A DNA stretch of 60,922 bases from a bacterium (GTDB lineage: Bacteria > Patescibacteriota > Minisyncoccia > Phycocordibacterales > UBA6899). How positions within the stretch are numbered: the stretch's first letter is position 1; the number at the start of each line of letters is the position of its first letter. The stretch covers positions 1 through 60,922 of the forward strand of contig JAJZQJ010000001.1 in the NCBI GenBank assembly GCA_021851895.1, in the 5' to 3' direction. The notes under the pieces were generated by a model. The model worked only from the letters and a program-made list of their open reading frames with translations. It was not told the DNA's origin and did no database searches. The translations under genes were made by a program, and so were the position numbers. Shown piece after piece: positions 1 through 60,922 of the stretch.

Positions 1-481
1 CGTCGAGAACCGTGGGTGAGCTCTCGCTCATGGGTCCCATTCTTATGGGAGCGAGAGTGCAAGACCTTTTGAGAACTTTTGTGAGTCCTTGAAACAAAAG
101 ATCCAAAAGGTGTACCGTTCATGTAATGAAATCGAGGAGCACGGCCGTGCGGGACCCTTCAGGGTGCGCGGCATCGCGACGTGAGATATCCCCCATGTGG
201 GGTCACTATTTATCCAGCGCGTGCAGCGCACCTTCTCGTCCGAGGAGTGCGCAGTAAGACATCTGAAAACCCGTAATCAATTTCTGTGGCTTTAATTTAC
301 ATACGCAGCGTGCCACACTCTTTAAGTAGTGTGCAGCAAAATACTTAGTGGCGAAGGGATTGCTCCTCTTGTTTTTATATTTAAAATGCACGATGCTATC
401 TCACAAAATATTTAAAAGTAATAGCGCAAGTTTAAATAAGCGCATCCCCACATGCGTAGCTGCTTTATAAATATTGTATTA
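1..481. other. Gene-free palindromic region at window start
   Basis: I see no convincing gene here; the open frames are short and have no recognisable protein character. The stretch is rich in hairpins. Positions 21-57 form a strong stem (CTCTCGCTC with GAGCGAGAG, plus an inner TCCCAT/ATGGGA). Around 334-361 there is the motif GCAAAATACTTAGTGGCGAAGGG, which recurs beside the tRNA genes at 46.99 kb and, inverted, near 8.26 kb. This suggests that another member of the tRNA-associated repeat family lies here, perhaps next to a tRNA gene just outside the window. Confidence 0.5.
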
Positions 482-1390
482 TTACTTAGTAGTGTCCTCT
501 GCGTCTAATTGCAGAGCCAGATCATCCATAACGTAATGAACGAATTCGGTCCCTAATTCAGTTAGCACATACTCTTTTTCATCATCAAACGCGGACGTTA
601 GTTTAGTCCCGACCCCTCGTCTCTTAGCAGTTTCTCGTTGCCAATTTCCATATGAATCCGTCACACGAGCCTGTCTGATGACGTAGCCTGTGCTCAACTC
701 ATGAATCAATAATTTAAATAAATCAGCCTTAGATGAATCTTCTCGCGGAATTTCTTGTATATCTTCTTTATTGCTAGAAATATTTTCCCAAATTTCCGCA
801 CGTGTGATGCGGGGATGAGCATATATTTCCCTAATTACAACAAAATGAAGTTCGTGAAATTTATTCAGAAAATCCAGGAACAAACGCACTATATCATCTT
901 GTACGATACTCACAGCACCAGCATTTGTTATTAACTTCCTTAGCATTTCAACTTTCTCCTTTGTTTCAGCTTCATCCCAGATCCTAAATGTCGCCCGAAC
1001 AAGATTTAAGTATTCTGGAGACTCTAATCTCTGATATATTTCATCACCAAATGATTCTAGTCTACTAAAAATACTGTTTAATGTTACTACTACCTCGCGC
1101 AACTTTTCTTCATGTTCTTTAACCCACAAAAACAAAAGATGATTTGTTTTACCTTGCTCCTTCTCCGACATTAGCGTAGAAGCTGCGCTAAAAATACTAC
1201 CCGCCCACGGCAACCCACCAAGTGCAGCCATAGCGACCCTGCCATATTTCACCCAATTTCCACCACTAATTTGTTCAAGCACAGCCTGCTCTCTAGTACT
1301 CAAAATATTTCCTTCTTGCTCGTGATGGAAGAAACCTACCGAATTACTAGAAATATTTTTTTCACTCTCCATCTTAATACTACCGGTCAT
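482..1390 (-). CDS. Hypothetical protein with hydrophobic Gly/Pro segment (302 aa)
   Basis: I do not recognise this family. Residues ~47-75 form a hydrophobic, glycine-rich stretch (including AALGGLPWAGSIFSAAS), of the kind seen in membrane-active effectors. The rest is charged and mostly helical, ending in a predicted winged-helix-like region with the segment EYVLTELGTEFVHYV. It starts 5 bp after the stop of the 205-aa gene at 1396-2013, so the two form an operon read leftward. The pair is more AT-rich than nearby genes and is flanked by palindromes, which hints at acquisition. A defence or toxin role is only a guess. Confidence 0.55.
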   Translation of the reverse strand: MTGSIKMESEKNISSNSVGFFHHEQEGNILSTREQAVLEQISGGNWVKYGRVAMAALGGLPWAGSIFSAASTLMSEKEQGKTNHLLFLWVKEHEEKLREVVVTLNSIFSRLESFGDEIYQRLESPEYLNLVRATFRIWDEAETKEKVEMLRKLITNAGAVSIVQDDIVRLFLDFLNKFHELHFVVIREIYAHPRITRAEIWENISSNKEDIQEIPREDSSKADLFKLLIHELSTGYVIRQARVTDSYGNWQRETAKRRGVGTKLTSAFDDEKEYVLTELGTEFVHYVMDDLALQLDAEDTTK

Positions 1391-1395
1391 TTTGC

Positions 1396-2013
1396 CTACA
1401 ATTTATTAACTTTATGACCCAGCTTGCCGAGAAAGTCAGTTTGCTCTTGAAACTTAACCTTCGCCCTACCAAAAGCACCACGGATTATCGCGTCTAACTT
1501 TTCGTTAAAATCACTTATATCCTTATTTATATGACTGGACTGTTGAGCTAGATACTGGATAACCTGACTACTTTCTTTCTTCACTTGTTCGGCATCATTA
1601 TTAAAATTAATTACGTCGAACATTATGTTTTTGCCATCAATGGCTATCTCATGAGAATTCATGAGCCAAGTCGAAGGCCTACATTTAAGCAATCTTGTAT
1701 CACCGGTGAATGGTACGTAATAAGTTACTACTGGTTTTGGGAAATTTCTTCCCCTAGGTGCATCGAAACTCCATGGAAAATATTCGGAGGGAATCTGCTC
1801 TTCGCGTTGCGTTACGGTCACACTGTTAATATCAATCACCAGTCGTGCTAACATATTTTCCTGCAATTTGTTTCTAACATACTCTTCTTCTTCGCACGCA
1901 GATACACTAGTATCAGACTCAATTTCGGCGCACAAATTTTTGAGTACATTTTCAAGATTCGCCCTCAGATCATATTCTGAGAATGCATCAAAACCATTCT
2001 TATTTATAAGCAT
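1396..2013 (-). CDS. Hypothetical protein (205 aa), first gene of AT-rich operon
   Basis: No family is recognised. The protein is soluble, with an acidic N-terminal half, a middle part rich in aromatic and beta-type residues (for example VVTYYVPFTGDTRLL), and a C-terminal helical stretch. It is followed at once by the 302-aa gene and is probably co-transcribed and functionally linked with it. The upstream region (2014-2568) holds a perfect 11-bp inverted repeat that could be an operator or a bidirectional terminator. Confidence 0.5.
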   Translation of the reverse strand: MLINKNGFDAFSEYDLRANLENVLKNLCAEIESDTSVSACEEEEYVRNKLQENMLARLVIDINSVTVTQREEQIPSEYFPWSFDAPRGRNFPKPVVTYYVPFTGDTRLLKCRPSTWLMNSHEIAIDGKNIMFDVINFNNDAEQVKKESSQVIQYLAQQSSHINKDISDFNEKLDAIIRGAFGRAKVKFQEQTDFLGKLGHKVNKL

Positions 2014-2308
2014 AAATTATAAGTAGTTTTAAATAAAAATTAATAATTTTTTCAGATCTTAATTACACAAAATATTTTGCATAATTTATCTGGAAACTTG
2101 ACCACGAATAAAAGGCCACAATCGCAAACACGCGAGGTAGTACAGCTAACTGTCTGAGCTCGAGATGCTTACGGCTATGGCCTTTGAGTTTTCTCCGTTT
2201 GTATAAGGTGAGTGGGTGTGCGCAATAACGAACAACGAACTTTAAACTTGTGCAAGCGGGTAAATCCGGGCGTCTCGTGAGCACTTTACCCAACAGTATG
2301 TGTGTTTG

Positions 2309-2333
2309 TGTACATAGTATCCTACTATGTACA
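2309..2333. repeat. Perfect 11-bp inverted repeat upstream of the 482-2013 operon
   Basis: TGTACATAGTA and TACTATGTACA are separated by only TCC. A related half-site (ATACTATG) follows at about 2348-2355. The repeat lies in the 555-bp gene-free, AT-rich stretch 2014-2568. An operator for the leftward operon is the simplest reading; a terminator is less likely because no T-run follows. Confidence 0.5.
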
Positions 2334-2479
2334 TATTAATTATATCATACTATGCATTTCGTGCAATATTTACACATAAATAATATTGTATTATGATTAT
2401 GTCTCTTTATGGCTTATATTATGAATGAAAGAATCTTAATATGTGAAAACTAAGCCCGGTAATTCCAAAAAAACACCTT

Positions 2480-2568
2480 GGGGGGGCTCGCATATTTCAA
2501 CTTGAGTCACCTCTCTTCATTCCTCTCTCTACTAGTCTTCTAGCAGAGGATTCCTCCGGAGCCCCCCC
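2480..2568 (+). promoter_or_regulatory. Leader inverted repeat that would hide the start of the next gene
   Basis: GGGGGGGCTC (2480-2489) pairs perfectly with GAGCCCCCCC (2559-2568), whose last base directly precedes the ATG at 2569. The only Shine-Dalgarno-like sequence, GGAG at 2558-2561, lies at and inside the downstream arm. In mRNA the stem would close an ~69-nt loop and mask the ribosome binding site. This could be a translational switch; the G7/C7 runs could also slip. Confidence 0.45.
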
Positions 2569-2841
2569 ATGCACTCCCTCAAATCCCACGGCATCCCCAC
2601 TCTCGTCTTCTACACCCTCACCATCATTCTGCTCCTCGTATCCATATTCTCCATTGCCAAGGTGGCAGGGCATGACATCGACGCAGCAATGGATCTTGCC
2701 GAAAACTGCATGCTCGCACTGCTCGTACTCTTCGGCATCGGCCTCACCTGTGACCACACCCTTCGTCCACCATTCTCACGCTCACAGTGGGTTTTTCTTT
2801 TCTCAAAATCTCCTCTTGCCTCCCTCCCCCTCATGCGCTAG
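2569..2841 (+). CDS. Small membrane protein (90 aa)
   Basis: The protein has two hydrophobic segments (about residues 11-32 and 45-61) separated by a short polar loop, and a basic, serine-rich C-terminal tail. No family is recognised. The start is the ATG just after the C7 run; GGAG seven bases upstream is the likely ribosome binding site. It heads a rightward cluster with the two paralogous proteins at 2872-3486. Confidence 0.45.
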   Translation: MHSLKSHGIPTLVFYTLTIILLLVSIFSIAKVAGHDIDAAMDLAENCMLALLVLFGIGLTCDHTLRPPFSRSQWVFLFSKSPLASLPLMR

Positions 2842-2871
2842 CATGAACCCAGAACAGTACAAGGAGCACCC

Positions 2872-3183
2872 ATGTCCTCACGAGCAAGCATTGCAGCGTG
2901 GCGCCGTTTCAAGTTATGGACGCAAATGGAACCCGAACATTATGAGGCGCTGACCTTTGCTGACCTGCAGCCTGGTGATATGTTCATTGGCCTTCCAACC
3001 CCCGGCGACAACAAAAGGCATTCGGGCTTTCTTCGCACGCATCGGATCTTCATCAAGGACTCAAGTGAGGTCTTCCGTTTGACCGATAAGCCCGATGCTC
3101 CTCTCTACGGAAGCGTGACCAGCCTCGATGGAAAGCTCAAAGATTCGATCGAGCTCACTGAGTCCGTCATTCGCGTCAACTAG
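2872..3183 (+). CDS. Small GDxFI-motif protein, paralogue 1 (103 aa)
   Basis: This is one of three paralogues in the window (with 3193-3486 and 6529-6822). They share the pattern T-F-x-x-L-x-x-G-D-x-F-I-x-x-P-x-P-G-D, here LTFADLQPGDMFIGLPTPGD, followed by a region where G, F and a basic residue recur. The fold looks like a small beta-rich domain without a signal peptide or membrane segment. I cannot assign a function. The next paralogue begins 9 bp downstream, so the two are co-transcribed. Confidence 0.6.
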   Translation: MSSRASIAAWRRFKLWTQMEPEHYEALTFADLQPGDMFIGLPTPGDNKRHSGFLRTHRIFIKDSSEVFRLTDKPDAPLYGSVTSLDGKLKDSIELTESVIRVN

Positions 3184-3192
3184 AGGATACCC

Positions 3193-3486
3193 ATGTCCCC
3201 CTCCGACCTACAAACCCTCTTCACAGCACTACCCGAATCCGCTTTCAAAACCCGCACACTCGCAGATCTCTCGGTCGGCGACAAATTCATCATGTTGCCG
3301 ATCCCCGGTGATGAGCACACGCAAGGTGGTTATATGGGTGTCTTTCATCTCCTCGAGAAGATCGAGAATCACCCCGAGAATCACGCGAAAAGCTACAAGC
3401 CGGGTACTCGATGGAGCGTGCGCAATGTCGCGTGCGACATTGAGCTCAGTATGGCCCTCGATGAACCTGTCGTGTACATTCAATGA
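3193..3486 (+). CDS. Small GDxFI-motif protein, paralogue 2 (97 aa)
   Basis: The signature reads RTLADLSVGDKFIMLPIPGD at about residues 21-40. This paralogue ends in a beta-type segment (EPVVYIQ), as the other two do (ESVIRVN, TTLVIRVV). An AGAGGA-type ribosome binding site (AGAGGATACCC before the ATG) supports the start. A strong terminator follows within 10 bp, so it closes the 2569-3486 transcription unit. Function unknown. Confidence 0.6.
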   Translation: MSPSDLQTLFTALPESAFKTRTLADLSVGDKFIMLPIPGDEHTQGGYMGVFHLLEKIENHPENHAKSYKPGTRWSVRNVACDIELSMALDEPVVYIQ

Positions 3487-3491
3487 GTTCT

Positions 3492-3512
3492 CCCCACTTC
3501 GGTGGGGTTTTC
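3492..3512 (+). terminator. Rho-independent terminator
   Basis: CCCCAC-TTCG-GTGGGG is followed by TTTTCTT, just after the stop of the second GDxFI paralogue. Confidence 0.8.
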
Positions 3513-3521
3513 TTAATACAA

Positions 3522-3543
3522 AAAACCGGCCGCAGCCGGTTTT
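3522..3543. terminator. Bidirectional terminator hairpin
   Basis: AAAACCGGC-CGCA-GCCGGTTTT is a near-perfect palindrome with A and T runs on both sides. It lies between the rightward cluster and the leftward small membrane protein and can serve both. Confidence 0.7.
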
Positions 3544-3545
3544 CC

Positions 3546-3725
3546 CTATTTGACCAATCCTGCCAAATGCAGGAGCTCGATGAATATACCGAGCGGCACG
3601 ATGAAGAGTGCCCAACCTAAACCGAGACCAACGGGTGATCCCCACTCATCCCAGCGCCAGTGACGCTTTGCCCAGTACGCCTCGTCTTCGCTCATGACGT
3701 ACTTCTCTTTTCCTTCTGAACTCAT
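3546..3725 (-). CDS. Small membrane protein (about 59 aa)
   Basis: The protein has an acidic and aromatic N-terminal part (AYWAKRHWRWDEW) and one C-terminal membrane segment (about the last 28 residues). The start is uncertain: ATG at 3725 has no clear ribosome binding site, while ATG at 3695 is preceded by AGAAGGAAAAGAGAAG and may be the true one. Function unknown. Confidence 0.4.
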   Translation of the reverse strand: MSSEGKEKYVMSEDEAYWAKRHWRWDEWGSPVGLGLGWALFIVPLGIFIELLHLAGLVK

Positions 3726-3893
3726 AGAAATTTGAGAAAATAATAAGAATAGATCATCTCTTCGACCACAAGACAACAGATTCCCTTGCTTTTCTCGATC
3801 GGGGCTCCGTTTGTTGTCTCAAGGGAAAGACCGGAGCGCAAGATCCAATAGACTGATTATAGACAAACAATACGAAGAAGCAAGTCAACAAAA

Positions 3894-3922
3894 TGGAAAA
3901 GCCGCCGATCGCTCGGCGGCCA
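3894..3922 (-). terminator. Terminator of the M16 peptidase gene
   Basis: Read leftward, GCCGCCGA-GCGA-TCGGCGGC is followed by TTTTCC, about 12 bp after the stop of the peptidase gene. Confidence 0.75.
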
Positions 3923-3932
3923 TTTGTTCTTC

Positions 3933-5183
3933 TTAAGGTAAGGTCAGGAAGGTGAACCTGCGCTCGGGAGAAAGTAGTCTTGCAACTTCCTCCATCTGTG
4001 CGAAGGTGACTTTTTTAAAACCCTCGAGAGTCTCTTGACCCGTTTCGATGCGTTGCATCAACGAGAGGTCCGACGCTGCATTATCTGCAAGCGCACCACC
4101 CGAAGTATCGGTCATTGCACAGGACTTGATCCGAGCATTCAACTTTCGCTCGAAGAGCTTTCGATCACCAGCTACCATCGTAATACAATCGGAGACAAGC
4201 TTTTCGATAGAAGAAACAGCACTTGGGGGCACCATTCCTGAGATCGAAAACTCAAGAACATCCTGGAAGCTTCTGGTTTTCGTGCTCGTCGAGTACGAGA
4301 GCGTACGCTTTTCACGCAACTCTTTGAAGAGAATCATGCGGAGCATGTCAGTGAAAACAGCGCGAGCATGCCATGGGAAATTCGAAGGAATAGCCCAGAG
4401 CATTTCATATTCTGCATGATCCAGCTTGACTTTCATGTAGTCGGAAAGTCTTACCTCAAACCTTTGTTCGCACGGAGCAGGAATTTCGATAAGCGGTGCT
4501 GGCGTACGGTTACGCACACCCACCTTTACTGCGGCGAACGGACTTTTTTCGAGTGCGCTGATGAGCGCTTGCTCTCCTATCCCGCCGACGACAACGAGAC
4601 TGATGTTCGCAGGGACATAATACTTGTCATAGAATCCCTGCAGATCTTCTTCTGTGATCGTCTTAAACTGCGCCGGTGTACCGAGCGGACAGCCCCACTG
4701 TTCGAGTCGATGCCCAGCGTGCAGGGACTTTCTGCAAAGCAGTTTCCAGTCAAGTCGCTCACGGAAAGGATAAGTCTTGTTGAATTCGCGCTCGACAACC
4801 TGGAGCTCCCGATCGATACCACGCTTGAGCTTACCTTTGATAAGCATGCCACCGAACGCGTTAAGGCTCTTGCGGAGCATGGGCTTATCTGCGCTCACCG
4901 CGAAGCCATAACGGGTCCCGAAATAACTTGTCGAACCGAGATGAACAGACCCTCCACACGACTCGAAAATACGCTTCATCGAAGCGACCGAGTGCCCCGG
5001 AGAATTATCGGAAACGAGATGTTCCAGATAATGTGCAAGGCCAGACTTGCCCTGAGTGTCTTCACGACTACCCACATGGACAACTGCCTCGAGCTTCACC
5101 CAGGGACGGTCCCAGTAGACATGATGGACCGAAAGCTCGTTAGCGAGTGTGTGGTGCTTAAGTTCTGCGACAGGATCGTACAT
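3933..5183 (-). CDS. M16-family zinc peptidase (416 aa)
   Basis: This is a pitrilysin/processing-peptidase-type metalloprotease. The inverted zinc motif HYLEH is at residues 51-55, giving H51, E54 and H55. The third ligand is probably E131 in VVEREF, at the spacing expected for the family. At 416 residues it has the single M16 plus inactive M16_C layout of bacterial processing peptidases, which cleave small peptides. There is no signal peptide, so it is probably cytoplasmic. It is a single-gene unit with its own terminator. Confidence 0.88.
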   Translation of the reverse strand: MYDPVAELKHHTLANELSVHHVYWDRPWVKLEAVVHVGSREDTQGKSGLAHYLEHLVSDNSPGHSVASMKRIFESCGGSVHLGSTSYFGTRYGFAVSADKPMLRKSLNAFGGMLIKGKLKRGIDRELQVVEREFNKTYPFRERLDWKLLCRKSLHAGHRLEQWGCPLGTPAQFKTITEEDLQGFYDKYYVPANISLVVVGGIGEQALISALEKSPFAAVKVGVRNRTPAPLIEIPAPCEQRFEVRLSDYMKVKLDHAEYEMLWAIPSNFPWHARAVFTDMLRMILFKELREKRTLSYSTSTKTRSFQDVLEFSISGMVPPSAVSSIEKLVSDCITMVAGDRKLFERKLNARIKSCAMTDTSGGALADNAASDLSLMQRIETGQETLEGFKKVTFAQMEEVARLLSPERRFTFLTLP

Positions 5184-5372
5184 GGACGACCTCCTTCTAT
5201 GAAGAGTAAAAGTACATAAAAGAGCGAAAAATTATCAAAAAAAATTATAACATAAATATTCATTTTTAGCAACATGCTTTGCATGCCATAATATGCAACA
5301 TTACACTGCTCCATATACCTTGCCCTCTCTCCTCCGCTGCGCTACAGTATACAGAGAACACAGGAGATGCTC

Positions 5373-5639
5373 ATGTATATCGCACTTGCAGCGCTCGCTT
5401 TCATGTTCACGCTCCGCGGAGTCTTCGCGGTGTTCCTCTTCTTCTACGCACTTGCGCTTCTTGGACGCCTCGCCATCTTCATCGCAAGGAAAGCGGGGCT
5501 CCGTGGTAGACCGCTGATGAGGGCATATCGCATACAGAAATACCTCACCCTGCGCTTCGCCCTCATCGTCACCTTCGTCATCTACGCGAGCATTATGCTC
5601 GCACAGGTCATCAACTGGTTCGCCAACCTGATCGACTGA
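5373..5639 (+). CDS. Small membrane protein (88 aa)
   Basis: Three hydrophobic stretches separated by basic loops suggest a small polytopic membrane protein. The ATG at 5373 is chosen over the one at 5367 because AGGAG (5362-5366) stands 6 bases before it. A terminator follows directly. No family is recognised. Confidence 0.55.
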   Translation: MYIALAALAFMFTLRGVFAVFLFFYALALLGRLAIFIARKAGLRGRPLMRAYRIQKYLTLRFALIVTFVIYASIMLAQVINWFANLID

Positions 5640-5642
5640 CCG

Positions 5643-5665
5643 CACCCCGCGCTTGCGGGGTTTTC
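5643..5665 (+). terminator. Rho-independent terminator
   Basis: CCCCGC-GCTT-GCGGGG followed by TTTTCTT, immediately after the small membrane protein gene. Confidence 0.8.
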
Positions 5666-5684
5666 TTATCCCTTATGCATTATA

Positions 5685-5712
5685 TTGACTTTTTACTATA
5701 ATATTGTATAAT
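5685..5712 (+). promoter_or_regulatory. Sigma70-type promoter
   Basis: TTGACT (5685-5690) and TATAAT (5707-5712) are spaced by 16 bp in an AT-rich stretch, 45 bp before the gene at 5757. Confidence 0.65.
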
Positions 5713-5756
5713 ATATGTCTCAGTTCTTTGACGAAACCATTCCCTAGGAGGTGCGC

Positions 5757-6365
5757 GTGAGCGTCACTGGATCCATCATCTTCTTCGTCGTCTCGATCAT
5801 GGCCATCTTGGCCGAAGGTACCCTCTCCTACTTCGACGGCACCTTCACCCTTGCTCAGATCAGAAAGCGGGGGCACACCAAAGGCATGCCCTTCGTGTTC
5901 CATGCTGCGATGTGGACCGATCTCCTGATCATCAATCCCATCATGGCCATCAGCCTCTACCGATACGGTGGGCTCTGGTCCCTGAAGCAGATCCTCATCG
6001 TCGGAGCGATCGCACTTGCCGCGAATGTGGTGATGCATCTCCTGTACGTGTCGAACAACTACCCCGATCCACTCGCATGGGGCGGCAGGCTCACCTCTGC
6101 AGGATACATCCACGTGCTCTACGCGGGTGCGGGATACACGATCATGGGCCTGCTCTACTTCTGCACCCCAGGGATCGACCACGCATTCCTCTTCAACGTC
6201 TCTGCACTCCTGTGCCTGCACATCTTCGTCGGCACGCACATGATCATCAACATGATCGAGCCGTCATGGTGGATGAAGACCATCAGCACAGACAAGGGAT
6301 CGATCGTCACGATTCTCGTCGTGTGGGCCCTGATCGGCCTGCGCTGCTTCCAGATCGTGCACTGA
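5757..6365 (+). CDS. Polytopic membrane protein (202 aa)
   Basis: The protein has about five or six membrane-spanning segments with short loops containing conserved-looking His and Trp residues (for example FVFHAAMWTDLLIINP). I do not recognise the family. The GTG at 5757 is taken as the start because AGGAGG (5746-5751) ends 5 bases before it and overlaps the earlier GTG at 5751. It has a good promoter and a terminator of its own. Confidence 0.6.
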   Translation: MSVTGSIIFFVVSIMAILAEGTLSYFDGTFTLAQIRKRGHTKGMPFVFHAAMWTDLLIINPIMAISLYRYGGLWSLKQILIVGAIALAANVVMHLLYVSNNYPDPLAWGGRLTSAGYIHVLYAGAGYTIMGLLYFCTPGIDHAFLFNVSALLCLHIFVGTHMIINMIEPSWWMKTISTDKGSIVTILVVWALIGLRCFQIVH

Positions 6366-6382
6366 TCCACAACAACACATTT

Positions 6383-6410
6383 CCGCCCGAGCACAGCTCG
6401 GGCGGTTTTT
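6383..6410 (+). terminator. Rho-independent terminator
   Basis: CCGCCCGAGC-ACA-GCTCGGGCGG followed by TTTTTC, after the polytopic membrane protein gene. Confidence 0.85.
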
Positions 6411-6528
6411 CATTTACTATAAATATTTACTCTAGACCGATTTTAACGTGTGTTCTCGTGCGATTATTTCTTGCTCGGAAATGTTACATGCGATAAAATC
6501 GGAAGAGACATCTCATCAGGGAGCACAC

Positions 6529-6822
6529 ATGAGTCCCGATACGATTAAAGCGCACCTCTGCAATCAGCCCGACGACTTCTACCACATGTTCACGTTCGGG
6601 CAGCTCAAAGTCGGCGACAAATTCATCGAATTCCCCACGCAGCACAGTGACGGTACGCCCGTCGGCCTTACGGGAGTTTTTCCTGTCTTCACGAAAACCG
6701 CCGAACACATCTCTGGACGCAAGGATGTCCAGTACACTACGCCGCATGGCGCAGCAGCGAGCAAGATGCGCACGTTCTTCAAAGATTTTCCGCACACGAC
6801 GCTCGTTATCCGTGTCGTGTGA
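6529..6822 (+). CDS. Small GDxFI-motif protein, paralogue 3 (97 aa)
   Basis: The signature FTFGQLKVGDKFIEFPTQ is at about residues 21-38, and the protein ends in TTLVIRVV. It is clearly related to the two proteins encoded at 2872-3486, about 3 kb upstream. The ATG at 6529 has CAGGGAG 8 bases upstream; in-frame ATGs further upstream lack a site. It is a single gene with a terminator just after it. Function unknown. Confidence 0.6.
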   Translation: MSPDTIKAHLCNQPDDFYHMFTFGQLKVGDKFIEFPTQHSDGTPVGLTGVFPVFTKTAEHISGRKDVQYTTPHGAAASKMRTFFKDFPHTTLVIRVV

Positions 6823-6829
6823 TACAAAT

Positions 6830-6853
6830 ATCGGCCACAAGGGCCGATTTTCT
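6830..6853. terminator. Terminator hairpin between converging genes
   Basis: ATCGGCC-ACAA-GGGCCGAT followed by TTTCTTTTT. It ends the rightward GDxFI gene and precedes the 3' end of the leftward phospholipase gene. Confidence 0.75.
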
Positions 6854-6866
6854 TTTTGCGAAAGTA

Positions 6867-7682
6867 TTAGCAGGTGCGCTTATCGTATTGCTGCAAAACA
6901 CGCCGCAGTTCAGGTAGCTTTCTGCGCATAAAGCGCTCCCCTTCTTTTATTCCACGCTTGGCATCGGCAAACTCTACCCACTCGGCCTTCCCCACATGCG
7001 GCTCGATCACAAAGTCTGCCGTACGCGTATTCGCGCGAGCGAGATATTGTCTCAGTGTCATGATCGAATTATCTGCGATCTCGTAGAGGCCGAGTGTACT
7101 CTTTGCATGCTTGCGTCCGCGGAAATAGTCGGCATCAAGATTTACTGCGATAACGAAATCTGCACCCATTGCACGTGCCTCATCGACGGGAACAGGAACA
7201 GAGAGACCAGCATCGGCAAGCGTATGCCCATCACGCCTTGCGGGCTCAAAGAGCACGGGAATCGACGTGCTCGCACGAATTGCTGTAGCAAGTCGACCTT
7301 TTTTGATAACAACGGCCTCACCATGCTCGATATCCGTCGCCATGATAGCAAGTGGCGTCTTCAACTGATCGAATGTAGTTTTGCCAACATGTGCTTCGAG
7401 ATACCGAAGTACATTATCTCCCCCAACAAGACCCTGCCCAAATGCTGGAGTGAAAAGCGATATGATCTTTTTCCAATCATTAGAAAGCAAGACGTTCTCA
7501 ACCCAAGCAATGTCATTGTTCAGTGCATAAAAACCACCGATCATCGCCCCAATACTCGCACCAGCGATATAATCGATTGGAATACCTTCCTCAAGAAGGA
7601 CCTTAATGATGCCAATATGTGCGAGGCCACGCGGGCCACCAGAGCCAAGAGCGAGACCTATTTTCGGGTAATTGGAGGACAT
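6867..7682 (-). CDS. Patatin-like phospholipase, RssA type (271 aa)
   Basis: This is a serine acyl hydrolase of the bacterial patatin family. The oxyanion-hole motif GSGGPRG is at residues 13-19, the nucleophile elbow GASIG places Ser43, and the catalytic Asp lies in ADAG at about residue 157. The length fits the short RssA/YchK class, which has no membrane anchor. The substrate is not shown; members of the family act on phospholipids. It runs divergently from the membrane protein at 7734. Confidence 0.85.
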   Translation of the reverse strand: MSSNYPKIGLALGSGGPRGLAHIGIIKVLLEEGIPIDYIAGASIGAMIGGFYALNNDIAWVENVLLSNDWKKIISLFTPAFGQGLVGGDNVLRYLEAHVGKTTFDQLKTPLAIMATDIEHGEAVVIKKGRLATAIRASTSIPVLFEPARRDGHTLADAGLSVPVPVDEARAMGADFVIAVNLDADYFRGRKHAKSTLGLYEIADNSIMTLRQYLARANTRTADFVIEPHVGKAEWVEFADAKRGIKEGERFMRRKLPELRRVLQQYDKRTC

Positions 7683-7733
7683 AAGTATATTTTAGCATAG
7701 AGGACGCTCTTTTCTGATATACTAGAAATACTC

Positions 7734-8198
7734 ATGAACAAAAGATTCTTCGTGGCGATGAATAAGATCATCGCACTCTGTGTGATCATTTTTGCAGTCA
7801 GCGGACTCTTCATCTTTAACGAAAAATTGATCGGATGGGTCGTCTTTGGACTCGGCCTCCTATCCTTGGGAGCACTCAGACTTTTCAAAATTGAGATACG
7901 CAGTGTCTGGCCGGATATCATGTTTGGACTCATCGACAATGGCATACTCGCGATCCTCGCGGTGCTTGGTGGCTCGATTGCCGGCGTTTCGGGAGCGATC
8001 ATCGGAGGCGCTGTCGGAAATGCGATCACTGATGGAATAGCAGGAGTTTTCGAAGGTCACATGGCTGAAAGACTCCGCGAACAAAATATTTCGGAATCTC
8101 GCACAATGCTCGGCTCCGCTACAGGAAAGATGGCAGGATGCTTGCTTGGCGCAGGCTTCGTCCTCATCATTGCTGTGCTTATTAATCCGAAACTGTAA
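7734..8198 (+). CDS. Membrane protein with glycine-rich segments (154 aa)
   Basis: Four hydrophobic segments are visible: two N-terminal (about residues 10-28 and 33-50), one glycine-rich (about 66-100, including GGSIAGVSGAIIGGAVG), and one at the C-terminus. A charged stretch follows the glycine-rich part. I cannot assign a function. TATACT at 7717-7722 is a plausible -10 element. Confidence 0.55.
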   Translation: MNKRFFVAMNKIIALCVIIFAVSGLFIFNEKLIGWVVFGLGLLSLGALRLFKIEIRSVWPDIMFGLIDNGILAILAVLGGSIAGVSGAIIGGAVGNAITDGIAGVFEGHMAERLREQNISESRTMLGSATGKMAGCLLGAGFVLIIAVLINPKL

Positions 8199-8209
8199 CA
8201 TTAAAGTAA

Positions 8210-8236
8210 AAGTCCAAAAGCTTCGCTTTTGGACTT
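8210..8236 (+). terminator. Terminator-like hairpin
   Basis: AAGTCCAAAAG-CTTCG-CTTTTGGACTT, 11 bp after the membrane protein gene. A copy of the tRNA-Val 3' tail follows at 8241. Confidence 0.65.
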
Positions 8237-8240
8237 AAAC

Positions 8241-8409
8241 TTTTTGTGCACCTTGGAGGACTCGCCCCTTCGTCACATCAGTATGTTGTTTTGCAAGCTC
8301 ACAACATACTGTGTGCGAGTAGGGCCAGGGCTCGGCCACGACCGCTTCGGTCGGAACCTCAGCGGTCGGCTTCGCGGCCTCCGCCTTTCGAGTCCTCGAA
8401 GTTGCCAAA
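8241..8409. repeat. Palindromic mosaic with tRNA-Val(CAC) tail copies
   Basis: Positions 8241-8264 repeat 8446-8469 exactly (24 bp), which includes the 3' end of tRNA-Val(CAC) in the same orientation. Positions 8387-8405 hold an imperfect inverted copy of the same tail (TTCGAGTCCTCGAAG). Between them lies a dispersed element whose hairpin is AGTATGTTGT/ACAACATACT (8280-8310), followed by a segment starting GTGTGCGAGTAGGGCCAGGG. A close relative lies inverted at 46933-47015. No gene is seen in this stretch. Confidence 0.7.
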
Positions 8410-8414
8410 AATAA

Positions 8415-8442
8415 AGACACAAGAGCTTGCGCTCTTGTGTCT
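8415..8442 (-). terminator. Terminator hairpin after tRNA-Val(CAC)
   Basis: AGACACAAGAGC-TTGC-GCTCTTGTGTCT, a perfect 12-bp stem, 9 bp beyond the tRNA 3' end on the minus strand. Confidence 0.65.
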
Positions 8443-8451
8443 AAATTTTTG

Positions 8452-8525
8452 TGCACCTTGGAGGACTCGAACCTCCGACCCCAGCAATGTGAATGCTGTG
8501 CTCTAACCAACTGAGCTAAAGGTGC
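8452..8525 (-). tRNA. tRNA-Val(CAC)
   Basis: A full cloverleaf folds on the minus strand: acceptor GCACCTT/AAGGTGC, D-arm GCTC/GAGC, anticodon stem CAGCA/TGCTG with loop TTCACAT (anticodon CAC), T-arm GGAGG-TTCGAGT-CCTCC, and A73. CCA is not encoded. It stands 5 bp from the left end of the 38-kb element. Before integration it would have followed tRNA-Ser(CGA) in tandem with only four bases (CAGC) between them. Confidence 0.93.
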
Positions 8526-8530
8526 GCTGC

Positions 8531-8561
8531 GGTGACGATGTCCCGAAGTTAGAACCGATTA
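8531..8561 (+). other. attL: attL of the integrated element
   Basis: After a GG at 8531-8532 come GATGTCC (8537-8543) and AAGTTAGAACC (8546-8556). The same two blocks occur inverted at the other end (46490-46496 and 46479-46489). GG is also the shared dinucleotide at the right end (46501-46502). Inverted arms around a dinucleotide are what large serine integrases leave when attP is split between attL and attR. The base just outside, c8530, matches c46500 (tRNA-Ser G73). Confidence 0.7.
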
Positions 8562-8671
8562 GGGGGCTTCATTACAGTCGTGTTGATAAAATTGTACGTG
8601 ATTTAAGGCGAATTTACAAGGATAATCCGGCCTCGTTTGACGTTCCGGCCTTTGCCGTAAAGGTCTACTAA
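8531..8671 (+). pseudogene. Orphan reading frame at left end: alternative 3' end of the integrase gene
   Basis: From the GG core the plus strand stays open for 46 codons (8531-8668) and stops with TAA at 8669-8671. No ATG, GTG or TTG occurs in frame within the element part. If the element is excised and circularised, codon 511 of the integrase (GGC, 46498-46500) joins directly to this frame. The predicted tail is basic and protein-like, for example SRVDKIVRDLRRIYKDNP. In the integrated state it is a headless fragment. That it is coding is inferred; an open run of this length has a chance probability of roughly one in ten. Confidence 0.55.
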
Positions 8672-8697
8672 GACCGGATTTCCGCAAGCTCTAGCGA

Positions 8698-8907
8698 TTA
8701 TTCATCCCCTCGGGCGTCCTCGATCAATCTCTGTTCTTTGAGATATCGGGTTACCGAATACCATCCAGCATTGATCACCGGGATCAATAATGCCCAACGA
8801 GCGTCATTCTCGGCATAGGCGATCAGTATCGGCAGGATTGCTGATACTGCGGAGTAAAAGAACACGATTGCAAGGTGCTTCAGGGCTTCTTTTTGTGGTG
8901 TTGTCAT
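8698..8907 (-). CDS. Putative holin (69 aa)
   Basis: This small protein has two hydrophobic segments (about residues 10-30 and 38-52) and a charged C-terminal tail, a class II holin-like topology. It lies 5 bp after the endolysin gene in the same direction. It is the last gene of the leftward late operon. Holin function is inferred from size, topology and position. Confidence 0.55.
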   Translation of the reverse strand: MTTPQKEALKHLAIVFFYSAVSAILPILIAYAENDARWALLIPVINAGWYSVTRYLKEQRLIEDARGDE

Positions 8908-8912
8908 GGTGG

Positions 8913-9479
8913 TTAAAATGATCGTTTAATAATTGCCAATCCTTCCTCGATTTTCCTCACACCGTCCTCGATAGAGGGATTGGTCGTTTGTGGGACGGCA
9001 AGGTCTACCAGTTCGTCGAGAATCTGTTTGTTGCTTGCCGGACAGTTCGGCTTCTTTGAGAAGATCTCAAAGTGGCCAACGATGTGATTCCGGTCGATTG
9101 GAATCTGCCATCGCTGGCAAATTTCTCGGATCAAGGTTGCGCTTGATTGCTTCATAGCGTCAGTCCATACGTCGTTTGGCTTACCCTCGTGTTCGATCCC
9201 GATCGTGTACAGGTTCGGGTTCACATTCGGTTTTATAAGCTTCCAGAGAGGTGCGTCGACACGACCGGCGTGCCAGGCGGCATCGTTTTCTTGCACATAC
9301 TGGTGGACTTCGCCATTTTTTCCGATGCCGTAATGCGCGCTTACTTGTGATGAGGGATTTGCGAACCATGAGCCGGTGCCGATGAGCGTGCCGTCCATGA
9401 TGTGAATGACAACGCCCTCCGGCCGATAACCTTTGCGACCACTCCAGAAGTTAGGAGACTTTTTTTGAATGATGTTCAT
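8913..9479 (-). CDS. Endolysin: N-acetylmuramoyl-L-alanine amidase (188 aa)
   Basis: This is an Amidase_2/PGRP-type zinc amidase that would cut the peptide from the glycan in peptidoglycan at lysis. The zinc ligands fit H26 in VVIHIMDG, H135 in HIVGHFEI (with the family's T/H at the preceding turn) and C146 in KPNCPAS. WHAGR and GIEHEG blocks are also typical. There is no signal peptide, so a holin is needed. It sits between two small membrane proteins that make up the rest of the lysis cassette. Confidence 0.88.
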   Translation of the reverse strand: MNIIQKKSPNFWSGRKGYRPEGVVIHIMDGTLIGTGSWFANPSSQVSAHYGIGKNGEVHQYVQENDAAWHAGRVDAPLWKLIKPNVNPNLYTIGIEHEGKPNDVWTDAMKQSSATLIREICQRWQIPIDRNHIVGHFEIFSKKPNCPASNKQILDELVDLAVPQTTNPSIEDGVRKIEEGLAIIKRSF

Positions 9480-9483
9480 AGTG

Positions 9484-9711
9484 TTATTTATTAATTGTTA
9501 GTAGTAAGTTGATGATGGCTGTGATCAGACCTCCCACCGATGCGGTAGCAACAATCCAGAAAAATCTCTTGAGCCAGTCGACATCAGTTCCTACTTTCGT
9601 CAGCTCGTTCTGTATGTGTGGTAGATGATTGTCTTTGATCTCGTTCACCGTCTTTTCTACACGGTCGAGACGCTCATCTTGTATTTTGTTTTGATAGGCT
9701 GTTCTTTCCAT
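9484..9711 (-). CDS. XhlA-like membrane-anchored protein (75 aa)
   Basis: An N-terminal coiled coil (about residues 5-45, with DERLDRVEKTVNEIKDNHL) is followed by the segment DWLKRFFWIV and one C-terminal membrane helix. This resembles the XhlA/haemolysin-type holin partners of phages. The ATG at 9711 is chosen because the gene upstream ends at 9716, leaving a 4-bp gap. It is the first gene of the lysis cassette. Confidence 0.6.
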   Translation of the reverse strand: MERTAYQNKIQDERLDRVEKTVNEIKDNHLPHIQNELTKVGTDVDWLKRFFWIVATASVGGLITAIINLLLTINK

Positions 9712-9715
9712 ATTG

Positions 9716-12523
9716 TTATTTCGGTACATACACCGAGTCGAACCTATTGATGAGACCTCTACTTTCCAGCGTTTCCTCGAGGCGATCTTGAATGTCACGA
9801 TCTCGCCAGAATTTCTCTTTTTCCATATCGACCGATCTCGCTTTCGCACCGACAATTCCGTATAGGAATTTCACAACACCAGCAGTCTTATCATCGGTAA
9901 GCTTGCCGGCCGTGGTGTAGAAGCGTCCAAGAGCAGTGTTTAGGAAGTGGAGTTTGTAAGCATTAGCTCGGTAGCTCACAATCCCGTTTTTATTGGTGTG
10001 TTCGGTTACTTCCAGCCAGTCACGCAGTCCGGGGACTGCATTCACGAATGGATACACTCTGCTGTTTTCCACGATCGGCTCACCCATGAATAGGTTCTGC
10101 CCGGTAGCGGCCTCAATTGGATACTTAAGGATCGGAGACAGCTCTCCGACCATGCTCGCCAACGTTCGCCTTGCGCTTCCTTTATAGAGGCGATTGATGT
10201 CCTCGACTGGCAGGCCGAGACCGTAGAGGTACTGAGAGAATCCCTCTTTTTCACCAAGTCGGACCGGCAACCCCTCTCGCATGTATGGTGGCAAATATTG
10301 GAATTCCTCTTTTGCTTTTTCCTTATCGACTTGGAGATTGTCTACAAGCTTGCCGATGGCGGCGTATTTACCCGGCTGTTTCGCCATCTGCTCGAGCTGA
10401 AGCGGAATGTTGCCACGAGTCCATCGGTAAAACGGCATGAGTCGCTTCATGACGTTTTGTTCGAATTTCGCAAGACCCTCTGGTGCATAGTCGAAGTGAA
10501 ATTGGAACACTGCTTTGGCGGCATCCTCCGGTGCGTCACCTTTTATCAGGCGATCTATGAAAAGTGGTAGACGCAGACGGTTTTCGGTGATCTCCATCGC
10601 ACCTTTCGGTAGATCCATCAGCTTTCCAACAGGACTTTTTCCTATGTCTTTTTCGACCTCACGCATCACATCCAAGTAACCGGGCTGACCAACGACTCCC
10701 AGCTTTTCGGTCATCTCTTTTATTTGTTGGTAGGTGTACTTAGTGCCTAGTTTTGTTGTGATTGATCCGTTGAGACCCCGAGCGATTTGATCTCCCTGTA
10801 GGTATCTCGCAGGGTTTTTGACCCCTGCTATAAAGTTATTGAAAATTCCACCGATCGAGTTCCTGACATGGAATGCTGGAAACCATCCGGTAACCGATCC
10901 TTTCCAGAAATTGAGTGTCTTGTCATACAGCTTGAGGAATCCCTTGGTCGCTTCGTCATTCGTGAGCACCTTATAAGTTTCCTCAACATGCTTCACGATC
11001 TGCTCAGGCAAAAGCACCCCCTTTAATTGAGGCACGGTACTTTCAACGTACCGGATGCCGTTCTCAAAGATTGGCTTTACCGTCTCTCTGGTCATCATCT
11101 TTCCGGTGACGGGATTTCTTATTTCTTTCGTGACGACTTCGCCTTGTTTGCCGAATTGTTTTCCAGCTTCAGTTAAAAAGTCGTAGGTGTTTACGGCTCT
11201 GATGTGTTCGGCCTTGCGTGCGCCGAATGCCTTAAATGCATCCTGCTCAAACAATCTCACGCCGTGAGTTCTACGGAAGTATTTATTGATATTGTCGACC
11301 GTGTCGTCGAGAGTTCGAGATTTTGCGAACGGCGTGCTTACTCGCATCTTTCCTGCTAGCTCATCGGCAACATCACTATTCTTTTGCAAAAAGTCACGGC
11401 CTTCCGGTGTCAGGTAGTGGCGCAAATAATCCGGTAGCTCGGTGTGAAGTAGTCCTTTTTCTTTCTCAACATTTGCAAACCGTTTATGCTCATCCTGAAT
11501 GTGACTGATGATGTTATCGATCGCACTATTTCCTTTGGCGGCGACTTGCTCGACTCCGTCAGTTGCCTTTGCAGGAAGATCACCCATTCCCTCGATCAGT
11601 CGGCCGACTCTAGTACCTGCATCTTTGCCAAGCTCTTTTCTTGCGGTTTTACCGAGATCAATTGCTTCGTCAGCGGCCTTACCGACTTCGGACCGGGTTG
11701 CTTTGGTGAATTGAGAAAACTTGTCGACATATTCCTCGCCGATACGTCCCGGCAGGTCTTTAATACTTTTGAATGGCACAAATGCTTTGCCAGCGAGGTC
11801 TTTTGCGCTTTCATACATTTTGCCGACGACCGGTGTTTTCTCTACCAGCCAGTCGGCGGCTTTGAACGGCGCGGAGACAGTCGATCGTGGAAGTACCTGT
11901 TTGCCAGCGAATTTCAGGCCTCCCTTGGCAAGATACTTTTCGCCTCCTTCAGCGACAACCTTTTCAGCCAGAGCTTTTCGGGCGGCTGTCTCACCGACTT
12001 CTTGTATCGACTTCTTGAGGAGTGACGTTCCGGATTTACTAAGCACGACTGTCCCGGCTTTGGTTGCGAGTTTTGCACCGGCCCCGTAGCCAAATGTTAT
12101 ATAGGTTGTCGGATCAAGAAGAACATCGGCAATAAAACCACCGACCTTACTTTTAATACCAAGTGCATCAGATGGTTGAATACGTTCTTGTATTCCGGCT
12201 TTGATTCCTTTTCCACTTATAAGACCTCCGACAGCGTATCCTCCGGTATTGAGTACGTGGAGGATTCTCTGCAGGGTCGATTCTTTTGGTTGAGTGGAGG
12301 AGACATCGAGATTATTTTGCAGTGCAAAATCTCGCAACCCCTCGACAGTGGTCACGTTTGGTTTACCGGCCGGTTTCTCGACTTCGGTTGTTACATATTT
12401 CCCCTCGGTATTCTTTTGGTACTGCACGACGTTACCGGGTGCAGACTTCGGGAGTGGAGGAGAGACCGGCGCAGAACCGGTGTTTATGTACTTTCCAGTT
12501 TTCGGGTCTTTGATGTAGGCCAT
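9716..12523 (-). CDS. Large virion protein, candidate ejection protein (935 aa)
   Basis: The N-terminus contains two short repeats of the type DPKTGKYINTG / NTEGKYVTTEV. A helical, alanine- and lysine-rich middle follows. The C-terminal half has blocks such as GWFPAFHVRNSIGGIFNNF and MPFYRWTRGNIPLQLEQM, which recall large polyvalent proteins of phages. There is no enzymatic motif I can name. Its place after the LysM protein and before the lysis genes, in a phage without a tape measure gene, fits an internal virion protein released into the cell during infection. This role is inferred. Confidence 0.5.
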   Translation of the reverse strand: MAYIKDPKTGKYINTGSAPVSPPLPKSAPGNVVQYQKNTEGKYVTTEVEKPAGKPNVTTVEGLRDFALQNNLDVSSTQPKESTLQRILHVLNTGGYAVGGLISGKGIKAGIQERIQPSDALGIKSKVGGFIADVLLDPTTYITFGYGAGAKLATKAGTVVLSKSGTSLLKKSIQEVGETAARKALAEKVVAEGGEKYLAKGGLKFAGKQVLPRSTVSAPFKAADWLVEKTPVVGKMYESAKDLAGKAFVPFKSIKDLPGRIGEEYVDKFSQFTKATRSEVGKAADEAIDLGKTARKELGKDAGTRVGRLIEGMGDLPAKATDGVEQVAAKGNSAIDNIISHIQDEHKRFANVEKEKGLLHTELPDYLRHYLTPEGRDFLQKNSDVADELAGKMRVSTPFAKSRTLDDTVDNINKYFRRTHGVRLFEQDAFKAFGARKAEHIRAVNTYDFLTEAGKQFGKQGEVVTKEIRNPVTGKMMTRETVKPIFENGIRYVESTVPQLKGVLLPEQIVKHVEETYKVLTNDEATKGFLKLYDKTLNFWKGSVTGWFPAFHVRNSIGGIFNNFIAGVKNPARYLQGDQIARGLNGSITTKLGTKYTYQQIKEMTEKLGVVGQPGYLDVMREVEKDIGKSPVGKLMDLPKGAMEITENRLRLPLFIDRLIKGDAPEDAAKAVFQFHFDYAPEGLAKFEQNVMKRLMPFYRWTRGNIPLQLEQMAKQPGKYAAIGKLVDNLQVDKEKAKEEFQYLPPYMREGLPVRLGEKEGFSQYLYGLGLPVEDINRLYKGSARRTLASMVGELSPILKYPIEAATGQNLFMGEPIVENSRVYPFVNAVPGLRDWLEVTEHTNKNGIVSYRANAYKLHFLNTALGRFYTTAGKLTDDKTAGVVKFLYGIVGAKARSVDMEKEKFWRDRDIQDRLEETLESRGLINRFDSVYVPK

Positions 12524-12529
12524 AGCGTT

Positions 12530-13867
12530 TTAATTTCCGATACCGAAGAGTCCTTTCAAGAAGCTCTTGCTGGTGTTGTATCCGGACTTCGCAAGGCTCG
12601 GTATCTGTTGCGTGAATACATCTTTGACCCCAGCACCGAAGTCTTGAGCAGTTATTTTTGGCTGACCTGATTTCAATGCTTGAGCGGCCGCCGCATCCGC
12701 TTGCTGTTGGGCGTTTGCTTCAGCAATGATCTGATCTCGCTTCTGAAGGACTTGAGCACGGATATTTTGAGGCACGTTGCTTGCGGTAAAGTTAGGATTG
12801 TTAAGAAGCTCGAGTGCGTATGCTTCTACGTCGCTCGATGAACCTCCTCCGTCTGATCCGCTACCAGACTTTGTGCCGACTACTTTCGTACCGGCGATAT
12901 CATGTACCGTCCCGGATGGTGTGCTGTTGGCGAGGTTTGCGAGTTGGATTGCTCGATTGATTACGTCTTGAGCGTCTTTCTTTTCCTCCGCTTGTCCATA
13001 CTTGGAAGCTTCGACAATATTTGCGACATCCTTTTCTGAAGCACCGAACACTTGCTTCAATAGATCCCCGAGAACGCTGTATTGGTCTTTCTGGAATCCG
13101 AGTGTCTTTTCAGCAACGGTGAGTGGTAGTGTCGAGTCCTCGTACTGCATGCCGGCCGACTCTTTCGCAGAGGAATCCGCTACGCCAAGTTTGTCGGCCA
13201 GCCGGTTACGCTCGTTGAGAAGTTTTCTGTAGCTGTCGATAAGAGGTTGCTTCTCTGAGGCGACCAATCTTTGTGTTTGGCTTTCGGTTACAAGACCGCC
13301 ACCTTGCACCATTCGGTTGCGGATGTCTTTCTCTGAGTCCTCGATTGAGAGTTCCATCGTGGCCAGGCGATCGTCCAAGCTCTGGAGATTTTTCTGCATC
13401 ACATCGACACCCAGTTTTGTTTTTTCCTGTGCGTAGATGTCTGCTTTTTTCGGCAAATTCTTGAGGGTATCGAGGTAGGAAGTCTGGTTGTCCTGCATGC
13501 TTTTGAGGGCAGAGTCGAGACCCAGTTCAGATCGGTATTTTGTGAGCAAACTGGTCGAAGAAGGCACTTCAGCGCCATATAGGGTGCTTTTCTGGGGTAC
13601 ACCGCTCGCCCCCGGGCTCGAAATTTGGTCAACGCGCTGGGTTACGGGCGAAGAAGGTGTCACGGGTGCAGGAGGGGTTGGAACGCTCGCCTTAGGGGCA
13701 ACAACGGGTGAAGTCGGTGCTCCGGGCAAGTTCAAGCTCGCACCTGCGTATATCAGGTTCGGATTCTTGATACTTGGATTCGCTCTCAGCAGGGCGTCGA
13801 TCGTCGTTCCTTGCTGTTTGGCGATTCCCGAAAGGGTCTGACCTTTTTGAATTTTTATTGTTGCCAT
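12530..13867 (-). CDS. LysM-domain virion protein (445 aa)
   Basis: Residues 1-48 form a LysM domain (IKIQKGQTLSGIAKQQG... NPNLIYAGASLNLP), which binds peptidoglycan glycan chains. A Pro/Ser-rich linker (about 50-95) follows, then long coiled-coil helices (about 105-300) and a Gly/Ser-rich hinge. No catalytic domain is visible. It lies between tail genes and the 935-aa protein with gaps of only 6 bp, so it is probably a virion or tail component that contacts the cell wall on infection. Confidence 0.65.
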   Translation of the reverse strand: MATIKIQKGQTLSGIAKQQGTTIDALLRANPSIKNPNLIYAGASLNLPGAPTSPVVAPKASVPTPPAPVTPSSPVTQRVDQISSPGASGVPQKSTLYGAEVPSSTSLLTKYRSELGLDSALKSMQDNQTSYLDTLKNLPKKADIYAQEKTKLGVDVMQKNLQSLDDRLATMELSIEDSEKDIRNRMVQGGGLVTESQTQRLVASEKQPLIDSYRKLLNERNRLADKLGVADSSAKESAGMQYEDSTLPLTVAEKTLGFQKDQYSVLGDLLKQVFGASEKDVANIVEASKYGQAEEKKDAQDVINRAIQLANLANSTPSGTVHDIAGTKVVGTKSGSGSDGGGSSSDVEAYALELLNNPNFTASNVPQNIRAQVLQKRDQIIAEANAQQQADAAAAQALKSGQPKITAQDFGAGVKDVFTQQIPSLAKSGYNTSKSFLKGLFGIGN

Positions 13868-13873
13868 AGGTTT

Positions 13874-14086
13874 TTAAGTAAGGGTTGCGTACCTCCACGC
13901 TCCGTTAAAAAATACGTAGAACCGGCGCGTGGCCCCGTTCTCGTACAGCGCAAAGCTGATCTGGTATCCCGGAGGGTCAGTCGGTGCAGTGTTTAAGATC
14001 GGGATGTCTCGCAGAATCGAGAGAAGATACCCAAGCGACGGATCGAGTTTGTTCTGCTGGTTTTGATTGTTGTCGTATGGGTTCAT
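13874..14086 (-). CDS. Small phage protein (70 aa)
   Basis: A polar Asn/Gln-rich N-terminus (MNPYDNNQNQQNK) is followed by a compact beta-type C-terminal half (ATRRFYVFFNGAWRYATL). Its start overlaps the stop of the upstream gene by 4 bp, which supports the start choice and translational coupling. It may be a minor tail protein; the family is not recognised. Confidence 0.5.
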   Translation of the reverse strand: MNPYDNNQNQQNKLDPSLGYLLSILRDIPILNTAPTDPPGYQISFALYENGATRRFYVFFNGAWRYATLT

Positions 14087-14322
14087 AGTGGTTGTTCAGG
14101 CTCGACTACTGGCTCCTCTGTAGGAAGGACCGGCAGTTTATCGAATTCGGAGATGATCTCGTTTATTTCTGTAAGCGATCTTTGTCTAAGTTCGACCTCT
14201 TGTTCAAGTTCCTCTTTTTGTTGGCGGAGGATATCCATGTTGAGAATCGTGATCGACTCGGTGTTGTCTATTTTCTTTGCGGTCTTTTCGTCAACTCTCT
14301 CGATTGTGAATTTAGGTTCCAT
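14083..14322 (-). CDS. Small coiled-coil phage protein (79 aa)
   Basis: The protein is mostly one coiled coil (about residues 25-65, with QQKEELEQEVELRQRSLTEI) and has an acidic Pro/Glu tail. The ATG at 14322 follows the stop of the 600-aa gene by 13 bp. It may be a chaperone or linker for the tail proteins; function unknown. Confidence 0.5.
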   Translation of the reverse strand: MEPKFTIERVDEKTAKKIDNTESITILNMDILRQQKEELEQEVELRQRSLTEINEIISEFDKLPVLPTEEPVVEPEQPL

Positions 14323-14335
14323 AATGTTTTTTTGA

Positions 14336-16138
14336 TTACTTAATAGTTCGATCCGGTATATAGATTGTGGACATGTCTCGGAGTCCCATGTCCCATTCAC
14401 CGATAAAACCGGATGGCGACCAGACCTCGACCTTGATCTGAATCTTTTTCGCTCGTGCGTTGAATCGCAGAAGTTTGTTTACTGCACCAATGTTGTCGCT
14501 TCCCTTGATCACACCTGCTTTCTTGAAGGGTGTGACGAGAAGATACGAAGTGTTGTTGTACTCGTTTCCGTTCTCAGAGTTGTAGAGTGTTTCGTCGACA
14601 TAGACTCGGTTGAGTGCTGTATCGATGCTTGCAACGTGTCTGATCTGTCCGGCACCACTTCCTGCGACGACCGTCACTTCATCGCCGACTTCAAAGTTTC
14701 CGATGCCGAACGAAACCGTGAAGTAGGTGCTGGTACCGCCGGTAGCAAAGGCGGTGTACTTTTGATATTTCTCGGTCGTGTTGTACTTCACGACAAATCG
14801 GGCAAAGGGCGTATCAATGAGAGGTTTCCAGAAGTTCAATACTTCTTGGATGAATCGTTTTCGCCGATATGGTTCGTCATCGAATATCGGACTGACCACG
14901 ATGGCATTCCAGTTGTACGGCCGGTACGATCCACCGTCGTGGTTCACATCGAGCAGATATCGATTGGTGCCGCCCTTATCCCAACCCACGAAAAACTGAT
15001 CGGAATTAAGAGTTAGTTGGATGCTCCCGACTTGGATCACGCCGGTGTCGCTTATGTTTGTGATGCCACCGTGAGAGAGTGTGTTTCGGAAGTAAAGGGC
15101 GTTTGTCACTGGATTGAATACCCAGATGCCGCCAGCGTAGTAGCGTTTTTCCATATTGAAGCCGTGTGCTTTGACGCCGATCAGGATCACGCCGTTATGT
15201 ACTTTCACTGCGTTCTGGTTGATCTGGAACGAAATGTCACCGGCCTCGATGTCCGGAAAACGGTTGAGCTTTACGAGTCCGGACCCGTCGAAGAAATTGA
15301 TCCATCCGTCACCAGTGATGAGATATAAGCGGTTCTTGTCTACGACTCCGGCCGGACATGAGACGTTTGGAATACGAAGCACACGGTTGTACGTTCCGGA
15401 GATTCCGTCCCAGAAAAAGAGAGCGGAACCGTTGGTTGTCAGGTCATATGCGCCAATCACGAGCCAATCGGTAAGCACTGCAAACCATCTGATGTCGAAG
15501 TTCGGCGGAAGAGTGATCTTGGGAGGGTTTGGGTTGCCGTGCCATGTCAGATTTACGGTGTCCCACGCGCACAGCATATTGTTGAATCCGGCGAGAATGT
15601 ATTTCAGGAACTTGGTGATCGGTACGTTTCCGTTTGAGTACAGCACACCGCTTCCGAGCGATTGCCATGCATCGTTCCAAGTGTTATCCGAAGCATTGTA
15701 GCGACCAAGTGAGTTTCCGACAGTAAAGTACAGATATCCCTGTTCGGTTCCTCCAAGTCCGGGAGTCCAAAATGTGCTGTCGCCAAGAAGTGAGTACGCA
15801 CGCCCGCCTGGGAAGTAGTAGCTGTGCACATGCACCCAATTTGGATACTCGTACCGGAAAAATTTTGCAGTGTTGCCCCATCCTTGGGTTACCATCCAGT
15901 TGTATATCTGAAGCCCGCCCATATTTTTGCCGAAGAGCGCACCATCGATCGGCATAGAATTAACCTCGGCATTGATATTCACGTCTAGATTTTTGAACAT
16001 CTTATGTGAGACACGCAGATACGGCGGTGTCTTTTCGAGGTCAAGGTTTTGTACCCACCAGACCATGCCCTCGGCATTTAGATTTCCGAGTCCTTTGTCG
16101 AATCTTGATGTTTTCCAAACTTTTTTAGGTAATGCCAT
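14336..16138 (-). CDS. Phage tail protein, propeller-like (600 aa)
   Basis: The sequence is beta-rich with repeated short blades containing W/Y and G/D turns (for example YLYFTVGNSLGRYNASD, ILAGFNNMLCAWD, WLVIGAYD, LYLITGDGWINFFDGSG), which suggests a beta-propeller in the first two thirds. Podovirus nozzle proteins (the gp12 class of T7) have this architecture. It directly follows the adaptor-like gene, as a nozzle would. The ATG at 16138 is used because upstream codons overlap the adaptor gene out of frame. Nozzle or tail hub function is inferred. Confidence 0.5.
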   Translation of the reverse strand: MALPKKVWKTSRFDKGLGNLNAEGMVWWVQNLDLEKTPPYLRVSHKMFKNLDVNINAEVNSMPIDGALFGKNMGGLQIYNWMVTQGWGNTAKFFRYEYPNWVHVHSYYFPGGRAYSLLGDSTFWTPGLGGTEQGYLYFTVGNSLGRYNASDNTWNDAWQSLGSGVLYSNGNVPITKFLKYILAGFNNMLCAWDTVNLTWHGNPNPPKITLPPNFDIRWFAVLTDWLVIGAYDLTTNGSALFFWDGISGTYNRVLRIPNVSCPAGVVDKNRLYLITGDGWINFFDGSGLVKLNRFPDIEAGDISFQINQNAVKVHNGVILIGVKAHGFNMEKRYYAGGIWVFNPVTNALYFRNTLSHGGITNISDTGVIQVGSIQLTLNSDQFFVGWDKGGTNRYLLDVNHDGGSYRPYNWNAIVVSPIFDDEPYRRKRFIQEVLNFWKPLIDTPFARFVVKYNTTEKYQKYTAFATGGTSTYFTVSFGIGNFEVGDEVTVVAGSGAGQIRHVASIDTALNRVYVDETLYNSENGNEYNNTSYLLVTPFKKAGVIKGSDNIGAVNKLLRFNARAKKIQIKVEVWSPSGFIGEWDMGLRDMSTIYIPDRTIK

Positions 16139-16142
16139 AGGT

Positions 16143-16775
16143 TTATACGAGACTGCTTCGTGGAATTGAAGCTTGATCATCTGCGGACGCCATACGGGCG
16201 AGCTCTTGATCTCGCCATTTGCCGACCATGATCCGTTCAAAGTTGCTTTCCGCTTGGCGTTCAAGTTCTGTATCGCCCTGCTGGTTGTAGTACATCTTTT
16301 TGCCCCACTCGACGTACGCTTGGTGATAGAGCTTCTCGACCTCGGGCTCGTCGTTATCCGATGCGAAGTCGTCCGAGATGCGGACAAAGACGAGCATCAT
16401 TGCATCGCCGTCTGCAGTCGGAGTCGTTACCGGGTAGAAGTAACCGCCGAGCGTGTACACGATGTGATCGTTGTATCGATCTCTCGCTCGGTAATCGACA
16501 AGTGTGTACGGACGCTTATCGTCGCCGATCTTTAATTCCACAAATGCCCGATAATTTTCAGGGACCGGGTATTTCGGCTGGTTTGCGACCGTCGTGTAGG
16601 GCTGTTCGGTCTTGAGATAATCCCAGTAGTCGAACGTCTGGTTTTTATCCTCGGGTGGCCGCCAGCTCTGCACTTTTTCATCGGCACGTTGTACCCATGA
16701 ATTTGCGAGTGCGTCATCGATCGTCTGATCGTCGACCTCGTTCTTTATTGCTTTTCGGATGTCACCTCTGTTCAT
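16143..16775 (-). CDS. Head-tail adaptor-like protein (210 aa)
   Basis: The layout resembles podovirus adaptor proteins: an N-terminal helical part (MNRGDIRKAIKNEVDD), a central beta domain (about residues 55-125), and long C-terminal helices (EVEKLYHQAYVEWGKKMYY and following). It lies 4 bp before the propeller-like tail gene. This adaptor-nozzle order supports a short-tailed virion. The family assignment is by resemblance only. Confidence 0.5.
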   Translation of the reverse strand: MNRGDIRKAIKNEVDDQTIDDALANSWVQRADEKVQSWRPPEDKNQTFDYWDYLKTEQPYTTVANQPKYPVPENYRAFVELKIGDDKRPYTLVDYRARDRYNDHIVYTLGGYFYPVTTPTADGDAMMLVFVRISDDFASDNDEPEVEKLYHQAYVEWGKKMYYNQQGDTELERQAESNFERIMVGKWRDQELARMASADDQASIPRSSLV

Positions 16776-16781
16776 AAGCGT

Positions 16782-17096
16782 TTAGATGTCATCACGGATG
16801 ATGATTGATAATTGTTTGAACCCGGTCTGAATCTTTGAATCAGGGAACGTCACCTCGACCTCACCGAGATACGTTCCGATCGTGTTGGTGTCGGAGGCCG
16901 TCCAGTTGTATCGGCATTTTCCTTTGGTTGCGTCAGTAATCACGCACGCCACGCCGTTGATCTTTACTGATCCAGTGGAGGAGTCCTTCATGTAGAACTT
17001 TGCGGTGCATCCGGTTAAGTCCACCGGCGCACCGTCTTGGGTCAGACTGAATTCCAGTGGAGGACGGGTATCGTTTTGTACAATTTTAATGCTCAT
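16782..17096 (-). CDS. BppU-like N-terminal domain protein (104 aa)
   Basis: This small all-beta protein has the pattern of the N-terminal domain of phage baseplate upper proteins: polar N-terminus, L-T-x-D-G-x-P-V-D-L-T-G-x-T-A-K-F-Y-M, and GKCRYNWTASDTNTIGTYLGE. In such proteins it connects receptor-binding parts to the tail. Its start overlaps the stop of the 14-residue-repeat gene by 4 bp, so the two are translationally coupled and probably assemble together. Confidence 0.65.
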   Translation of the reverse strand: MSIKIVQNDTRPPLEFSLTQDGAPVDLTGCTAKFYMKDSSTGSVKINGVACVITDATKGKCRYNWTASDTNTIGTYLGEVEVTFPDSKIQTGFKQLSIIIRDDI

Positions 17097-18394
17097 AGAT
17101 TTATGTCTTGCTTATTGCCCGGAAGCGTCACATCGGCCTTGGCGTTCTGAAGTTGTTGATCTTGCCGGGCAGTCTTGACCTCAATACTGTTTTTAGATGT
17201 GGCGAGGCCGAGTGTCTCTCTAGCCGAGAGCATCAGCACCGACACCTTTGCGGAGAGGAATTCGATGGCGATCTTTAAGCCGGGAGGAATTTTCAGGATG
17301 TCCCATACGTACTTCCACGTCCTCGATACCAGCCCTCGGATATCGAGGAGATATGTCCACGCCTTTCCAATTCCAATTAGGATGTCGAGTCGGTATGTCC
17401 AGACTTTGGCGATATGACTCAGGATGTCGAATGTGTAAGTGATCGACTTGGATACGAAGCTCGTGATATCCCACAGATAGCTCGTAACTCTCGATGCGAG
17501 CATCCGGATATTCCATTTGTAGGTTTGTATCTTGGCAATAAGCCCTCGGATATCGAGCATGTATGTGGATGCTCTTGTGGCAAGATTTCTCACGTCGAAG
17601 AGATAGTCCATTTGCTTTATTGCGCTCATCAGCACGTCGAACACGTACTCGGTGCTCTTACTGACAGTGCCGGCCATGTCGAATAGGTACTGCATGGCTT
17701 TGCTCGCAAGGTTTCTTATGTCCAGCACATACGTCCACGTCTTACTTATCAGGTTCCGGATGTCGAGAAGATATGTGGTTGCGTGGCTTGCTAGATTTCT
17801 CATGTCGAATCTGTACGTCATGATCTTTGCGACCACATCCCCGATATTGATCAGGTAGGTTGTGAGCTTTGTCGCAAGATTTCTGATATCCATCCGGTAC
17901 GTTGTCTCTCGCACGGCCGACAGGAATGAGTCGAACACGTAAGTTATCGTCTGTCCGATCGTGAGCAGGATGTCATGCAGATACGTCGTACTCTTTGTTG
18001 CAAGTTGCCGAACATCGAGCTTGTACGTCATCGTCATCACGGCACCGCCGATGATGTCGATCAGGTATGTGATTTGCTTTGCGATGAGTTGTAGTCCGTC
18101 CCAGAGATACGTGGATGTTTTGTCGATAAGGCTTCGCATGTCGAAGACATACGTCAGAGCTTTTTCGGCAAGAGCGTATATATCCATGAGATACGTTCCT
18201 ACTTTTCCAGCGAGATTTCGGATGTCGAGCAGGTATGTCCGTATGGCTTCCACCGTTATCATCTGGTCGAACACATACGTGATCGGCTTTGCTACCAATC
18301 CGAACACGTCGAGCACATAACTCATGGCTTTGCTCACGGTTGATGAGCCAGTGTCGTTGAGTCTTGCGCTGTTGAATTGGTAGGAGTTGAACAT
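17093..18394 (-). CDS. Tail-region protein made of ~25 copies of a 14-residue repeat (433 aa)
   Basis: Residues ~25-374 are an unbroken run of about 25 repeats with consensus T-Y-hydrophobic-hydrophobic-D-I-R-N-L-A-x-K-x-x (examples TYLLDIRNLISKTW, TYRMDIRNLATKLT). Tyr at position 2 is kept in every unit and Asp at position 5 in all but two. The phase never slips, so the coding DNA has a 42-bp period. The C-terminal ~60 residues are not repetitive. No signal peptide is present. It lies between the beta-helix tailspike and the BppU-like gene, so a tail fibre or appendage is likely. I do not recognise the repeat family. Confidence 0.75.
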   Translation of the reverse strand: MFNSYQFNSARLNDTGSSTVSKAMSYVLDVFGLVAKPITYVFDQMITVEAIRTYLLDIRNLAGKVGTYLMDIYALAEKALTYVFDMRSLIDKTSTYLWDGLQLIAKQITYLIDIIGGAVMTMTYKLDVRQLATKSTTYLHDILLTIGQTITYVFDSFLSAVRETTYRMDIRNLATKLTTYLINIGDVVAKIMTYRFDMRNLASHATTYLLDIRNLISKTWTYVLDIRNLASKAMQYLFDMAGTVSKSTEYVFDVLMSAIKQMDYLFDVRNLATRASTYMLDIRGLIAKIQTYKWNIRMLASRVTSYLWDITSFVSKSITYTFDILSHIAKVWTYRLDILIGIGKAWTYLLDIRGLVSRTWKYVWDILKIPPGLKIAIEFLSAKVSVLMLSARETLGLATSKNSIEVKTARQDQQLQNAKADVTLPGNKQDINL

Positions 18395-18400
18395 AAGTGT

Positions 18401-19954
18401 TTATCCCGTTGCAGGAATGTTTGTACCTCGCACGGAGTTGGTGCCTTGAAGTCCGATCTGTCCGGTCACGCCGTCCTTGCAGACATTTGCGATCGCTAGA
18501 TTGAAGTCATCGCTCGTACCTTGTTCACGAATGTGATAGGCGGCTTTATTCGCTTGAGTCGCTTGGCAGTTGTTCGAGGAAATAACGTTATAGGTTGAGA
18601 AGACCGTTCCGTTATTTGAGAGATAAATGCTGTGTGACGTGTTGTTGGTCGACCGGGAAGCATTGTCGACGGCATTTCCGGTAACCGTGTTGTAGGAAGA
18701 GCCAAAGATATAAATTCCATGTCCTCCGCATCCGAAGATGTGATTGCCGGTTATCACGTTGTTGATCGTGGTTCCGCTTCCGTGATAGAGGGCAATGCCT
18801 TGGCTCGTCGACCACGCAATTGTGTTTCCGGAGATGACGTTGTACTTGGTGATGTTTGAGCTGTTTCCGATAATCATTCCCCAGCTGTCGCCGTAGAGAT
18901 GATTGCCGGTTACGGCATTCCTTTGGCCCCCGACGATGTACACTCCGTAGTTCGTGCTGGTAAAGACGGTATTGCCGGAGATGACTTCTCGCCATGCGTT
19001 GCTTAGGTAGAATCCATAACCATTACTTCGGCTTACGTTGCTGGTGATCGTGTTGTAGTTGCATCCACTGTCATACACGCCGTAGGCGTTTGAAGTCAGA
19101 ACATTTCCTGTAATTGTGTTGTGCTGTGAGCTGGTGAAGAGTCCTATTCCGGTTCCGGTGTTGTCATGGATGAAGCAATTTCTGATTATGCTTTCCTCGG
19201 TGCCGATAACTTTCAGACAATCGAGACGCGCACCGGTAAGCCAGCAGTTCTCGATAAGAATTCTGCTGTGCTTATTTGAGCTTGTGCCCCAGAGCACGAG
19301 TGGACTGGAGTTTCCGGAAGTCTGATTTGCTTGGTTGCCGTCGATTTTCAGGTTGCGAATGACGATGTTTGAGTAAGCTGTAACGCCACCATTTCCTATA
19401 CGCACAATGTCGCCGAGATTACTGGCATTGGCGGCTTTGATAAGCGTGGACGCACCCTCGCCCTCGAGCACAACATTGTCTTTGAGTATCTCGACCAATG
19501 CGGTGAGCAGGTAGGTGCCTTTCTTGATGCGAACAATACCGCCACCGGCTGGCAAGTTACTGATTGCTTCGTTTATCTCTGTCTGGTCATCCGTGCCGTC
19601 GCAGTTGTAATCGCCAGAACCATCGGTTGCGACTATGATCTCGGTTCGGGTTTGGAAATCGTCAAAGAGCTTGGCTGTTACCAAGAGTTCGATTCTGGTG
19701 TCCTGTGCCCATTCTTGGGCGGTCGTGTTTTCTTTGGCTCGTTCGATTGTGAATGCGTCTGTAGATTTGGCAGTCACTTTCACAATTTCTCCCACGCTCG
19801 GATCGCTCGTGTAGAGCGTGGCGTGGAATGGAGCCGTCGGAAACTTTGCACCGTCGCCGGTCTGCACGTTCACGGTTGTCGCGCCTGATGTCAGAGGATT
19901 GTCCGTGATGGTGCTCTTGGCGTTATTCTTTTTTGTTAAGAATGTTTTAGCCAT
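18401..19954 (-). CDS. Tailspike with right-handed beta-helix (517 aa)
   Basis: The N-terminal ~110 residues are a small beta domain, probably the virion attachment part. From about residue 115 (ATDGSGDYNCDGTDDQTEI) the protein is a pectate-lyase-type right-handed beta-helix with many NxITGNxxxxxxYGVY-like coils (NTITGNVLTSNAYGVYDSG, NVISGNTIAWSTSQGIALY). Phage tailspikes of this type bind or cut surface polysaccharide. No catalytic residues can be assigned. It directly precedes the 14-residue-repeat gene. Confidence 0.75.
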   Translation of the reverse strand: MAKTFLTKKNNAKSTITDNPLTSGATTVNVQTGDGAKFPTAPFHATLYTSDPSVGEIVKVTAKSTDAFTIERAKENTTAQEWAQDTRIELLVTAKLFDDFQTRTEIIVATDGSGDYNCDGTDDQTEINEAISNLPAGGGIVRIKKGTYLLTALVEILKDNVVLEGEGASTLIKAANASNLGDIVRIGNGGVTAYSNIVIRNLKIDGNQANQTSGNSSPLVLWGTSSNKHSRILIENCWLTGARLDCLKVIGTEESIIRNCFIHDNTGTGIGLFTSSQHNTITGNVLTSNAYGVYDSGCNYNTITSNVSRSNGYGFYLSNAWREVISGNTVFTSTNYGVYIVGGQRNAVTGNHLYGDSWGMIIGNSSNITKYNVISGNTIAWSTSQGIALYHGSGTTINNVITGNHIFGCGGHGIYIFGSSYNTVTGNAVDNASRSTNNTSHSIYLSNNGTVFSTYNVISSNNCQATQANKAAYHIREQGTSDDFNLAIANVCKDGVTGQIGLQGTNSVRGTNIPATG

Positions 19955-19972
19955 AGCTCATTGATCTTTCCT

Positions 19973-20752
19973 TTACGCCGCCGTGTCGCCCTCGGATTTC
20001 ACTTGGCTTGAGTTGGCGGTTATCGCACCGGCTCCGGCTGGCCATGTCAGGCGATACCAGAGGCCGAAGTTTCCACCGAACGCAATGTCGCCGTGTTCCA
20101 TGCCGGCCGCTTTGCTTGCCATGTTTCCTCCTTCGGCATCTATAGGAGATCCGCCGGAGTAAACTCTGCCGTACCAGATGAAGCTGGTCTTTTTGTTTAT
20201 TCCGATAGTGCCTCGAGTAGTGCCTCCCGATCCTTGTCGGATCGTCACGATGCGTGATCCGGAGAGCGATGCCACATACGCACCGTAGAGTTTGGAGAAT
20301 GTCAGAGCACCTACGACTTCGGTTGTGCCATTAAGTGTCAGGTTTTCCGTCTGTCTGTTTCCGGATGCATCCTCTCCGACAACCGTCACTTGTCTGGTGT
20401 CAGCACCGTCGGAGACAACAGCCACGACAGCGTTTGCGGAAAATGCCGACATGTTGCCTTGAGCACCTTCGTCATCATCGGCATGATCGATACCGAATCC
20501 GAACGAGAGGGCGGCGTTTGTCGGCTGTGATTGAAGCCACGTCACGACGTTCTGCCACGAGAGCGAGCCGTGAGTGTTCTTGCGGAAGGCCTTCCGGTAT
20601 TCAGTGCCACCGGCGGCCGCCTCGTCACCGGTTATATCGGTGAAGAGATTGTTATCGACGTTGTCCACGACTTCTACTGCCGTGATCTCACCGCCATCTG
20701 AGTTGGCACTGTTTGACTCATATTCTTTTAAGTCTGCTGATACGATTGCCAT
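19973..20752 (-). CDS. Phage structural protein (259 aa)
   Basis: A soluble, beta-rich, Gly/Ala/Thr-rich protein without signal or membrane segments. Its position between the capsid-associated gene and the tailspike suggests a virion protein, perhaps a head fibre or tail component. I recognise no domain. Confidence 0.5.
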   Translation of the reverse strand: MAIVSADLKEYESNSANSDGGEITAVEVVDNVDNNLFTDITGDEAAAGGTEYRKAFRKNTHGSLSWQNVVTWLQSQPTNAALSFGFGIDHADDDEGAQGNMSAFSANAVVAVVSDGADTRQVTVVGEDASGNRQTENLTLNGTTEVVGALTFSKLYGAYVASLSGSRIVTIRQGSGGTTRGTIGINKKTSFIWYGRVYSGGSPIDAEGGNMASKAAGMEHGDIAFGGNFGLWYRLTWPAGAGAITANSSQVKSEGDTAA

Positions 20753-20787
20753 AAGATTGGTGTGTTATTTAGCGACCTCATAATGGT

Positions 20788-21144
20788 CTATTTGCCCTGT
20801 AGGAGTTCGATCAGACGGGCTTTGGTTTCCGCTCCGTCGACCGTGACACCTTTCTCACCGGCCAAGGTCTGTAGTTCCAGCTTGGTGAGCTTTTGCAGTT
20901 CGCCGTCGACCGTCGGCGGATCAATCGGCGATGATTCCTCGGAGACTTTCCAGAAATCGATGCCGAATGTTGAGAGACCCACTAACTTGGAAACGTGTTC
21001 CTCGTTTGCGGTCTCGAATTGTCCGTCTGAGAATTGTGCGTACTCGCCCGGAGTGTCGCCGACCTTGAGGCCTCCCTCGAATATCGGCTGGGCGGGCTTG
21101 AGTACGATTCGCAGACTTTTGATGTGTGAATTGAATTTAGCCAT
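20788..21144 (-). CDS. Capsid-associated protein with HeH/SAP-like tail (118 aa)
   Basis: The N-terminal ~75 residues are beta-type. The C-terminal ~33 residues (LTKLELQTLAGEKGVTVDG then ETKARLIELL) match the short HeH/SAP helix-extension-helix pattern that many phages place on small head proteins. The ATG at 21144 is used because upstream in-frame codons run back into the capsid gene. It follows the major capsid gene by ~100 bp, so a head-completion or decoration role is plausible. Confidence 0.55.
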   Translation of the reverse strand: MAKFNSHIKSLRIVLKPAQPIFEGGLKVGDTPGEYAQFSDGQFETANEEHVSKLVGLSTFGIDFWKVSEESSPIDPPTVDGELQKLTKLELQTLAGEKGVTVDGAETKARLIELLQGK

Positions 21145-21247
21145 AAGTAAGTTTGGGATAATTAATGTTTGTAATCGGCCTCCACCCTTACTTCTGGCCT
21201 CCACGTGAGTGAAAGCCAGCGAGTAAGAGCAGAGACGCTTATTCGAT

Positions 21248-22471
21248 TTAGGCGACGCCCTTGAGCAACGCGTTCTTTTCGAAGTTGACTCTCTGTAGAC
21301 CGGCTTCGGTCTTGTACTGATCGACTTCCTCGTCAGCATCGTTGTCCTGAATGTTCGTTTCGAGACTGGTGTCTCGACCATTCAGCGGACAATGCTTAAG
21401 CGTGGAGAGATCGACCACTACACCGATACCGGCGTACTGGTTGTCGAACATCGGGTGACGGACAATGTTCAGCGTTCCGAATGACGACTGGAACTTACGG
21501 ATTTCGACTCCGTAGGTCTTGTCGCTCGGCACGATGTACATCTTGGAAGTTGCAAAGCTTTCCAAGTATCCGAGTATGGTGTTGCCGCAGAAGAAATACT
21601 TCTCGGCTGATCCGTACTTGAACGCATAGTTCTGTAGGAACGATCGGAATTCCGCTTCGGTCAGAGCTGATGCGGCCTCGTCCTGAACGTTACCGGCGGC
21701 TGTGATCGCTTCCAAGATTCCTCCGGAGAGGCGAAGCGGTTTGCCGTCGGGACCGGTGACTTCTTTCTTTTCACCGAACCAGTACGCACGCTCGATTTTC
21801 TTTGCTTGTTCGATACCGTGCTTTGCACGCAGGTACTTCAAGTCCGCACCGGGGTTGCCGGACGGGTAGAGCTTCGAGGCGTTCTCGGTTTGAGTGACAC
21901 CGAACTTCGTCTTGAAGATTTGGGTGTAGTTGGTTACCTTCACGAGCTTGGTCGTGTTGGAATCGCCAGACTTAGACCCTTCCTCAAAGGCGGGCCCGAT
22001 GATCAACAGCCAGTCGTTATCTAAGATAGCGGCGGCTCCTGTTGCACCGGCTCCACGAGATACGGTGATGGTGTTCGTGGCGTAATTGACCGAAGTGACG
22101 CGCATGATTTCACCGGTACGACTATTTTTCACGAGATCGTACTTGGTAAAGATTGATGCGCCCGGGGCATCTACGACCAATGCCGTGTCGCCAGATGCGT
22201 ATCCGGCTCCGTTATTGATCTGTGCCCAGACACCGGAGTACTGATCCTCGTATTCGGTAAACTCCGGGTTGTACACGACTCTTTTTTGAAGAGCCATGCC
22301 CTTGAACTTGCCACCGCCGTCACCGATTTTTCCGATTTGCGTCAAGAAAGCTGTGAGCGGCGATTCTCCTGGTTCAAGCAGGAAGATTTTGTCGTCGACA
22401 TCGGGAATACGCTGTGACTGTTCGATAGTCAGCGTGTCCCTCGTGCCGATGATGTGATTTGGTTCTGCCAT
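21248..22471 (-). CDS. Major capsid protein, SU10-like (407 aa)
   Basis: This is an HK97-fold shell protein of the DUF5309/SU10 type. The N-terminus is HIIGTRDTLTIEQSQRIPDV, typical of the family. A long central insertion follows (about residues 85-175), then the helical core (KYLRAKHGIEQAKKIERAYWFGE) and a conserved-looking FCGNTILGYLESFA block. It follows the scaffold gene, as expected. SU10 and relatives are podoviruses, which agrees with the missing long-tail genes. Confidence 0.78.
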   Translation of the reverse strand: MAEPNHIIGTRDTLTIEQSQRIPDVDDKIFLLEPGESPLTAFLTQIGKIGDGGGKFKGMALQKRVVYNPEFTEYEDQYSGVWAQINNGAGYASGDTALVVDAPGASIFTKYDLVKNSRTGEIMRVTSVNYATNTITVSRGAGATGAAAILDNDWLLIIGPAFEEGSKSGDSNTTKLVKVTNYTQIFKTKFGVTQTENASKLYPSGNPGADLKYLRAKHGIEQAKKIERAYWFGEKKEVTGPDGKPLRLSGGILEAITAAGNVQDEAASALTEAEFRSFLQNYAFKYGSAEKYFFCGNTILGYLESFATSKMYIVPSDKTYGVEIRKFQSSFGTLNIVRHPMFDNQYAGIGVVVDLSTLKHCPLNGRDTSLETNIQDNDADEEVDQYKTEAGLQRVNFEKNALLKGVA

Positions 22472-22527
22472 AGGTTGTGGTTGTTACTGCCGGCAACCGC
22501 TCACGAGACCTCAAAATCTTATAAGCG

Positions 22528-23370
22528 TTACCGGACTTTATTGGGGTTAATACTTTCACCGACAAGATCGTCGAATGGACTCTCTTGATCGGTTTTTCCT
22601 TTGGTGGCCGGTTGGCCACCGCCGACTCCTGATGCATTCTCTCGTTCAAGGTTTTTGACTTCCTCTTTTTTGAGAGCTTCGTCGGCCGCTTTCTTTGTTT
22701 GCGAATCCTTGGTTACGGAGTCGTAAGCCAGTTGAAGCGTTCGGGCATTGAACGGAAGCTTTTCTTTCTCGATCAAGTCGAGAATCTGGTGACCGATCTC
22801 AGGAGTTTTGAAGTCCTCGTGATCGGCAATCCATTTGTCTATCTCGGTCTTGGTCTTTGCTTTCGTTTCCCGTTCCTCGAGCTTCTTGTCGAGGAGAGTG
22901 TCGATGTCCGGTTGATCCTCTGGCTCTGCATCGCTGGCTTTCATAGCTTCGGCAATGCTTGCTTTCAGCTGTTCGGCTAGTTGCGGATTCTTAACCAATG
23001 CTTTATCGAGTATCGAGAGAAATTGTTGGTTTTTCTCGGTTCCGGTTTTGAGATCATTGATCTCTTTACCTTGATCGATAATTTTGGTCTGGGCTTCGTC
23101 ATACGAGCGTTTAGCATCATCCTCGCTCTTGAACTTGCCCCAGAAGGTCTTATCGCCCTCGGGCTTTTTGTCTTTGTCCTCGGGACTTTCGCTCTTATCG
23201 ATTGGCGTTTCGCCGGATTGATCCTCGGGTTTCGAGGCGTCCGGTTTCTTGTCAGGTTGTTCCTCTTTCGAGGTGCCCGACGGGATTGAATTGACCGGTT
23301 GTTCCTTGCCGACTGCATCGTCGAATGACGGTGTATTCGGTTCGGCGCCGGATTCGTTTGGTTTTTCCAT
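22528..23370 (-). CDS. Phage scaffolding protein (280 aa)
   Basis: A highly charged, low-complexity protein. The N-terminal third is Pro/Glu/Lys/Asp-rich; the middle (about residues 90-230) is helical and coiled-coil-like. The basic C-terminus carries DDLVGESINPNKVR. This composition, and the position directly upstream of the major capsid gene, are typical of phage scaffolds that guide procapsid assembly. No separate maturation protease was found nearby. Confidence 0.68.
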   Translation of the reverse strand: MEKPNESGAEPNTPSFDDAVGKEQPVNSIPSGTSKEEQPDKKPDASKPEDQSGETPIDKSESPEDKDKKPEGDKTFWGKFKSEDDAKRSYDEAQTKIIDQGKEINDLKTGTEKNQQFLSILDKALVKNPQLAEQLKASIAEAMKASDAEPEDQPDIDTLLDKKLEERETKAKTKTEIDKWIADHEDFKTPEIGHQILDLIEKEKLPFNARTLQLAYDSVTKDSQTKKAADEALKKEEVKNLERENASGVGGGQPATKGKTDQESPFDDLVGESINPNKVR

Positions 23371-23440
23371 AGGCGTGTTAATGGCAGATTGATCCTTGGT
23401 ATCCGATCACGGTCGGAACGTTGGCGTCTGCTGTTAATAA

Positions 23441-23470
23441 AACCGAGCCCCCTTTTCGGGAGGCTCGGTT
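23441..23470 (-). terminator. Terminator between portal and capsid blocks
   Basis: Read leftward, CCGAGCCTCCC-GAAA-AGGGGGCTCGG is followed by TTTTATT. It may attenuate transcription before the scaffold and capsid genes. Downstream DNA (23486-23550) also has an 11-bp inverted repeat, GGAAATCGCCA / TGGCGATTTCC. Confidence 0.65.
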
Positions 23471-23565
23471 GGTCTCTCAAGATGTGGAAATCGCCAGAAA
23501 TCCCATCTTAAGAGGCCAGCTGAACCCCTCAAAAAAGTTTGGCGATTTCCTTTGGTTGTTTGGTT

Positions 23566-23805
23566 TTATGTTGGTGCTTTCATATGTTCATCGTGAATAG
23601 CTTTAATTTGCAGGAGAACGACTCCCAGTCCTTCGGCTCGACCTTGATAAAACCGAATCTCGTCTGCAGTGAGTTGTTTGTTGAGTAGCCACGTCTTTGT
23701 GATATCGAGTTCATTCGCAATAAGCTCGGACAACGCTTCAAAATACTTGGTCTCGTACAAGTTGCTGATCGTTGCCTCTATTTCTTTGTTGAGTGTTTTT
23801 GTCAT
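23566..23805 (-). CDS. Small helical phage protein (79 aa)
   Basis: The protein is almost entirely helical (NKEIEATISNLYETKYFEAL and following) without membrane segments. It follows the portal gene by 5 bp and precedes the intra-operon terminator. It could be a portal chaperone or a head-completion factor; unrecognised. Confidence 0.5.
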   Translation of the reverse strand: MTKTLNKEIEATISNLYETKYFEALSELIANELDITKTWLLNKQLTADEIRFYQGRAEGLGVVLLQIKAIHDEHMKAPT

Positions 23806-23810
23806 ATGCG

Positions 23811-25709
23811 TTACTGCTTCATTGCGTTACCGAGCATCGCTCCTATTTCGTTACCGGGGAGTCCTTGCTCTGGCACTGCATCCGGTGGGAGTTCGATTGC
23901 AGGTGTCTCACCAGTCGCTGGCATTCCAGTTCCCGGTGGGATTACCTGATCTGCTGGGGGTACGACAACCTGTTGCTTTGTCTCGCTAATATAGTTGTCT
24001 GGCTCCCAGCCGTAATCCTCAAAGAGCTTCATCAGTATCTTGAATTTCTTTACGGAGTACACCGTGCCGGTCTCTGAGTCCACGATCTGGTCTACGTCTT
24101 TGATCAAAGCCCAGAGTTCCAAATCTTTTGTTTTCTTGAGTTCGGAGGAGGAAGCCAGAGCCGAGGTTGATTCGAGGGATATCTCGTATTCATCGTCAAA
24201 AAGCCCTTCGATGTTTTCTGATTCGCTGGTTATAAGGCCATGACGCATCAGGATCGCTACGGCTTTGTCCGGCATTACGCCTTTGGTTGTCCAGAATTGC
24301 TTGACCATGCAAATCCAGTGTTCAAAGTGCATGATGTACGAACCTCGGAGCATGATCAGGAAGAGCTTCACTCCCTCAAGCGTTGCTTCTCGCATGAATG
24401 AGGCAACGGTTGCTGTCTGTTTCGTATCCGCTCCGGCCGTGGTCGTGTATTCGTCGATTCCTACGGCAATACGCATTGCTTCTTTGATGTGATCGGGTTC
24501 GATAAACGCAGAGGAGTTCACATCTCCAAACTTCAGCTCTCTTACGGAGTTCGGATCATTCGTCCATAGGATTCCTAACGGTCGTATGCTTATGGTTGAT
24601 TGTTTGTAACCGGGGAGAGCCACCGGTGCCGCGGCAATCATGCTGTGGATTTTCATTGTGATGGCATCCACTCTCTGGTTGGTCACGGAGTTCAGAAGTT
24701 CTTGCAAATGGTCTACCAGTTTCGGTATGCCGAGCCAGTAGAACGAGAACGCTCTAGGGAAGAAGCCGGTTCGGGAGTATGGCTTCTGTTGGTGATCGTA
24801 TGGGTTCTCTCCATCCTTGATCTCTATCGGCGTGCCGTCCATCGGCAGAAATACGCACATGTGATCATCAGTCCATCTCTCTACGACTTCAAAGAGCTTC
24901 TCATCACTTGTTGGCATTTGGACCGGATTATTCGGGTTGCCTTGGATCGGCGAGGACGCTTTGGTTGTCTCTCGGAGATTCTTTCGCAGTTGCAACAACA
25001 CTTCCTTTCGCACGTATGCGTAGTCGGTTGTATCTCCACCGGACTTTGTAATCACTCCCTCTTTGTCTACGAACTGATTCCATGTCTTTGCTGGCACATC
25101 CGGATACTGGGCTTTCATTTCATCCAGCGTCAGCACATACCGGTGGAATACGGGGAATGGATCGGCAATCTTTTTCATCCTCGGGTGAGGATAGAAGTTG
25201 TAGATGTCTACGGGGTCAAAGTCCGGACGGAACGTAATTTTTGAGGTTTCGGTCTTGAACACGAGATGTTTGATGTTTTCGATAAACCCGATCTCTTTCT
25301 TTCTCTTTTTCTTGCTTTCTTTACGCAGGAAGTCCTTGCCGATGGTCGTTCCGCAGATGAATACCTGCAGGAAGTAGTCGATCAGGTCATCACTCATTCC
25401 TACCTCCCACAGCCAGAGGATCAGGTCTTTGAGGGCTTCGTTATTCTTTCCCTCGAGCTTGAAGTCAGGGGTAATGCCGACGGTCTTTTGGAGAAAGGTC
25501 TTGATGTATGCAAATACTTGCGGAATGAAAACGTTTGATTGCCAAATCTCGCCGTCATTCGTCCTTTCCAGTTCCTCGGCACGATCGCCGTTGTAAGACG
25601 AGAATAGCTTATAACCCCGATCAAATTCGGGTTTGAAATAGTACACGAAGTTCTTTTTCGCTTCGTCGTACTCGCTGTTATATTTTTGTAGTTGTTTAGT
25701 GTTTGCCAT
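23811..25709 (-). CDS. Portal protein (632 aa)
   Basis: The size and layout fit podovirus/SU10-class portals: an N-terminal wing (YYFKPEFDRGYKLFSSYNGD, DGEIWQSNVFIPQVFAYIKTF), a middle domain with DPVDIYNFYPHPRMK, the stem region around RAFSFYWLGIPKLVDHLQELLNSVTNQRVDA, and a C-terminal acidic/proline tail. Portals form the dodecameric DNA channel. ATG at 25709 lies 2 bp after the terminase stop; upstream in-frame codons overlap the terminase. Confidence 0.78.
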   Translation of the reverse strand: MANTKQLQKYNSEYDEAKKNFVYYFKPEFDRGYKLFSSYNGDRAEELERTNDGEIWQSNVFIPQVFAYIKTFLQKTVGITPDFKLEGKNNEALKDLILWLWEVGMSDDLIDYFLQVFICGTTIGKDFLRKESKKKRKKEIGFIENIKHLVFKTETSKITFRPDFDPVDIYNFYPHPRMKKIADPFPVFHRYVLTLDEMKAQYPDVPAKTWNQFVDKEGVITKSGGDTTDYAYVRKEVLLQLRKNLRETTKASSPIQGNPNNPVQMPTSDEKLFEVVERWTDDHMCVFLPMDGTPIEIKDGENPYDHQQKPYSRTGFFPRAFSFYWLGIPKLVDHLQELLNSVTNQRVDAITMKIHSMIAAAPVALPGYKQSTISIRPLGILWTNDPNSVRELKFGDVNSSAFIEPDHIKEAMRIAVGIDEYTTTAGADTKQTATVASFMREATLEGVKLFLIMLRGSYIMHFEHWICMVKQFWTTKGVMPDKAVAILMRHGLITSESENIEGLFDDEYEISLESTSALASSSELKKTKDLELWALIKDVDQIVDSETGTVYSVKKFKILMKLFEDYGWEPDNYISETKQQVVVPPADQVIPPGTGMPATGETPAIELPPDAVPEQGLPGNEIGAMLGNAMKQ

Positions 25710-25711
25710 AT

Positions 25712-27361
25712 TTAGTAAAGTTTCATTGCTCGACCTTTTCTCCTGTTTGGCATCTCGCTCGGCAGTTCTTTCAGTCCTTGCCATGCGAGCATTGCTGATA
25801 TAAGGGCATCGTCTTTCTGTCCGCTCTCTGCACCCATTCCGTATCTATTCGACTCGTTTGTGTGTACGAATGTCATCATTTGGCTTACGGTTGTCTGACT
25901 TGAGAGTCCGATGTCGTCATCTCGCAGTCCGGCCATGAAATCATCTACCATGAGAGGTTTTGTGGTCTGGCTTGTTTTCCATCCCAGCTCTCTGCGCTTG
26001 GTATTCGTCTGCTTATCGAACACTGTGCGCTGGTAGAGATTCGAGTATTCGCCTTTGAGTGCGTTGATTACCGCTAGACCGTGATTGTTTATTTCCACTA
26101 CTGCCAGTGCATCGTTGAAGAGTTCGGCCACCTGTTTGATTTTCTTGGCAAACAAGTCCGGCTGTATCTGTCCGATGTACGATCCCACCTCTCTGCCGGT
26201 CATCTTGTCGATAATCGTGATCGTTGAGTCGTCTTGTCCGATCCCTTCGCTTGGGTCTGCCCCCAAGCTGTAGAAGTGTCTCGGATTCGGTTCCTCGTAG
26301 ATCAGGATGTCGTCGAGCTTTCGTATCGGGCTTCGGGTGAATTTGCCTTGTGCCTCGATGTACTGCTTCGGGATGACTGACTTACTTGAGGCAACGAACG
26401 CTTCCTCGATCGTGGCTGGGTATTCCTGTTTGAACTTCTCTAGGTCTCCACCGGCTAGGTTCTGGATTGCCCAGCGTCGCCAGTTGAGCTGTTCTAGGGT
26501 CAGCTTTGCTGATGTCTTGATGCTCTTTTCGTATTCATCCAGTGTTTCGGAAAACTTTATCTTTTCTTTATCACTGGTGAATGCGAGGGAGTATTCGTCC
26601 ATCAGATGCCACGGCAGGAACACAAGCTCGAATTCGCTCTTACCGGCAAGTACGTCTTGCACGGTCTTGTAGAAGTATTCGCCGTCACCTCCGAATCCGT
26701 TGGCAGTGGACTCTAGGAACACGCTTGTGTTCGGTAGGTTTGGGATTGCTTGCAGTACCGAGAGCATCAGGTCTTTGGCATTTTTCCAGAACGCCACTTC
26801 CGATCCGTGAAAGTTGTGGAGGGTTAAACCTCTACCCACTTTCGCTTTCTCGGCAGTTGCGATAACCATTCGGCTTCGCAGTCCTGGGTCTTTTGCTCTC
26901 GATTTCTCCTCCGGATTCTCGAACACCATCTGCTTCTTGTTGTCGTACCGACGCATTGGCTTTGCCCATGTTGGTAGTAAGTCGTAAAAAAGCTTACTCA
27001 TGGCAAAGATTGCGTCTGTTGATTCGGGTTCGTGTGCGACTATAAGCGAGTTTGTGTTCTCGAATCTGGCAGTCCGTTCGAAGATCAGAGCTTCGCAGAG
27101 AGTAGAGACCCCCTCCTGTCTCGCTTTCAAGATGATCATTCTTATTGGCTTGCCTAGTTTCCGGAGTGCCGTGATCCTTTGGTAGATCATGGTCTGTGCG
27201 GTATTCAGGTGTAAAAGAACTGTTTGCTGATTCTTGGTTTTTATTGATAAGCAGTGCTCGATGAATTCTTGTGGTTCAGCATCACAAATCCTCATCGTTT
27301 CGATAAGGTCGTCAACCATCTGGAGGGGGCTTCTCTCTGGATTTGCGGAGGATTTGTTCAT
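25712..27361 (-). CDS. Terminase large subunit (549 aa)
   Basis: This is the DNA packaging motor. The ATPase domain has a deviant Walker A at about residues 78-87 (LKARQEGVST) and a Walker B-like segment (LHNFHGSEVAFW). The nuclease domain carries the acidic residues of the RNase H fold in LGADPSEGIGQDDSTITII and VVEINNHG. It overlaps the small subunit gene by 50 bp at its start and precedes the portal gene by 2 bp, the classical order. Confidence 0.88.
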   Translation of the reverse strand: MNKSSANPERSPLQMVDDLIETMRICDAEPQEFIEHCLSIKTKNQQTVLLHLNTAQTMIYQRITALRKLGKPIRMIILKARQEGVSTLCEALIFERTARFENTNSLIVAHEPESTDAIFAMSKLFYDLLPTWAKPMRRYDNKKQMVFENPEEKSRAKDPGLRSRMVIATAEKAKVGRGLTLHNFHGSEVAFWKNAKDLMLSVLQAIPNLPNTSVFLESTANGFGGDGEYFYKTVQDVLAGKSEFELVFLPWHLMDEYSLAFTSDKEKIKFSETLDEYEKSIKTSAKLTLEQLNWRRWAIQNLAGGDLEKFKQEYPATIEEAFVASSKSVIPKQYIEAQGKFTRSPIRKLDDILIYEEPNPRHFYSLGADPSEGIGQDDSTITIIDKMTGREVGSYIGQIQPDLFAKKIKQVAELFNDALAVVEINNHGLAVINALKGEYSNLYQRTVFDKQTNTKRRELGWKTSQTTKPLMVDDFMAGLRDDDIGLSSQTTVSQMMTFVHTNESNRYGMGAESGQKDDALISAMLAWQGLKELPSEMPNRRKGRAMKLY

Positions 27362-27734
27362 AGCTTAGGTCTGTTCCGAATAGACCTCGGTGTTCGACAG
27401 TCTCTTTCGGACTACCAAGCTCTCGGTCAAGGAGTTCTTTTGCGGCACGAAATTTGACGTTATCGTCTGCACTGGCCATAAGGGCAACGAGCATGGAAGC
27501 GGCTGTAGCAATGTTCTTTTTGATGATGTCTTGAGCTTCACGCTTTTTAAATTCGTTCTGCTCATCGCAGTATTTCTCGTACTGTACTTTGAGAGGGCCG
27601 GACGGCTTAAACCAGCCACGGATCGTTTCAACCGGTGTCTTAATAGCTTTTGAGATGGCGTCATAAGATTCGCCGTCGTATTTAAGGCGTATTGCGTCAT
27701 TACTCCTTTTGCTTTTAGGGTCAATTTTTGCCAT
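27312..27734 (-). CDS. Terminase small subunit-like protein (140 aa)
   Basis: The N-terminal HTH (about residues 12-45, YDGESYDAISKAIKTPVETIRGWF) would bind packaging sites on DNA. A helical oligomerisation region follows (SMLVALMASADDNVKFRAAKELLDRELG), a pattern shared with many small terminases. It sits directly before, and overlaps, the large subunit gene. Confidence 0.7.
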   Translation of the reverse strand: MAKIDPKSKRSNDAIRLKYDGESYDAISKAIKTPVETIRGWFKPSGPLKVQYEKYCDEQNEFKKREAQDIIKKNIATAASMLVALMASADDNVKFRAAKELLDRELGSPKETVEHRGLFGTDLSYEQILRKSREKPPPDG

Positions 27735-28530
27735 GTTTCGGTGACTTAAGGTCAGTTACGGTCAACAGGAATTCAGAGCAGATATGCTCTAACGCCTTGC
27801 TTTCGCTCACACCCTCGACCTTTGCCACGTGAGCGAGTGCTTCATCGATCACCGTCTTTTGCGGATTGGTAACGTTGAAGCTCAAAAGGGCGATCGTTTC
27901 TCTTTGGCCGTTTATGTCCTTGGTCGCCTTGGCGACTTTCACACCTTTGGTTTTGGCAAAGGCAGTGACGGCAGTAATAAAATCATCGGCCGCTTCTTTC
28001 GGGTCTTTGTCGACAATAAAATTCAGAGCGACAAAGTTCTCACGCTCGGCATTCTTGAGCTCGACCATTTTCTTTTTGATTTCGTCTTTCACGAGATCGA
28101 GTGCGTCTTTGACATTGATGTCCTCCTCGCCGAGATTGTTTGCAATCTCTTTTATCGAGTAGCCATTCTGTGTCAGCTCGTATGCGAGCTTACCGAGTTT
28201 GATCTGCTGGTTGGACCCGTGGATGTTGTCGGTCAAACCGTAGAGCTTGGCTTCGTCCTCGGTTTTGAATTCGTGGACGTTTGCTTCGATCTCCGTGTTG
28301 CCGAGTTCACCCAGCACTTTCCATGTGTGGTAACCGCCGACGATGACATAGCCGTCTTTCACTTTCATGTTCGGCCAGATTCCGACTTGGATCGGCTTCG
28401 TCTGTCCGAACTTCGTGATTGCTTTCTTGAGCGACGCAAATTGGCGTGCGTTCATCTCGTTTGGATTCCAAGAGTTCGGAACGCATTCCTTAATTTTCAC
28501 CGTCTTGATTTGTGCTGTTGGTTTTGTCAT
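27721..28530 (-). CDS. ParB-domain protein (269 aa)
   Basis: Residues ~8-110 are a ParB/Srx-type domain (VKIKECVPNSWNPNEM, FGQTKPIQVG, YVIVGGYHTWKVLGELG), followed by a helical part with a putative HTH (YSIKEIANNLGEEDINVKDAL) and a C-terminal extension. In phages such proteins often accompany DNA methyltransferases. ATG at 28530 overlaps the methylase stop by 4 bp. The target is unknown. Confidence 0.75.
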   Translation of the reverse strand: MTKPTAQIKTVKIKECVPNSWNPNEMNARQFASLKKAITKFGQTKPIQVGIWPNMKVKDGYVIVGGYHTWKVLGELGNTEIEANVHEFKTEDEAKLYGLTDNIHGSNQQIKLGKLAYELTQNGYSIKEIANNLGEEDINVKDALDLVKDEIKKKMVELKNAERENFVALNFIVDKDPKEAADDFITAVTAFAKTKGVKVAKATKDINGQRETIALLSFNVTNPQKTVIDEALAHVAKVEGVSESKALEHICSEFLLTVTDLKSPKHGKN

Positions 28531-29546
28531 ATGGTTACGATCATGTACTCGATGTTGTCGCTCTGCCCTCGACCTCCGGCATTCGACACCGACCACTTGT
28601 GATCGAGCATCTGCACTTCCGCTTTACGGTGCTTCTGCACCATAGCCAAAAGTTTGTCCGGCTTCACTCCCACGTCCTCTTTGTTTTGGCCGAGGGAGAT
28701 GATCCATTGCGGAATATGTTTTGCCGATTCGAACATCCGCTCTAGAAACTCATCGGCATCTTTGTTGGAGAAGGAGCTGGGTTTGTTGTCGAGCTTTTTG
28801 CCGGCGAGGATGTTGTCCAAGATCCCATACTCAACTTCGTAGGAAGAAGAGCCAGGATAAGGAGGATCAAAATAAGCAACGTCACCAGTAACTTTCTTGA
28901 GAAAGTCGAACACGTCTTTTTGGTGTACTTCATTGTCTTGATGGTTATCGAATACGCCATGATTAATTTCGTCTTTTAATTTTTCCAAAGTCATCATCGG
29001 GTTTTGGATCATGCGAAGATTTTTCGGTGCATGAGACTTGGACCGGAGTGGCCACTCCCATTTGCGAGCTTCGAGATCGAGTGTGTCTCTGGTGTGCGTG
29101 AATTTTCCGAATTGTCGGCAGGACAAAATAAACTTTATGAGAAGGTGCAGGAGGAGATGTCGCTTGGTCTCGTTCTCGACGGCTCGTGCATTCACGATTG
29201 CATTGTCGAGAAAGTCTGCGATCTTGCTGGTGAATACTTTCGGGCAGTAATTCTTGCGAATAAATCCGTCATGTTTTGCTTTGAGAAAGAGTCTCGCCAA
29301 GTCCTCGGTCTCTAGCTTCACGCTGTTGTTTGAGATAAGGGCTCGACCGATGATTACGGATCGGAATGCGATGTCGTTTGCAATAACTTTGTATCCTTTT
29401 GCTTTTGCGTAGAGACTGACTGATCCACCGCCAAGAAAAGCGTCTATAAAAACTCCTTCGGTCTTTTTGATCGGCTTAAAAATGTATTTGACGAGCTTTC
29501 GCTTGCCGCCGAAGTAACTTGGTAATGATTGAAATTTGGAAAACAT
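28527..29546 (-). CDS. DNA adenine methyltransferase, D12 class (339 aa)
   Basis: This enzyme methylates adenine N6. SAM motif I is in residues ~33-42 (VFIDAFLGGGSVSL), preceded by the family's N-terminal YFGGKRKLV, and the catalytic DPPY is in VAYFDPPYPGSSSY. It is longer than Dam because of extra C-terminal helices. It opens the leftward late operon. It may protect phage DNA or control packaging together with the ParB-domain protein. Confidence 0.88.
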   Translation of the reverse strand: MFSKFQSLPSYFGGKRKLVKYIFKPIKKTEGVFIDAFLGGGSVSLYAKAKGYKVIANDIAFRSVIIGRALISNNSVKLETEDLARLFLKAKHDGFIRKNYCPKVFTSKIADFLDNAIVNARAVENETKRHLLLHLLIKFILSCRQFGKFTHTRDTLDLEARKWEWPLRSKSHAPKNLRMIQNPMMTLEKLKDEINHGVFDNHQDNEVHQKDVFDFLKKVTGDVAYFDPPYPGSSSYEVEYGILDNILAGKKLDNKPSSFSNKDADEFLERMFESAKHIPQWIISLGQNKEDVGVKPDKLLAMVQKHRKAEVQMLDHKWSVSNAGGRGQSDNIEYMIVTI

Positions 29547-29558
29547 AAATATTATTTG

Positions 29559-29689
29559 TTCCAGCTCTCCGACACTCCTACATCCGCTGTGAAGTTTTTT
29601 TATTTACACCAAACCCGTGAGTCTGATGCAGTGTGAGGTCGATCACAGCTGGTGGATGTTCGATCCAAAGGAGTATCAGAGAGCTGGAA
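29559..29689 (-). promoter_or_regulatory. Long structured leader before the late operon
   Basis: Arms 29559-29579 and 29669-29689 are inverted repeats matching at 19 of 21 positions; inside them 29580-29592 pairs with 29643-29659 (ACATCC...CTGTGA with TCACAG...GGATGT). The structure ends 13 bp before the methylase start, so it would form the 5' leader of the leftward operon. A cis-acting RNA, a replication origin, or a packaging site are all possible. This is also the main content of the gene-free stretch 29547-29860. Confidence 0.5.
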
Positions 29690-29705
29690 ACAATCGGATA
29701 ACGAA

Positions 29706-29751
29706 AAGGGCTCGCGATCGTTCACCGTTTGGTGATTGATCGCGAGCCCTT
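29706..29751 (-). terminator. Long hairpin, terminator for the leftward small membrane gene
   Basis: AAGGGCTCGCGATC pairs perfectly with GATCGCGAGCCCTT, with an inner TTCACC/GGTGA stem. Read leftward it runs into TTTTCG. It would separate the 29861-30055 gene from the late operon. Confidence 0.6.
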
Positions 29752-29860
29752 AAACTCGGAATATCTTTCAGAATGCCCCGTGAGGCATATTTTATTCGAT
29801 TGTGAATTTATTATAGCACCGGTCGGAAAAGCTCTGCAAGAAGCTCACCTGTGCATAAAC

Positions 29861-30055
29861 CTAAATTCCGAATGGAAGGTTTGTAAGAAAGAAATCGCCT
29901 TGGGAGTTTTCTGACTCAGAAGGAGGTGGTGTGTTCTCAGCGTTTGAGAGATCTTCTCTCAGATGAGGAAAATAATATAAAACGAAAATTATGATGCCGA
30001 GGAGAACGACACCGCCCATTACTGCGAGTATGGTTTTCTGGCCTTTTTTATCCAT
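29861..30055 (-). CDS. Small single-pass membrane protein (64 aa)
   Basis: A short basic N-terminus (MDKKGQKT), one membrane helix (about residues 9-29, ILAVMGGVVLLGIIIFVLYYF) and an acidic Pro/Ser-rich tail. It starts divergently from the Fic gene. ATG at 30055 is preferred over the upstream TTG. It might be a superinfection-exclusion type protein; there is no direct evidence. Confidence 0.5.
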   Translation of the reverse strand: MDKKGQKTILAVMGGVVLLGIIIFVLYYFPHLREDLSNAENTPPPSESENSQGDFFLTNLPFGI

Positions 30056-30163
30056 GTGTTTCAATTATGCCACAAAACCTTGAATTTAGGGGCTTTTTGT
30101 CGCCCACAGGGATAGGACTTGCGTTTACTCATATAATCCCATATAATCACATACATAACGTAT

Positions 30164-31240
30164 ATGAGTAAAATTATGAACGACATCACTCAGAAGTTCG
30201 ACCACAGGATCAAAAGTCCTGAACCGCACATCGTCGCTCTCTTGGCAGAGATCGATGGTATTCGAGGTGAATTCAAGTCGGGTCTGCGAATGACTCCGCA
30301 AGCCATTACTAGCTTGAAGCAGTCGGTACTTATCACTTCTGCCGGTGCATCCACTCGTATCGAGGGTGCGAAGCTCACCGATGAAGAGGTTGAGAAGATC
30401 ATGCAGGGACTTTCAGTCTCAAAGTTTTCCGATCGAGACTCACAGGAGGTGCAGGGTTATCTTGAGGTGCTTCAGAATGTGTTCGACAGCTTTCAGACTC
30501 TACCGCTTCGAGAGAGCATCATCACTTCGCTCCACAATCAGCTTCTCAAATACTCAAACAAGGACGACACGCATCGAGGCGGCTACAAAAAGAAAGAGAA
30601 TACAGTCGGCGTACTTGGACCGGACGGCAACGTCGCACGAATAATGTTCGAGACGACACCGGCATATCTTACTGCAAAGGAAATGCAGGAGCTTGTGGAT
30701 TGGACAACGGATGCTTTTGAGAAGAACCGCTTCCATCCTTTGCTTCTCATCGCAAATTTCGTAGTCGAGTTTTTGAAAATCCACCCATTTGAAGACGGCA
30801 ATGGGCGTCTTTCCCGTGTCCTCACAAATCTTCTGCTACTCCGATCTGGCTATCAGTTCGTGCAGTATGTCTCGCACGAGCAAATCGTCGAGCGTCGCAA
30901 GGACGAATACTATCTGGCTCTCCGCAAGTCGCAGGAGACATTCAATACTGATCACGACACTATCGTGCCGTGGCTTAATTTCTTTTTGTCTGTCGTTAAG
31001 GAGCAAGCAACAAAAGCTCTCTCATACTTGCAGGAAGAAAAAGTCGAAGACACCCTCTCTCCTAAGCAGTACGAGGTATGGAAATATCTCTCATCTGTCG
31101 GTGAAGCCGCTCCGGGAGATATCGCTAAGGCTACCGGCGTTGTCGGAGTTACGGTCAGTCAGGCACTGGAACGATTGATCGAGCTCGGACTAGTCAAACG
31201 TGTCGGACGTGGTCGAGGGACCCGGTACGTAAAATTATAA
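30164..31240 (+). CDS. Fic family protein with C-terminal winged helix (358 aa)
   Basis: The Fic core motif HPFEDGNGRLSR is at about residues 206-217, complete with the catalytic His, the acidic residue and the GNGR anion-binding loop. An inhibitory SxxxEG motif (STRIEGAKL) sits N-terminal to it, as in self-inhibited class II Fic proteins. The last ~65 residues form a winged helix (LSSVGEAAPGDIAKATGVV). Such proteins transfer AMP to target proteins. It is the first gene of a rightward unit with a RadC-like gene and hsdR. Confidence 0.85.
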   Translation: MSKIMNDITQKFDHRIKSPEPHIVALLAEIDGIRGEFKSGLRMTPQAITSLKQSVLITSAGASTRIEGAKLTDEEVEKIMQGLSVSKFSDRDSQEVQGYLEVLQNVFDSFQTLPLRESIITSLHNQLLKYSNKDDTHRGGYKKKENTVGVLGPDGNVARIMFETTPAYLTAKEMQELVDWTTDAFEKNRFHPLLLIANFVVEFLKIHPFEDGNGRLSRVLTNLLLLRSGYQFVQYVSHEQIVERRKDEYYLALRKSQETFNTDHDTIVPWLNFFLSVVKEQATKALSYLQEEKVEDTLSPKQYEVWKYLSSVGEAAPGDIAKATGVVGVTVSQALERLIELGLVKRVGRGRGTRYVKL

Positions 31241-31265
31241 ATTAACCAAACTTTGGAAATCGCCT

Positions 31266-31766
31266 ATGAAAAACGTTGAACACAAAAATGATGACGGCAA
31301 ACGATACCTCAAGAAATATGAGATCGTTGAGACCGATGTGGAGCTTCCGATTCAGGGTCAGGTTCGTGATCCGGAAGACCTCTACCAATTCCTCAAAGAC
31401 TTGGAAGACGAGGCCGTTTCCAAAGTGATTGGAATCTATCTCGACGACAAAAACCTGTTCCTCGGGCATCAGGTCTTTCTTGGTTCCTCTCCCAAGAACT
31501 TCGACACCCAGATGCTTTGGCACTACTATTCTCTGTTTCTGGCCAAGAAATTCATGATCTTGATCAATCATCCTGGCTCGACTGATCCGACTCCAGATGA
31601 GACCGATAAAAAGCTTATGCGAGCCCTGCAAGCGGACTCGCAGGTTTTGTCGTTCAAGCCGTTCTTTGCGGATTTTATTATCGTTGCGAAGAAGTCGTAC
31701 TTCAGCATGGCAACGAATGACGGCACGGCATGCCACTGCGGGCATCAGGAATACATTCCACAGTAA
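31266..31766 (+). CDS. RadC/JAB-domain protein (166 aa)
   Basis: The C-terminal two thirds match the RadC-type JAB/MPN domain: VIGIYLDDKNLFLGHQVFLGS and then ILINHPGSTDPTPDETD, the zinc motif H-x-P-x-x-x...D with Asp as final ligand. Its leading His is in NHP rather than HNHP, so one His of the usual pair is missing. RadC-like proteins are common next to restriction systems and on mobile elements; activity is uncertain. It lies between the Fic gene and hsdR with short gaps. Confidence 0.75.
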   Translation: MKNVEHKNDDGKRYLKKYEIVETDVELPIQGQVRDPEDLYQFLKDLEDEAVSKVIGIYLDDKNLFLGHQVFLGSSPKNFDTQMLWHYYSLFLAKKFMILINHPGSTDPTPDETDKKLMRALQADSQVLSFKPFFADFIIVAKKSYFSMATNDGTACHCGHQEYIPQ

Positions 31767-31777
31767 AAGCTTCACTT

Positions 31778-34747
31778 ATGGCATTTAATGAGTTAAACAC
31801 AACCGAACACTATATTTTGAACGAGCTTACTGGTGCATCACCAGAAGTCCTTCAGGATCAGAACTACCGAGCACCGGAGAGTGCTTTTCAGGCTGGTACA
31901 GGATCATGGCAATACGTTCCGGCCGTACAGCTCAAACGTGACCCCTCAAATCCGGTAGTGGATTCTCTCATCATCGACGCACTGGTTCGCCTTAATTCGG
32001 ATATTGCGTCAGAGCCAAGCAAGGCAGAGGAAGTCCTGCACAAGCTACGTGCAATTTTCCTCTCTGTAGGAACTTCTGGATTAGTGCGAGCTAACGAAGA
32101 GCTTTCCGCATGGCTTCGTGGTGAGAAGAGTATGCCGTTCGGAGAGAACAACGAGCACGTCACCATCAACCTGATCGACTTTGAGAATCCGGAGAACAAT
32201 ACTTATATCGCCACCAATCAGTACACCGTGCAAGGCAGGGCTGAAAAGCGTCCCGATCTAGTTATGTTGGTCAACGGTTTTCCTCTTGTTGTCGGCGAGT
32301 TTAAGACACCAGTGCGGCCGGCAATTTCTTGGCTCGATGGTGCAATAGATATTCACGATGACTATGAAAACACCATCCCTCAGCTTTTCGTTCCGAACGT
32401 GTTTGTTTTTGCCACAGAGGGCAAGACGTTCCGCTATGGGTCAATTCGCATGCCACTCGAATTGTGGGGCCCTTGGCGTGATCCTATTGGCCGTACTGCA
32501 GGTCTATCTGAAATAAAACAGGCACTCGGCGTTCTTAAGCCGACGGTCGTTTTGGATATGCTCCAAAACTTTACGCTGTTTGCAACTGATAAGAGAAAAC
32601 AGCGAATGAAGATTATCGCTCGATACCAGCAATTGGAGGGAGCAAATATGATCGTAGAGCGCGTAAAGAACGGCTATCCGAAGAAAGGTCTTATTTGGCA
32701 TTTTCAGGGGTCTGGAAAGTCGCTCTTGATGGTCTTTGCGGCTCAAAAACTGCGACGTGATCAAGAGCTTAAAAGTCCGACCGTTCTTGTTGTTGTTGAT
32801 CGCATCGATCTTGATACTCAAATCTCTAGCACCTTCAATGCGACAGAAATTCCGAACGTGGTCTCTACCGACAAGCGATCCGATCTGCAGGAAATGTTGA
32901 GCAAGGACACGCGCAAAATTATCGTCACTACTATTTTTAAATTTGCCGAAGCACCGGGTGTCTTGAATGACCGAGAGAACATCATCGCCCTTGTCGACGA
33001 GGCGCACCGCACTCAAGAGGGTGATCTTGGTCGCAAGATGCGCGAAGCTCTGCCAAACGCCTTTCTCTTTGGTCTCACCGGTACGCCGATTAACCGAGCG
33101 GAGCGCAATACGTTCTGGGCGTTCGGCGCAGAGGAAGACGATCAGGGATACATGACTCGGTACACATTCCAAGATTCCATCCGAGACAAGGCGACCTTAC
33201 CTCTCCACTTCGAGCCGCGCTTGGTTGATGTTCACGTAGAGCGTGATCTTATCGACGCCGAGTTCGATCAAATGACCGACCATCTTTCAGAAGACGATCG
33301 TACCAATCTGGTTAAGGAAGCCGCAAAGATGTCTGCATTCCTAAAGTCTCCGGCTCGTGTCGAGATGATCGTCAAAGATATCGTGAAGCACTTCCAAGAG
33401 AAAGTTGACCCGCAGGGATTCAAGGCTCAAATCGTCACTCCCGATCGTTACGCTTGTGACCAATACAAAAAAGAGCTTGATAAAATATTATCTCCAGAGG
33501 CCAGCGCAGTTGTGATCTCTACCGGTGGTAAGGGAGAGGAAGACACCATGCTCAAAGAAAAATATGAGATGAGCAAGGCCGAACAGGAGAAACTTCTCGA
33601 TAACTTTAGGGACCCGGAACATCCGCTCAAATTCCTGATCGTGACAGCAAAACTTTTGACCGGCTTCGATGCACCGATTCTGCAGTGCATGTATCTCGAT
33701 AAGGCTCTGAAAGACCATAACCTCCTGCAAGCGATCTGTCGTACCAACCGCGTCTACAAAGACAAAGCATATGGATTGATCGTCGACTATTTCGGCGTAT
33801 TCGATAACGTGGTAAAGGCACTTGAATTCGACGATGCCAGCGTTCGCTACATCATCACAAACATCAATGAGCTTAAGGGTCAGTTGGAGGAAGCTATCAA
33901 TACTTGTCTTGATCATTTCCCCAGTATCGATCGCTCTCAAGGTGGTTATGAGGGTCTTTTGCTCGCACAGGACTGTTTGAACACGAACGAGAAGCGTGAT
34001 GCTTTTGCCTCTGACTATACCGTAGTGGGCAATATGTGGGAGGCGTTGTCTCCTGATCCGATTCTCAATAAGTTTCAGAAGGAGTATACGTGGCTCTCGC
34101 AGGTGTATGAGTCTATGCGGCCGCCATCCGGAGATACTGGACGCTTGCTCTGGCATGCACTGGGTGCTCAAACCATGAAGCTCATCCACGAGCATATTCA
34201 GGTCAAAGGAGTGAATACCAAACTTGAGGAGATCATTCTCGATGCGGAAGTCATCGAGGATATTATGCAGAGCGCGGATAAAAAGAAAGCAAAGCTTATC
34301 GAGGTGGAAATCACCAAGCGGTTGCTTCGACATAAAGGTGACCCGAAGTTCGTTGCTCTCGGCGAACGGCTTGAGGAGTTGAGGGATAAGGCAGAGCGAG
34401 GCCTTATTAACAGCGTAGAGTTTCTGAAAGATCTCATCCAGCTGGCTAAGGAAACCGTACAAGCTGAAAATGAGATCGATTCAAGCGCACAAAAAGCAGG
34501 AGCAAAGACAGCTCTTACCGAGCTATTCCTAGAATTAAAAACGGATCAGACACCGGCGATTGTGGAGCGCATCGTAAACGATATCGACGAGATCGTGAAA
34601 GTCGTTCGATTCCCTGGCTGGCAGAGTACTGCGGCCGGTGAGCGCGAAGTAAAGCAGGCTCTCCGCAAGACTCTCTACAAATACGCTTTGCACAAGGACA
34701 ATGCTTTGTTCGACAAAGCATACGAATACATCAGGCAGTACTACTAA
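31778..34747 (+). CDS. hsdR: Type I restriction enzyme, HsdR subunit (989 aa)
   Basis: This is the DNA translocase and endonuclease of a type I R-M system. The N-terminal nuclease has PDLVMLVNGFPLVVGEFK (PD-ExK, Lys ~175). The motor carries Walker A in FQGSGKSLLM (about residues 308-317), the DEAH box in LVDEAHRTQEGD (about 404-415) and FGLTGTPI. ATG at 31778 matches the family's N-terminus (MAFNELNTTEHYILNEL); an in-frame ATG at 31730 overlaps the RadC-like gene. It converges on hsdS. Confidence 0.93.
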   Translation: MAFNELNTTEHYILNELTGASPEVLQDQNYRAPESAFQAGTGSWQYVPAVQLKRDPSNPVVDSLIIDALVRLNSDIASEPSKAEEVLHKLRAIFLSVGTSGLVRANEELSAWLRGEKSMPFGENNEHVTINLIDFENPENNTYIATNQYTVQGRAEKRPDLVMLVNGFPLVVGEFKTPVRPAISWLDGAIDIHDDYENTIPQLFVPNVFVFATEGKTFRYGSIRMPLELWGPWRDPIGRTAGLSEIKQALGVLKPTVVLDMLQNFTLFATDKRKQRMKIIARYQQLEGANMIVERVKNGYPKKGLIWHFQGSGKSLLMVFAAQKLRRDQELKSPTVLVVVDRIDLDTQISSTFNATEIPNVVSTDKRSDLQEMLSKDTRKIIVTTIFKFAEAPGVLNDRENIIALVDEAHRTQEGDLGRKMREALPNAFLFGLTGTPINRAERNTFWAFGAEEDDQGYMTRYTFQDSIRDKATLPLHFEPRLVDVHVERDLIDAEFDQMTDHLSEDDRTNLVKEAAKMSAFLKSPARVEMIVKDIVKHFQEKVDPQGFKAQIVTPDRYACDQYKKELDKILSPEASAVVISTGGKGEEDTMLKEKYEMSKAEQEKLLDNFRDPEHPLKFLIVTAKLLTGFDAPILQCMYLDKALKDHNLLQAICRTNRVYKDKAYGLIVDYFGVFDNVVKALEFDDASVRYIITNINELKGQLEEAINTCLDHFPSIDRSQGGYEGLLLAQDCLNTNEKRDAFASDYTVVGNMWEALSPDPILNKFQKEYTWLSQVYESMRPPSGDTGRLLWHALGAQTMKLIHEHIQVKGVNTKLEEIILDAEVIEDIMQSADKKKAKLIEVEITKRLLRHKGDPKFVALGERLEELRDKAERGLINSVEFLKDLIQLAKETVQAENEIDSSAQKAGAKTALTELFLELKTDQTPAIVERIVNDIDEIVKVVRFPGWQSTAAGEREVKQALRKTLYKYALHKDNALFDKAYEYIRQYY

Positions 34748-34749
34748 AT

Positions 34750-35931
34750 CTAGCTTAGTGAATTTAGGATCGCACTTCGCATCGCTACGGTGATCTCAAG
34801 TTGCATCTCGCATCGCTTCTTTTCCTGCCATATCTTGTGGCAAAAGACTCCCAAGTTTTTACGTGATTCAGGGTTAGGAGCTTTCAGTTTGTAGTTTCTC
34901 AAGAAGTCAGTTGGAACACGCTTTTGGCCGGCACTACCGGTCATGTGCCTTTCTGCTAATTTTCTGAAAAATGGCAACTTGGTCAGGTAGTAGATGTAAT
35001 ACAAATCAGATTCAAGGTAAGGTCGTAGCACGTGGAATTCCGTGCTTCCGAGTGCTAGTGGGCTCTTTACTCTCTCGACGATCGCGCCTTTGCCGTTTTC
35101 CATGCACGGCGTGATTTTGGCAAAGATAACGTCGCCATTCTTGAAGTTCGTTAGAGAGTTTCTGAAGGTCTGAAAATCTTTTTGCTGACCGAGAGTGAGC
35201 TCGCCGTCCTCGCTGACGGCTTCCATTGGAACGAAGTTGACGTTTCCGGTTGTTTTGTTTTCGTCGTCGCTCAGTGTCGGATTGATATCCACCAGCTTTT
35301 CGAGAGTGGTCACTTCAGCTTTCTCATCCTGATATTTTTCTTGGTATACGCTCTGGAGAGAGATATACGACTGTTCTATCGCAGTCAAATACTTTTCTCT
35401 CGTATCATCTGTTGCCCATAGAAGTTCTGCAATTTTCTTTTGGATCGGACGTGGAGGGAGGTGGAACTTATACTCGGCAAGATCCTTAAACTTTGTGCGA
35501 GGAGAAAGCGAACCGGCCGAGGTGCTGACCGCCCATTTAAAGAACCCCTCGCTGTGCATCAAGAATGGGAGTAGATCGGGTTCTATTTTTTCCTCGTTTG
35601 CCTCGAGGACGAGAATGTCGCCGGAACAGATTCCATCAAACTCTGCTAGAGCGGCCTTGCGTTGGTATGCACGTCGTTTGCCGAATAGGATTTGTCCCTT
35701 TTTAAACTTGCGAGTAAAGGTAGTCTCATCCTCGATGTTTCCCCACGATCGGATATGGATATCTAAGGGGGTCAGGTGTTCCAATCCTACGACTCTTTCT
35801 ATTCCTTCAGATACTGGATCGCGTGAGGTGTCTTTCACTTCGTGTGCGACGTCACCAAAGCGCACCAGCTCCCAATCGGATCGGTTATCTTTGCTGAACA
35901 TGGTATCGAGTTGTGGAGCTAAGGATTTCAT
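34750..35931 (-). CDS. hsdS: Type I restriction specificity subunit HsdS (393 aa)
   Basis: Two target-recognition domains are joined by a conserved helical spacer (LPPRPIQKKIAELLWATDDTREKY at about residues 157-180), and a second spacer closes the protein. The length is usual for HsdS. It overlaps the upstream hsdM by 4 bp and converges with hsdR only 2 bp away. I saw no extra truncated hsdS or inverted TRD copies, so domain shuffling is unlikely in this locus. Confidence 0.9.
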   Translation of the reverse strand: MKSLAPQLDTMFSKDNRSDWELVRFGDVAHEVKDTSRDPVSEGIERVVGLEHLTPLDIHIRSWGNIEDETTFTRKFKKGQILFGKRRAYQRKAALAEFDGICSGDILVLEANEEKIEPDLLPFLMHSEGFFKWAVSTSAGSLSPRTKFKDLAEYKFHLPPRPIQKKIAELLWATDDTREKYLTAIEQSYISLQSVYQEKYQDEKAEVTTLEKLVDINPTLSDDENKTTGNVNFVPMEAVSEDGELTLGQQKDFQTFRNSLTNFKNGDVIFAKITPCMENGKGAIVERVKSPLALGSTEFHVLRPYLESDLYYIYYLTKLPFFRKLAERHMTGSAGQKRVPTDFLRNYKLKAPNPESRKNLGVFCHKIWQEKKRCEMQLEITVAMRSAILNSLS

Positions 35932-37406
35932 ATCTTTTTATTTTCAAGCATGGAGAAGATTTTTTTAGTACCCTCCTTGAGCTCGGTGCTGTTCGCAAGC
36001 CACGAGTCGACAACGTCGTGGAGTTTCTTTTCGCCATTGCCGTTGGTGGCTTCTGAAACGTAGAGCGATATGCTGAGGTTGGATTTATTCGCAAGTACGT
36101 CAGCATTGCTCACCACTTTTGCGAAGCCGGAGACATTCTTAAATTCTGTAAACGCTTTATGAATTTTGCTAACTTGGTTTTCGTCTAGAAAGGACGAGGC
36201 ACTTTGTCGTGTTACTTCTTTAACTGCATTAATGAAGAGCACTTTGCCCTTACGCTCTTTTGGTTTGTCCCAGCGGCATACCAACAAGCATGCCTCCATT
36301 GGAGAGTTATAAAATAGGTTTGGACCCAATCCGATCACTGCTTCTACCACGTCGTCCTTTAGCATCTTTTCTCGGAATACTCGCTCGGTGTCTCGGAATA
36401 GCACACCGTGCGGCCAGAGGACAATACTGCGACCATGTTTCTTGTTCAGGCTTTTCAAAATATGTTGCTCAAAGGCGTAGTCCGCGCATCCTTGTGGCGG
36501 TGTTCCGTAGATATTTCTGCCGTAAGGATCGCTTGACCACGCATCCCGATTCCAGCGCTTAATGGAATAGGGTGGATTGGCGAGAATCACATCAAATGTT
36601 TTGAGTTTATCGTTCTCCAAAAACTTCGGCTCGGAGAGTGTGTTGCCGCGGGCAATATCAAAGTCCTCGATGCCGTGCAGAAACATATTCATTCGAGCGA
36701 TCGAAGAGGTCATCAGGTTTAGTTCTTGTCCGTAGAGCTTGAGAGTGCGATGTTCTTTGCCTTTTTCTTTCAAGTGATTGACGCAGTTAAGCAGAAGGCC
36801 ACCTGATCCGCAGGTAGGGTCGTAGATACTTTCGCCCGGCTGTGGATTCATGATGAGAGTCATCAGATGTACTACGGTGCGGTTGGTGTAAAACTCTGCG
36901 GCAGTATGTCCGCTGTCATCGGCAAATTTCTTGATAAGAAATTCGTAGGCATTACCAAGCTCATCGTTTGGCACATTGGCGATGCTCAAGCTTTCCTCGG
37001 AGAAATGTTCTAGGAGGTTGATTAATATCTCGTCAGAGAGACGTTCCTTGTTTGTCCATGACGCATCGCCGAAGATTCCGAAGAGCTTGTCCTCGTTAGC
37101 ATTTTCTATTTTCCGGAGTGCTTTCTGGAGAGCGTCGCCAACATTAACGGTTACTTGTCGGACATCATGCCAGTGAGCTCCCTTGGGGACTTGGAAGCGG
37201 TGGTTTTCTGCAAACTTGGCATACTCTTTGTCACCATCAGATTCATCTAATGCTTTTTGGTACTCCTCGTCGTAGACATCGCAAATTCGCTTATAGAAAA
37301 GCAACGGGAAGATGTATTGCTTGTAGTCGCCGGCATCAATCACGCCTCGCAGGAGCGTCGCCGCTCCCCAGAGGTATCTTTCTAAATTTTGTTGATTGAT
37401 TGCCAT
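35928..37406 (-). CDS. hsdM: Type I DNA methyltransferase HsdM, second copy (492 aa)
   Basis: An N6-adenine methyltransferase subunit. SAM motif I is YDPTCGSGGLLL (about residues 196-207) and catalytic motif IV is ANPPYS (about 276-281). The N-terminal helical domain (LERYLWGAATLLRGVIDAGDYK) is complete. It is clearly paralogous to the adjacent copy at 37408-38895, including the TAAEFYTNRTVVHLM segment. Both keep all motifs. It overlaps hsdS by 4 bp. Confidence 0.92.
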   Translation of the reverse strand: MAINQQNLERYLWGAATLLRGVIDAGDYKQYIFPLLFYKRICDVYDEEYQKALDESDGDKEYAKFAENHRFQVPKGAHWHDVRQVTVNVGDALQKALRKIENANEDKLFGIFGDASWTNKERLSDEILINLLEHFSEESLSIANVPNDELGNAYEFLIKKFADDSGHTAAEFYTNRTVVHLMTLIMNPQPGESIYDPTCGSGGLLLNCVNHLKEKGKEHRTLKLYGQELNLMTSSIARMNMFLHGIEDFDIARGNTLSEPKFLENDKLKTFDVILANPPYSIKRWNRDAWSSDPYGRNIYGTPPQGCADYAFEQHILKSLNKKHGRSIVLWPHGVLFRDTERVFREKMLKDDVVEAVIGLGPNLFYNSPMEACLLVCRWDKPKERKGKVLFINAVKEVTRQSASSFLDENQVSKIHKAFTEFKNVSGFAKVVSNADVLANKSNLSISLYVSEATNGNGEKKLHDVVDSWLANSTELKEGTKKIFSMLENKKI

Positions 37407-37407
37407 A

Positions 37408-38895
37408 TTATTCAGTGAGTAAGGAGAAGTCTTTCAGGATTTTCTTGAGCTTTTCTTCCGACTGCCAGACGTCCTCCAGCGATCTCTTGAAATCGACCGT
37501 AGTTTTCTTTACGGAAGGCAGTATGCTGTCATCCGTTTTTTCTACGTAGAGAGGGATATTTAGACTCCATCCGTTTGCGGCAATATCTTTCAGCGATGCT
37601 ACTTTCGCATGATTTTTAACATTTTTAAAGCCGGAATACCAAGAGTAGATTTTGTCTGCATGATCTTTCTCCAGATAGTTCTGTGCTCGTCCGACCTTAA
37701 CCTGATCAGAGGCATCGATAAACAAAACCTTGCCCTCTTTGCTGTCGGGCTTATTAGCTCTAAATACCAATATGCATGCGGCCAGCGTTGCGCCGTAGAA
37801 GATGTTCGGACCCAGTCCTATGACTGCCTCAAGCACGTCTGATTCGATAATTTTCTTGCGAATCTGTCCCTCTTTTCCTTTCCGGAACAGAGCTCCATGT
37901 GGGAGGACGACTGCAATGCGTCCTCGAGGATACGACATCGACTTGATCATGTGTTGCACCCACGCCAAGTCTCCGCTTCCGGTTGGCGGTACGCCGGCAA
38001 AGTTTCTGCCGAACGGATCGTTGATCCATAAATCGTCACCCCACTTTTTGAGGGAGAAGGGCGGATTGGCAATTACGCAGTCAAATGTCGCCAGCTGATC
38101 GCCATCGTAATAGGCAGGATTTCGAAGTGTGTCACCGCGTTCGATGTGAAAGTCTTGGACATCGTGCAGGAACATGTTCATTCGGGCGATCGAGGATGTC
38201 GTTAGATTTTTCTCTTGGCCATATATCTTGAGAGTACGCGCATCTTTACCTTGAGCTCGGAGAATTTCTACAGACTGGAGCAACATGCCGCCGGTGCCAC
38301 AAGCAGGATCGTATACGCTTTCGCCCTCATGCGGATCGATGATCTGACCCATGAGGTGAACGACGGATCGTGGTGTATAAAACTCGCCAGCTTTTTTGTT
38401 AGTGAGGTCTGCGAATTTCTTGATGAGATATTCGTATGCTTGTCCAAGCATGTCGAGGTCGACCGTTCCGTTGGCAAGCTTATATTCCGAGAAGTGCTCG
38501 ATGAGTTCGATTAACAAGCTATCCGGTAGCTTTTCCTTGTTCGTCCATTGAGCGTCACCGAAGATCCCGAAGAGATGATCGGGGTTCGCTTTCTCTATCT
38601 CTCTAAAGGCAAACAATAGTTTCGCGCCAACGTTTTTGGTTGTTGCTCGAACATCTTTCCAGTGGCATCCCTCCGGAATCACAAACCGATGGAATTCTGG
38701 CAACTCGGCATAGCTGGTATCACCGCTAGACTCCTCAAGAGCTTTTTTATATTCGTCATCGTATACATCCGAGAGGCGTTTGAAAAAGAGGAGAGGAAAA
38801 ATGTAGACCTTAAAGTCTGCGGCATCAACGACACCTTTGAGTATCCATGATGCTTTTGCGAGGTGCTGTTCGAGTTGTGGAAGTGTAAGTTTCAT
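37408..38895 (-). CDS. hsdM: Type I DNA methyltransferase HsdM, first copy (495 aa)
   Basis: Motif I is YDPACGTGGMLL and motif IV is ANPPFS, both intact. The N-terminal domain (LEQHLAKASWILKGVVDAADFKVYIFPLLFFKRLSDVYD) and the KKAGEFYTPRSVVHLM linker are standard. It ends 1 bp before the second hsdM starts. The two copies differ substantially, so this is an old duplication or an acquisition rather than a recent repeat. They may form a mixed M1-M2-S enzyme. Confidence 0.92.
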   Translation of the reverse strand: MKLTLPQLEQHLAKASWILKGVVDAADFKVYIFPLLFFKRLSDVYDDEYKKALEESSGDTSYAELPEFHRFVIPEGCHWKDVRATTKNVGAKLLFAFREIEKANPDHLFGIFGDAQWTNKEKLPDSLLIELIEHFSEYKLANGTVDLDMLGQAYEYLIKKFADLTNKKAGEFYTPRSVVHLMGQIIDPHEGESVYDPACGTGGMLLQSVEILRAQGKDARTLKIYGQEKNLTTSSIARMNMFLHDVQDFHIERGDTLRNPAYYDGDQLATFDCVIANPPFSLKKWGDDLWINDPFGRNFAGVPPTGSGDLAWVQHMIKSMSYPRGRIAVVLPHGALFRKGKEGQIRKKIIESDVLEAVIGLGPNIFYGATLAACILVFRANKPDSKEGKVLFIDASDQVKVGRAQNYLEKDHADKIYSWYSGFKNVKNHAKVASLKDIAANGWSLNIPLYVEKTDDSILPSVKKTTVDFKRSLEDVWQSEEKLKKILKDFSLLTE

Positions 38896-38899
38896 AAAG

Positions 38900-39124
38900 T
38901 TAATTCACTAGCTCCTCGACGGATTTCTCAAGAGCGAGCGCAATCTTTACCATCGTATGAACTCTCGGATCGGGAGTTCTACCATTCTCGATCTTTGCGA
39001 TGGTGTGATAATCCAACCCCGTTGCTGTAACGAGTTTACTTTTGGACAACTTCTTTTGCGCGCGAAACTTTCGCAGGTTCTCTGCGATTTTCGACGGCTT
39101 TTTTTCTTTCGACTTCGTTTTCAT
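38900..39124 (-). CDS. XRE-type HTH regulator of the R-M operon (74 aa)
   Basis: A single HTH of the Cro/CI type (about residues 11-66: LRKFRAQKKLSKSKLVTATGLDYHTIAKIENGRTPD) preceded by a basic tail. It is 4 bp upstream of hsdM, at the place and size of restriction controller proteins. The palindrome TATAC-CAAAA-GTATA at 39150-39164 lies just upstream and overlaps a TATAAT-like -10 on the minus strand, so autoregulation is likely. Confidence 0.8.
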   Translation of the reverse strand: MKTKSKEKKPSKIAENLRKFRAQKKLSKSKLVTATGLDYHTIAKIENGRTPDPRVHTMVKIALALEKSVEELVN

Positions 39125-39149
39125 ATAAGAAAGTTTTGCTTAGTATCAT

Positions 39150-39164
39150 TATACCAAAAGTATA
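39150..39164. promoter_or_regulatory. Candidate operator of the R-M controller
   Basis: TATAC-CAAAA-GTATA, perfect 5-bp arms. It overlaps a minus-strand -10 element (TATAAT) upstream of the XRE gene. Confidence 0.45.
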
Positions 39165-39281
39165 GAATGTTATCCAGCTCAAAATGAGGTCGTAGTGGAT
39201 AACTAAGTATTCGTTCGTTTGTGGTAAAAGGTTTGTTTTAAGCCCTGGATAAGGCGTGTTGGGCGTGGTAAAATATGCTCA

Positions 39282-39578
39282 ATGATAGAGCTTTATCTAA
39301 ATGGAGAGGAGCAGAAAACACGACGCATTGTTTTTGCAAATTGCGAAGATGATACGTGCGGTTTTGTTGTTGAATTTAAGCATCCGAACAGCACTTTCTA
39401 TTTCTGCAAAGAACACGGGACCGGTTTCAATCTCGATTTGAATACCGTAGCGGCGGCCGGCGTCGAATGTGAACAACATGGCAAAATGGAGAGGTACGAT
39501 ATTGTGAAGGACGACAATGTTTGTCCGCGCTGTGAGCAAACAACCCTTGCTATCCTTTCAGCTGGTAGAGCTAACTAA
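39282..39578 (+). CDS. Small Cys/His-rich protein, probable zinc binder (98 aa)
   Basis: Metal-ligand candidates are arranged as C-x4-C (CEDDTC), FCKEH, CEQH and CPRC, which would form one or two zinc ribbons. No family is named. A TGGTAAAAT extended -10 motif lies just upstream (39265-39273). The gene is on the right side of the R-M block and reads towards the phage tRNA gene. Confidence 0.55.
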   Translation: MIELYLNGEEQKTRRIVFANCEDDTCGFVVEFKHPNSTFYFCKEHGTGFNLDLNTVAAAGVECEQHGKMERYDIVKDDNVCPRCEQTTLAILSAGRAN

Positions 39579-39592
39579 GCGATCGCTTATTT

Positions 39593-39665
39593 GCTCTCGT
39601 AGCTCAATGGATGGAGCAAGCCGCTTCTATCGGCAAGGTTGGGGGTTCGAGTCCCTCCGAGAGCA
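39593..39665 (+). tRNA. tRNA-Arg(TCT), prophage-encoded
   Basis: Acceptor GCTCTCG/CGAGAGC, D-arm GCTC/GAGC, anticodon loop CTTCTAT (anticodon TCT, reads AGA), T-arm GGGGG-TTCGAGT-CCCTC, A73; CCA is not encoded. The outer anticodon-stem pair is A-A. Unlike four of the host tRNA genes in the window, it has no hairpin plus inverted tail copy after it. Confidence 0.88.
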
Positions 39666-39730
39666 CAAATTTATGTCTGAATACTACACACAACACGTCA
39701 GGGTGTGTATAAGTCCAGATTATGTTGATG

Positions 39731-39758
39731 TTGACTCTCCACGGGGGGGGGGTAAAAT
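39731..39758 (+). promoter_or_regulatory. Promoter with a G10 run in the spacer
   Basis: TTGACT (39731-39736) and TAAAAT (39753-39758) are 16 bp apart, and the spacer ends in ten G residues (39743-39752). The gene for the secreted protein starts 90 bp downstream. A second, extended -10 motif (TGGTAAAAT, 39781-39789) follows. Changes in the G-run length would change spacer length, as in phase-variable promoters. Confidence 0.5.
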
Positions 39759-39848
39759 GTAGCTTGCAGAGGAACAGTTGTGGTAAAATAGATAGCACGA
39801 GGAATTTATTTAATTTTTCAACTATTATCAACATGAAATAACATTAAA

Positions 39849-41726
39849 ATGAAGCAAACTTTTACATTAAAAAACATCGTGGTCTTTAAAATATTCTCAG
39901 TACTCCTATTGAGTCTTTTAATATTTCCAGCAACTAGTTTCGCCGCTACGCCTTCGATTTCAACGTCAGAAACTGTAGCAAATGTGGCCGCAGGCACTGA
40001 CGATCAGACAGATGTGACTACGGCAACCACGGCCAATGTCTCAGAGGTTAAAGCCTCAAGAACGCTCACTGTCGGTGCTTTGCCGGGCAACAATGAGACG
40101 ATAACCATCGGTACCTGTGTGGTCACCTACGCAAGCAGTACTGGCGCAACGAACGATGAGTTGAATTGTACTGACAATGCCGCCGCGATAGACAGAGATA
40201 CGGGCGCCGGCAACACCGCTCGATCGGCAACTGACATTGCAGGCATAATGCGGACGCTGACAAACGTATCCGATACCGGCCACGGCGCTTTGACTATAAC
40301 AGGGTCTGGTGCGGAGGCAATCTTTACGACGACTGGCACTGAAACAAGTGCGACCGCAATCACCTTCACGGACGGGACAACCGGTGACATAACTTCAACA
40401 GCTTCCACAACAGGTGTTATTCCTGTCGCTCAAGTAAATACGATTACGATTGCAGGTACTGTCGATACTGGTGATGTATTTACGGCGACTCTCCCTACAG
40501 TTGGTGCTGTTACCTATACAGTAACTTCTTCCGATACTACGACTGCAAATATTGCCACAGGTCTTAATGCGGCAATTCAGGCATCTTCAGGGTATGCGAG
40601 TCAGGCATTTACGTCTGCCGCAAGCTCGAACACCGTTGTCCTTACTGCAAAGACCGCAGGAACTGGCTTTACACAGACATCCAGTGCCGCAAACCGTGCT
40701 GCGGTGGCGCAGGTGGTAGTGTTCACTCCCTCGAATGTCGAAAGCAATTATCGGTACACAATTACGATCAATGGAACAGGCTATAGTTCTGACCAAACAA
40801 GCAACGTCACAGCGCAAAGCATAGTAGAGGCACTCCAGCCTCTTGTGGATGGAAGCAGTGCTGTTAGCTGTACCGAAGACAATGCTGCAATTACCTGTAC
40901 TGCTTCAAGCGCTGGAACGGCATTTACCTATAGCACAAGTGTAAGCCAGCTTAGTAGCGGTTCAAGTGGCGGTACCAGTGCAAGCGGCCGAGTACGAAAT
41001 CTCGTTGAAATGGGTAACTGTACATTGGCACTGGAAATTATGAACCAGTACCCTAATGGAAGTGGAATGGCTAGTCAGCGTCAGTATTACCAGCAAAAGT
41101 GTGGCGTAGCATCTGTTGTACAGCAACCCGTCGTTCCGTCTATTGCTCCAAATGCAACTTTAGGAAGGACTTTGGCACAAGGAGCGACAGGAGATGACGT
41201 GTCGTTAGTTCAGAGATGGCTTGCGCAAGATGCAACTATCTACCCCGAGGGACTCATTACAGGCTACTTTGGATCATTAACACTGTCTGCTGTTCAAAAG
41301 TTTCAAGTAAAGCACAGCATTGTTGCTGACGGTGAGGCTGGGTACGGAATTGTAGGACCGAGGACACAATCTAAATTACTTGAACTTTATGGTGGCACAT
41401 CCGTTATCGGAGTAACCCAGACTGCTGTTCCCTCAAATCCATCTATAGAACAAACAGCTACTTCTTTCATACGAGGTCTTTCAAAAGGAATGTTTGGAGA
41501 AGATGTGCGCCTACTTCAACAGTTTCTGAACAAAAATCCAGAAACGCAAGTCGTTGCAACTGGTGATGGGTCTCCTGGAAATGAAACGACCTATTTCGGA
41601 ACTCTTACGGAAGTAGCGGTACAAAAATTCCAGATGAAGCATTCTATTGCGAGCGAAGGTGATAGTGGATATGGCGTTGTTGGCCCGATGACTATTGCTA
41701 AGTTAATCGAACTACAAGGAGAGTAG
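39849..41726 (+). CDS. Secreted surface protein with two peptidoglycan-binding domains (625 aa)
   Basis: A signal peptide (KIFSVLLLSLLIFPATSFA, cut near residue 33) precedes a long Thr/Ala-rich region with at least three similar beta-type units (for example NTITIAGTVDTGDVFTATL). The C-terminus has two PG_binding_1 domains (about residues 438-515 and 540-620: GDDVSLVQRWLAQD, FGSLTLSAVQKFQVKHSI; GEDVRLLQQFLNKN, FGTLTEVAVQKFQMKHSI). It lies inside the prophage, so it may change the lysogen's surface. The adjacent host genes at 51.8-55.0 kb are of a related type. Confidence 0.75.
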   Translation: MKQTFTLKNIVVFKIFSVLLLSLLIFPATSFAATPSISTSETVANVAAGTDDQTDVTTATTANVSEVKASRTLTVGALPGNNETITIGTCVVTYASSTGATNDELNCTDNAAAIDRDTGAGNTARSATDIAGIMRTLTNVSDTGHGALTITGSGAEAIFTTTGTETSATAITFTDGTTGDITSTASTTGVIPVAQVNTITIAGTVDTGDVFTATLPTVGAVTYTVTSSDTTTANIATGLNAAIQASSGYASQAFTSAASSNTVVLTAKTAGTGFTQTSSAANRAAVAQVVVFTPSNVESNYRYTITINGTGYSSDQTSNVTAQSIVEALQPLVDGSSAVSCTEDNAAITCTASSAGTAFTYSTSVSQLSSGSSGGTSASGRVRNLVEMGNCTLALEIMNQYPNGSGMASQRQYYQQKCGVASVVQQPVVPSIAPNATLGRTLAQGATGDDVSLVQRWLAQDATIYPEGLITGYFGSLTLSAVQKFQVKHSIVADGEAGYGIVGPRTQSKLLELYGGTSVIGVTQTAVPSNPSIEQTATSFIRGLSKGMFGEDVRLLQQFLNKNPETQVVATGDGSPGNETTYFGTLTEVAVQKFQMKHSIASEGDSGYGVVGPMTIAKLIELQGE

Positions 41727-41791
41727 ATTGCCGACGGTCGTCACATCTCGAATCTTCTGCTACATTTGCCATTGTGGCGGATCAAAAAAAT

Positions 41792-41822
41792 ATAGGGACA
41801 CCACTTGATTGGGTGTCCCTAT
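41792..41822 (-). terminator. Terminator between converging genes
   Basis: ATAGGGACACC / GGGTGTCCCTAT stem around an 8-nt loop. Read leftward a run of T follows (ATATTTTTTT). It can end the leftward small gene and block read-through from the right. Confidence 0.7.
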
Positions 41823-42040
41823 AACCTATCGGGGGGGGCTTTACTGGACTTCTTCCAGTTGCCATTTTGTGCCGCCTCCACGAACTCTGGCGATGGAAGT
41901 CCCAGTGAACTCCACAACTGGCTACGACTCACTTCCTGGTAGCAGAAGCCGTGGAACACCCGCCCCATCGGATGACGCACACTGTCAGGTACTTCTTCTG
42001 GGATGATGGTACTTTTGCAAAATGGGCAGGTGTCGCACAC
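41819..42040 (-). CDS. Small zinc-ribbon-like protein (73 aa)
   Basis: Starts VCDTCPFCKSTI, with a C-x2-C-x2-C pattern, followed by a His-Gly-Phe-Cys group (HGFCYQEV) that would complete a metal site. AGGAGG ends 8 bases before the GTG at 42040, which is preferred over the GTG at 42049 that overlaps the site. A G8 run lies near the 3' end. Function unknown. Confidence 0.5.
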   Translation of the reverse strand: MCDTCPFCKSTIIPEEVPDSVRHPMGRVFHGFCYQEVSRSQLWSSLGLPSPEFVEAAQNGNWKKSSKAPPDRL

Positions 42041-42252
42041 GATTATCACCTCCTTTTGGTTAAAAACTGCCCCGCTGTTCTGCCTATTAAAATACTACGT
42101 TTGGCCTGTTTTGTCCAATTTAATGGCTTAAAATATGGAAATAGGCACAAAGCTCTAACCCCTCTGGCAAAACTCGCCACAGGGGCAAACAAATGCCAAA
42201 AAGGGGCTCTCAAAGCTCCTTTTTCCGTTCTCAAGGTGCGTTTATAAACTGG

Positions 42253-42519
42253 TCAAGCCAGAATATCGATAAACCCTTGGAGTATTGGCAGGTTTAAGAT
42301 GAGGATCACTGCGACAACACCGGGACCTTTTCTCTTTGTTTCTTGGATAGCAGGGAGAATGATGATCTCAATTTTCCTTTTGATAATCACCTTCAGTGTC
42401 TTACTGCAATGTGGACACCGCATAGAGAATCTGCCCTCGGAGTTGAAAACGGCATCTTTGAAGATGATGTTGGTGCAGTGAGGACAGTTTCCTAGATTTG
42501 TTGATTCCTCTGCTTCCAT
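42253..42519 (-). CDS. Zinc-ribbon protein with membrane segment (88 aa)
   Basis: Two CPHC knuckles (GNCPHCTNII and MRCPHCSKTL) form one zinc ribbon. A basic stretch and one hydrophobic C-terminal segment (VVAVILILNLPILQGFIDIL) follow. An unusual inverted-repeat structure (42549-42632) precedes it and would lie in its mRNA leader. Function unknown. Confidence 0.55.
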   Translation of the reverse strand: MEAEESTNLGNCPHCTNIIFKDAVFNSEGRFSMRCPHCSKTLKVIIKRKIEIIILPAIQETKRKGPGVVAVILILNLPILQGFIDILA

Positions 42520-42548
42520 AGTTTTGTTCCGGAGGTCTCTCTGATGCC

Positions 42549-42632
42549 AGCCCGATAAGCTGTTGGTTTACCGGCAACGGAGAACCTCGGCTTGGGAAAG
42601 AGCAAATGTATTTACCGCTCCCTTATCGGGCT
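42549..42632 (-). promoter_or_regulatory. Candidate structured RNA in the leader of the zinc-ribbon gene
   Basis: AGCCCGATAAG (42549-42559) and CTTATCGGGCT (42622-42632) are a perfect 11-bp inverted repeat enclosing 62 nt. The enclosed part can form further stems (GAGC with GCTC; GGTTCTCC region with GGTAAACC). The gene starts 30 bp further on with CTCCGGAAC before its ATG. This could be a cis-regulatory element or a small RNA. Confidence 0.4.
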
Positions 42633-42717
42633 CGACCGCAGAAATCCTCGATCATGGTTGGTTAGTTAATAAATAATTAAAGATTCGGGCTCGACGACTC
42701 CCGAACGATTAATTTCT

Positions 42718-43260
42718 TCAAGGTTCATCCGTTGCCGTCCTTAAATGCTTTTTGCCACCGTTCATAGACATCTTGTCGACCAAGACTTTTTTCATTTCCT
42801 CCAAGTTATCCCCAGTTTTTCTGTAACTTGCGTAATTCTTTTTATTTAAATCTTGTTTTAGATTCTTGTTAGTAGTTCCGGCTGACTGATCTGACCGGTC
42901 TGACTGACCGATGTGTAGGTCTGACTGACCGGTCTTATTTGAGTTCGGTCTATATGACCTATCTATTTTCAAAAGGTAGTACACGTTGTGGTAGCGCTGT
43001 CGGCTCTTGCGGATGATCTCCAGTTTTATGAGTTGCCGGATGCCTCGTTGCACGCTCGAGATGCTTGCCCCGATTCTCTTAGCAATATGCTTGTGAGACG
43101 GAAAGCAAAAACCCTCCTGATTCGCATGCGAAGCCAGGCAGTTATAAATTGCGATGCCGATTGGTTTGAGTCTGTCGCCATATTCATCGAGAAGCACTTT
43201 GCTGACCCAGTACCAATCGCCATTTCTTACATCTCTAACTTTTATTTTTTCATCCGGCAT
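42718..43260 (-). CDS. Helix-turn-helix protein, replication-initiator-like (180 aa)
   Basis: Residues ~28-90 form a winged HTH of the HTH_36 type (LKPIGIAIYNCLASHANQ, CFPSHKHIAKRIGASISSVQRGIRQL), common in phage and plasmid replication proteins. The C-terminal part is polar with a short GQSD-type repeat (GQSDLHIGQSDRSDQ). No ATPase or primase domain follows, so it would need host replication enzymes or act as a regulator. Confidence 0.65.
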   Translation of the reverse strand: MPDEKIKVRDVRNGDWYWVSKVLLDEYGDRLKPIGIAIYNCLASHANQEGFCFPSHKHIAKRIGASISSVQRGIRQLIKLEIIRKSRQRYHNVYYLLKIDRSYRPNSNKTGQSDLHIGQSDRSDQSAGTTNKNLKQDLNKKNYASYRKTGDNLEEMKKVLVDKMSMNGGKKHLRTATDEP

Positions 43261-43356
43261 AAAATGACGTTGATAAAGGCGTGGCCAACCGAACCATGAC
43301 CGCGCCTTATTCCTCCCTTCACGTCTGGCGTCATTGAGGGGAGAGTAAGACGCCGT

Positions 43357-43464
43357 CTACCATTCTTTGGACTTGGGTAGGGCTCGATCGATGTTGTCCA
43401 TCGCTCTGCAGAAATCTCGTCGGGTTATCGGATGTTCCAGCTCTCGGATCGTGAAATTACTCAA
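43357..43464 (-). CDS. Very small phage protein (35 aa), coupled to upstream gene
   Basis: A TTG at 43464 overlaps the stop of the 92-aa gene (TTGAGTAA), giving a short basic protein (SNFTIRELEHPITRRDFCRA and so on). An ATG further upstream in the same frame is possible but overlaps the 92-aa gene. Support is limited to position and coupling. Confidence 0.3.
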   Translation of the reverse strand: MSNFTIRELEHPITRRDFCRAMDNIDRALPKSKEW

Positions 43465-43735
43465 GAGGCTCTCCCGTCTCCAAAGAAGTTCCTTTCTCGT
43501 CGGTGGTCTCCTCGTCATCCGAGTCCAAATCCTCCGGAAGAGTCTCTTGATCAGGATTTTCGTTCTCATGTTTTTTGATGTGATCTAAGTGATCCAAGAG
43601 CATGAATGCCATGCGCTTGAATCCAGCATGGACACGCCAAACCTCTTGCTTGGTGGGTTCCCGGCCGAGGACATCGGCAAGAGCGGTCTTGGTAAGCTCC
43701 ACGAGAGCTTCCTCGTCCTTTGTTGGTTGTGACAT
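43457..43735 (-). CDS. Small acidic phage protein (92 aa)
   Basis: The N-terminal half is helical (LVELTKTALADVLGREPTKQEVWRV); the C-terminal half is very acidic (DLDSDDEETTDEK). It lies just downstream of the cro-like gene and is probably an early gene. Family not recognised. Confidence 0.45.
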   Translation of the reverse strand: MSQPTKDEEALVELTKTALADVLGREPTKQEVWRVHAGFKRMAFMLLDHLDHIKKHENENPDQETLPEDLDSDDEETTDEKGTSLETGEPLE

Positions 43736-43790
43736 GTGTTGTGCGATTCATAAGAGTGACCTCACACTTTTATTTATTTCGCATTCCTGT

Positions 43791-43997
43791 TCACGGCAGG
43801 AAGACCTCTTCGACTGTTGCCCCCAGCGCGAGGGCGATTCGCTGGGCAGTTTCAAGATTCGGCCGCTTTCGGCCAGTCTCGTACCGGCTGATCGCCGTGT
43901 TGTGCCGAAAGCCGAGAATCCGAGCGAGCTGATATTGAGTCAACCCCTTCTTGATCCGGAGATCTCTCAGCCGTATGTTTGTTGGTGCTTTATTCAT
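43791..43997 (-). CDS. Cro-like XRE regulator (68 aa)
   Basis: A compact HTH protein: LRDLRIKKGLTQYQLARILGF with recognition helix HNTAISRYETGRKRPNLETA. It is divergent from the larger repressor gene, with 156 bp of operator-like DNA between them. This is the classical cro/cI arrangement, so it probably opens the early lytic programme. Confidence 0.78.
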   Translation of the reverse strand: MNKAPTNIRLRDLRIKKGLTQYQLARILGFRHNTAISRYETGRKRPNLETAQRIALALGATVEEVFLP

Positions 43998-44027
43998 ATT
44001 GGTTAGCTAATAGACCTCTTAGTCATA

Positions 44028-44085
44028 TTAAGCAATTTTGCTTAACTGGTCAATATTATGGCCTGTGGATAAGCAAAGTTGCTTA
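44028..44085. promoter_or_regulatory. Operator pair of the lysogeny switch
   Basis: O1 is TTAAGCAA-TT-TTGCTTAA (44028-44045, 8-bp perfect arms); O2 is TAAGCAA-AG-TTGCTTA (44070-44085, 7-bp arms). A third half-site, TTAAGCAA, is at 44135-44142 close to the repressor start. They lie between the divergent cro-like and cI-like genes, with centre spacing of 41 bp. Confidence 0.75.
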
Positions 44086-44153
44086 ATATTCACTAATTTG
44101 CTATTATTCCATTAACAAGGTCGCAGTTACCCGCTTAAGCAAAATCAACAAAT

Positions 44154-44870
44154 ATGTCATTTGGTTCATATCTAAAACAGCAAAGAGAATCGAATAATTG
44201 GACAATAAAAGAGCTGGCCGAGCGTCTTGGCTTTTCATCGAGCTACGTGAGTCAGCTGGAAAACGGAGCCCGTATTCCGTCCCACAAACAGCTGGAAAGT
44301 TTGGCCAAGGCCTACAAGCTCCCTGAGGAGGAAGTTAGGAAGCACTGGACTGAGGGGAAAATCCAACAGGTCAGCATGGAGAGCAATTATAAATTTGATA
44401 TCAAAGATGCCGGCGTGAAGCGTGTACACGAAGCCGCAAGCAAGCTCGAACAAGGGCTTGAGGAGTTGAAAAACTCTTTTTCTGTCGACGGTCATTTTAA
44501 ATTGCCGGTGCTCGTAGCGATTCCTATTGATGATCTCGATGGTCACTTGAGTCGAACGAGTGAGTTTGTTTTGCTTCCGAAAGATGGAGTCACTCAGGGT
44601 CACCGTGTCTTTGGGCTTCGAGTATCCGAACTCTCACTTCCCGAAGCTGGTATTCTTGCCGGAGACTTCATCATTCTTGATGCGGATATCCATCCCAAGA
44701 ATGGCGACGTCGTGATCATGAGCGTGCCGGAAGGCCTGGTAATGGCTTATTACCACGAGCGGGGCGACCATCTTGAGCTCCGGCCGGAGAAGAAAGGCTT
44801 TAAGAAGACCTATCCTCTCAAAGAGAGCAAGATGATAGGTCGGCTGGTGTATCACATCAAGAAGTATTAA
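44154..44870 (+). CDS. CI-like phage repressor with degenerate S24 peptidase domain (238 aa)
   Basis: The N-terminal HTH (residues 8-62: KELAERLGFSSSYVSQLENGARIP) binds operators. The C-terminal domain is LexA/S24-like: FGLRVSELSLPEAGILAGDFIILD carries the nucleophile position as Ser161. In the segment aligned to LexA's VTVKRL (here LVMAYY) the catalytic Lys is replaced by Ala198, and no Ala-Gly cleavage site is seen before the domain. It therefore probably dimerises but cannot cut itself, so induction would not follow the RecA route. Confidence 0.8.
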   Translation: MSFGSYLKQQRESNNWTIKELAERLGFSSSYVSQLENGARIPSHKQLESLAKAYKLPEEEVRKHWTEGKIQQVSMESNYKFDIKDAGVKRVHEAASKLEQGLEELKNSFSVDGHFKLPVLVAIPIDDLDGHLSRTSEFVLLPKDGVTQGHRVFGLRVSELSLPEAGILAGDFIILDADIHPKNGDVVIMSVPEGLVMAYYHERGDHLELRPEKKGFKKTYPLKESKMIGRLVYHIKKY

Positions 44871-44874
44871 CAAA

Positions 44875-44898
44875 CAGGGCTCTCGCAAGAGAGCCCTG
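44875..44898 (+). terminator. Terminator after the repressor gene
   Basis: CAGGGCTCTC-GCAA-GAGAGCCCTG, a perfect 10-bp stem. No long T-run follows. Confidence 0.65.
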
Positions 44899-44967
44899 AA
44901 CGCATTTTAGGGAAAAGTCGATAAAGAAATATTAAAAAATTAGTAAAGAAATTATCAAATAAAAATT

Positions 44968-46617
44968 ATGAACTACTTAATCTACGGCCGTGTTTCCACC
45001 TCTCGTCAGGCCGAGCGAGAACTGAGTATCCCGGCACAGGTGAAGGCATGCCAAAAGTACGGCATGGATCACGGTTGGAATCTCGCACCCGATGGCATCT
45101 ACGAGGAGAAGGGTGAATCGGCTCGAACGGTCGAACGTCCGCAACTTCAGAAGATGCTTCATCGGGCAAAGACCGATACTAAGGTTGATGCGATCTTGAT
45201 GCACAAACTCGATCGTATGTGTCGCAACGTCGCAGACTATGCGGCCATCAAGATGATGCTCAAAAAGCACGATGTCCGACTGATCTCGGTGGTCGAGCAA
45301 TTCGATGAGTCTTTCTCAGGAGAGCTGGTTGAGAACATCATGTCTTCAATTGCCCAGTGGACGTCCCAGAACATCAGCTGGGAGGTCAGGAAAGGTCTCA
45401 AAGAGGCCGTAGAGCGTGGCAGGTTCCCCGGATACGCCCCAATCGGCTATATGAACGACAGGAAGACCAAGTCGCTTATCGTGGACAATGTTCGAGCTCC
45501 TTATGTGAAGCTTGGGTTCGAGCTTTATGCCACCGGCAAATTTTCTTATTACACACTCGGTGATGAGTTGGCAAAACGAGGTCTCAAGAGTAAGGCTGGC
45601 AAACGTGTCTCAAAGAAAGGTGTTGAACGGATGCTTCAAAATACGATTTACTACGGACTTATAAAAACACGATCGGCCACCAATCAGGCAAACTTTCCGC
45701 CACTCATCACAAAGAAAATGTTTGATGACGTTCAGGAGATCATTGCCCAGCACAATCACTACGCAGATCGATCTCGCAAGCACACCTTTCCGCTTACTGG
45801 CTTCATGCGATGCGGTCACTGCGGTTCGATGTTGAGTGGTCAGGTGAAAAAGGGTCACTTGTACTATAACTGCTCTCATCGGCGTGACGCCAAGTGTCCG
45901 GAAAGAAAGTACACACGATCCGAGCTTATCGAGGAACAGGTCATGGCGTATCTTTCGCATGTGCAGTTGCCACCTAAGTTCAAGACCGTTCTGGATGCGT
46001 ACTTCCAGCACTTCGCACAGGAGCGTCTAACGCAAGAGGATAACGAGCGTAAGAGTCTCAAGCACGATTTGATCAGGGTGCAACAGCAGATCCGCAATAT
46101 CGTCGTGGATCGCTCAAAACGCATCATAGACGCAGAGGTTTTTATAAAGATTCAGGACGAGCTTCTTAAGGAGAAAGAGATGTATCAAGATCACTTGGCC
46201 GTGCTCGAGGGCAAGTCGGACAAATTCGTGCAGAAATTCAACGAACTACTGGACTTCACGGATCATGCCGATCAGGTGTACCAAAAGAGTGGCACGAGTC
46301 AGAAGCGAACGGTACTAAAGCTTTGCATTGAGGGATTCACGGTTAGAAATCAAAAACTGACGCCGATATGGACGCCAGTCTTTGATGTTCTAATGGACTT
46401 ACAATTGTCCAAGTTCGATCCCCCAAAAGTCGGCGGCAAGGGTTCTAAAACCGCCTCAGAAACCCTTGCCGTACCTAAGGTTCTAACTTGGACATCTGGC
46501 GGAGATGGAGAGATTCGAACTCTCGACACGGTTTCCCATGTGCTCGATTTCGAGTCGAGTGCCTTCAACCGCTCAGCCACATCTCCGTATTGCAACCCTA
46601 AGCGGAGAGCCGCCTAG
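44968..46617 (+). CDS. Large serine integrase, 3' end fused to host tRNA DNA (549 aa)
   Basis: The catalytic resolvase domain starts at residue 1 (YLIYGRVSTSRQAERELS, Ser10). It is followed by a recombinase domain with GRFPGYAPIGYMND, a zinc ribbon (CGHCGSMLSGQ... YNCSHRRDAKCP, about residues 287-320) and a long coiled coil (about 350-440). Codon 511 ends at 46500, the element border. The last 38 codons, including GEIRTLDT, are tRNA-Ser(CGA) and flanking host DNA read antisense. In the excised circle this tail would be replaced by 46 element codons at 8531-8668. Confidence 0.93.
   Translation: MNYLIYGRVSTSRQAERELSIPAQVKACQKYGMDHGWNLAPDGIYEEKGESARTVERPQLQKMLHRAKTDTKVDAILMHKLDRMCRNVADYAAIKMMLKKHDVRLISVVEQFDESFSGELVENIMSSIAQWTSQNISWEVRKGLKEAVERGRFPGYAPIGYMNDRKTKSLIVDNVRAPYVKLGFELYATGKFSYYTLGDELAKRGLKSKAGKRVSKKGVERMLQNTIYYGLIKTRSATNQANFPPLITKKMFDDVQEIIAQHNHYADRSRKHTFPLTGFMRCGHCGSMLSGQVKKGHLYYNCSHRRDAKCPERKYTRSELIEEQVMAYLSHVQLPPKFKTVLDAYFQHFAQERLTQEDNERKSLKHDLIRVQQQIRNIVVDRSKRIIDAEVFIKIQDELLKEKEMYQDHLAVLEGKSDKFVQKFNELLDFTDHADQVYQKSGTSQKRTVLKLCIEGFTVRNQKLTPIWTPVFDVLMDLQLSKFDPPKVGGKGSKTASETLAVPKVLTWTSGGDGEIRTLDTVSHVLDFESSAFNRSATSPYCNPKRRAA
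46479..46502 (+). other. attR: attR of the integrated element
   Basis: GGTTCTAACTT (46479-46489) and GGACATC (46490-46496) are the inverted partners of the arms at 8537-8556. They are followed by TGGC and GG (46501-46502), the proposed crossover dinucleotide inside the tRNA-Ser acceptor stem. Element DNA thus supplies the discriminator and encoded CCA of tRNA-Ser. Confidence 0.7.
46497..46586 (-). tRNA. tRNA-Ser(CGA), integration target
   Basis: Acceptor GGAGATG/CATCTCC with G73 and encoded CCA, D-arm GGCTGAGCGGTTGAAGGC, anticodon stem CTCGA/TCGAG with loop CTCGAAA (anticodon CGA), a long variable arm, and T-arm GAGAG-TTCGAAT-CTCTC. The element enters within the last acceptor base pairs. The original 3' flank, now at 8526-8530, read G73 then CAGC, so CCA was probably not encoded before integration. 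Confidence 0.95.
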
Positions 46618-46675
46618 TAGGAAAATACTACCACGATGCCCCCATTCTCGCAATAAAATCTATGTCAATATTGGC

Positions 46676-46704
46676 TTGCATAAAGGCTTTTTTTCTGATA
46701 ATAT
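46676..46704 (+). promoter_or_regulatory. Promoter of tRNA-Val(GAC)
   Basis: TTGCAT (46676-46681) and TAATAT (46699-46704), 17 bp apart, 9 bp before the tRNA. Confidence 0.5.
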
Positions 46705-46713
46705 TTTTTCATC

Positions 46714-46786
46714 GGGCGATTAGCTCAGTTGGTAGAGCGCTACATTGACGTTGTAGATGTCAGAGGTTCGAGTCCTCTATCGCCCA
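46714..46786 (+). tRNA. tRNA-Val(GAC)
   Basis: Acceptor GGGCGAT/ATCGCCC, D-arm GCTC/GAGC, anticodon stem CTACA/TGTAG with loop TTGACGT (anticodon GAC), T-arm AGAGG-TTCGAGT-CCTCT, A73; no encoded CCA. Confidence 0.95.
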
Positions 46787-46792
46787 CAAAAC

Positions 46793-46822
46793 AACCACCT
46801 AAATGCAAAGCATTTAGGTGGT
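46793..46822 (+). terminator. Terminator-like hairpin after tRNA-Val(GAC)
   Basis: AACCACCTAAATGC-AA-GCATTTAGGTGGTT, a perfect 14-bp stem, 6 bp after the tRNA 3' end. Confidence 0.7.
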
Positions 46823-46833
46823 TTCGGTTTTGA

Positions 46834-47015
46834 GGCGATAGAGGACTTGAAGGACGGAGCCGGTGCTACTGCTGCACCGGCTGTTGATTTTATCCGGCTC
46901 TTCGAGCCGTGATAAATCCAGCCGTGCGCGCAGTCGGCGAGTCCTGGCCCTACTTGCACTTAGTATTTTTGCGAGCAGTGCGAAGCAAAATACTTAGTGA
47001 CAAAGGGGCGAGTCC
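46834..47015. repeat. Inverted tRNA-Val tail and dispersed palindromic element
   Basis: GGCGATAGAGGACT (46834-46847) is the reverse complement of the tRNA-Val(GAC) 3' end. Two further small hairpins follow (GCCGGTGC/GCACCGGC and GGCTC/GAGCC). Positions 46933-47015 are, on the minus strand, a close relative of 8258-8339: GGACTCGCCCCTTTGTCAC, then hairpin ACTAAGTATTTTGC/GCAAAAATACTAAGT, then GCAAGTAGGGCCAGGACTCG. No gene is present. Confidence 0.7.
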
Positions 47016-47017
47016 CG

Positions 47018-47314
47018 ATGTACAAATTTTCCATCACTAGAATTTTCATTATTCTGCGCTACACTATAGAGATTGGACCATACTTAGCGTCCTTAATCAT
47101 GATCATCATGTCATTTGAAGTCATTCTCTTTTACTTGATTCTCATCGATAGCATTAGCGCGAACATCTTTGCAATGTTTGGCGAGCGATGGTACGTCCAT
47201 CACTTCAGGCATATCTCACGCCTCTTCCCACTCGCTAAGGGCTGGACGCTGTACTACCTCGTCCTCGTCCTATGGATAGGATCGCTGCTCTATCGCAGTG
47301 CCGGACTCTTCTAA
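47018..47314 (+). CDS. Small membrane protein (98 aa)
   Basis: Two or three membrane segments (ILRYTIEIGPYLASLIMIIM, VILFYLILIDSI and a C-terminal YYLVLVLWIGSLLY) flank a basic, aromatic loop. ATG at 47018 has AAGGGG about 12 bases upstream, which lies within the palindromic repeat. A terminator follows at once. No family recognised. Confidence 0.5.
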   Translation: MYKFSITRIFIILRYTIEIGPYLASLIMIIMSFEVILFYLILIDSISANIFAMFGERWYVHHFRHISRLFPLAKGWTLYYLVLVLWIGSLLYRSAGLF

Positions 47315-47315
47315 C

Positions 47316-47345
47316 AAATGCCATGGTGCTATACCATGGCATTTT
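47316..47345. terminator. Terminator between converging genes
   Basis: AAATGCCATGGT-GCTAT-ACCATGGCATTTT. It serves the small membrane gene and perhaps also the kinase gene from the other side. Confidence 0.7.
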
Positions 47346-47367
47346 CATATCATCTTAAGTTGATGGA

Positions 47368-49296
47368 TCATCGCACATAGGGTACTTCGAACCAGAAACG
47401 ACTTCCACCTCCTTCGACACTCTCAAAACCAATGGTTCCACCATGCTGCTCAATGATGTATTTTGCAACAGACAGTCCAATTCCGAATGAATCGGGCTGC
47501 ATCACCGATGCATTCGTTGCCCTGAAGAACCTTGAGAATATTCTTGACTGCTCGACTGCAGGAATACCGATACCGCTATCGACGATCTCGAAACGCAATG
47601 ACCTACCTGCCTTCTGGAGACTTATGCCAACCTTGTGATCATTCTTCGAATAGACGATCGCATTGTCGATGAGCACACGAAGTACGGCACGCATCTTCTC
47701 GCCATCACCGAGAATGCTTGGTAGATTCTCCGCCGTATCGAATGTGATCGTGATATTTTTTAGTTTCGCCTTTGCCTCACTCTCTCCAATGGCTCCTGCG
47801 CAGAGACTTCGTAGCGAAATTTCTTCCTTTATGAGTAAAAGTCTATTCTCCTCGATATCCATGGACATCAAGAGCCCATTGATGCGATCCGTGATCTTCT
47901 TGCTTGCGATATGCGTTGCCGAGAGAAACTCTTGCTGTGTTTCCGTGAGCTTTCCAAATGAACCACTAAGGATCTCTTCAAGATTCCAGTTAATAGCAGT
48001 AAGCGGGGTAGAGAGCATGTGCGACATGATCTGGAGAAAACGTGCACGCAACTCACTGAGCTCTTTTATGCGCGACTCGCTATTTCTCTTTTCGGAGATA
48101 TCTGAGAACACCACAACCGCACCAATGAGATTATGCTCCTCATCACGGAACGGAATACTTTTATATTCCACCCAAAACCATGAACCATCTTTTCTCCAAA
48201 AAACCTCGGTATCAACAACATGCTCGACCCCCTCGATGATCGATTTGCGAATGGGGCAATCTTCTATAGGGTACACAGAGCCATCAGGACGTTTGTGCAC
48301 CATATCATGCGTACGCTTCCCAAGAAGCTCCTCGCTCGTGAATCCAAGGAGTCTTGTTGCGGCATCATTTACAAATATCGCAATACCCTTCGTGTCGACC
48401 AATATGATACTATCGGTACTCTGCTTGACTGCAAGAGAGAAGATCTTCAGATCTGCAGTTTGCTTATTCACAAGTTCCTCGAGGTGTGTCTTATGCTTTT
48501 CGAGTTCTTCCTCCTTTGTGAGCAACGTACGGAAGATGATGTTATATGGCTGAATAATACTCACCTGAATCGTCGCTTTATAAATGAAATAATATGCGAC
48601 GAATTTAAAAAGGTGACCAACGACATTTGCGAGGCCAAATACACTGACATATTCAGAGAATGACAACTCCGAAATGACGAGCATGACGATTGCGACCGCC
48701 ATCGAACGAAAAGTATCGGTATCAATGCCCGCCTGCCGTTTGTAAAGAAAATATACGGACGTGCCGAGCATCACTGAAATAATATACTCACTAATGACCT
48801 TGAAAGGCGTCAAGCCGACGCTGTCTATGTAGGCAACAGGAAAATCCCTCCAATAAAAGATAGAGAGCAACGCCAATACAGTGATCACGGAATAGATCAG
48901 TCCAACATAACCCGTACGAACCTTCCTGCCGAACATAAATGGTGCGACAAGAAACGTGATGCCTTGCATATATCGTGCGGCGATCCAAAGTTGTATAGAC
49001 AACGCTGCATCATAGCTTGGAAACACACCCATCCCCTGATATGAAAGTGCATGGAAAAAATCAAGAATGGAAATAAATAAGAACGTAACACCAAGAAATA
49101 TGAGATAGCCGTTGTCGATTTTTTCTCGCTCATTCCAAACGATCAACGATATACTCATGCCGATGACGATCGCAAAAAACTCGATCGAGCTATGGAACAA
49201 GAGATAGTCGTAGATACTCACCACATACAAGACTACGACAGCGATGAGCACTGCGAGTATCTCCGTATATGAATATTTTATGGTGTTTCCGAACAT
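47368..49296 (-). CDS. Membrane sensor histidine kinase, MASE3-PAS type (642 aa)
   Basis: About seven or eight membrane helices (residues 10-255) resemble the MASE3 sensor domain. Then come a coiled coil (KEEELEKHKTHLEELVNKQ), a PAS domain with PAC (about 290-405), and a HisKA domain with the phospho-acceptor in MSHMLSTPLTAINWNLEE (about residue 425). The ATPase domain has N-box LIDNAIVYSK, G1 DSGIGIP and G2 GIGLSVAKYI. No response regulator gene lies next to it, so it is an orphan kinase. Confidence 0.88.
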   Translation of the reverse strand: MFGNTIKYSYTEILAVLIAVVVLYVVSIYDYLLFHSSIEFFAIVIGMSISLIVWNEREKIDNGYLIFLGVTFLFISILDFFHALSYQGMGVFPSYDAALSIQLWIAARYMQGITFLVAPFMFGRKVRTGYVGLIYSVITVLALLSIFYWRDFPVAYIDSVGLTPFKVISEYIISVMLGTSVYFLYKRQAGIDTDTFRSMAVAIVMLVISELSFSEYVSVFGLANVVGHLFKFVAYYFIYKATIQVSIIQPYNIIFRTLLTKEEELEKHKTHLEELVNKQTADLKIFSLAVKQSTDSIILVDTKGIAIFVNDAATRLLGFTSEELLGKRTHDMVHKRPDGSVYPIEDCPIRKSIIEGVEHVVDTEVFWRKDGSWFWVEYKSIPFRDEEHNLIGAVVVFSDISEKRNSESRIKELSELRARFLQIMSHMLSTPLTAINWNLEEILSGSFGKLTETQQEFLSATHIASKKITDRINGLLMSMDIEENRLLLIKEEISLRSLCAGAIGESEAKAKLKNITITFDTAENLPSILGDGEKMRAVLRVLIDNAIVYSKNDHKVGISLQKAGRSLRFEIVDSGIGIPAVEQSRIFSRFFRATNASVMQPDSFGIGLSVAKYIIEQHGGTIGFESVEGGGSRFWFEVPYVR

Positions 49297-49404
49297 GAAC
49301 GTAAAGTTATTGCTAATCGACTGAGTACTTAGTAATGTATAATTACTAACATACTCTATAGTATAAGTGGAGAAACGGTGGTTTGCAAGTAAGCGCTGTG
49401 GAAT

Positions 49405-49434
49405 AAAAAATCCAGGAGGCTACTCCTGGATTTT
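49405..49434 (-). terminator. Terminator of the DsbA-like gene
   Basis: Read leftward, AAAATCCAGGAG-TAGC-CTCCTGGA runs into TTTTTT. Confidence 0.8.
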
Positions 49435-49437
49435 GAA

Positions 49438-50193
49438 CTACTTCGTTTTCAACACCTCTTCTACAGCTGCTTTTATCTGATCGTACGGAACTGCGCCGAC
49501 GATAAGTTTCTTCCCTATCATGAATGACGGGGTGCCGGTCACGCCATAGGCCTGGCCCTCGTCCATATCAGCCTGCAATGCTTGCTGATAAGTCGATGAC
49601 TTCGCAACAATGAGCGCATCGATCTTCTTTTCGTCGAGGCCGAGCGAATTCATGAGGGCCATGATATCCTGACGATTTCCCCATCCGGTATTCTCGCCGT
49701 CCTGCTTCTCATACATCGCTGCATGCCATTTATAGAACTGTTGTGGCGCAGCTTCCCATACACCACGCTCTGCGAGTGCCGCAGTCTGCGAATCAGAGCC
49801 GAGCACAGGGAATCCCTTGAATACGATCTTCACCTTACCCGCATTCACATAATCGTTGATGAGCGAAGGAATGATCGTGCTCTCTACCTGCTTACAGAAC
49901 GGACACTGATAGTCGTACCAGTATGCGACGGTAACGGGTGCATTCACATTACCGATGAATGGATTACCCGCTGTCTTTATTTCATCGATATTCGCTGGCT
50001 TTGCTTGTCCCGCACCTGCCGCTGCAGGAGCAGCTTGTGCTGCTGCAACCTTTGACTGACCATTATCTTTGAGCAATACCGCAGCACCTATCAATAAGCC
50101 TGCGACCACGATCGCAATGGGTATTGTATTCGCCTGCAAGACACCGAGAAGCTTACATCGCTTCTTTGGTGTCGTTTGTGTTTCTTGTTCCAT
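49438..50193 (-). CDS. Membrane-anchored DsbA-like disulfide oxidoreductase (251 aa)
   Basis: One N-terminal membrane anchor (about residues 24-41), an Ala/Pro-rich linker (50-68), and a thioredoxin-fold domain with active site CPFC at 97-100 and the cis-Pro loop GVTGTPSFMIG. The long helical insertion between them is typical of DsbA/DsbG-like DSBA family proteins. It would form or shuffle disulfides in secreted proteins outside the membrane. Confidence 0.88.
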   Translation of the reverse strand: MEQETQTTPKKRCKLLGVLQANTIPIAIVVAGLLIGAAVLLKDNGQSKVAAAQAAPAAAGAGQAKPANIDEIKTAGNPFIGNVNAPVTVAYWYDYQCPFCKQVESTIIPSLINDYVNAGKVKIVFKGFPVLGSDSQTAALAERGVWEAAPQQFYKWHAAMYEKQDGENTGWGNRQDIMALMNSLGLDEKKIDALIVAKSSTYQQALQADMDEGQAYGVTGTPSFMIGKKLIVGAVPYDQIKAAVEEVLKTK

Positions 50194-50297
50194 GCTTCTT
50201 TTATTATGAGTATATATTCATTATAACAGATATATCGTTATCATGCGCGCCAATATACCCATTTGCCACAGGCATACTTCTCCGCTAATATAGCCAC

Positions 50298-51473
50298 ATG
50301 CGCATTCTTTCCATAGAATCGAGCTGCGATGAGTCCGCCCTTGCAATCACTGAGCAGGATACATCTTTAGGCCATTTCGCCCCAATTACCGTCCTCGCAA
50401 ACAATGTGCTCTCACAAATCGACATACACCGAGAATACGGTGGGGTTTTCCCGGCGGTCGCAAAGCGCGAACACGCTAAGGCATTCACTCCTCTACTCAT
50501 CAAAACGCTCGCGGATGCTGGTATGCATCTCTCTGCACAAACTCCCATTGACCCAGCGGTCGATGGAGAGCTCGCTATCCTCCTCGAAAGAGAACCCGAA
50601 CTGCTCGAACACATGCGTGCGATCATGCCAACGATTGAACGTCCGCAAATCGATGCAATCGCGCTCACCGTTGGCCCAGGCCTTGAGCCAGCACTTTGGG
50701 TAGGAATCAACTTCGCGAAAGCACTCGCGCTCCTTTGGAATATCCCGATACTGCCGGTCAATCACATGGAAGGACACTTGCTTGCAGCAATTGTCTCGGG
50801 ACATAGCGAAGCACACGGAAAGCACGTGCTCACACTTGACCCAGTCACCTATCCCGCACTCGGCCTACTTGTCTCGGGGGGACACACCGAACTCATACTT
50901 GTTGAAACGCCCGGCAGCTATAAACTTCTCGGGGAGACACGAGATGATGCAGTCGGTGAAGCATTCGACAAAGTTGCGAGACTCCTCGGACTCCCCTATC
51001 CTGGTGGACCAGAGATCTCAAAACTTGCAGAACTCGGCAAGCCAGGCGAATACCATTTTCCGCGACCGATGCTCTCGTCGAAGGACTACGATTTCTCTTT
51101 CGCAGGCCTAAAGACCGCAGTACGTTACCTCATCGATGATCTCCCAGAACTTACCGATGAGATAAAAAAGGATGTCGCGCGTGATTTCGAAGATTCTTGC
51201 GTCGAAGTGCTTACGAAAAAGACCCTCAACGCAGTGAAGGAATTCGGTGCTCAAACAGTGGTGATCGGCGGCGGAGTATCCGCAAACCGCAAGCTACGCA
51301 ACACCCTTGCTTCAGGGCTCGAATCGATCGGAGTACCCCTACTCCTCCCTGATCGCGGGCTCTCGACTGACAATGCACTCATGATCGCACTCGCCGCACA
51401 TCTGCACCCGAGAGAGCACATGCCTCTCGAGCGCATACGTGCCCGTGGACACTGGAGAATTCATGAATCATAA
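50298..51473 (+). CDS. tsaD: tRNA t6A37 threonylcarbamoyltransferase TsaD (391 aa)
   Basis: This enzyme transfers threonylcarbamoyl to A37 of ANN-decoding tRNAs. Landmarks are ILSIESSCDESALAI at the start, the iron-binding NHMEGH (about residues 154-159), LVSGGHTELILV, DDAVGEAFDKVARLLGLPYPGGP, and VIGGGVSANRKLR. It has an insertion around residues 55-110 compared with E. coli TsaD. The gene ends 38 bp before the tRNA-Pro repeat region. Confidence 0.95.
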   Translation: MRILSIESSCDESALAITEQDTSLGHFAPITVLANNVLSQIDIHREYGGVFPAVAKREHAKAFTPLLIKTLADAGMHLSAQTPIDPAVDGELAILLEREPELLEHMRAIMPTIERPQIDAIALTVGPGLEPALWVGINFAKALALLWNIPILPVNHMEGHLLAAIVSGHSEAHGKHVLTLDPVTYPALGLLVSGGHTELILVETPGSYKLLGETRDDAVGEAFDKVARLLGLPYPGGPEISKLAELGKPGEYHFPRPMLSSKDYDFSFAGLKTAVRYLIDDLPELTDEIKKDVARDFEDSCVEVLTKKTLNAVKEFGAQTVVIGGGVSANRKLRNTLASGLESIGVPLLLPDRGLSTDNALMIALAAHLHPREHMPLERIRARGHWRIHES

Positions 51474-51510
51474 TAGTATATCCTCGTCCTGTTTTCTCTA
51501 GGATATACTA

Positions 51511-51698
51511 TTTTCTTTCGGGCCATCGGATAGTGGTAGCGTCGAGGGGAAACGAGCACGCGGAGCGTGCGACCCCGAGACGAGACGGAGCGATGCCGAG
51601 TCCGCGAGGCCGCGAGTCGTGGCGACGGCCACTTAGTATATTGCGAATGCTTGGAGCAATATACTTTGTGAGCCGTGCCGTAGCATGGGGTGTGACAA
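51511..51698. repeat. tRNA-Pro 5'-half copy and palindromic mosaic
   Basis: 51511-51539 duplicates 51699-51727 exactly (29 bp, which is the 5' quarter of tRNA-Pro and its upstream bases). The mosaic that follows has the hairpin CTTAGTATATTGC/GCAATATACTTTG (51632-51668), related to those at 8280-8310 and 46958-46998. The duplication stops before the anticodon arm, so it is not a functional tRNA. Confidence 0.75.
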
Positions 51699-51706
51699 TT
51701 TTCTTT

Positions 51707-51780
51707 CGGGCCATCGGATAGTGGTAGTCCGTACGCATGGGGTGTGTATAGCGAGGGTTCGATTCCCTCTGGCCCGACCA
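51707..51780 (+). tRNA. tRNA-Pro(GGG)
   Basis: Starts with C1 and pairs CGGGCCA/TGGCCCG, as usual for bacterial tRNA-Pro; D-arm GGAT/GTCC, anticodon stem TACGC/GTGTA with loop ATGGGGT (anticodon GGG), T-arm GAGGG-TTCGATT-CCCTC, A73 and encoded CCA. Confidence 0.92.
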
Positions 51781-51782
51781 CA

Positions 51783-51810
51783 CAAAAACCGCATGATCAT
51801 GCGGTTTTTG
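51783..51810. terminator. Palindromic terminator after tRNA-Pro
   Basis: CAAAAACCGCATGATCATGC plus GGTTTTTG: a perfect 28-bp palindrome, starting 3 bp after the tRNA CCA. Confidence 0.75.
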
Positions 51811-51832
51811 TCGGGCCAGAGGGAATCGAACC
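51811..51832 (-). repeat. Inverted copy of the tRNA-Pro 3' end
   Basis: All 22 bases are the exact reverse complement of 51756-51777 (T-arm and acceptor 3' strand). The copy abuts the stop codon of the leftward surface-protein gene. Confidence 0.85.
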
Positions 51833-51833
51833 C

Positions 51834-53429
51834 CTATTTCTTCACAATATATTTCTTTGCCCACCATAGACCCCAAGCACCAAGTCCAAAGCCTATGAGC
51901 GACAAGAATACTTTTACATAGTCTCCACTCGATGCACCTGCTGCAGCGGTTTCTTGCATTGCCGAAGTTGTAATGATCGGCTTCATTATCGGCTGCTCAT
52001 GCACGTCGATTTTCGTCGTTGCACCCAAGACACTTCCCTTTGGAGCCTGCTGACGTTCTGTGGTTTTTGTTGGAGCTCGGCTATGCTGCACCTCGACATC
52101 ATGAGTGACGCCTTCATAAGTAACTACGGGCGTTGCTGTAGCAACTGAAACTGGCTCTGCAACAACTACGGACGCAGGAGTATCGATACGTGGAGGCTGA
52201 GGTAAATAACCGCCAATAACACCACCACCCGAAGAGCCATGCTGCTCTTTCTTTTTTACTTCGACAGTACGCGTCGTTGTCGCTGAGAGCTTCGTTGCGG
52301 GATCGATAACGACGTAGGACACTGTATAAAGTCCTGCGGTATTCACATCAGGAAGCCCCGATACTGTTATTGTGCTCGAAATATCTGATCCATCCTTTGA
52401 CGCAGTCGCACCCGGATCGACGAATGTCATTCCGAAATCGATACTCATCGTCTTGTCACCGTTAAGGGTAATGATCGGCAATGTGCTCAATGAAATATCT
52501 GGAAGCGTGATATCTTGATTGTATTGAAATACCGCCTTTACACACGCTTCGCCGCCGACAACACCATACCCACCAGGAACGATGAGGCATGCGTTATATG
52601 GCGCAGGAAGTACGCTTGCAGTATAAAGTCCTGTTGCATCAACAGCGGCTGTAGCTACAGTAGCATTGCTTGCATCACGGATCTCAACAGAAAGCATTCC
52701 TGGTGTCGTGAGCAAACTTGCAGACCCACTGTCGGTGCGGATATATCCGCTCATTTTTTGCTGCTGCGCAGCGTCACTGGAGAGCACATTTACGGTGCGC
52801 TGCGCAGTTGTCTCTAGATTAGAGACAGGATCATGTGCAGTATATGTGATGAGATATGAGCCAGGAACTTGAACATCAAGCGCTGGCCTCTCGTATACTG
52901 AGGTCACGTCAATAGAGCGACCACTCTTTGTCGCAGTCGCACCAGGATCAACAAAAGTAAATCCTTGATTGATCGAAATTGTACTTGGACCGTTGAGTGT
53001 GAGCGCAGGATTAGTGCTCAGTGTAAATGGGAGAAGTTCCACATCAGCCGTAACGTCAGGACCGATCGGCTGACAATCGACATCTGAAATGCGCTCATAA
53101 CCATCAGGAATCACCACACATGCACTTGCGGCACCCAATGCGGTATCGAAGTCGAGTATATAGGCACCGGTAGCATCCGTGGTGCCCGTAGAAAGCAAAG
53201 TATTCGTCGCGTCATAAAGCTCGATAACGACACCCGACATCCCCGGGTTCGCATCACTCACTGTGTCTCCCTCCTTCACGAAACCGGTTACCGAGACAAT
53301 AGGGTCAGCGTAAGCCGTTCGTATAGAAAATATATGCCTAATATCAAGTGCGTTAAATGTCGCGAGTATTGAGAAAATGGCAAAAACTGCGCCAAAGGCG
53401 AATAGCGATACTTTGGATATATTTTTCAT
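51834..53429 (-). CDS. Secreted Ig-like surface protein (531 aa)
   Basis: Signal peptide (VSLFAFGAVFAIFSILATF ... TAYA, cut near residue 41). Two alternating pairs follow of a carboxypeptidase-regulatory/SdrD-like beta domain (GFVKEGDTVSDANPGMSGVV; GYIRTDSGSASLLTTPGMLS) and a DUF5011-type Ig domain (LNGPSTISINQGFTFVDPGA; LNGDKTMSIDFGMTFVDPGA). After a Pro/Thr-rich stalk there is one C-terminal membrane helix. It is anchored at the outer face of the cytoplasmic membrane and may act in adhesion. Confidence 0.75.
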   Translation of the reverse strand: MKNISKVSLFAFGAVFAIFSILATFNALDIRHIFSIRTAYADPIVSVTGFVKEGDTVSDANPGMSGVVIELYDATNTLLSTGTTDATGAYILDFDTALGAASACVVIPDGYERISDVDCQPIGPDVTADVELLPFTLSTNPALTLNGPSTISINQGFTFVDPGATATKSGRSIDVTSVYERPALDVQVPGSYLITYTAHDPVSNLETTAQRTVNVLSSDAAQQQKMSGYIRTDSGSASLLTTPGMLSVEIRDASNATVATAAVDATGLYTASVLPAPYNACLIVPGGYGVVGGEACVKAVFQYNQDITLPDISLSTLPIITLNGDKTMSIDFGMTFVDPGATASKDGSDISSTITVSGLPDVNTAGLYTVSYVVIDPATKLSATTTRTVEVKKKEQHGSSGGGVIGGYLPQPPRIDTPASVVVAEPVSVATATPVVTYEGVTHDVEVQHSRAPTKTTERQQAPKGSVLGATTKIDVHEQPIMKPIITTSAMQETAAAGASSGDYVKVFLSLIGFGLGAWGLWWAKKYIVKK

Positions 53430-53540
53430 GGGTTAGGGTATAGACACAGCCAGGACAATGACTATTTGCTGTGTTCAGTTAAGGATACAAGCAAATTTGT
53501 TACATGTCAAGTACCTTCACTTTAGGCACACATAAAGAAA

Positions 53541-53560
53541 AACCCGGCTAGTCCGGGCTT
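53541..53560 (-). terminator. Terminator of the second surface-protein gene
   Basis: Read leftward, AGCCCGG-ACTAG-CCGGGTT continues into TTTCTTT. Confidence 0.75.
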
Positions 53561-53564
53561 TCAT

Positions 53565-55052
53565 TTACTTGGTCTTTTTTGTGTCTTCCTTGATGTCATG
53601 GATGGTCGCGCTGACCACCTCGACCTCCCTCTCGTCGCCACGCGTACGACGATAGAGATAGATCGACACACCGAATGCGAATACGCCGAGGAGCAAGGCA
53701 AATATCGCTGCAAGTGCGGTCATGTTAAGGAAATTACGGAAATTGTAGAATGCAGTCGCGACACTACCTGCCTTTGCCTTCGCTGCGGCAGAATCTACCT
53801 TCTCTGATGCTGCAGCCACAGTACCAGATGCTGAAGTCGTAGAGCCATCATGCTTCTTTCCAAATGAAGGAAATGCTGCGAGGAGGGCCTGCTTTGTTCG
53901 ATTCCACCAACCCGCGATTCCCCCACTATTCTTATTAGAAACCGCTACCGGCTTATCGGCTGAGACCGCAGCATGTTGGGTCAAGCTACCCTGATGTGCA
54001 ACGCGATATGCTGCAATCTCCTTGAGCTGTTCAAATGACAATGGGAATTCATGCCCGCAGTAGACCTCATTTATCTTCTTCGCCGTAGTAAAGTAGACAT
54101 TTCCTGAGTTCTCATCAGCACCCCAGAGTGAAAGCACTTCCTTGAAGTGACGATCCTGGAAAATACGTACACCGCGTTCGGTCGCTTCATCGTACACTCC
54201 GGTCGCTCGTACGCTCGTCAATCCCTCATAGAGGAAGAGGAAGGTCTGCAGCTTAAGTACTTCTATCTTATCATTCGACGCACCCTTACGCATATATGTA
54301 TTGAGAAGCTTGCATGAGGATGTTGTATTTTGTGCAGTCGGTGCAAGCTGTGACGCTATCATTGGAGGTGGTACGACTACTACTCTTCCCACGATGACCT
54401 GACGCGTTGCGTCGGCAACAGGAAAACCATTCGTCGCTTTAGGATCGACGTGATAGGTGACTGTATAGACACCAGCGGTATTCGTATCGACTGCACCAGT
54501 CGCCTCGATACCATAACCATGCACCACAGAACCATCGAGGGCACGAAGCTCAACACCTGGATCCTGGTAAGTCGTTCCGAGCTTCACATACACCGTGCTC
54601 GATCCGTAGAGGAAGATCGAAGGAAGTTTTTCAACAGTGAAACCTGAGACCGTAGTGATACCCGTGAGATCGCGCACCGTGATCGAGGTTGGAGCGCTCG
54701 CAGGGATTCCGTATCCAATTGCAGGAACGAGTGTGAGTACATAGCTCACGCCTTCCGGCTCAGTGAAACTGAAGTGACCATTTGCATCGGTCTGGGTTGT
54801 TGCTTGTAATGCACCCGACTGTGCGAGTGTCACGTTGACGGTCATGCCAACCGCTGCCTCACTCGAGGATGTGGCAGAAGCATTCGTGACCACGAAGCCT
54901 GAGATGTTGTTAGGTGTTGGCGCGTCGGCGAAGGCAACAGGTGTTGCGATCAGCGGAGCCTGAACGGAAAAGATGTTTCCGATTGGCGCAAAGAGTATCG
55001 CGGTCGCGAGTGCCGCCGATGAACATGCGCGAATGACTGATGAAGTTTGCAT
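53565..55052 (-). CDS. Secreted surface protein with Ig-like and peptidoglycan-binding domains (495 aa)
   Basis: Signal peptide ending near AFADAP (residue ~43), one SdrD-like domain (about 45-135), one DUF5011-type Ig domain (LYGSSTVYVKLGTTYQDPGV, about 146-220) and a PG-binding-like domain with cysteines (CKLLNTYMRKGASNDKIEVL ... TERGVRIFQDRHF). A membrane helix follows (LTALAAIFALLLGVFAFGVSIYLY) and a basic cytoplasmic tail. It is the same protein class as its neighbour at 51834-53429. Confidence 0.75.
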   Translation of the reverse strand: MQTSSVIRACSSAALATAILFAPIGNIFSVQAPLIATPVAFADAPTPNNISGFVVTNASATSSSEAAVGMTVNVTLAQSGALQATTQTDANGHFSFTEPEGVSYVLTLVPAIGYGIPASAPTSITVRDLTGITTVSGFTVEKLPSIFLYGSSTVYVKLGTTYQDPGVELRALDGSVVHGYGIEATGAVDTNTAGVYTVTYHVDPKATNGFPVADATRQVIVGRVVVVPPPMIASQLAPTAQNTTSSCKLLNTYMRKGASNDKIEVLKLQTFLFLYEGLTSVRATGVYDEATERGVRIFQDRHFKEVLSLWGADENSGNVYFTTAKKINEVYCGHEFPLSFEQLKEIAAYRVAHQGSLTQHAAVSADKPVAVSNKNSGGIAGWWNRTKQALLAAFPSFGKKHDGSTTSASGTVAAASEKVDSAAAKAKAGSVATAFYNFRNFLNMTALAAIFALLLGVFAFGVSIYLYRRTRGDEREVEVVSATIHDIKEDTKKTK

Positions 55053-55492
55053 AGCGTGATAGCGTGTTTAAGCACAAATACAGACGGAGAAATTCCCACT
55101 GCAATGTTTCTTCAAACTACTGCTAATTACACGTGTGTCAAGAAACTTATGTTGAAAATATTCAGTACTAGAGCCATTGTAAAGGACATTTCGTAAAGGA
55201 CATCATCGTGGCGTTGCATCTATGAATGTCCTTTAGAAATAGCCATAAAATACTTCATGAATTTGATAACAACGAATCCTTCTTGATGCGCGATACCGGA
55301 TAACCTAAGACATGTAACTTTTCTTGACCGCATGCAGATGCTTTGGTGTGCTGACTTATCCACACTAATGTCCTCACGAATACGCGCTCAAAGATCGACA
55401 GAGAGCAGACGATCGACGGAGGCAAAGACCACACAAAATAGCAAATATTTAGCCTATATTTCCGTCGCTCCTATGCTATAATCAGACCATCT
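55053..55492. other. Gene-free intergenic region before valS
   Basis: No gene is seen in these 440 bp between divergent genes. AAAGGACATT (55181-55190) is repeated directly at 55196 (AAAGGACATC) and occurs inverted as AATGTCCTTT at 55225-55234, so a ~50-nt stem-loop can form. It may be a regulatory or T-box-like leader remnant of valS, but I see no T-box sequence. Confidence 0.4.
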
Positions 55493-57691
55493 ATGAACGA
55501 GAAATTCTTGACCCCTTACAACCCCGAAACGACCGAGGACCGCATTTATGCTGCATGGCAAGAAGCGGGATATTTCAACCCTGATAAATGTATAGAAAAG
55601 GGTGCAACAAAGGCAGACGCACCGACATATTGTATCGTTCTCCCCCCTCCAAATGTGACTGGAGTGCTCCACATGGGACATGCGGCAATGCTTGCGATCG
55701 AAGATATCATCGTCCGCTACAACCGCATGACGGGGCATCGCACGCTTTGGCTTCCTGGTACTGACCACGCAGCAATTGCAACCCAATCGAAGGTTGAGAA
55801 ATTGCTCGAGAAGGAAAAGCTGAACAAATACGAGATGGGCAGAGAAGCTTTCCTTGATCGCGTTAACAAATTCGCCCAAGAATCCCACGACACCATCGTT
55901 GGGCAAGTCCGCAAAATGGGTGCATCTGTTGATTGGTCACGTGAAGCATTTACACTCGACGAAAAACGCAATCTTGCAGTGCGCACTGCGTTCAAACAAA
56001 TGTACGACGATGGACTCATCTATCGCGGCTTTCGTGTTGTGAACTGGGATCCAAAGGGTCAGACGGTGATCTCCGACGATGAGATCATCTATGAGGAGCG
56101 CAAAGCGAAGTTTTATACGTTCAAGTACAGCAAGGACTTCCCTATCGCGATCTCAACAACAAGGCCCGAGACGAAAGTCGGAGACACTGCAGTTGCAGTG
56201 CATCCAGATGATGAACGCTACGCGCATCTCGTCGGGCAGACCTTTGAGCTCGATTTTTGTGGTGCACACCTTAACATAAAGATCATTGCGGATACTGCAG
56301 TGGAAAAGGATTTTGGAACAGGTGCGCTTGGTGTCACTCCAGCACACTCAGCGATCGACGCAGAAATCGCACAGCGTCACAATCTCCCCATGGTCCAAGT
56401 CATCGACGAGAAGGCACGCATGATGGTTGGAGATGACCGCATAAAGGGCAAGAAGGCAGCAGAAGCACGTGAGATCATCGCTCAATATCTCCGCGATGAG
56501 GGCCTCCTTGAAAAAGAAGAAGAGGTCTCGCAGAACGTCTCTACCGCAGAGCGCACTGGAGCGATCATTGAACCACTCCCAAAGATGCAGTGGTTCATTG
56601 CAGTGAACAAGCCATTTACGATGAAGCGCTCGAATATCGAGGGCATCAATGTTGGTGACCAGGTGACGCTCAAGCAGCTTATGCAGCATGTTGTGCGCGA
56701 GGGCGAAGTGAATATTCTCCCTGACCGCTTCAATCAAACCTATTTCAGATGGATCGACAACCTTCGCGACTGGTGCATCTCACGCCAGATCTGGTACGGA
56801 CATCGTATACCTGTATGGTATCGCGGCGACGAAACATATTGCGGAATCGACGCCCCAAATGGTGATGGTTGGGAGCAGGACTCAGACACACTCGATACCT
56901 GGTTCTCTTCTGGCCTATGGACATTCTCGACACTCGGTTGGCCAAACGAAGATGCTCCGGATTTCAAGAATTTCCACCCTACCCAACTTCTTGAAACAGG
57001 ATATGACATCCTCTTCTTTTGGGTTGCGCGCATGATCCTCATGAGCACCTACATTCTTGGCGACATCCCATTTGAGACCGTCTACTTGCACGGACTTGTT
57101 CGTGATGCAAAAGGCCAGAAGATGAGCAAGAGCAAAGGCAATGCAACGGACCCGCTCGAAATGATCTCAAAATACGGCGGTGATGCAGTGCGCATGTCGC
57201 TCATTGTAGGAACAGGGCCGGGCGCAGACATGAATTTCTCGGAAGACAAAGTACGCGCATACAAGAAGTATGCAAATAAGATATGGAATATTGCACGTTT
57301 CATCATCGAAAAGACAGAATCGATTCCTGTCGAGCTTGATAAGCATGCACAGCTGACAGAAAAGGATGCTGCGGCGATCGCTGAGCTTAATGAGGTGATC
57401 GATTATGTCGGTACACATGTTAGTGAGTACAAGCTCCACCTTGCAGCTGAACACCTCTATCATTTCACTTGGCATACCCTCGCCGATGTACTCATTGAGG
57501 AGCGTAAAGCTATACTCCTCGAGGGAACCCCGGAAGAAAAATATTCAGCCGCATGGACACTCCGCACGATATTGGAGACCATCCTGAAACTGCATCACCC
57601 ATTCATGCCATTTATTACCGAAGAGATCTGGTCTCTTCTCCCTGATCGCACCTTACCACTTATTGTCACTCCATGGCCATTGGCGAAGTAA
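55493..57691 (+). CDS. valS: Valyl-tRNA synthetase, short form (732 aa)
   Basis: Class I synthetase that charges tRNA-Val. The HIGH signature is GVLHMGHA (about residues 60-67) within LPPPNVTGVLHMGHAAM. The CP1 editing domain has ISTTRPETKVGDTAVAVHPD and GALGVTPAHSAIDAEIA. The KMSKS loop is QKMSKSKGNATDPLEM (about 542-557). It ends right after the anticodon-binding helical domain and lacks the C-terminal coiled-coil arm of the usual ~860-950-residue enzymes. It overlaps the next gene by 19 bp. Confidence 0.95.
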   Translation: MNEKFLTPYNPETTEDRIYAAWQEAGYFNPDKCIEKGATKADAPTYCIVLPPPNVTGVLHMGHAAMLAIEDIIVRYNRMTGHRTLWLPGTDHAAIATQSKVEKLLEKEKLNKYEMGREAFLDRVNKFAQESHDTIVGQVRKMGASVDWSREAFTLDEKRNLAVRTAFKQMYDDGLIYRGFRVVNWDPKGQTVISDDEIIYEERKAKFYTFKYSKDFPIAISTTRPETKVGDTAVAVHPDDERYAHLVGQTFELDFCGAHLNIKIIADTAVEKDFGTGALGVTPAHSAIDAEIAQRHNLPMVQVIDEKARMMVGDDRIKGKKAAEAREIIAQYLRDEGLLEKEEEVSQNVSTAERTGAIIEPLPKMQWFIAVNKPFTMKRSNIEGINVGDQVTLKQLMQHVVREGEVNILPDRFNQTYFRWIDNLRDWCISRQIWYGHRIPVWYRGDETYCGIDAPNGDGWEQDSDTLDTWFSSGLWTFSTLGWPNEDAPDFKNFHPTQLLETGYDILFFWVARMILMSTYILGDIPFETVYLHGLVRDAKGQKMSKSKGNATDPLEMISKYGGDAVRMSLIVGTGPGADMNFSEDKVRAYKKYANKIWNIARFIIEKTESIPVELDKHAQLTEKDAAAIAELNEVIDYVGTHVSEYKLHLAAEHLYHFTWHTLADVLIEERKAILLEGTPEEKYSAAWTLRTILETILKLHHPFMPFITEEIWSLLPDRTLPLIVTPWPLAK

Positions 57692-58407
57692 CAACAAGCA
57701 CGTTTATAGTCGCACTTATACTCGGACTCGTTCCGTCGCTTTTCTGGCTCTGGTTTTGGCTTCGCGAAGATCGCTTGCACCCTGAACCGAAGAGCATGAT
57801 CATGCTCGCATTCTTGGGCGGCATGGCAGCAACGATGCTCGCCTACCCCCTTGAACGCTCGGTTGCAAACATCGGTCTTTCGGAGCAGCAAAAATTCTTC
57901 ATTTGGGTTGTCACGGAAGAGCTACTCAAATATGGCGCCCTGTTCTTCCTTATTCTGCGGAGTAAATACTTCGACGAACCGATAGATGCGGTCATCTATA
58001 TGATCACTATTGCACTCGGATTTGCCGCGCTCGAGAACACGCTTTTCATTCTTGGGCCACTCTCTTCAGGGGATCAAGCGACTGCGCTCAATCTCACTGC
58101 ACTGCGTTTTGTAGGCGCAACCCTTCTCCATGTAGCATCCTCAGCACTCATCGGCATTTCAATGAGCTTTGCATACTTCAAGCCAAAAGGACATCGCATA
58201 CTCTTCACCGTCCTTGGAATCATCGCCGCAATCACCCTACACACGATCTACAATCTTTCGATCATGGATAGCAACGACCCTGGAGCAGTGTATAATATAT
58301 TCATTGGTCTTTGGGTGACTGTATTGGGAGTTCTCCTTGCGTGCGAGCGTATAAAGAAACTCCCTCCGCGCACACATCTCGTTTTCCCTAATCTTAAACG
58401 CATATGA
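57673..58407 (+). CDS. PrsW-family membrane protease (244 aa)
   Basis: About seven membrane helices carry the family's conserved groups: VTEELLKYGA (EExxK, about residues 77-86), DAVIYMITIALGFAALEN, LHVASSALIG and HTIYN. PrsW-type intramembrane metalloproteases cut anti-sigma factors and similar membrane proteins; the substrate here is unknown. It overlaps valS and the Hsp20-like gene (4 bp), so the three are one operon. Confidence 0.85.
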   Translation: MAIGEVTTSTFIVALILGLVPSLFWLWFWLREDRLHPEPKSMIMLAFLGGMAATMLAYPLERSVANIGLSEQQKFFIWVVTEELLKYGALFFLILRSKYFDEPIDAVIYMITIALGFAALENTLFILGPLSSGDQATALNLTALRFVGATLLHVASSALIGISMSFAYFKPKGHRILFTVLGIIAAITLHTIYNLSIMDSNDPGAVYNIFIGLWVTVLGVLLACERIKKLPPRTHLVFPNLKRI

Positions 58408-59273
58408 GAAATACAAGTTTTTTTGAAAAACTCACGGGCTCTCTTCGACTTTCAGACGATGACCTGAAAGCGTTGAATGATACCCATACGGAGAACGATA
58501 CGCCTTCTACGGCAACACAAACCCAACAGAATACCCCTCAAACTTCACAACAATATCAAAACGATGACGACACAGAAGTCATCGTCGAGGAAAGTGAGGG
58601 CGACTTCGACATACCTGATGACGCAGAGATCGAAACGATAGAAGAGGTCGTCGAGGATGATACGATCGACAGCGAGCAAGTCGATGAATACTATGAAGAA
58701 GTCATCGATGAAGAGGTACAGCCTGAGGCGCACGAAGAGGCCACCAAGCCCGTAGATGAAACCTTTGCCTCATTCGATGAAGATGCCGAGGGGCCGGATG
58801 AGGAAGAGGAAGATGCCGAGGTGTCGTCGGAGGCAGAAGAAGACGGCTACCCTATCTTCAACCTTGAGTCAGAAGAAGAGCCAGAAGATGAGGAGCAGTT
58901 TGACGTAGAGCCTGAAGAAGACGAAACCATGGAGCCTGAAGCGAAGCCAAGGCTTCCTATCGATATGTATGAACTCCACCATGAGATCATCATACGTACG
59001 CTCGTTCCGGGAATTACCCCAGAGAACCTCAAGGTTTCCATTACAAGGGACCATGTCTCCATTGCAGGCACACGCCCTGCACCTGATGGCATACCGAACA
59101 AGAATTACTTCGAACGTGAAGTTGAGTGGGGTGAATTTTCTCGAGTAATTGAGCTCCCAACTGAGGTAGACGTTGAACACGCTGAGGCAGTTGAGAAGTA
59201 TGGATTGCTTGTCATCAGACTCCCAAAGATGGACTCAAAGAAGACTCAAGAACTTAAAGTGAAATCAGTTTAA
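58404..59273 (+). CDS. Acidic Hsp20/alpha-crystallin-type protein (289 aa)
   Basis: Residues ~35-185 are extremely Glu/Asp-rich and disordered. The C-terminal ~95 residues are an alpha-crystallin domain (YELHHEIIIRTLVPGITPENLKVS, YFEREVEWGEFSRVIELPTEVD, EAVEKYGLLVIRLPK). The usual C-terminal I-x-I motif is not clear. Small heat-shock proteins hold unfolded proteins; the long acidic extension is unusual for the family. Confidence 0.8.
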   Translation: MRNTSFFEKLTGSLRLSDDDLKALNDTHTENDTPSTATQTQQNTPQTSQQYQNDDDTEVIVEESEGDFDIPDDAEIETIEEVVEDDTIDSEQVDEYYEEVIDEEVQPEAHEEATKPVDETFASFDEDAEGPDEEEEDAEVSSEAEEDGYPIFNLESEEEPEDEEQFDVEPEEDETMEPEAKPRLPIDMYELHHEIIIRTLVPGITPENLKVSITRDHVSIAGTRPAPDGIPNKNYFEREVEWGEFSRVIELPTEVDVEHAEAVEKYGLLVIRLPKMDSKKTQELKVKSV

Positions 59274-59300
59274 AAAAAACAGCAACTTGTTGCTGTTTTT
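59274..59300 (+). terminator. Terminator of the valS-prsW-hsp20 operon
   Basis: AAAAACAGCAA-CTTG-TTGCTGTTTTT, directly after the stop. Confidence 0.85.
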
Positions 59301-59800
59301 GTCACCCCTTTCGCGGGGGCCTTCGAGCAGAAACACGCTGAAGTCCTGTGGGACGATAAGGTGATGGACGCACCTTCCCCTTATTCGCAGGGGGCTCCTG
59401 GGGATGCCTTGCGGGTACGCGAGGAAGACCAGAGGGTGCATAGGGCGAGGTACGTGACATGAGAGCTCCTTTATTTTCTCTCTATAGGATACCAGAAAGA
59501 AATGAAAATACGAGAGTGTGAAGGCGGGACTTTGTGCCGAGGACAGGGTTGGACAAGATTTTGCTCGCGCACTCCAGAGGAGCCTCGCACGGCAAAGTCT
59601 TTCGGAAACACACGGAACCATGCGGAGGACAGGAGTCAAACATCGTTTGGCTCGCGCACTCCAGAGGAGCCTCGCACGGCCAAACGATTCAGAAACCCAC
59701 GGTTTCCGACGGAGCTCTTGCGGCAAGAGCTCCTGCCTTCCTCCACGGGAAACTCCCGTTTCCCGACCCCTTCCCGGTTCGACCCTGGTCCTCGAAGCAC
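59301..59800. repeat. Gene-free mosaic with repeated hairpins and tRNA-Phe tail copies
   Basis: A 31-bp sequence occurs at 59563-59593 and 59650-59680. Each copy is flanked by its own inverted arms (second copy TCGTTTGG with CCAAACGA; first copy AGATTTTG with CAAAGTCT). Positions 59533-59555 are a degraded copy of the tRNA-Phe tail. Positions 59776-59800 are an inverted copy of the tail (18 bases exact, 59777-59794). Hairpins GAGCTCTTGC/GCAAGAGCTC and GGGAAACTCCCGTTTCCC-type repeats add to the mosaic. I see no real gene. Confidence 0.65.
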
Positions 59801-59805
59801 AGGAT

Positions 59806-59836
59806 AAAACAAACCCCCTAGGAGGGGGTTTGTTTT
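59806..59836. terminator. Palindromic terminator after tRNA-Phe
   Basis: AAAACAAACCCCCTA followed by its complement GGAGGGGGTTTGTTTT, 5 bp beyond the tRNA-Phe 3' end on the minus strand. Confidence 0.75.
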
Positions 59837-59840
59837 ACTG

Positions 59841-59913
59841 TGCCGAGGACCAGGGTCGAACTGGTGACCTACCGCTCTTCAGGCGGGCGCTCTACCAACT
59901 GAGCTACCTCGGC
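59841..59913 (-). tRNA. tRNA-Phe(GAA)
   Basis: Acceptor GCCGAGG/CCTCGGC, T8-A9, D-arm GCTC/GAGC, anticodon loop CTGAAGA (anticodon GAA), T-arm ACCAG-TTCGACC-CTGGT, A73; no encoded CCA. The outermost anticodon-stem pair is a C-T mismatch. Confidence 0.92.
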
Positions 59914-59954
59914 AAGAGAAAAACCTTAATAAATTAAGGTCTTTCGAGTATATA

Positions 59955-60242
59955 CTATTTTGGAGTTTTTTCAAGTAGTTTCTGAAGATCGATATTCAAG
60001 TTGGCTTTCGTCTCCTGGGCTGACTTATTCAGCTCATTTATCTGGGCATAGGTTGCCTTCAACTGGTCCAAATACGGGAGCATCTGCTGATATGCCCACC
60101 AGGAGGCATAAACGAATGCGACAATATAAACAACACGAAAGAGTGACGACATCCTGCGCTGCGCACGCATACTGCGGACGATCTTATTCGTCTCTTCGGT
60201 CATAGCCAAAATCCGCTCAAGTTTTTGATCCTGCGTTTCCAT
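59955..60242 (-). CDS. Small coiled-coil membrane protein (95 aa)
   Basis: An N-terminal helix (DQKLERILAMTEETNKIVRS), one membrane segment (about residues 34-52) and a C-terminal coiled coil (YLDQLKATYAQINELNKSAQ). Function unknown. It is divergent from the glutaredoxin-like gene. Confidence 0.6.
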   Translation of the reverse strand: METQDQKLERILAMTEETNKIVRSMRAQRRMSSLFRVVYIVAFVYASWWAYQQMLPYLDQLKATYAQINELNKSAQETKANLNIDLQKLLEKTPK

Positions 60243-60307
60243 GTGGTAAGTATACCATGAGTAAATACTATGCTAGAATACTGCTATTAATCACTAGTAT
60301 CTCGTAA

Positions 60308-60547
60308 ATGAAATCCGTAAGTATCTACTCAACGCAGTACTGCGTCTATTGCAAAATGGCAAAGGAGTACTTCACCAAAAACAACGTCGCTTTTCAAGAG
60401 TTCGATGTTGGCACTGATCTCGTGAAAAGAGAGGAAATGGTCAAGAAGTCGGGCCAGATGGGTGTTCCCGTCATCGATGTCGATGGCGAGATCATCGTTG
60501 GTTTCAACAAACCAAAGCTCGCAAGCCTCTTGAACATTCCAGAATAA
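60308..60547 (+). CDS. Glutaredoxin/NrdH-like thiol oxidoreductase (79 aa)
   Basis: Thioredoxin fold with active site CVYC at residues 12-15, TQYCVYCKMAKEYF, and the cis-Pro block GVPVIDVDGEIIVGFN. The length fits glutaredoxin-like NrdH redoxins, which donate electrons to reductases. It is a single gene with a terminator after it. Confidence 0.85.
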   Translation: MKSVSIYSTQYCVYCKMAKEYFTKNNVAFQEFDVGTDLVKREEMVKKSGQMGVPVIDVDGEIIVGFNKPKLASLLNIPE

Positions 60548-60564
60548 TCGAGTAGTGTTGTCGC

Positions 60565-60587
60565 AGCAAGCCCCTATGGGGCTTGCT
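60565..60587 (+). terminator. Terminator hairpin
   Basis: AGCAAGCCCC-TAT-GGGGCTTGCT, between the redoxin gene and tRNA-Arg(CCT). No T-run follows. Confidence 0.6.
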
Positions 60588-60590
60588 CTC

Positions 60591-60662
60591 GCCTTCGTAG
60601 TTCAATGGATAGAACAGCTCCGTCCTAAGGAGTTGATGTCAGTTCGATTCTGGCCGAGGGCA
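60591..60662 (+). tRNA. tRNA-Arg(CCT)
   Basis: Acceptor GCCTTCG/CGAGGGC, D-arm GTTC/GAAC, anticodon stem GCTCC/GGAGT with loop GTCCTAA (anticodon CCT, reads AGG), T-arm GTCAG-TTCGATT-CTGGC, A73; no encoded CCA. Confidence 0.92.
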
Positions 60663-60680
60663 CAATAGAAGTTCAATGGA

Positions 60681-60922
60681 TAAGAACGCCGCTTCAGAAG
60701 CGGACCAGGCGTTCTTTCTGGTAAAAGTCTCGCGCCGCGAGTCACATCAACTCAAGCAATTGCTTTGCACTTGCTTTTCCCAGTAAGAACGCCGCTTCAG
60801 AAGCGGACCAGGCGTTCTTTCTGGTAAAAGTCTCGCGCCGCGAGTCACATCAACTCAAGCAATTGCTTTGCACTTGCTTTTCCCAGTAAGAACGCCGCTT
60901 CAGAAGCGGACCAGGCGTTCTT
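60681..60922. repeat. 103-bp tandem repeat after tRNA-Arg(CCT), cut by window end
   Basis: Units start at 60681, 60784 and 60887 (the third is partial) and look identical. Each begins with a terminator-like hairpin (AAGAACGCC ... GGCGTTCTT with inner CCGCTTC/GAAGCGG), followed by a palindrome (CTCGCG/CGCGAG) and AAGCAATTGCTT. Just before, 60670-60681 repeats the tRNA D-arm (GTTCAATGGATA). The array may continue beyond the window. Confidence 0.9.

Follow-up and report, generated by a model that had tools for sequence, protein, structure and literature searches.

Does integration of this prophage exchange the C-terminus of its own serine integrase, and does the end that is lost have a function in the free phage? 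The question is raised by a window of 60,922 nt (the whole stretch of DNA that was analysed), in which the integrase frame runs across the border of a prophage of 37,970 bp (8533–46502). The genome has a size of 1.1 Mb and is 99.7% complete. The presence of terminase, portal, tail-fibre, endolysin and CI-like repressor genes indicates a tailed phage. The integrase gene is the rightmost prophage gene and is transcribed outwards (44968–46617). The prophage also contains a tRNA-Arg(TCT) gene (39593–39666). The features relevant to the question are the following, with the evidence in brackets.

44968–46502, plus strand: large serine integrase, the 511 phage-encoded codons up to the core (Pfam; same layout in 16 close relatives)
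46503–46617, plus strand: run-on of host origin in the lysogen integrase, 38 codons of antisense tRNA-Ser, then TAG (host-specific run-ons in every relative)
8531–8668, plus strand: 46-codon tail, the putative integrase 3′ end in the unintegrated phage, with TAA at 8669–8671 (28 homologous left-end tails; co-variation with the integrase)
46497–46586, minus strand: tRNA-Ser(CGA), the target gene, whose 3′ end is attB (ARAGORN; tRNA order in the same-genus genome G381)
46479–46502, plus strand: attP P arm and core GCGG at the right prophage end (attR), within the integrase frame (inverted repeat with the left end)
8529–8556, plus strand: core GCGG and P′ arm at the left prophage end (attL) (inverted repeat; homology of the 28 left ends begins here)
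8451–8525, minus strand: tRNA-Val(CAC), host gene beside the left prophage end (ARAGORN; tRNA order in G381)
44154–44870, plus strand: CI-like repressor gene directly upstream of the integrase gene, intact, with attP outside it (PHROGs transcriptional repressor families)

The insertion site was located by comparison with G381. There, tRNA-Val(gac), tRNA-Ser(cga) and tRNA-Val(cac) follow one another with no prophage between them, so the prophage was inserted between tRNA-Ser(cga) and tRNA-Val(cac). In G381, the 3′ end of tRNA-Ser is also present in a further copy (GCGGAGGTGAGAGGATTTG) beside tRNA-Val (C9, L026/L050). This copy lies <200 bp from the full gene and is perhaps the scar of another element.

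The integrase reading frame starts with ATG and comprises 549 codons in the prophage. ARAGORN placed tRNA-Ser(CGA) at 46497–46586 on the minus strand, and the last 38 integrase codons are therefore host tRNA sequence read antisense. The protein matched Pfam Resolvase, Recombinase and Zn_ribbon_recom above the cut-offs and PHROG 95 (integrase) with 1.4e-98. With a Resolvase catalytic domain, a Recombinase domain, a zinc beta-ribbon and a coiled coil, it belongs to the large serine recombinases. When the prophage ends were joined at the core GCGG, one frame of 557 residues (511 + 46) was obtained. An alternative alignment of the GG, 3 bases off, still kept the frame and gave 556 residues. The circular junction expected from the joined ends is ...GGACATCTGGCGGTGACGATGTCC..., in frame. 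A sequence-only reading of the locus had proposed the 511 + 38 lysogen form and the 557-residue joined form, which runs through 8531–8668 to a TAA; the joined frame was reproduced exactly, with the TAA at 8669–8671. The 46-residue tail had no match in Pfam or PHROGs.

The common core GCGG is located at 8529–8532 on the left and at 46499–46502 on the right. The joined site reads GGTTCTAACTTGGACATCTGGC-GG-TGACGATGTCCCGAAGTTAGAACC. Its inner arms (GGACATC/GATGTCC) are equidistant from the GG, as in GGACATC-TGGC-GG-TGAC-GATGTCC, and its outer arms (GGTTCTAACTT/AAGTTAGAACC) are shifted against each other by two bases. As inverted repeats flank the core, the joined ends represent attP. The 11-mer repeat occurs in the whole genome only at the two prophage ends. 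Judged by its sequence, the reconstructed site appears to be a typical large serine recombinase site: a short attP with two inverted arms and a central dinucleotide. In each of the close lysogens, TGG comes from the phage side of the core, so that integration provides the tRNA with an encoded CCA end. For the window, the empty site as reconstructed would instead end in GCAG (relevant positions 46497–46502).

Scans of IMG/VR and of GTDB genomes yielded 16 close relatives of the integrase with 68–97% identity. Their hosts carry labels of the Patescibacteria (Yonath-, Magasanik-, Kaiser-, Nomura-, Azam- and Vogelbacteria, among others). All 16 relatives have the same core and run in the same frame into antisense tRNA-Ser (anticodons CGA, GCT, GGA and TGA) or tRNA-Asp. 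Conservation reaches the (T/K)SGG codons at the core and is followed by host-specific run-ons of ~12 to 100 residues. Length changes just 5′ of the core comprise whole codons; L023, for example, is four codons short. In two of the 16 relatives (L103 and L110), the integrase gene is broken further upstream. A crossover that places the two parts in different frames had been named beforehand as evidence against a split gene; the crossover kept the frame in every relative. The run-on itself is probably incidental in the lysogen, since antisense frames of tRNA genes are usually open and the run-on differs by host.

The tail was searched as a protein in genomes of the window's family, in genomes carrying close integrases and in a sample of the phylum. 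It was found in four of eight family genomes (own genome counted), in 11 of 15 genomes with close integrases (10 strong matches, one weak) and, with E below 1e-12, in nine of 380 phylum genomes (own genome counted). The search of G210, whose integrase sits on a 34-kb contig, did not find it. Tail lengths in the relatives ranged from 46 to 58 residues. Each complete copy starts at the core, between GC and GG, and continues into the P′ arm, while the 5′ DNA is unrelated among copies. Homology among the left ends begins sharply at the core and holds from the first codon onward. In all lysogens seen, the tail was lost from the integrase gene.

The 28 distinct tails were open in the integrase frame without exception (28/28), as opposed to 1/28 and 0/28 in the other two frames. 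Nine residues are invariant over 27 tails, including D3, E8, P9, D19, L25, P33, F36 and P39. Outside the att arm, mean pN was 0.34 and mean pS 0.62, with a median dN/dS of ~0.4. With the att arm left out, dN was smaller than dS in 247 of 249 usable tail pairs; these figures are descriptive because the pairs are not independent. Integrase and tail distances were strongly correlated in the ten genomes with both halves (r = 0.975, Mantel p ~5e-5). As the halves lie ~38 kb apart in the lysogens, this is what a split gene predicts. That the left-end frame, which had been suspected of being coding, is a real coding sequence is strongly supported by the open frames, the excess of dS over dN and the co-variation with the integrase. 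A chance open frame was rejected on the frame counts and on dN < dS. The split anatomy, the preserved frame and the purifying selection on the tail are shown by these comparisons.

An ssrA-like degron was also considered for the tail and rejected. The tails end in KVY, KIY, YSI and similar residues, not in an LAA-type sequence.

Structure prediction placed the swap point outside the folded enzyme. The lysogen form was modelled with 31 homologues (mean pLDDT 76.5, pTM 0.35). It is ordered up to residue ~482 in the model and has coiled-coil helices at 336–432; residues 483–549 are below pLDDT 50. Residue 511 is accordingly predicted near the end of a flexible or disordered linker, past the last folded part. 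All canonical large-serine-recombinase domains precede residue 511 and would be kept in the lysogen form. This form is probably still active, as in the model only the part after the disordered linker is lost. Modelled alone, the tail has a helix at residues 15–31 and a short second helix, with pLDDT ~90 in the middle block. The helix agrees with the basic helical segment that had been read from the letters.

Work on phiC31 integrase bears on this position in two ways. The residues that follow the last strand are reportedly not essential (PMC5737554), and the tail could accordingly be of minor importance. A directionality factor fused at the C-terminus switches the direction of the reaction (PMC5737554), which makes the integrase C-terminus a position where a module can act.

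Most integrases of the wider group run into tRNA genes. A set of 20 other serine-integrase loci whose 3′ ends are complete includes 15 that run into an antisense tRNA. A wider genome scan, which overlaps this set, gave 59 informative loci: 44 cross into an antisense tRNA, two stop before it and 13 have none nearby. In IMG/VR, four of 31 informative loci cross into a tRNA and 27 are without a tRNA nearby.

A second, distant lineage targets tRNA-Asn or tRNA-Gln, and its lysogen forms end at 508–515 residues. One member (L152:10001–11878, in G403:C51) has a single open frame of 626 residues that is 92–94% identical to the lysogen forms up to residue 500. Its tail of 126 residues contains a ParB-type HTH (PF17762, 3.2e-5, above the cut-off). 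Homologous tails (72–73% identity) follow the same core in L218 and L222 as stand-alone sequences. In relatives of this lineage, the HTH part is cut from the integrase by integration at tRNA-Asn. L152 is an uninterrupted fused gene and not a proven free phage, because host-type genes flank it. The tail of this lineage was absent from five related IMG/VR records, which are all linear and possibly fragments. In the other lineages that cross into a tRNA (ends in FPNWRR or KYWKNVKNGA), the search did not find the opposite prophage ends, and a tail is only expected.

The sequence-only reading had proposed, as a check, to see whether the C-termini of free relatives align with the left-end frame. The outcome was favourable in so far as related prophages have a homologous tail at the opposite end; an unintegrated fused gene of the window's own family was found neither in IMG/VR nor in the 380 genomes. 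The tail scan of IMG/VR returned only a known lysogen and L196, in which a different integrase precedes the tail, out of frame. The full attP pattern had no match in IMG/VR and one in the 380 genomes, with no integrase before it.

We consider it likely, with a probability of about 0.88, that attP lies inside the integrase gene, that the gene is split by integration and that the tail functions in the free state. With attP in the 3′ part of the gene, the circular phage would read through it and add the conserved tail after a flexible linker. Recombination at the tRNA 3′ end would cut the gene at the core, and the tail codons would land at the opposite prophage end. The integrase gene would then run on into the antisense tRNA and acquire a heterologous end. 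As the tail is without a usual start codon, selection on the tail protein should act only via the fused, unintegrated gene. The tail can be translated only from this fused gene and, therefore, its function would be exercised in the unintegrated state, either after infection and before integration or after excision. There, it may aid attP × attB integration, bar other site pairs or act on DNA near attP. Integration itself would turn the enzyme into a tail-less form that awaits a directionality factor.

What the tail does is less clear-cut than when it is made. A directional role, aiding integration or barring other site pairs, has in our estimate somewhat less than an even chance. The odds are about even for another role in the free state, such as binding of an extra DNA site, gene regulation or stability. 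More tentatively still, the sequences would fit a natural direction switch within one protein, in which a C-terminal module of the phage form enables or biases integration and is removed by the reaction. Such a switch would be spread over several tRNA-targeting lineages of Patescibacteria and other little-studied bacteria and would have at least two unrelated tail types (short helical and ParB-HTH).

The main competitor is that the overlap with attP serves compactness only. It would keep gene and site together, and the tail would be a dispensable end under weak selection for folding or stability, with no state-specific role. Two points favour this explanation: the enzyme is ordered only up to residue ~482, far short of the core, and the C-terminal residues of phiC31 integrase are reported as non-essential (PMC5737554). 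However, the nine invariant residues and a dN/dS of ~0.4 are more than a dispensable end needs, and in the second lineage an entire ParB-type HTH domain forms the tail. We regard compactness alone as rather unlikely.

Far less probable is an independent small gene in the left-end frame, for a directionality factor or regulator, which uses a non-standard start in the lysogen and is in frame with the integrase by chance. Its place at the prophage end, the resemblance of the second-lineage tail to a stand-alone DNA-binding protein and the fact that directionality factors work when fused to the integrase C-terminus (PMC5737554) would fit such a gene. Yet the left-end frame of the window contains no ATG, GTG or TTG, the 5′ sequences are unrelated among hosts and often have in-frame stops near the core, conservation starts at the first codon past the core, and a fused frame exists in L152. 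That the open frames on both sides are due to chance or assembly artefacts has a negligible probability. The earlier estimate of ~1 in 10 for 46 open codons is reasonable for the window alone, and nearly all relatives are metagenome-assembled genomes, in which single contigs might be misjoined at prophage ends. But misjoining could not have occurred in an identical manner at 16 right and 28 left ends in unrelated assemblies and hosts, with conservation at the codon level, and the relatives settle the doubt that the estimate had left.

Several known systems come close, and each of them differs. In integrases of the phiC31, Bxb1 and TP901-1 type, the gene is known to end before or away from attP and to give an identical product in the free and the integrated state. 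Of the members that have been characterised, most target protein-coding genes and not tRNA genes. The enzyme of the window shares with them the domain order and a short two-armed attP around a dinucleotide. In archaeal suicidal (SSV-type) tyrosine integrases, attP lies within the integrase gene, which is split by integration, often in tRNA genes, and a 2021 review describes self-disrupting recombinases as exclusively archaeal (PMC8371274). The recombination site within the integrase gene is common to both, whereas the catalytic domain here is of the serine resolvase type. Moreover, in SSV-type integrases the catalytic half is split off and no active enzyme is left, while here the model suggests that the catalytic and DNA-binding domains are kept and a tail is exchanged.

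In the integration-dependent immunity of mycobacteriophages (BPs, clusters G, N and P), attP lies in the repressor gene and an ssrA-like tag is removed (PMC9262239, PMC9934374). Again, attP lies in a coding gene, and integration in a tRNA gene removes a C-terminal piece and gives a virus and a lysogen form. There, the integrase is a tyrosine enzyme; here, the integrase gene is the one crossed, the CI-like repressor gene is intact and 1.6 kb from the site, and the removed piece is not ssrA-like. In engineered fusions of integrase and directionality factor (phiC31 Int-gp3, Bxb1), a C-terminal module on a flexible linker alters direction (PMC5737554). Those fusions are artificial and their module favours excision, whereas the tail here is natural, present before integration and removed by it. 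The open literature yielded no description of a serine integrase in which integration exchanges the C-terminus, which is weak evidence of novelty, as most subscription journals were outside the scope of the search.

With this split gene, self-interruption of integrase genes, so far described as restricted to archaea, is extended to bacteria and to enzymes of an unrelated family. One-way insertion of DNA relies mainly on serine integrases as tools, and the basis of direction is a central question. An enzyme changed by its own reaction allows a direct test of direction, in which the full-length form is compared with the truncated and the host-tailed one. An integrase that is taken from the genome record of a lysogen carries tRNA-derived end residues and misses the natural tail. 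The tail is also a useful marker of the far end of the prophage, which is difficult to locate otherwise because serine integrases leave almost no repeat.

Three further observations concern the arrangement of these elements. Between the CI-like repressor gene and the integrase gene lies a strong hairpin of 10 pairs (CAGGGCTCTC, 44875–44898), rated terminator-like by the scan on the minus strand only. A complete attP followed by the tail, with no integrase before the P arm, is present at L201/L216 (G214:C2:222352–222398, minus) and at L185 (G398:C32, ~310–495). These copies may be tandem junctions with satellites that borrow an integrase. Some genomes contain at least two left-end tails, sometimes 1–5 kb apart (G401:C4:41140 and 42499; G393:C11:405 and 5366); further cases are G397 (C3 and C22) and G161:C12. 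This pattern suggests that insertions at a single tRNA site were tandem or nested, or that older ones left remnants.

What the first reader, a model, noticed from the sequence alone, without database searches (positions are those of the whole stretch)
46714..51832. Host tRNA genes are followed by a hairpin and an inverted copy of their own 3' end
Four host tRNA genes show the same order: tRNA, perfect hairpin, inverted tRNA tail. They are Val-GAC (46714; copy 46834-46847), Pro (51707; exact 22-base copy 51811-51832), Phe (59841; copy 59777-59794) and Val-CAC (8452; imperfect copy 8387-8405). tRNA-Arg(CCT) has a different repeat, and the phage tRNA-Arg(TCT) has none. In the transcript the copy could pair with the tRNA T-arm and acceptor strand. 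It could be a by-product of fold-back replication at terminators, a control of tRNA maturation, or a decoy for integrases that target tRNA 3' ends.
Basis: seen in the sequence. Interest (0 to 1): 0.78.

Follow-up and report, generated by a model that had tools for sequence, protein, structure and literature searches.

The report
Folded elements parked behind tRNA genes
Behind most tRNA genes of this tiny-genome bacterium and many of its relatives sits a small folded non-coding element, framed by an inverted and often a direct copy of that tRNA's own tail, and it looks like an undescribed family of gene-end-loving elements.

Summary
In the genome (G000, Patescibacteria, 46 tRNAs), 33 of 46 tRNAs have behind them an inverted copy of their own last 20 bases that beats every other tRNA's tail (permuted tails: mean 0.8). 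The copy continues the terminator stem into one long palindrome (H1). Right behind it lies a 60-330 nt non-coding element (E): a multi-hairpin junction, often closed by a 7-8 bp stem made of the inverted copy and a second, direct copy of the tRNA tail. E covaries (20 of 22 and 20 of 28 pairs) and folds better on the tRNA strand in 57 of 59 cases; H1 shows no such bias. E is absent from Rfam, occurs in 182 of 247 genomes of the order and patchily elsewhere, mostly behind tRNAs, occasionally rpsI. Between two congeners E differs at 11 of 15 shared tRNAs. Best reading: a mobile, non-autonomous structured element specialised for gene 3' ends, its host-derived arms kept alike by template switching. 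The mobilising enzyme is unknown: no RVT_1 reverse transcriptase, usually one tyrosine recombinase; Y1 transposases in 8 of 11. A host RNA function is not excluded.

The parts
46714..46787 (+). tRNA-Val(GAC)
   Evidence: ARAGORN
46767..46851 (+). H1 palindrome: arms 46767-46806 and 46810-46851 (tRNA tail + terminator stem / terminator stem + inverted tail)
46833..46851 (+). inverted copy of the tRNA-Val(GAC) tail, ends at T54 of the T-loop
46852..47008 (+). element E (module A2 + module B2) on the tRNA strand
47009..47015 (+). short direct copy of tRNA-Val(GAC) tail, positions 56-62 (CGAGTCC), other strand of closing stem P1
51707..51780 (+). tRNA-Pro(GGG)
51811..51833 (+). exact 23-base inverted copy of the tRNA-Pro tail; no element behind it
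51513..51700 (+). partial copy of the tRNA-Pro 5' end (51513-51539) followed by an element with the modules GAGACGGAGCGATGCCGAGTC (51582-51602) and B1 (51619-51679)
59840..59913 (-). tRNA-Phe(GAA)
59776..59797 (-). inverted copy of the tRNA-Phe tail
59549..59775 (-). class B element (starts GGGAAGGGGTCGGG); its downstream limit is approximate
59535..59548 (-). direct copy of part of the tRNA-Phe tail (CCCTGTCCTCGGCA)
8451..8525 (-). tRNA-Val(CAC)
8387..8401 (-). imperfect inverted copy of the tRNA-Val(CAC) tail
8265..8386 (-). element E (module A1 + module B2)
8247..8264 (-). exact direct copy of the tRNA-Val(CAC) tail (CGAGTCCTCCAAGGTGCA), followed by a second terminator
1..358 (+). element pieces at the contig start (UGUAA-type D module 61-130, B2-like hairpin end 329-358); the tRNA they belonged to would lie beyond the contig end (inference)

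Best explanation
The inverted tail copies are one flank of a family of small, non-coding, multi-hairpin elements (E, about 60-330 nt) that sit at the 3' ends of tRNA genes, at the T-loop boundary T54/C56, and occasionally at the 3' end of rpsI. The full order is: gene ... D - terminator hairpin - inverted D - E - direct D', where D is the last ~20 bases of the gene. The tRNA stays intact because its tail is present in front of the element; D' is the spare copy. Inverted D and D' form the closing stem P1 of E, so the ends of E always match the local gene. SHOWN: the architecture, its prevalence, E's covariation, its tRNA-strand folding, its turnover between congeners, its spread. INFERRED: that E is mobile (moved in trans; a Y1/REP-type transposase is the only candidate enzyme family not counted out by the tests), that it enters at a palindromic gene end, and that the palindrome H1 and the matching arms are extended and kept alike by replication template switching in strongly transcribed, hairpin-rich DNA.
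For: 33 of 46 own-tail inverted copies, permutation mean 0.82. Contexts show E and second tails, tandem units. Class D: 20 of 22 predicted pairs have double changes; class A: 20 of 28. E folds better on the tRNA strand in 57 of 59, random window segments 145 of 295, H1 60 of 105; G-U 24 vs A-C 12 and 37 vs 9 in the two alignments (structures were derived in sense orientation, so this count is biased). Spread: 182 of 247 genomes, 123 of 152 genera of the order. Of the 30 A-type loci fetched 28 lie within 500 nt behind a same-strand tRNA, 22 within 150; D-type 18 and 13 of 30; outside the order 14 and 13 of 20. Turnover: 27 orthologous tRNA pairs in G000/G001, 15 with element in both, same 5' module in 6, both modules the same in 4 (motif-based classes). 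rpsI: G000 and G001 carry inverted copy + class B element, G000 also a direct copy of the gene end. Direct tail copies end at the tRNA end: of 32 second copies among 104 tRNAs, 23 stop 16-23 nt after position 57.
Against: No movement was seen directly and no mobilising gene was found: RVT_1 in 0 of 11 element-rich genomes; Phage_integrase one copy in 9 of 11, three in one, none in one; Y1_Tnp in 8 of 11 but also in 5 of 12 element-free ones (one below cut-off), and no A-type element near four Y1 genes looked at. A small streamlined genome spending so much on such DNA speaks for some use. H1 (terminator + inverted tail) is kept at orthologous loci while E changes (listing), so H1 and E may have separate origins. 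The terminator is rarely part of the direct duplication (4 of 103), which weakens a simple target-site-duplication model. T-loop and rpsI boundary sequences are not alike, so the target rule is unknown.
Confidence: 0.5

Rival explanations
1. Host-maintained RNA: E and the inverted tail are a cis-acting 3' extension of the tRNA (and rpsI) transcript. The inverted tail can pair either with the tRNA's own 3' half or with the spare copy D', so E would act as a folding switch or protector for read-through transcripts, or as a tRNA-like 3' end.
For: Strand-specific folding of E (57 of 59); covariation; in G004, G021 and G038 a hairpin (mostly 22-27 nt) sits in the inverted copy exactly between its acceptor and T-stem parts, mimicking tRNA topology; mismatches of the copy cluster at tRNA positions 65 (31 of 107) and 72 (38 of 86); the closing-stem part of D' is better kept than the rest in G000/G001.
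Against: A terminator-like hairpin with a U run lies between tRNA and E in most G000 loci (listing), so E may not be transcribed; patchy presence (G009: 0 of 27 tRNAs; 65 of 247 genomes of the order without A-type match); modules swap between congeners; D' is degraded in many G000 loci.
Confidence: 0.23
2. By-product only: replication fold-back at terminators copies the tRNA tail backwards; E is junk left in the palindrome.
For: H1 is continuous through the terminator stem (own flank complementarity 15.0 vs 9.3 for other loci), strand-symmetric, and exists without E at tRNA-Pro in the window and at rpsI of G034 and G389. Template switching can create and maintain hairpins (PMC8794818, abstract) and quasi-palindrome events were seen only under high transcription in yeast (PMC3820800, abstract).
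Against: Does not explain E's conserved sequence and structure over many genera, its strand bias, or the constant junction at T54.
Confidence: 0.15
3. Relics of site-specific integration: E units are tiny integrative elements (or att sites) of tyrosine recombinases that target tRNA T-loops and rpsI and restore the gene end.
For: Second tail copies mostly end at the tRNA 3' end (23 of 32), like attL/attR identity blocks; streptococcal ICEs with tyrosine integrases use 3' ends of tRNA genes and of rpsI (PMC4701971, passages).
Against: No coding capacity; element-rich genomes mostly have one tyrosine recombinase (that it is the Xer housekeeping enzyme is assumed), and only L312-L314, none from an element-rich genome, have a tRNA near the recombinase gene; the inverted copy and per-gene arms are not part of such elements as I know them.
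Confidence: 0.08
4. Integrase decoy that protects tRNA genes from incoming elements.
For: The copies contain integrase-type targets (recalled).
Against: Element-free G009 has more integrase genes (5) but no inverted tails (0 of 27), element-rich genomes have about one: compatible with protection but equally with chance; a decoy does not need E's structure.
Confidence: 0.04

Closest known systems
REP / REPIN elements mobilised by Y1 (RAYT) transposases
   Same: Small, non-coding, hairpin-forming, in gene flanks, single-strand recognition by the transposase (recalled); Y1_Tnp genes in 8 of 11 element-rich genomes
   Different: REPs are 20-40 bp (PMC3733652, abstract start in listing); E is a 60-330 nt multi-hairpin junction, tied to tRNA genes, with arms matching the local gene; no A-type element next to the Y1 genes tested
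Double-hairpin elements and GC clusters of mitochondrial genomes
   Same: GC-rich, modular hairpin elements that spread without coding anything (recalled; papers such as PMC5910586 and PMC4478555 seen as listings only)
   Different: No host-gene-derived closing stem or restored gene tail known to me
tRNA-targeting integrative elements (ICEs, IMEs, islands)
   Same: Target 3' ends of tRNA genes and rpsI (PMC4701971), gene tail present twice
   Different: No integrase gene, some 150-200 bp in all, inverted copy of the tail
Quasi-palindromes shaped by template switching
   Same: Explains the strand-symmetric H1 and its upkeep (PMC8794818, PMC3820800, abstracts)
   Different: Does not supply E

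Membership tests
REP/RAYT elements | 20-40 bp single palindrome | tested here: not met
   E is 60-330 nt with two or more hairpins on a closing stem
REP/RAYT elements | Y1_Tnp (RAYT) gene in the genome | tested here: inconclusive
   8 of 11 element-rich, 5 of 12 element-free genomes
REP/RAYT elements | transposase gene flanked by the element | tested here: not met
   no R2 match in L256-L259; classes B, C and D not tested there
Integrative elements (tyrosine recombinase) | gene tail repeated directly at both ends | tested here: met
   32 of 104 tRNAs with an exact second copy of positions 57-66, 23 of the 32 ending at about the tRNA end
Integrative elements (tyrosine recombinase) | own integrase gene, or extra integrase in the genome | tested here: not met
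   E is non-coding; one PF00589 match in 9 of 11 element-rich genomes
Retroelements | reverse transcriptase of the RVT_1 family in the genome | tested here: not met
   0 of 11 element-rich genomes
Group I introns and any other Rfam family | covariance-model match | tested here: not met
   no match at gathering score in 20 sources besides tRNA, no credible weak one in 6 sources; true group I introns were found in L065 and L077 outside E
Intrinsic terminators | hairpin plus U run between tRNA and inverted tail | tested here: met
   seen by eye in most of the 48 G000/G001 loci listed; termination itself not tested
Template-switch quasi-palindromes | continuous inverted repeat without strand preference | tested here: met
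   for H1 only

The most novel reading that the evidence does not exclude
A tRNA-ome-wide RNA system: nearly every tRNA gene carries downstream its own structured RNA whose 5' strand is a ~20-nt antisense to that tRNA's 3' half and whose 3' end is a spare copy of the tRNA tail, acting as a tRNA-specific folding, repair or sensing partner; its spread over many Patescibacteria would make it an overlooked layer of tRNA biology.
Probability: 0.15. Interest if true: 0.93.

Novelty: categorically new. Interest (0 to 1): 0.82.

Why it matters
Patescibacteria have among the smallest bacterial genomes, yet this one keeps a structured non-coding element behind most tRNA genes, each with arms written in the sequence of that tRNA. 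Either a previously unseen kind of mobile element has found a universally conserved, harmless place to live and a way to match any gene end, or the lineage has a tRNA-coupled RNA layer that nobody has described. Both are directly testable, and covariance models made here find the element in unannotated genomes. It may also explain why assemblies of such genomes break at tRNA genes (several G000 contigs end in or near such units; inference).

Tried and rejected
Duplication of the 5' half of the tRNA: at non-Watson-Crick positions the inverted copy follows the reverse complement of the 3' strand in 76 cells, the 5' strand in 4, other in 12 (copies were located with the reverse complement of the tail, which favours this). 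Known RNA family: none. Virus-borne: pattern GAANGRCGGAGGCCGCGAAGCC has 0 hits in viral contigs. Reverse transcriptase, tyrosine integrase, Y1 transposase as a clear partner. Long target-site duplication including the terminator: only 4 of 103 loci. L331 looked like a 124-nt target duplication; it is longer than one unit and is better read as a tandem repeat of the whole unit. A hint that the second tail carries CCA where the gene does not: 1 of 32 by script, plus L339 and L341 by eye; not pursued. The rpsI test against other genomes' gene ends is uninformative because S9 ends are conserved. D-type best hits include non-tRNA places: 12 of 30 without a same-strand tRNA within 500 nt; one of them (L192) looks coding, i.e. 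a false match; L212 lies behind 16S rRNA on the other strand. Literature: 11 searches were sent, one search failed on a term; none listed a paper on such elements; open-licence PMC only. Papers seen: PMC4701971 passages; PMC8794818 and PMC3820800 abstract and outline; all others in search listings only.
Full report
WHAT WAS CHECKED. The window is contig C13 bases 1-60922 of a 1.10 Mb, 16-contig genome (G000) with 46 Rfam tRNAs. The relatives named in the pattern scan are Paceibacterota/Parcubacteria (Lloyd-, Campbell-, Taylor-, Vogelbacteria).

STATISTICS. For each of the 46 tRNAs I aligned the reverse complement of its last 20 bases (T54-N73) with the 160 nt behind it and compared with every other tRNA's tail, which controls for the shared TTCRA consensus. 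33 of 46 fit their own tail strictly best with score >=20, 2 more reach 20 but tie; permuted tails give mean 0.82 and at most 3; a stretch 1 kb further gives 0 of 39 (first run). Four tRNAs are close to contig ends and were not dropped. In the window long hairpins are found at tRNA ends and nearly nowhere else: 3 of 3 at score >=44, 4 of 5 at >=36.

ANATOMY. The inverted copy ends at T54, and H1 runs from the T-loop through the terminator stem and back: the first 11 nt behind the tRNA are complementary to the bases before the inverted acceptor (own 15.0, other loci 9.3). Behind it comes an element E. I distinguish by eye module A (N-GRC-GGAG ... CGAG-YC), module B (e.g. GGGTCGCGAGCACTTAG ... 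CTTAGTGACTTGTGACC), class B (GGGGTCGGG ... CCGTGGGT), class D (hairpin plus a second hairpin with a UGUAA/AGUAG pentaloop) and class C, which follows copies of tRNA 5' ends (window 60681-60922; upstream of tRNA-Ser C13:119715). E is usually followed by a direct copy of the tRNA tail beginning at C56, and whole units can stand in tandem (e.g. C15:61764, C5:63611). Folding shows a closing stem P1 (inverted copy with direct copy) around two hairpins. In G000 and G001 the direct copy matches its own tRNA in a fraction 0.67-0.94 at positions 57-63 (other tRNAs' tails 0.40-0.93, because of the shared consensus) and 0.27-0.54 at 64-73 (others 0.23-0.37) (48 rows).

E IS A STRUCTURE ON THE tRNA STRAND. 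RNAalifold on 24 class D sequences gives 22 pairs, 20 with double changes; on 26 class A sequences 28 pairs, 20 with double changes. Folding energies favour the tRNA strand in 57 of 59 elements, against 145 of 295 random window segments; H1 shows 60 of 105, and 110-nt flanks of tRNAs in element-free G009 19 of 27. So E and H1 differ in kind: E looks like something folded as one strand (RNA or single-stranded DNA), H1 like a duplex palindrome.

SPREAD. The A-type model finds 182 of 247 genomes of the order (123 of 152 genera), and in a phylum sample 30 of 286, of which 22 lie outside the order (3 same class, 19 same phylum). The D-type model finds 6 of 286 in the phylum sample, all in the order. 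Behind tRNAs: A-type 28 of 30 fetched loci within 500 nt, 22 within 150, typically 53-62 nt; D-type 18 and 13 of 30; outside the order 14 and 13 of 20 chosen hits. An independent exact 22-base pattern gave 16 stretches in the genome collection: 13 have a same-strand tRNA within about 265 nt upstream, one (L095) shows a tRNA tail at a contig edge, two (Kocuria, Acidobacteriota) are chance. Presence is patchy: by a 12-nt test the inverted T-part is behind 33 of 43 (G000), 25 of 31 (G001), 13 of 31 (G004), 16 of 31 (G038), 10 of 33 (G021), 10 of 34 (G022) and 0 of 27 (G009) tRNAs examined (of the relatives I examined 31 of 41, 31 of 45, 31 of 42, 33 of 45, 34 of 43 and 27 of 37 tRNAs). In G004, G021 and G038 a hairpin (mostly 22-27 nt) separates the acceptor and T-stem parts of the inverted copy.

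TURNOVER. Of 27 orthologous tRNA pairs of G000 and G001 (most of them identical), 15 carry a recognised element in both; the 5' module class agrees in 6 and both modules in 4. At Val-GAC the 3' hairpin module is of the same type and the 5' module differs. Where the tRNA changed (Val-TAC, position 57), inverted and direct copies changed with it. The terminator and its flank look the same at orthologous loci (listing).

NOT ONLY tRNAs. In G000 a class B element with a D module stands behind rpsI, with an inverted copy of the last codons of rpsI behind the terminator and a diverged direct copy of the gene end behind the element. Of 29 rpsI loci read, G001 has the same kind of inverted copy and element start; G038 and G454 have about 10 inverted bases and an element start; G034, G389 and G022 have 14-19 inverted bases without element (all judged by eye). 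rpsI and tRNA 3' ends are also both used by streptococcal ICEs with tyrosine integrases (PMC4701971, passages).

WHAT MOVES IT, IF ANYTHING. RVT_1 is absent from 11 element-rich genomes and present in 6 of 12 element-free ones. Phage_integrase: one copy in 9 of 11 element-rich genomes, three in one, none in one; only L312-L314, none from an element-rich genome, have a tRNA nearby. Y1_Tnp: 8 of 11 against 5 of 12, without A-type elements beside four of the genes. The enzyme is unknown; Y1 is the only tested family not counted out.

HOW IT MOST LIKELY WORKS. I think E is a non-autonomous, single-strand-folded element that settles at the base of a terminator-centred palindrome at gene ends; the gene stays whole because its tail is kept in front. 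The matching arms are then kept alike by template switching, which can create and maintain hairpins (PMC8794818, abstract) and in yeast quasi-palindromes was seen under high transcription (PMC3820800, abstract). This is inference resting on architecture, turnover and patchiness. The main rival is that E is a host RNA acting on the tRNA; strand-specific constraint and the tRNA-like split of the inverted copy speak for it, the terminator in between and the patchiness against.

NOVELTY. No Rfam family, no virus hit, nothing in the paper searches made (open-licence library only). Known hairpin elements (REP, double-hairpin elements) lack arms written in the sequence of each host gene (recalled). 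I therefore place it as categorically new, with the reservation that a known mobiliser would turn it into a new variant of a known kind.

Noticed in passing
window 60681-60922 and on (C13): 103-bp unit (class C: AGAACGCCGCTTC...) repeated head to tail behind tRNA-Arg(CCT), after a copy of the tRNA's 5' D-arm region; the assembly has a gap of N in it.
   Followed up: partly
window 51513-51700; G000 C13:119715 upstream; C4:104177 upstream: Partial copies of tRNA 5' ends, at least two of them carrying elements, lie upstream of the intact tRNA, the mirror case of the 3' units.
   Followed up: partly
L077 1136-1391 and L065 1670-1939: Group I introns (Rfam RF00028) next to a tRNA 3' part that ARAGORN does not call; an A-type element follows in both.
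   Followed up: partly
G000 C12:9256-9874 (L197, L284): The rpsI 3' end carries the same inverted copy, element and direct copy as tRNAs.
   Followed up: yes
L220, L221 (G303 contig C6): Two nearly identical D-containing elements with their own outer stem stand apart from tRNA ends; dispersed copies.
   Followed up: no
L212: A D-type match about 310 nt behind a 16S rRNA gene, on the other strand.
   Followed up: no
L339, L341: The second tail copy has CCA after the discriminator while the tRNA gene in front has only CA; possible trace of the original gene end or of an RNA intermediate.
   Followed up: no
G000 C4:41048-41380 (L258): Y1-type (REP-associated-like) transposase gene, the only one found in G000.
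   Followed up: partly
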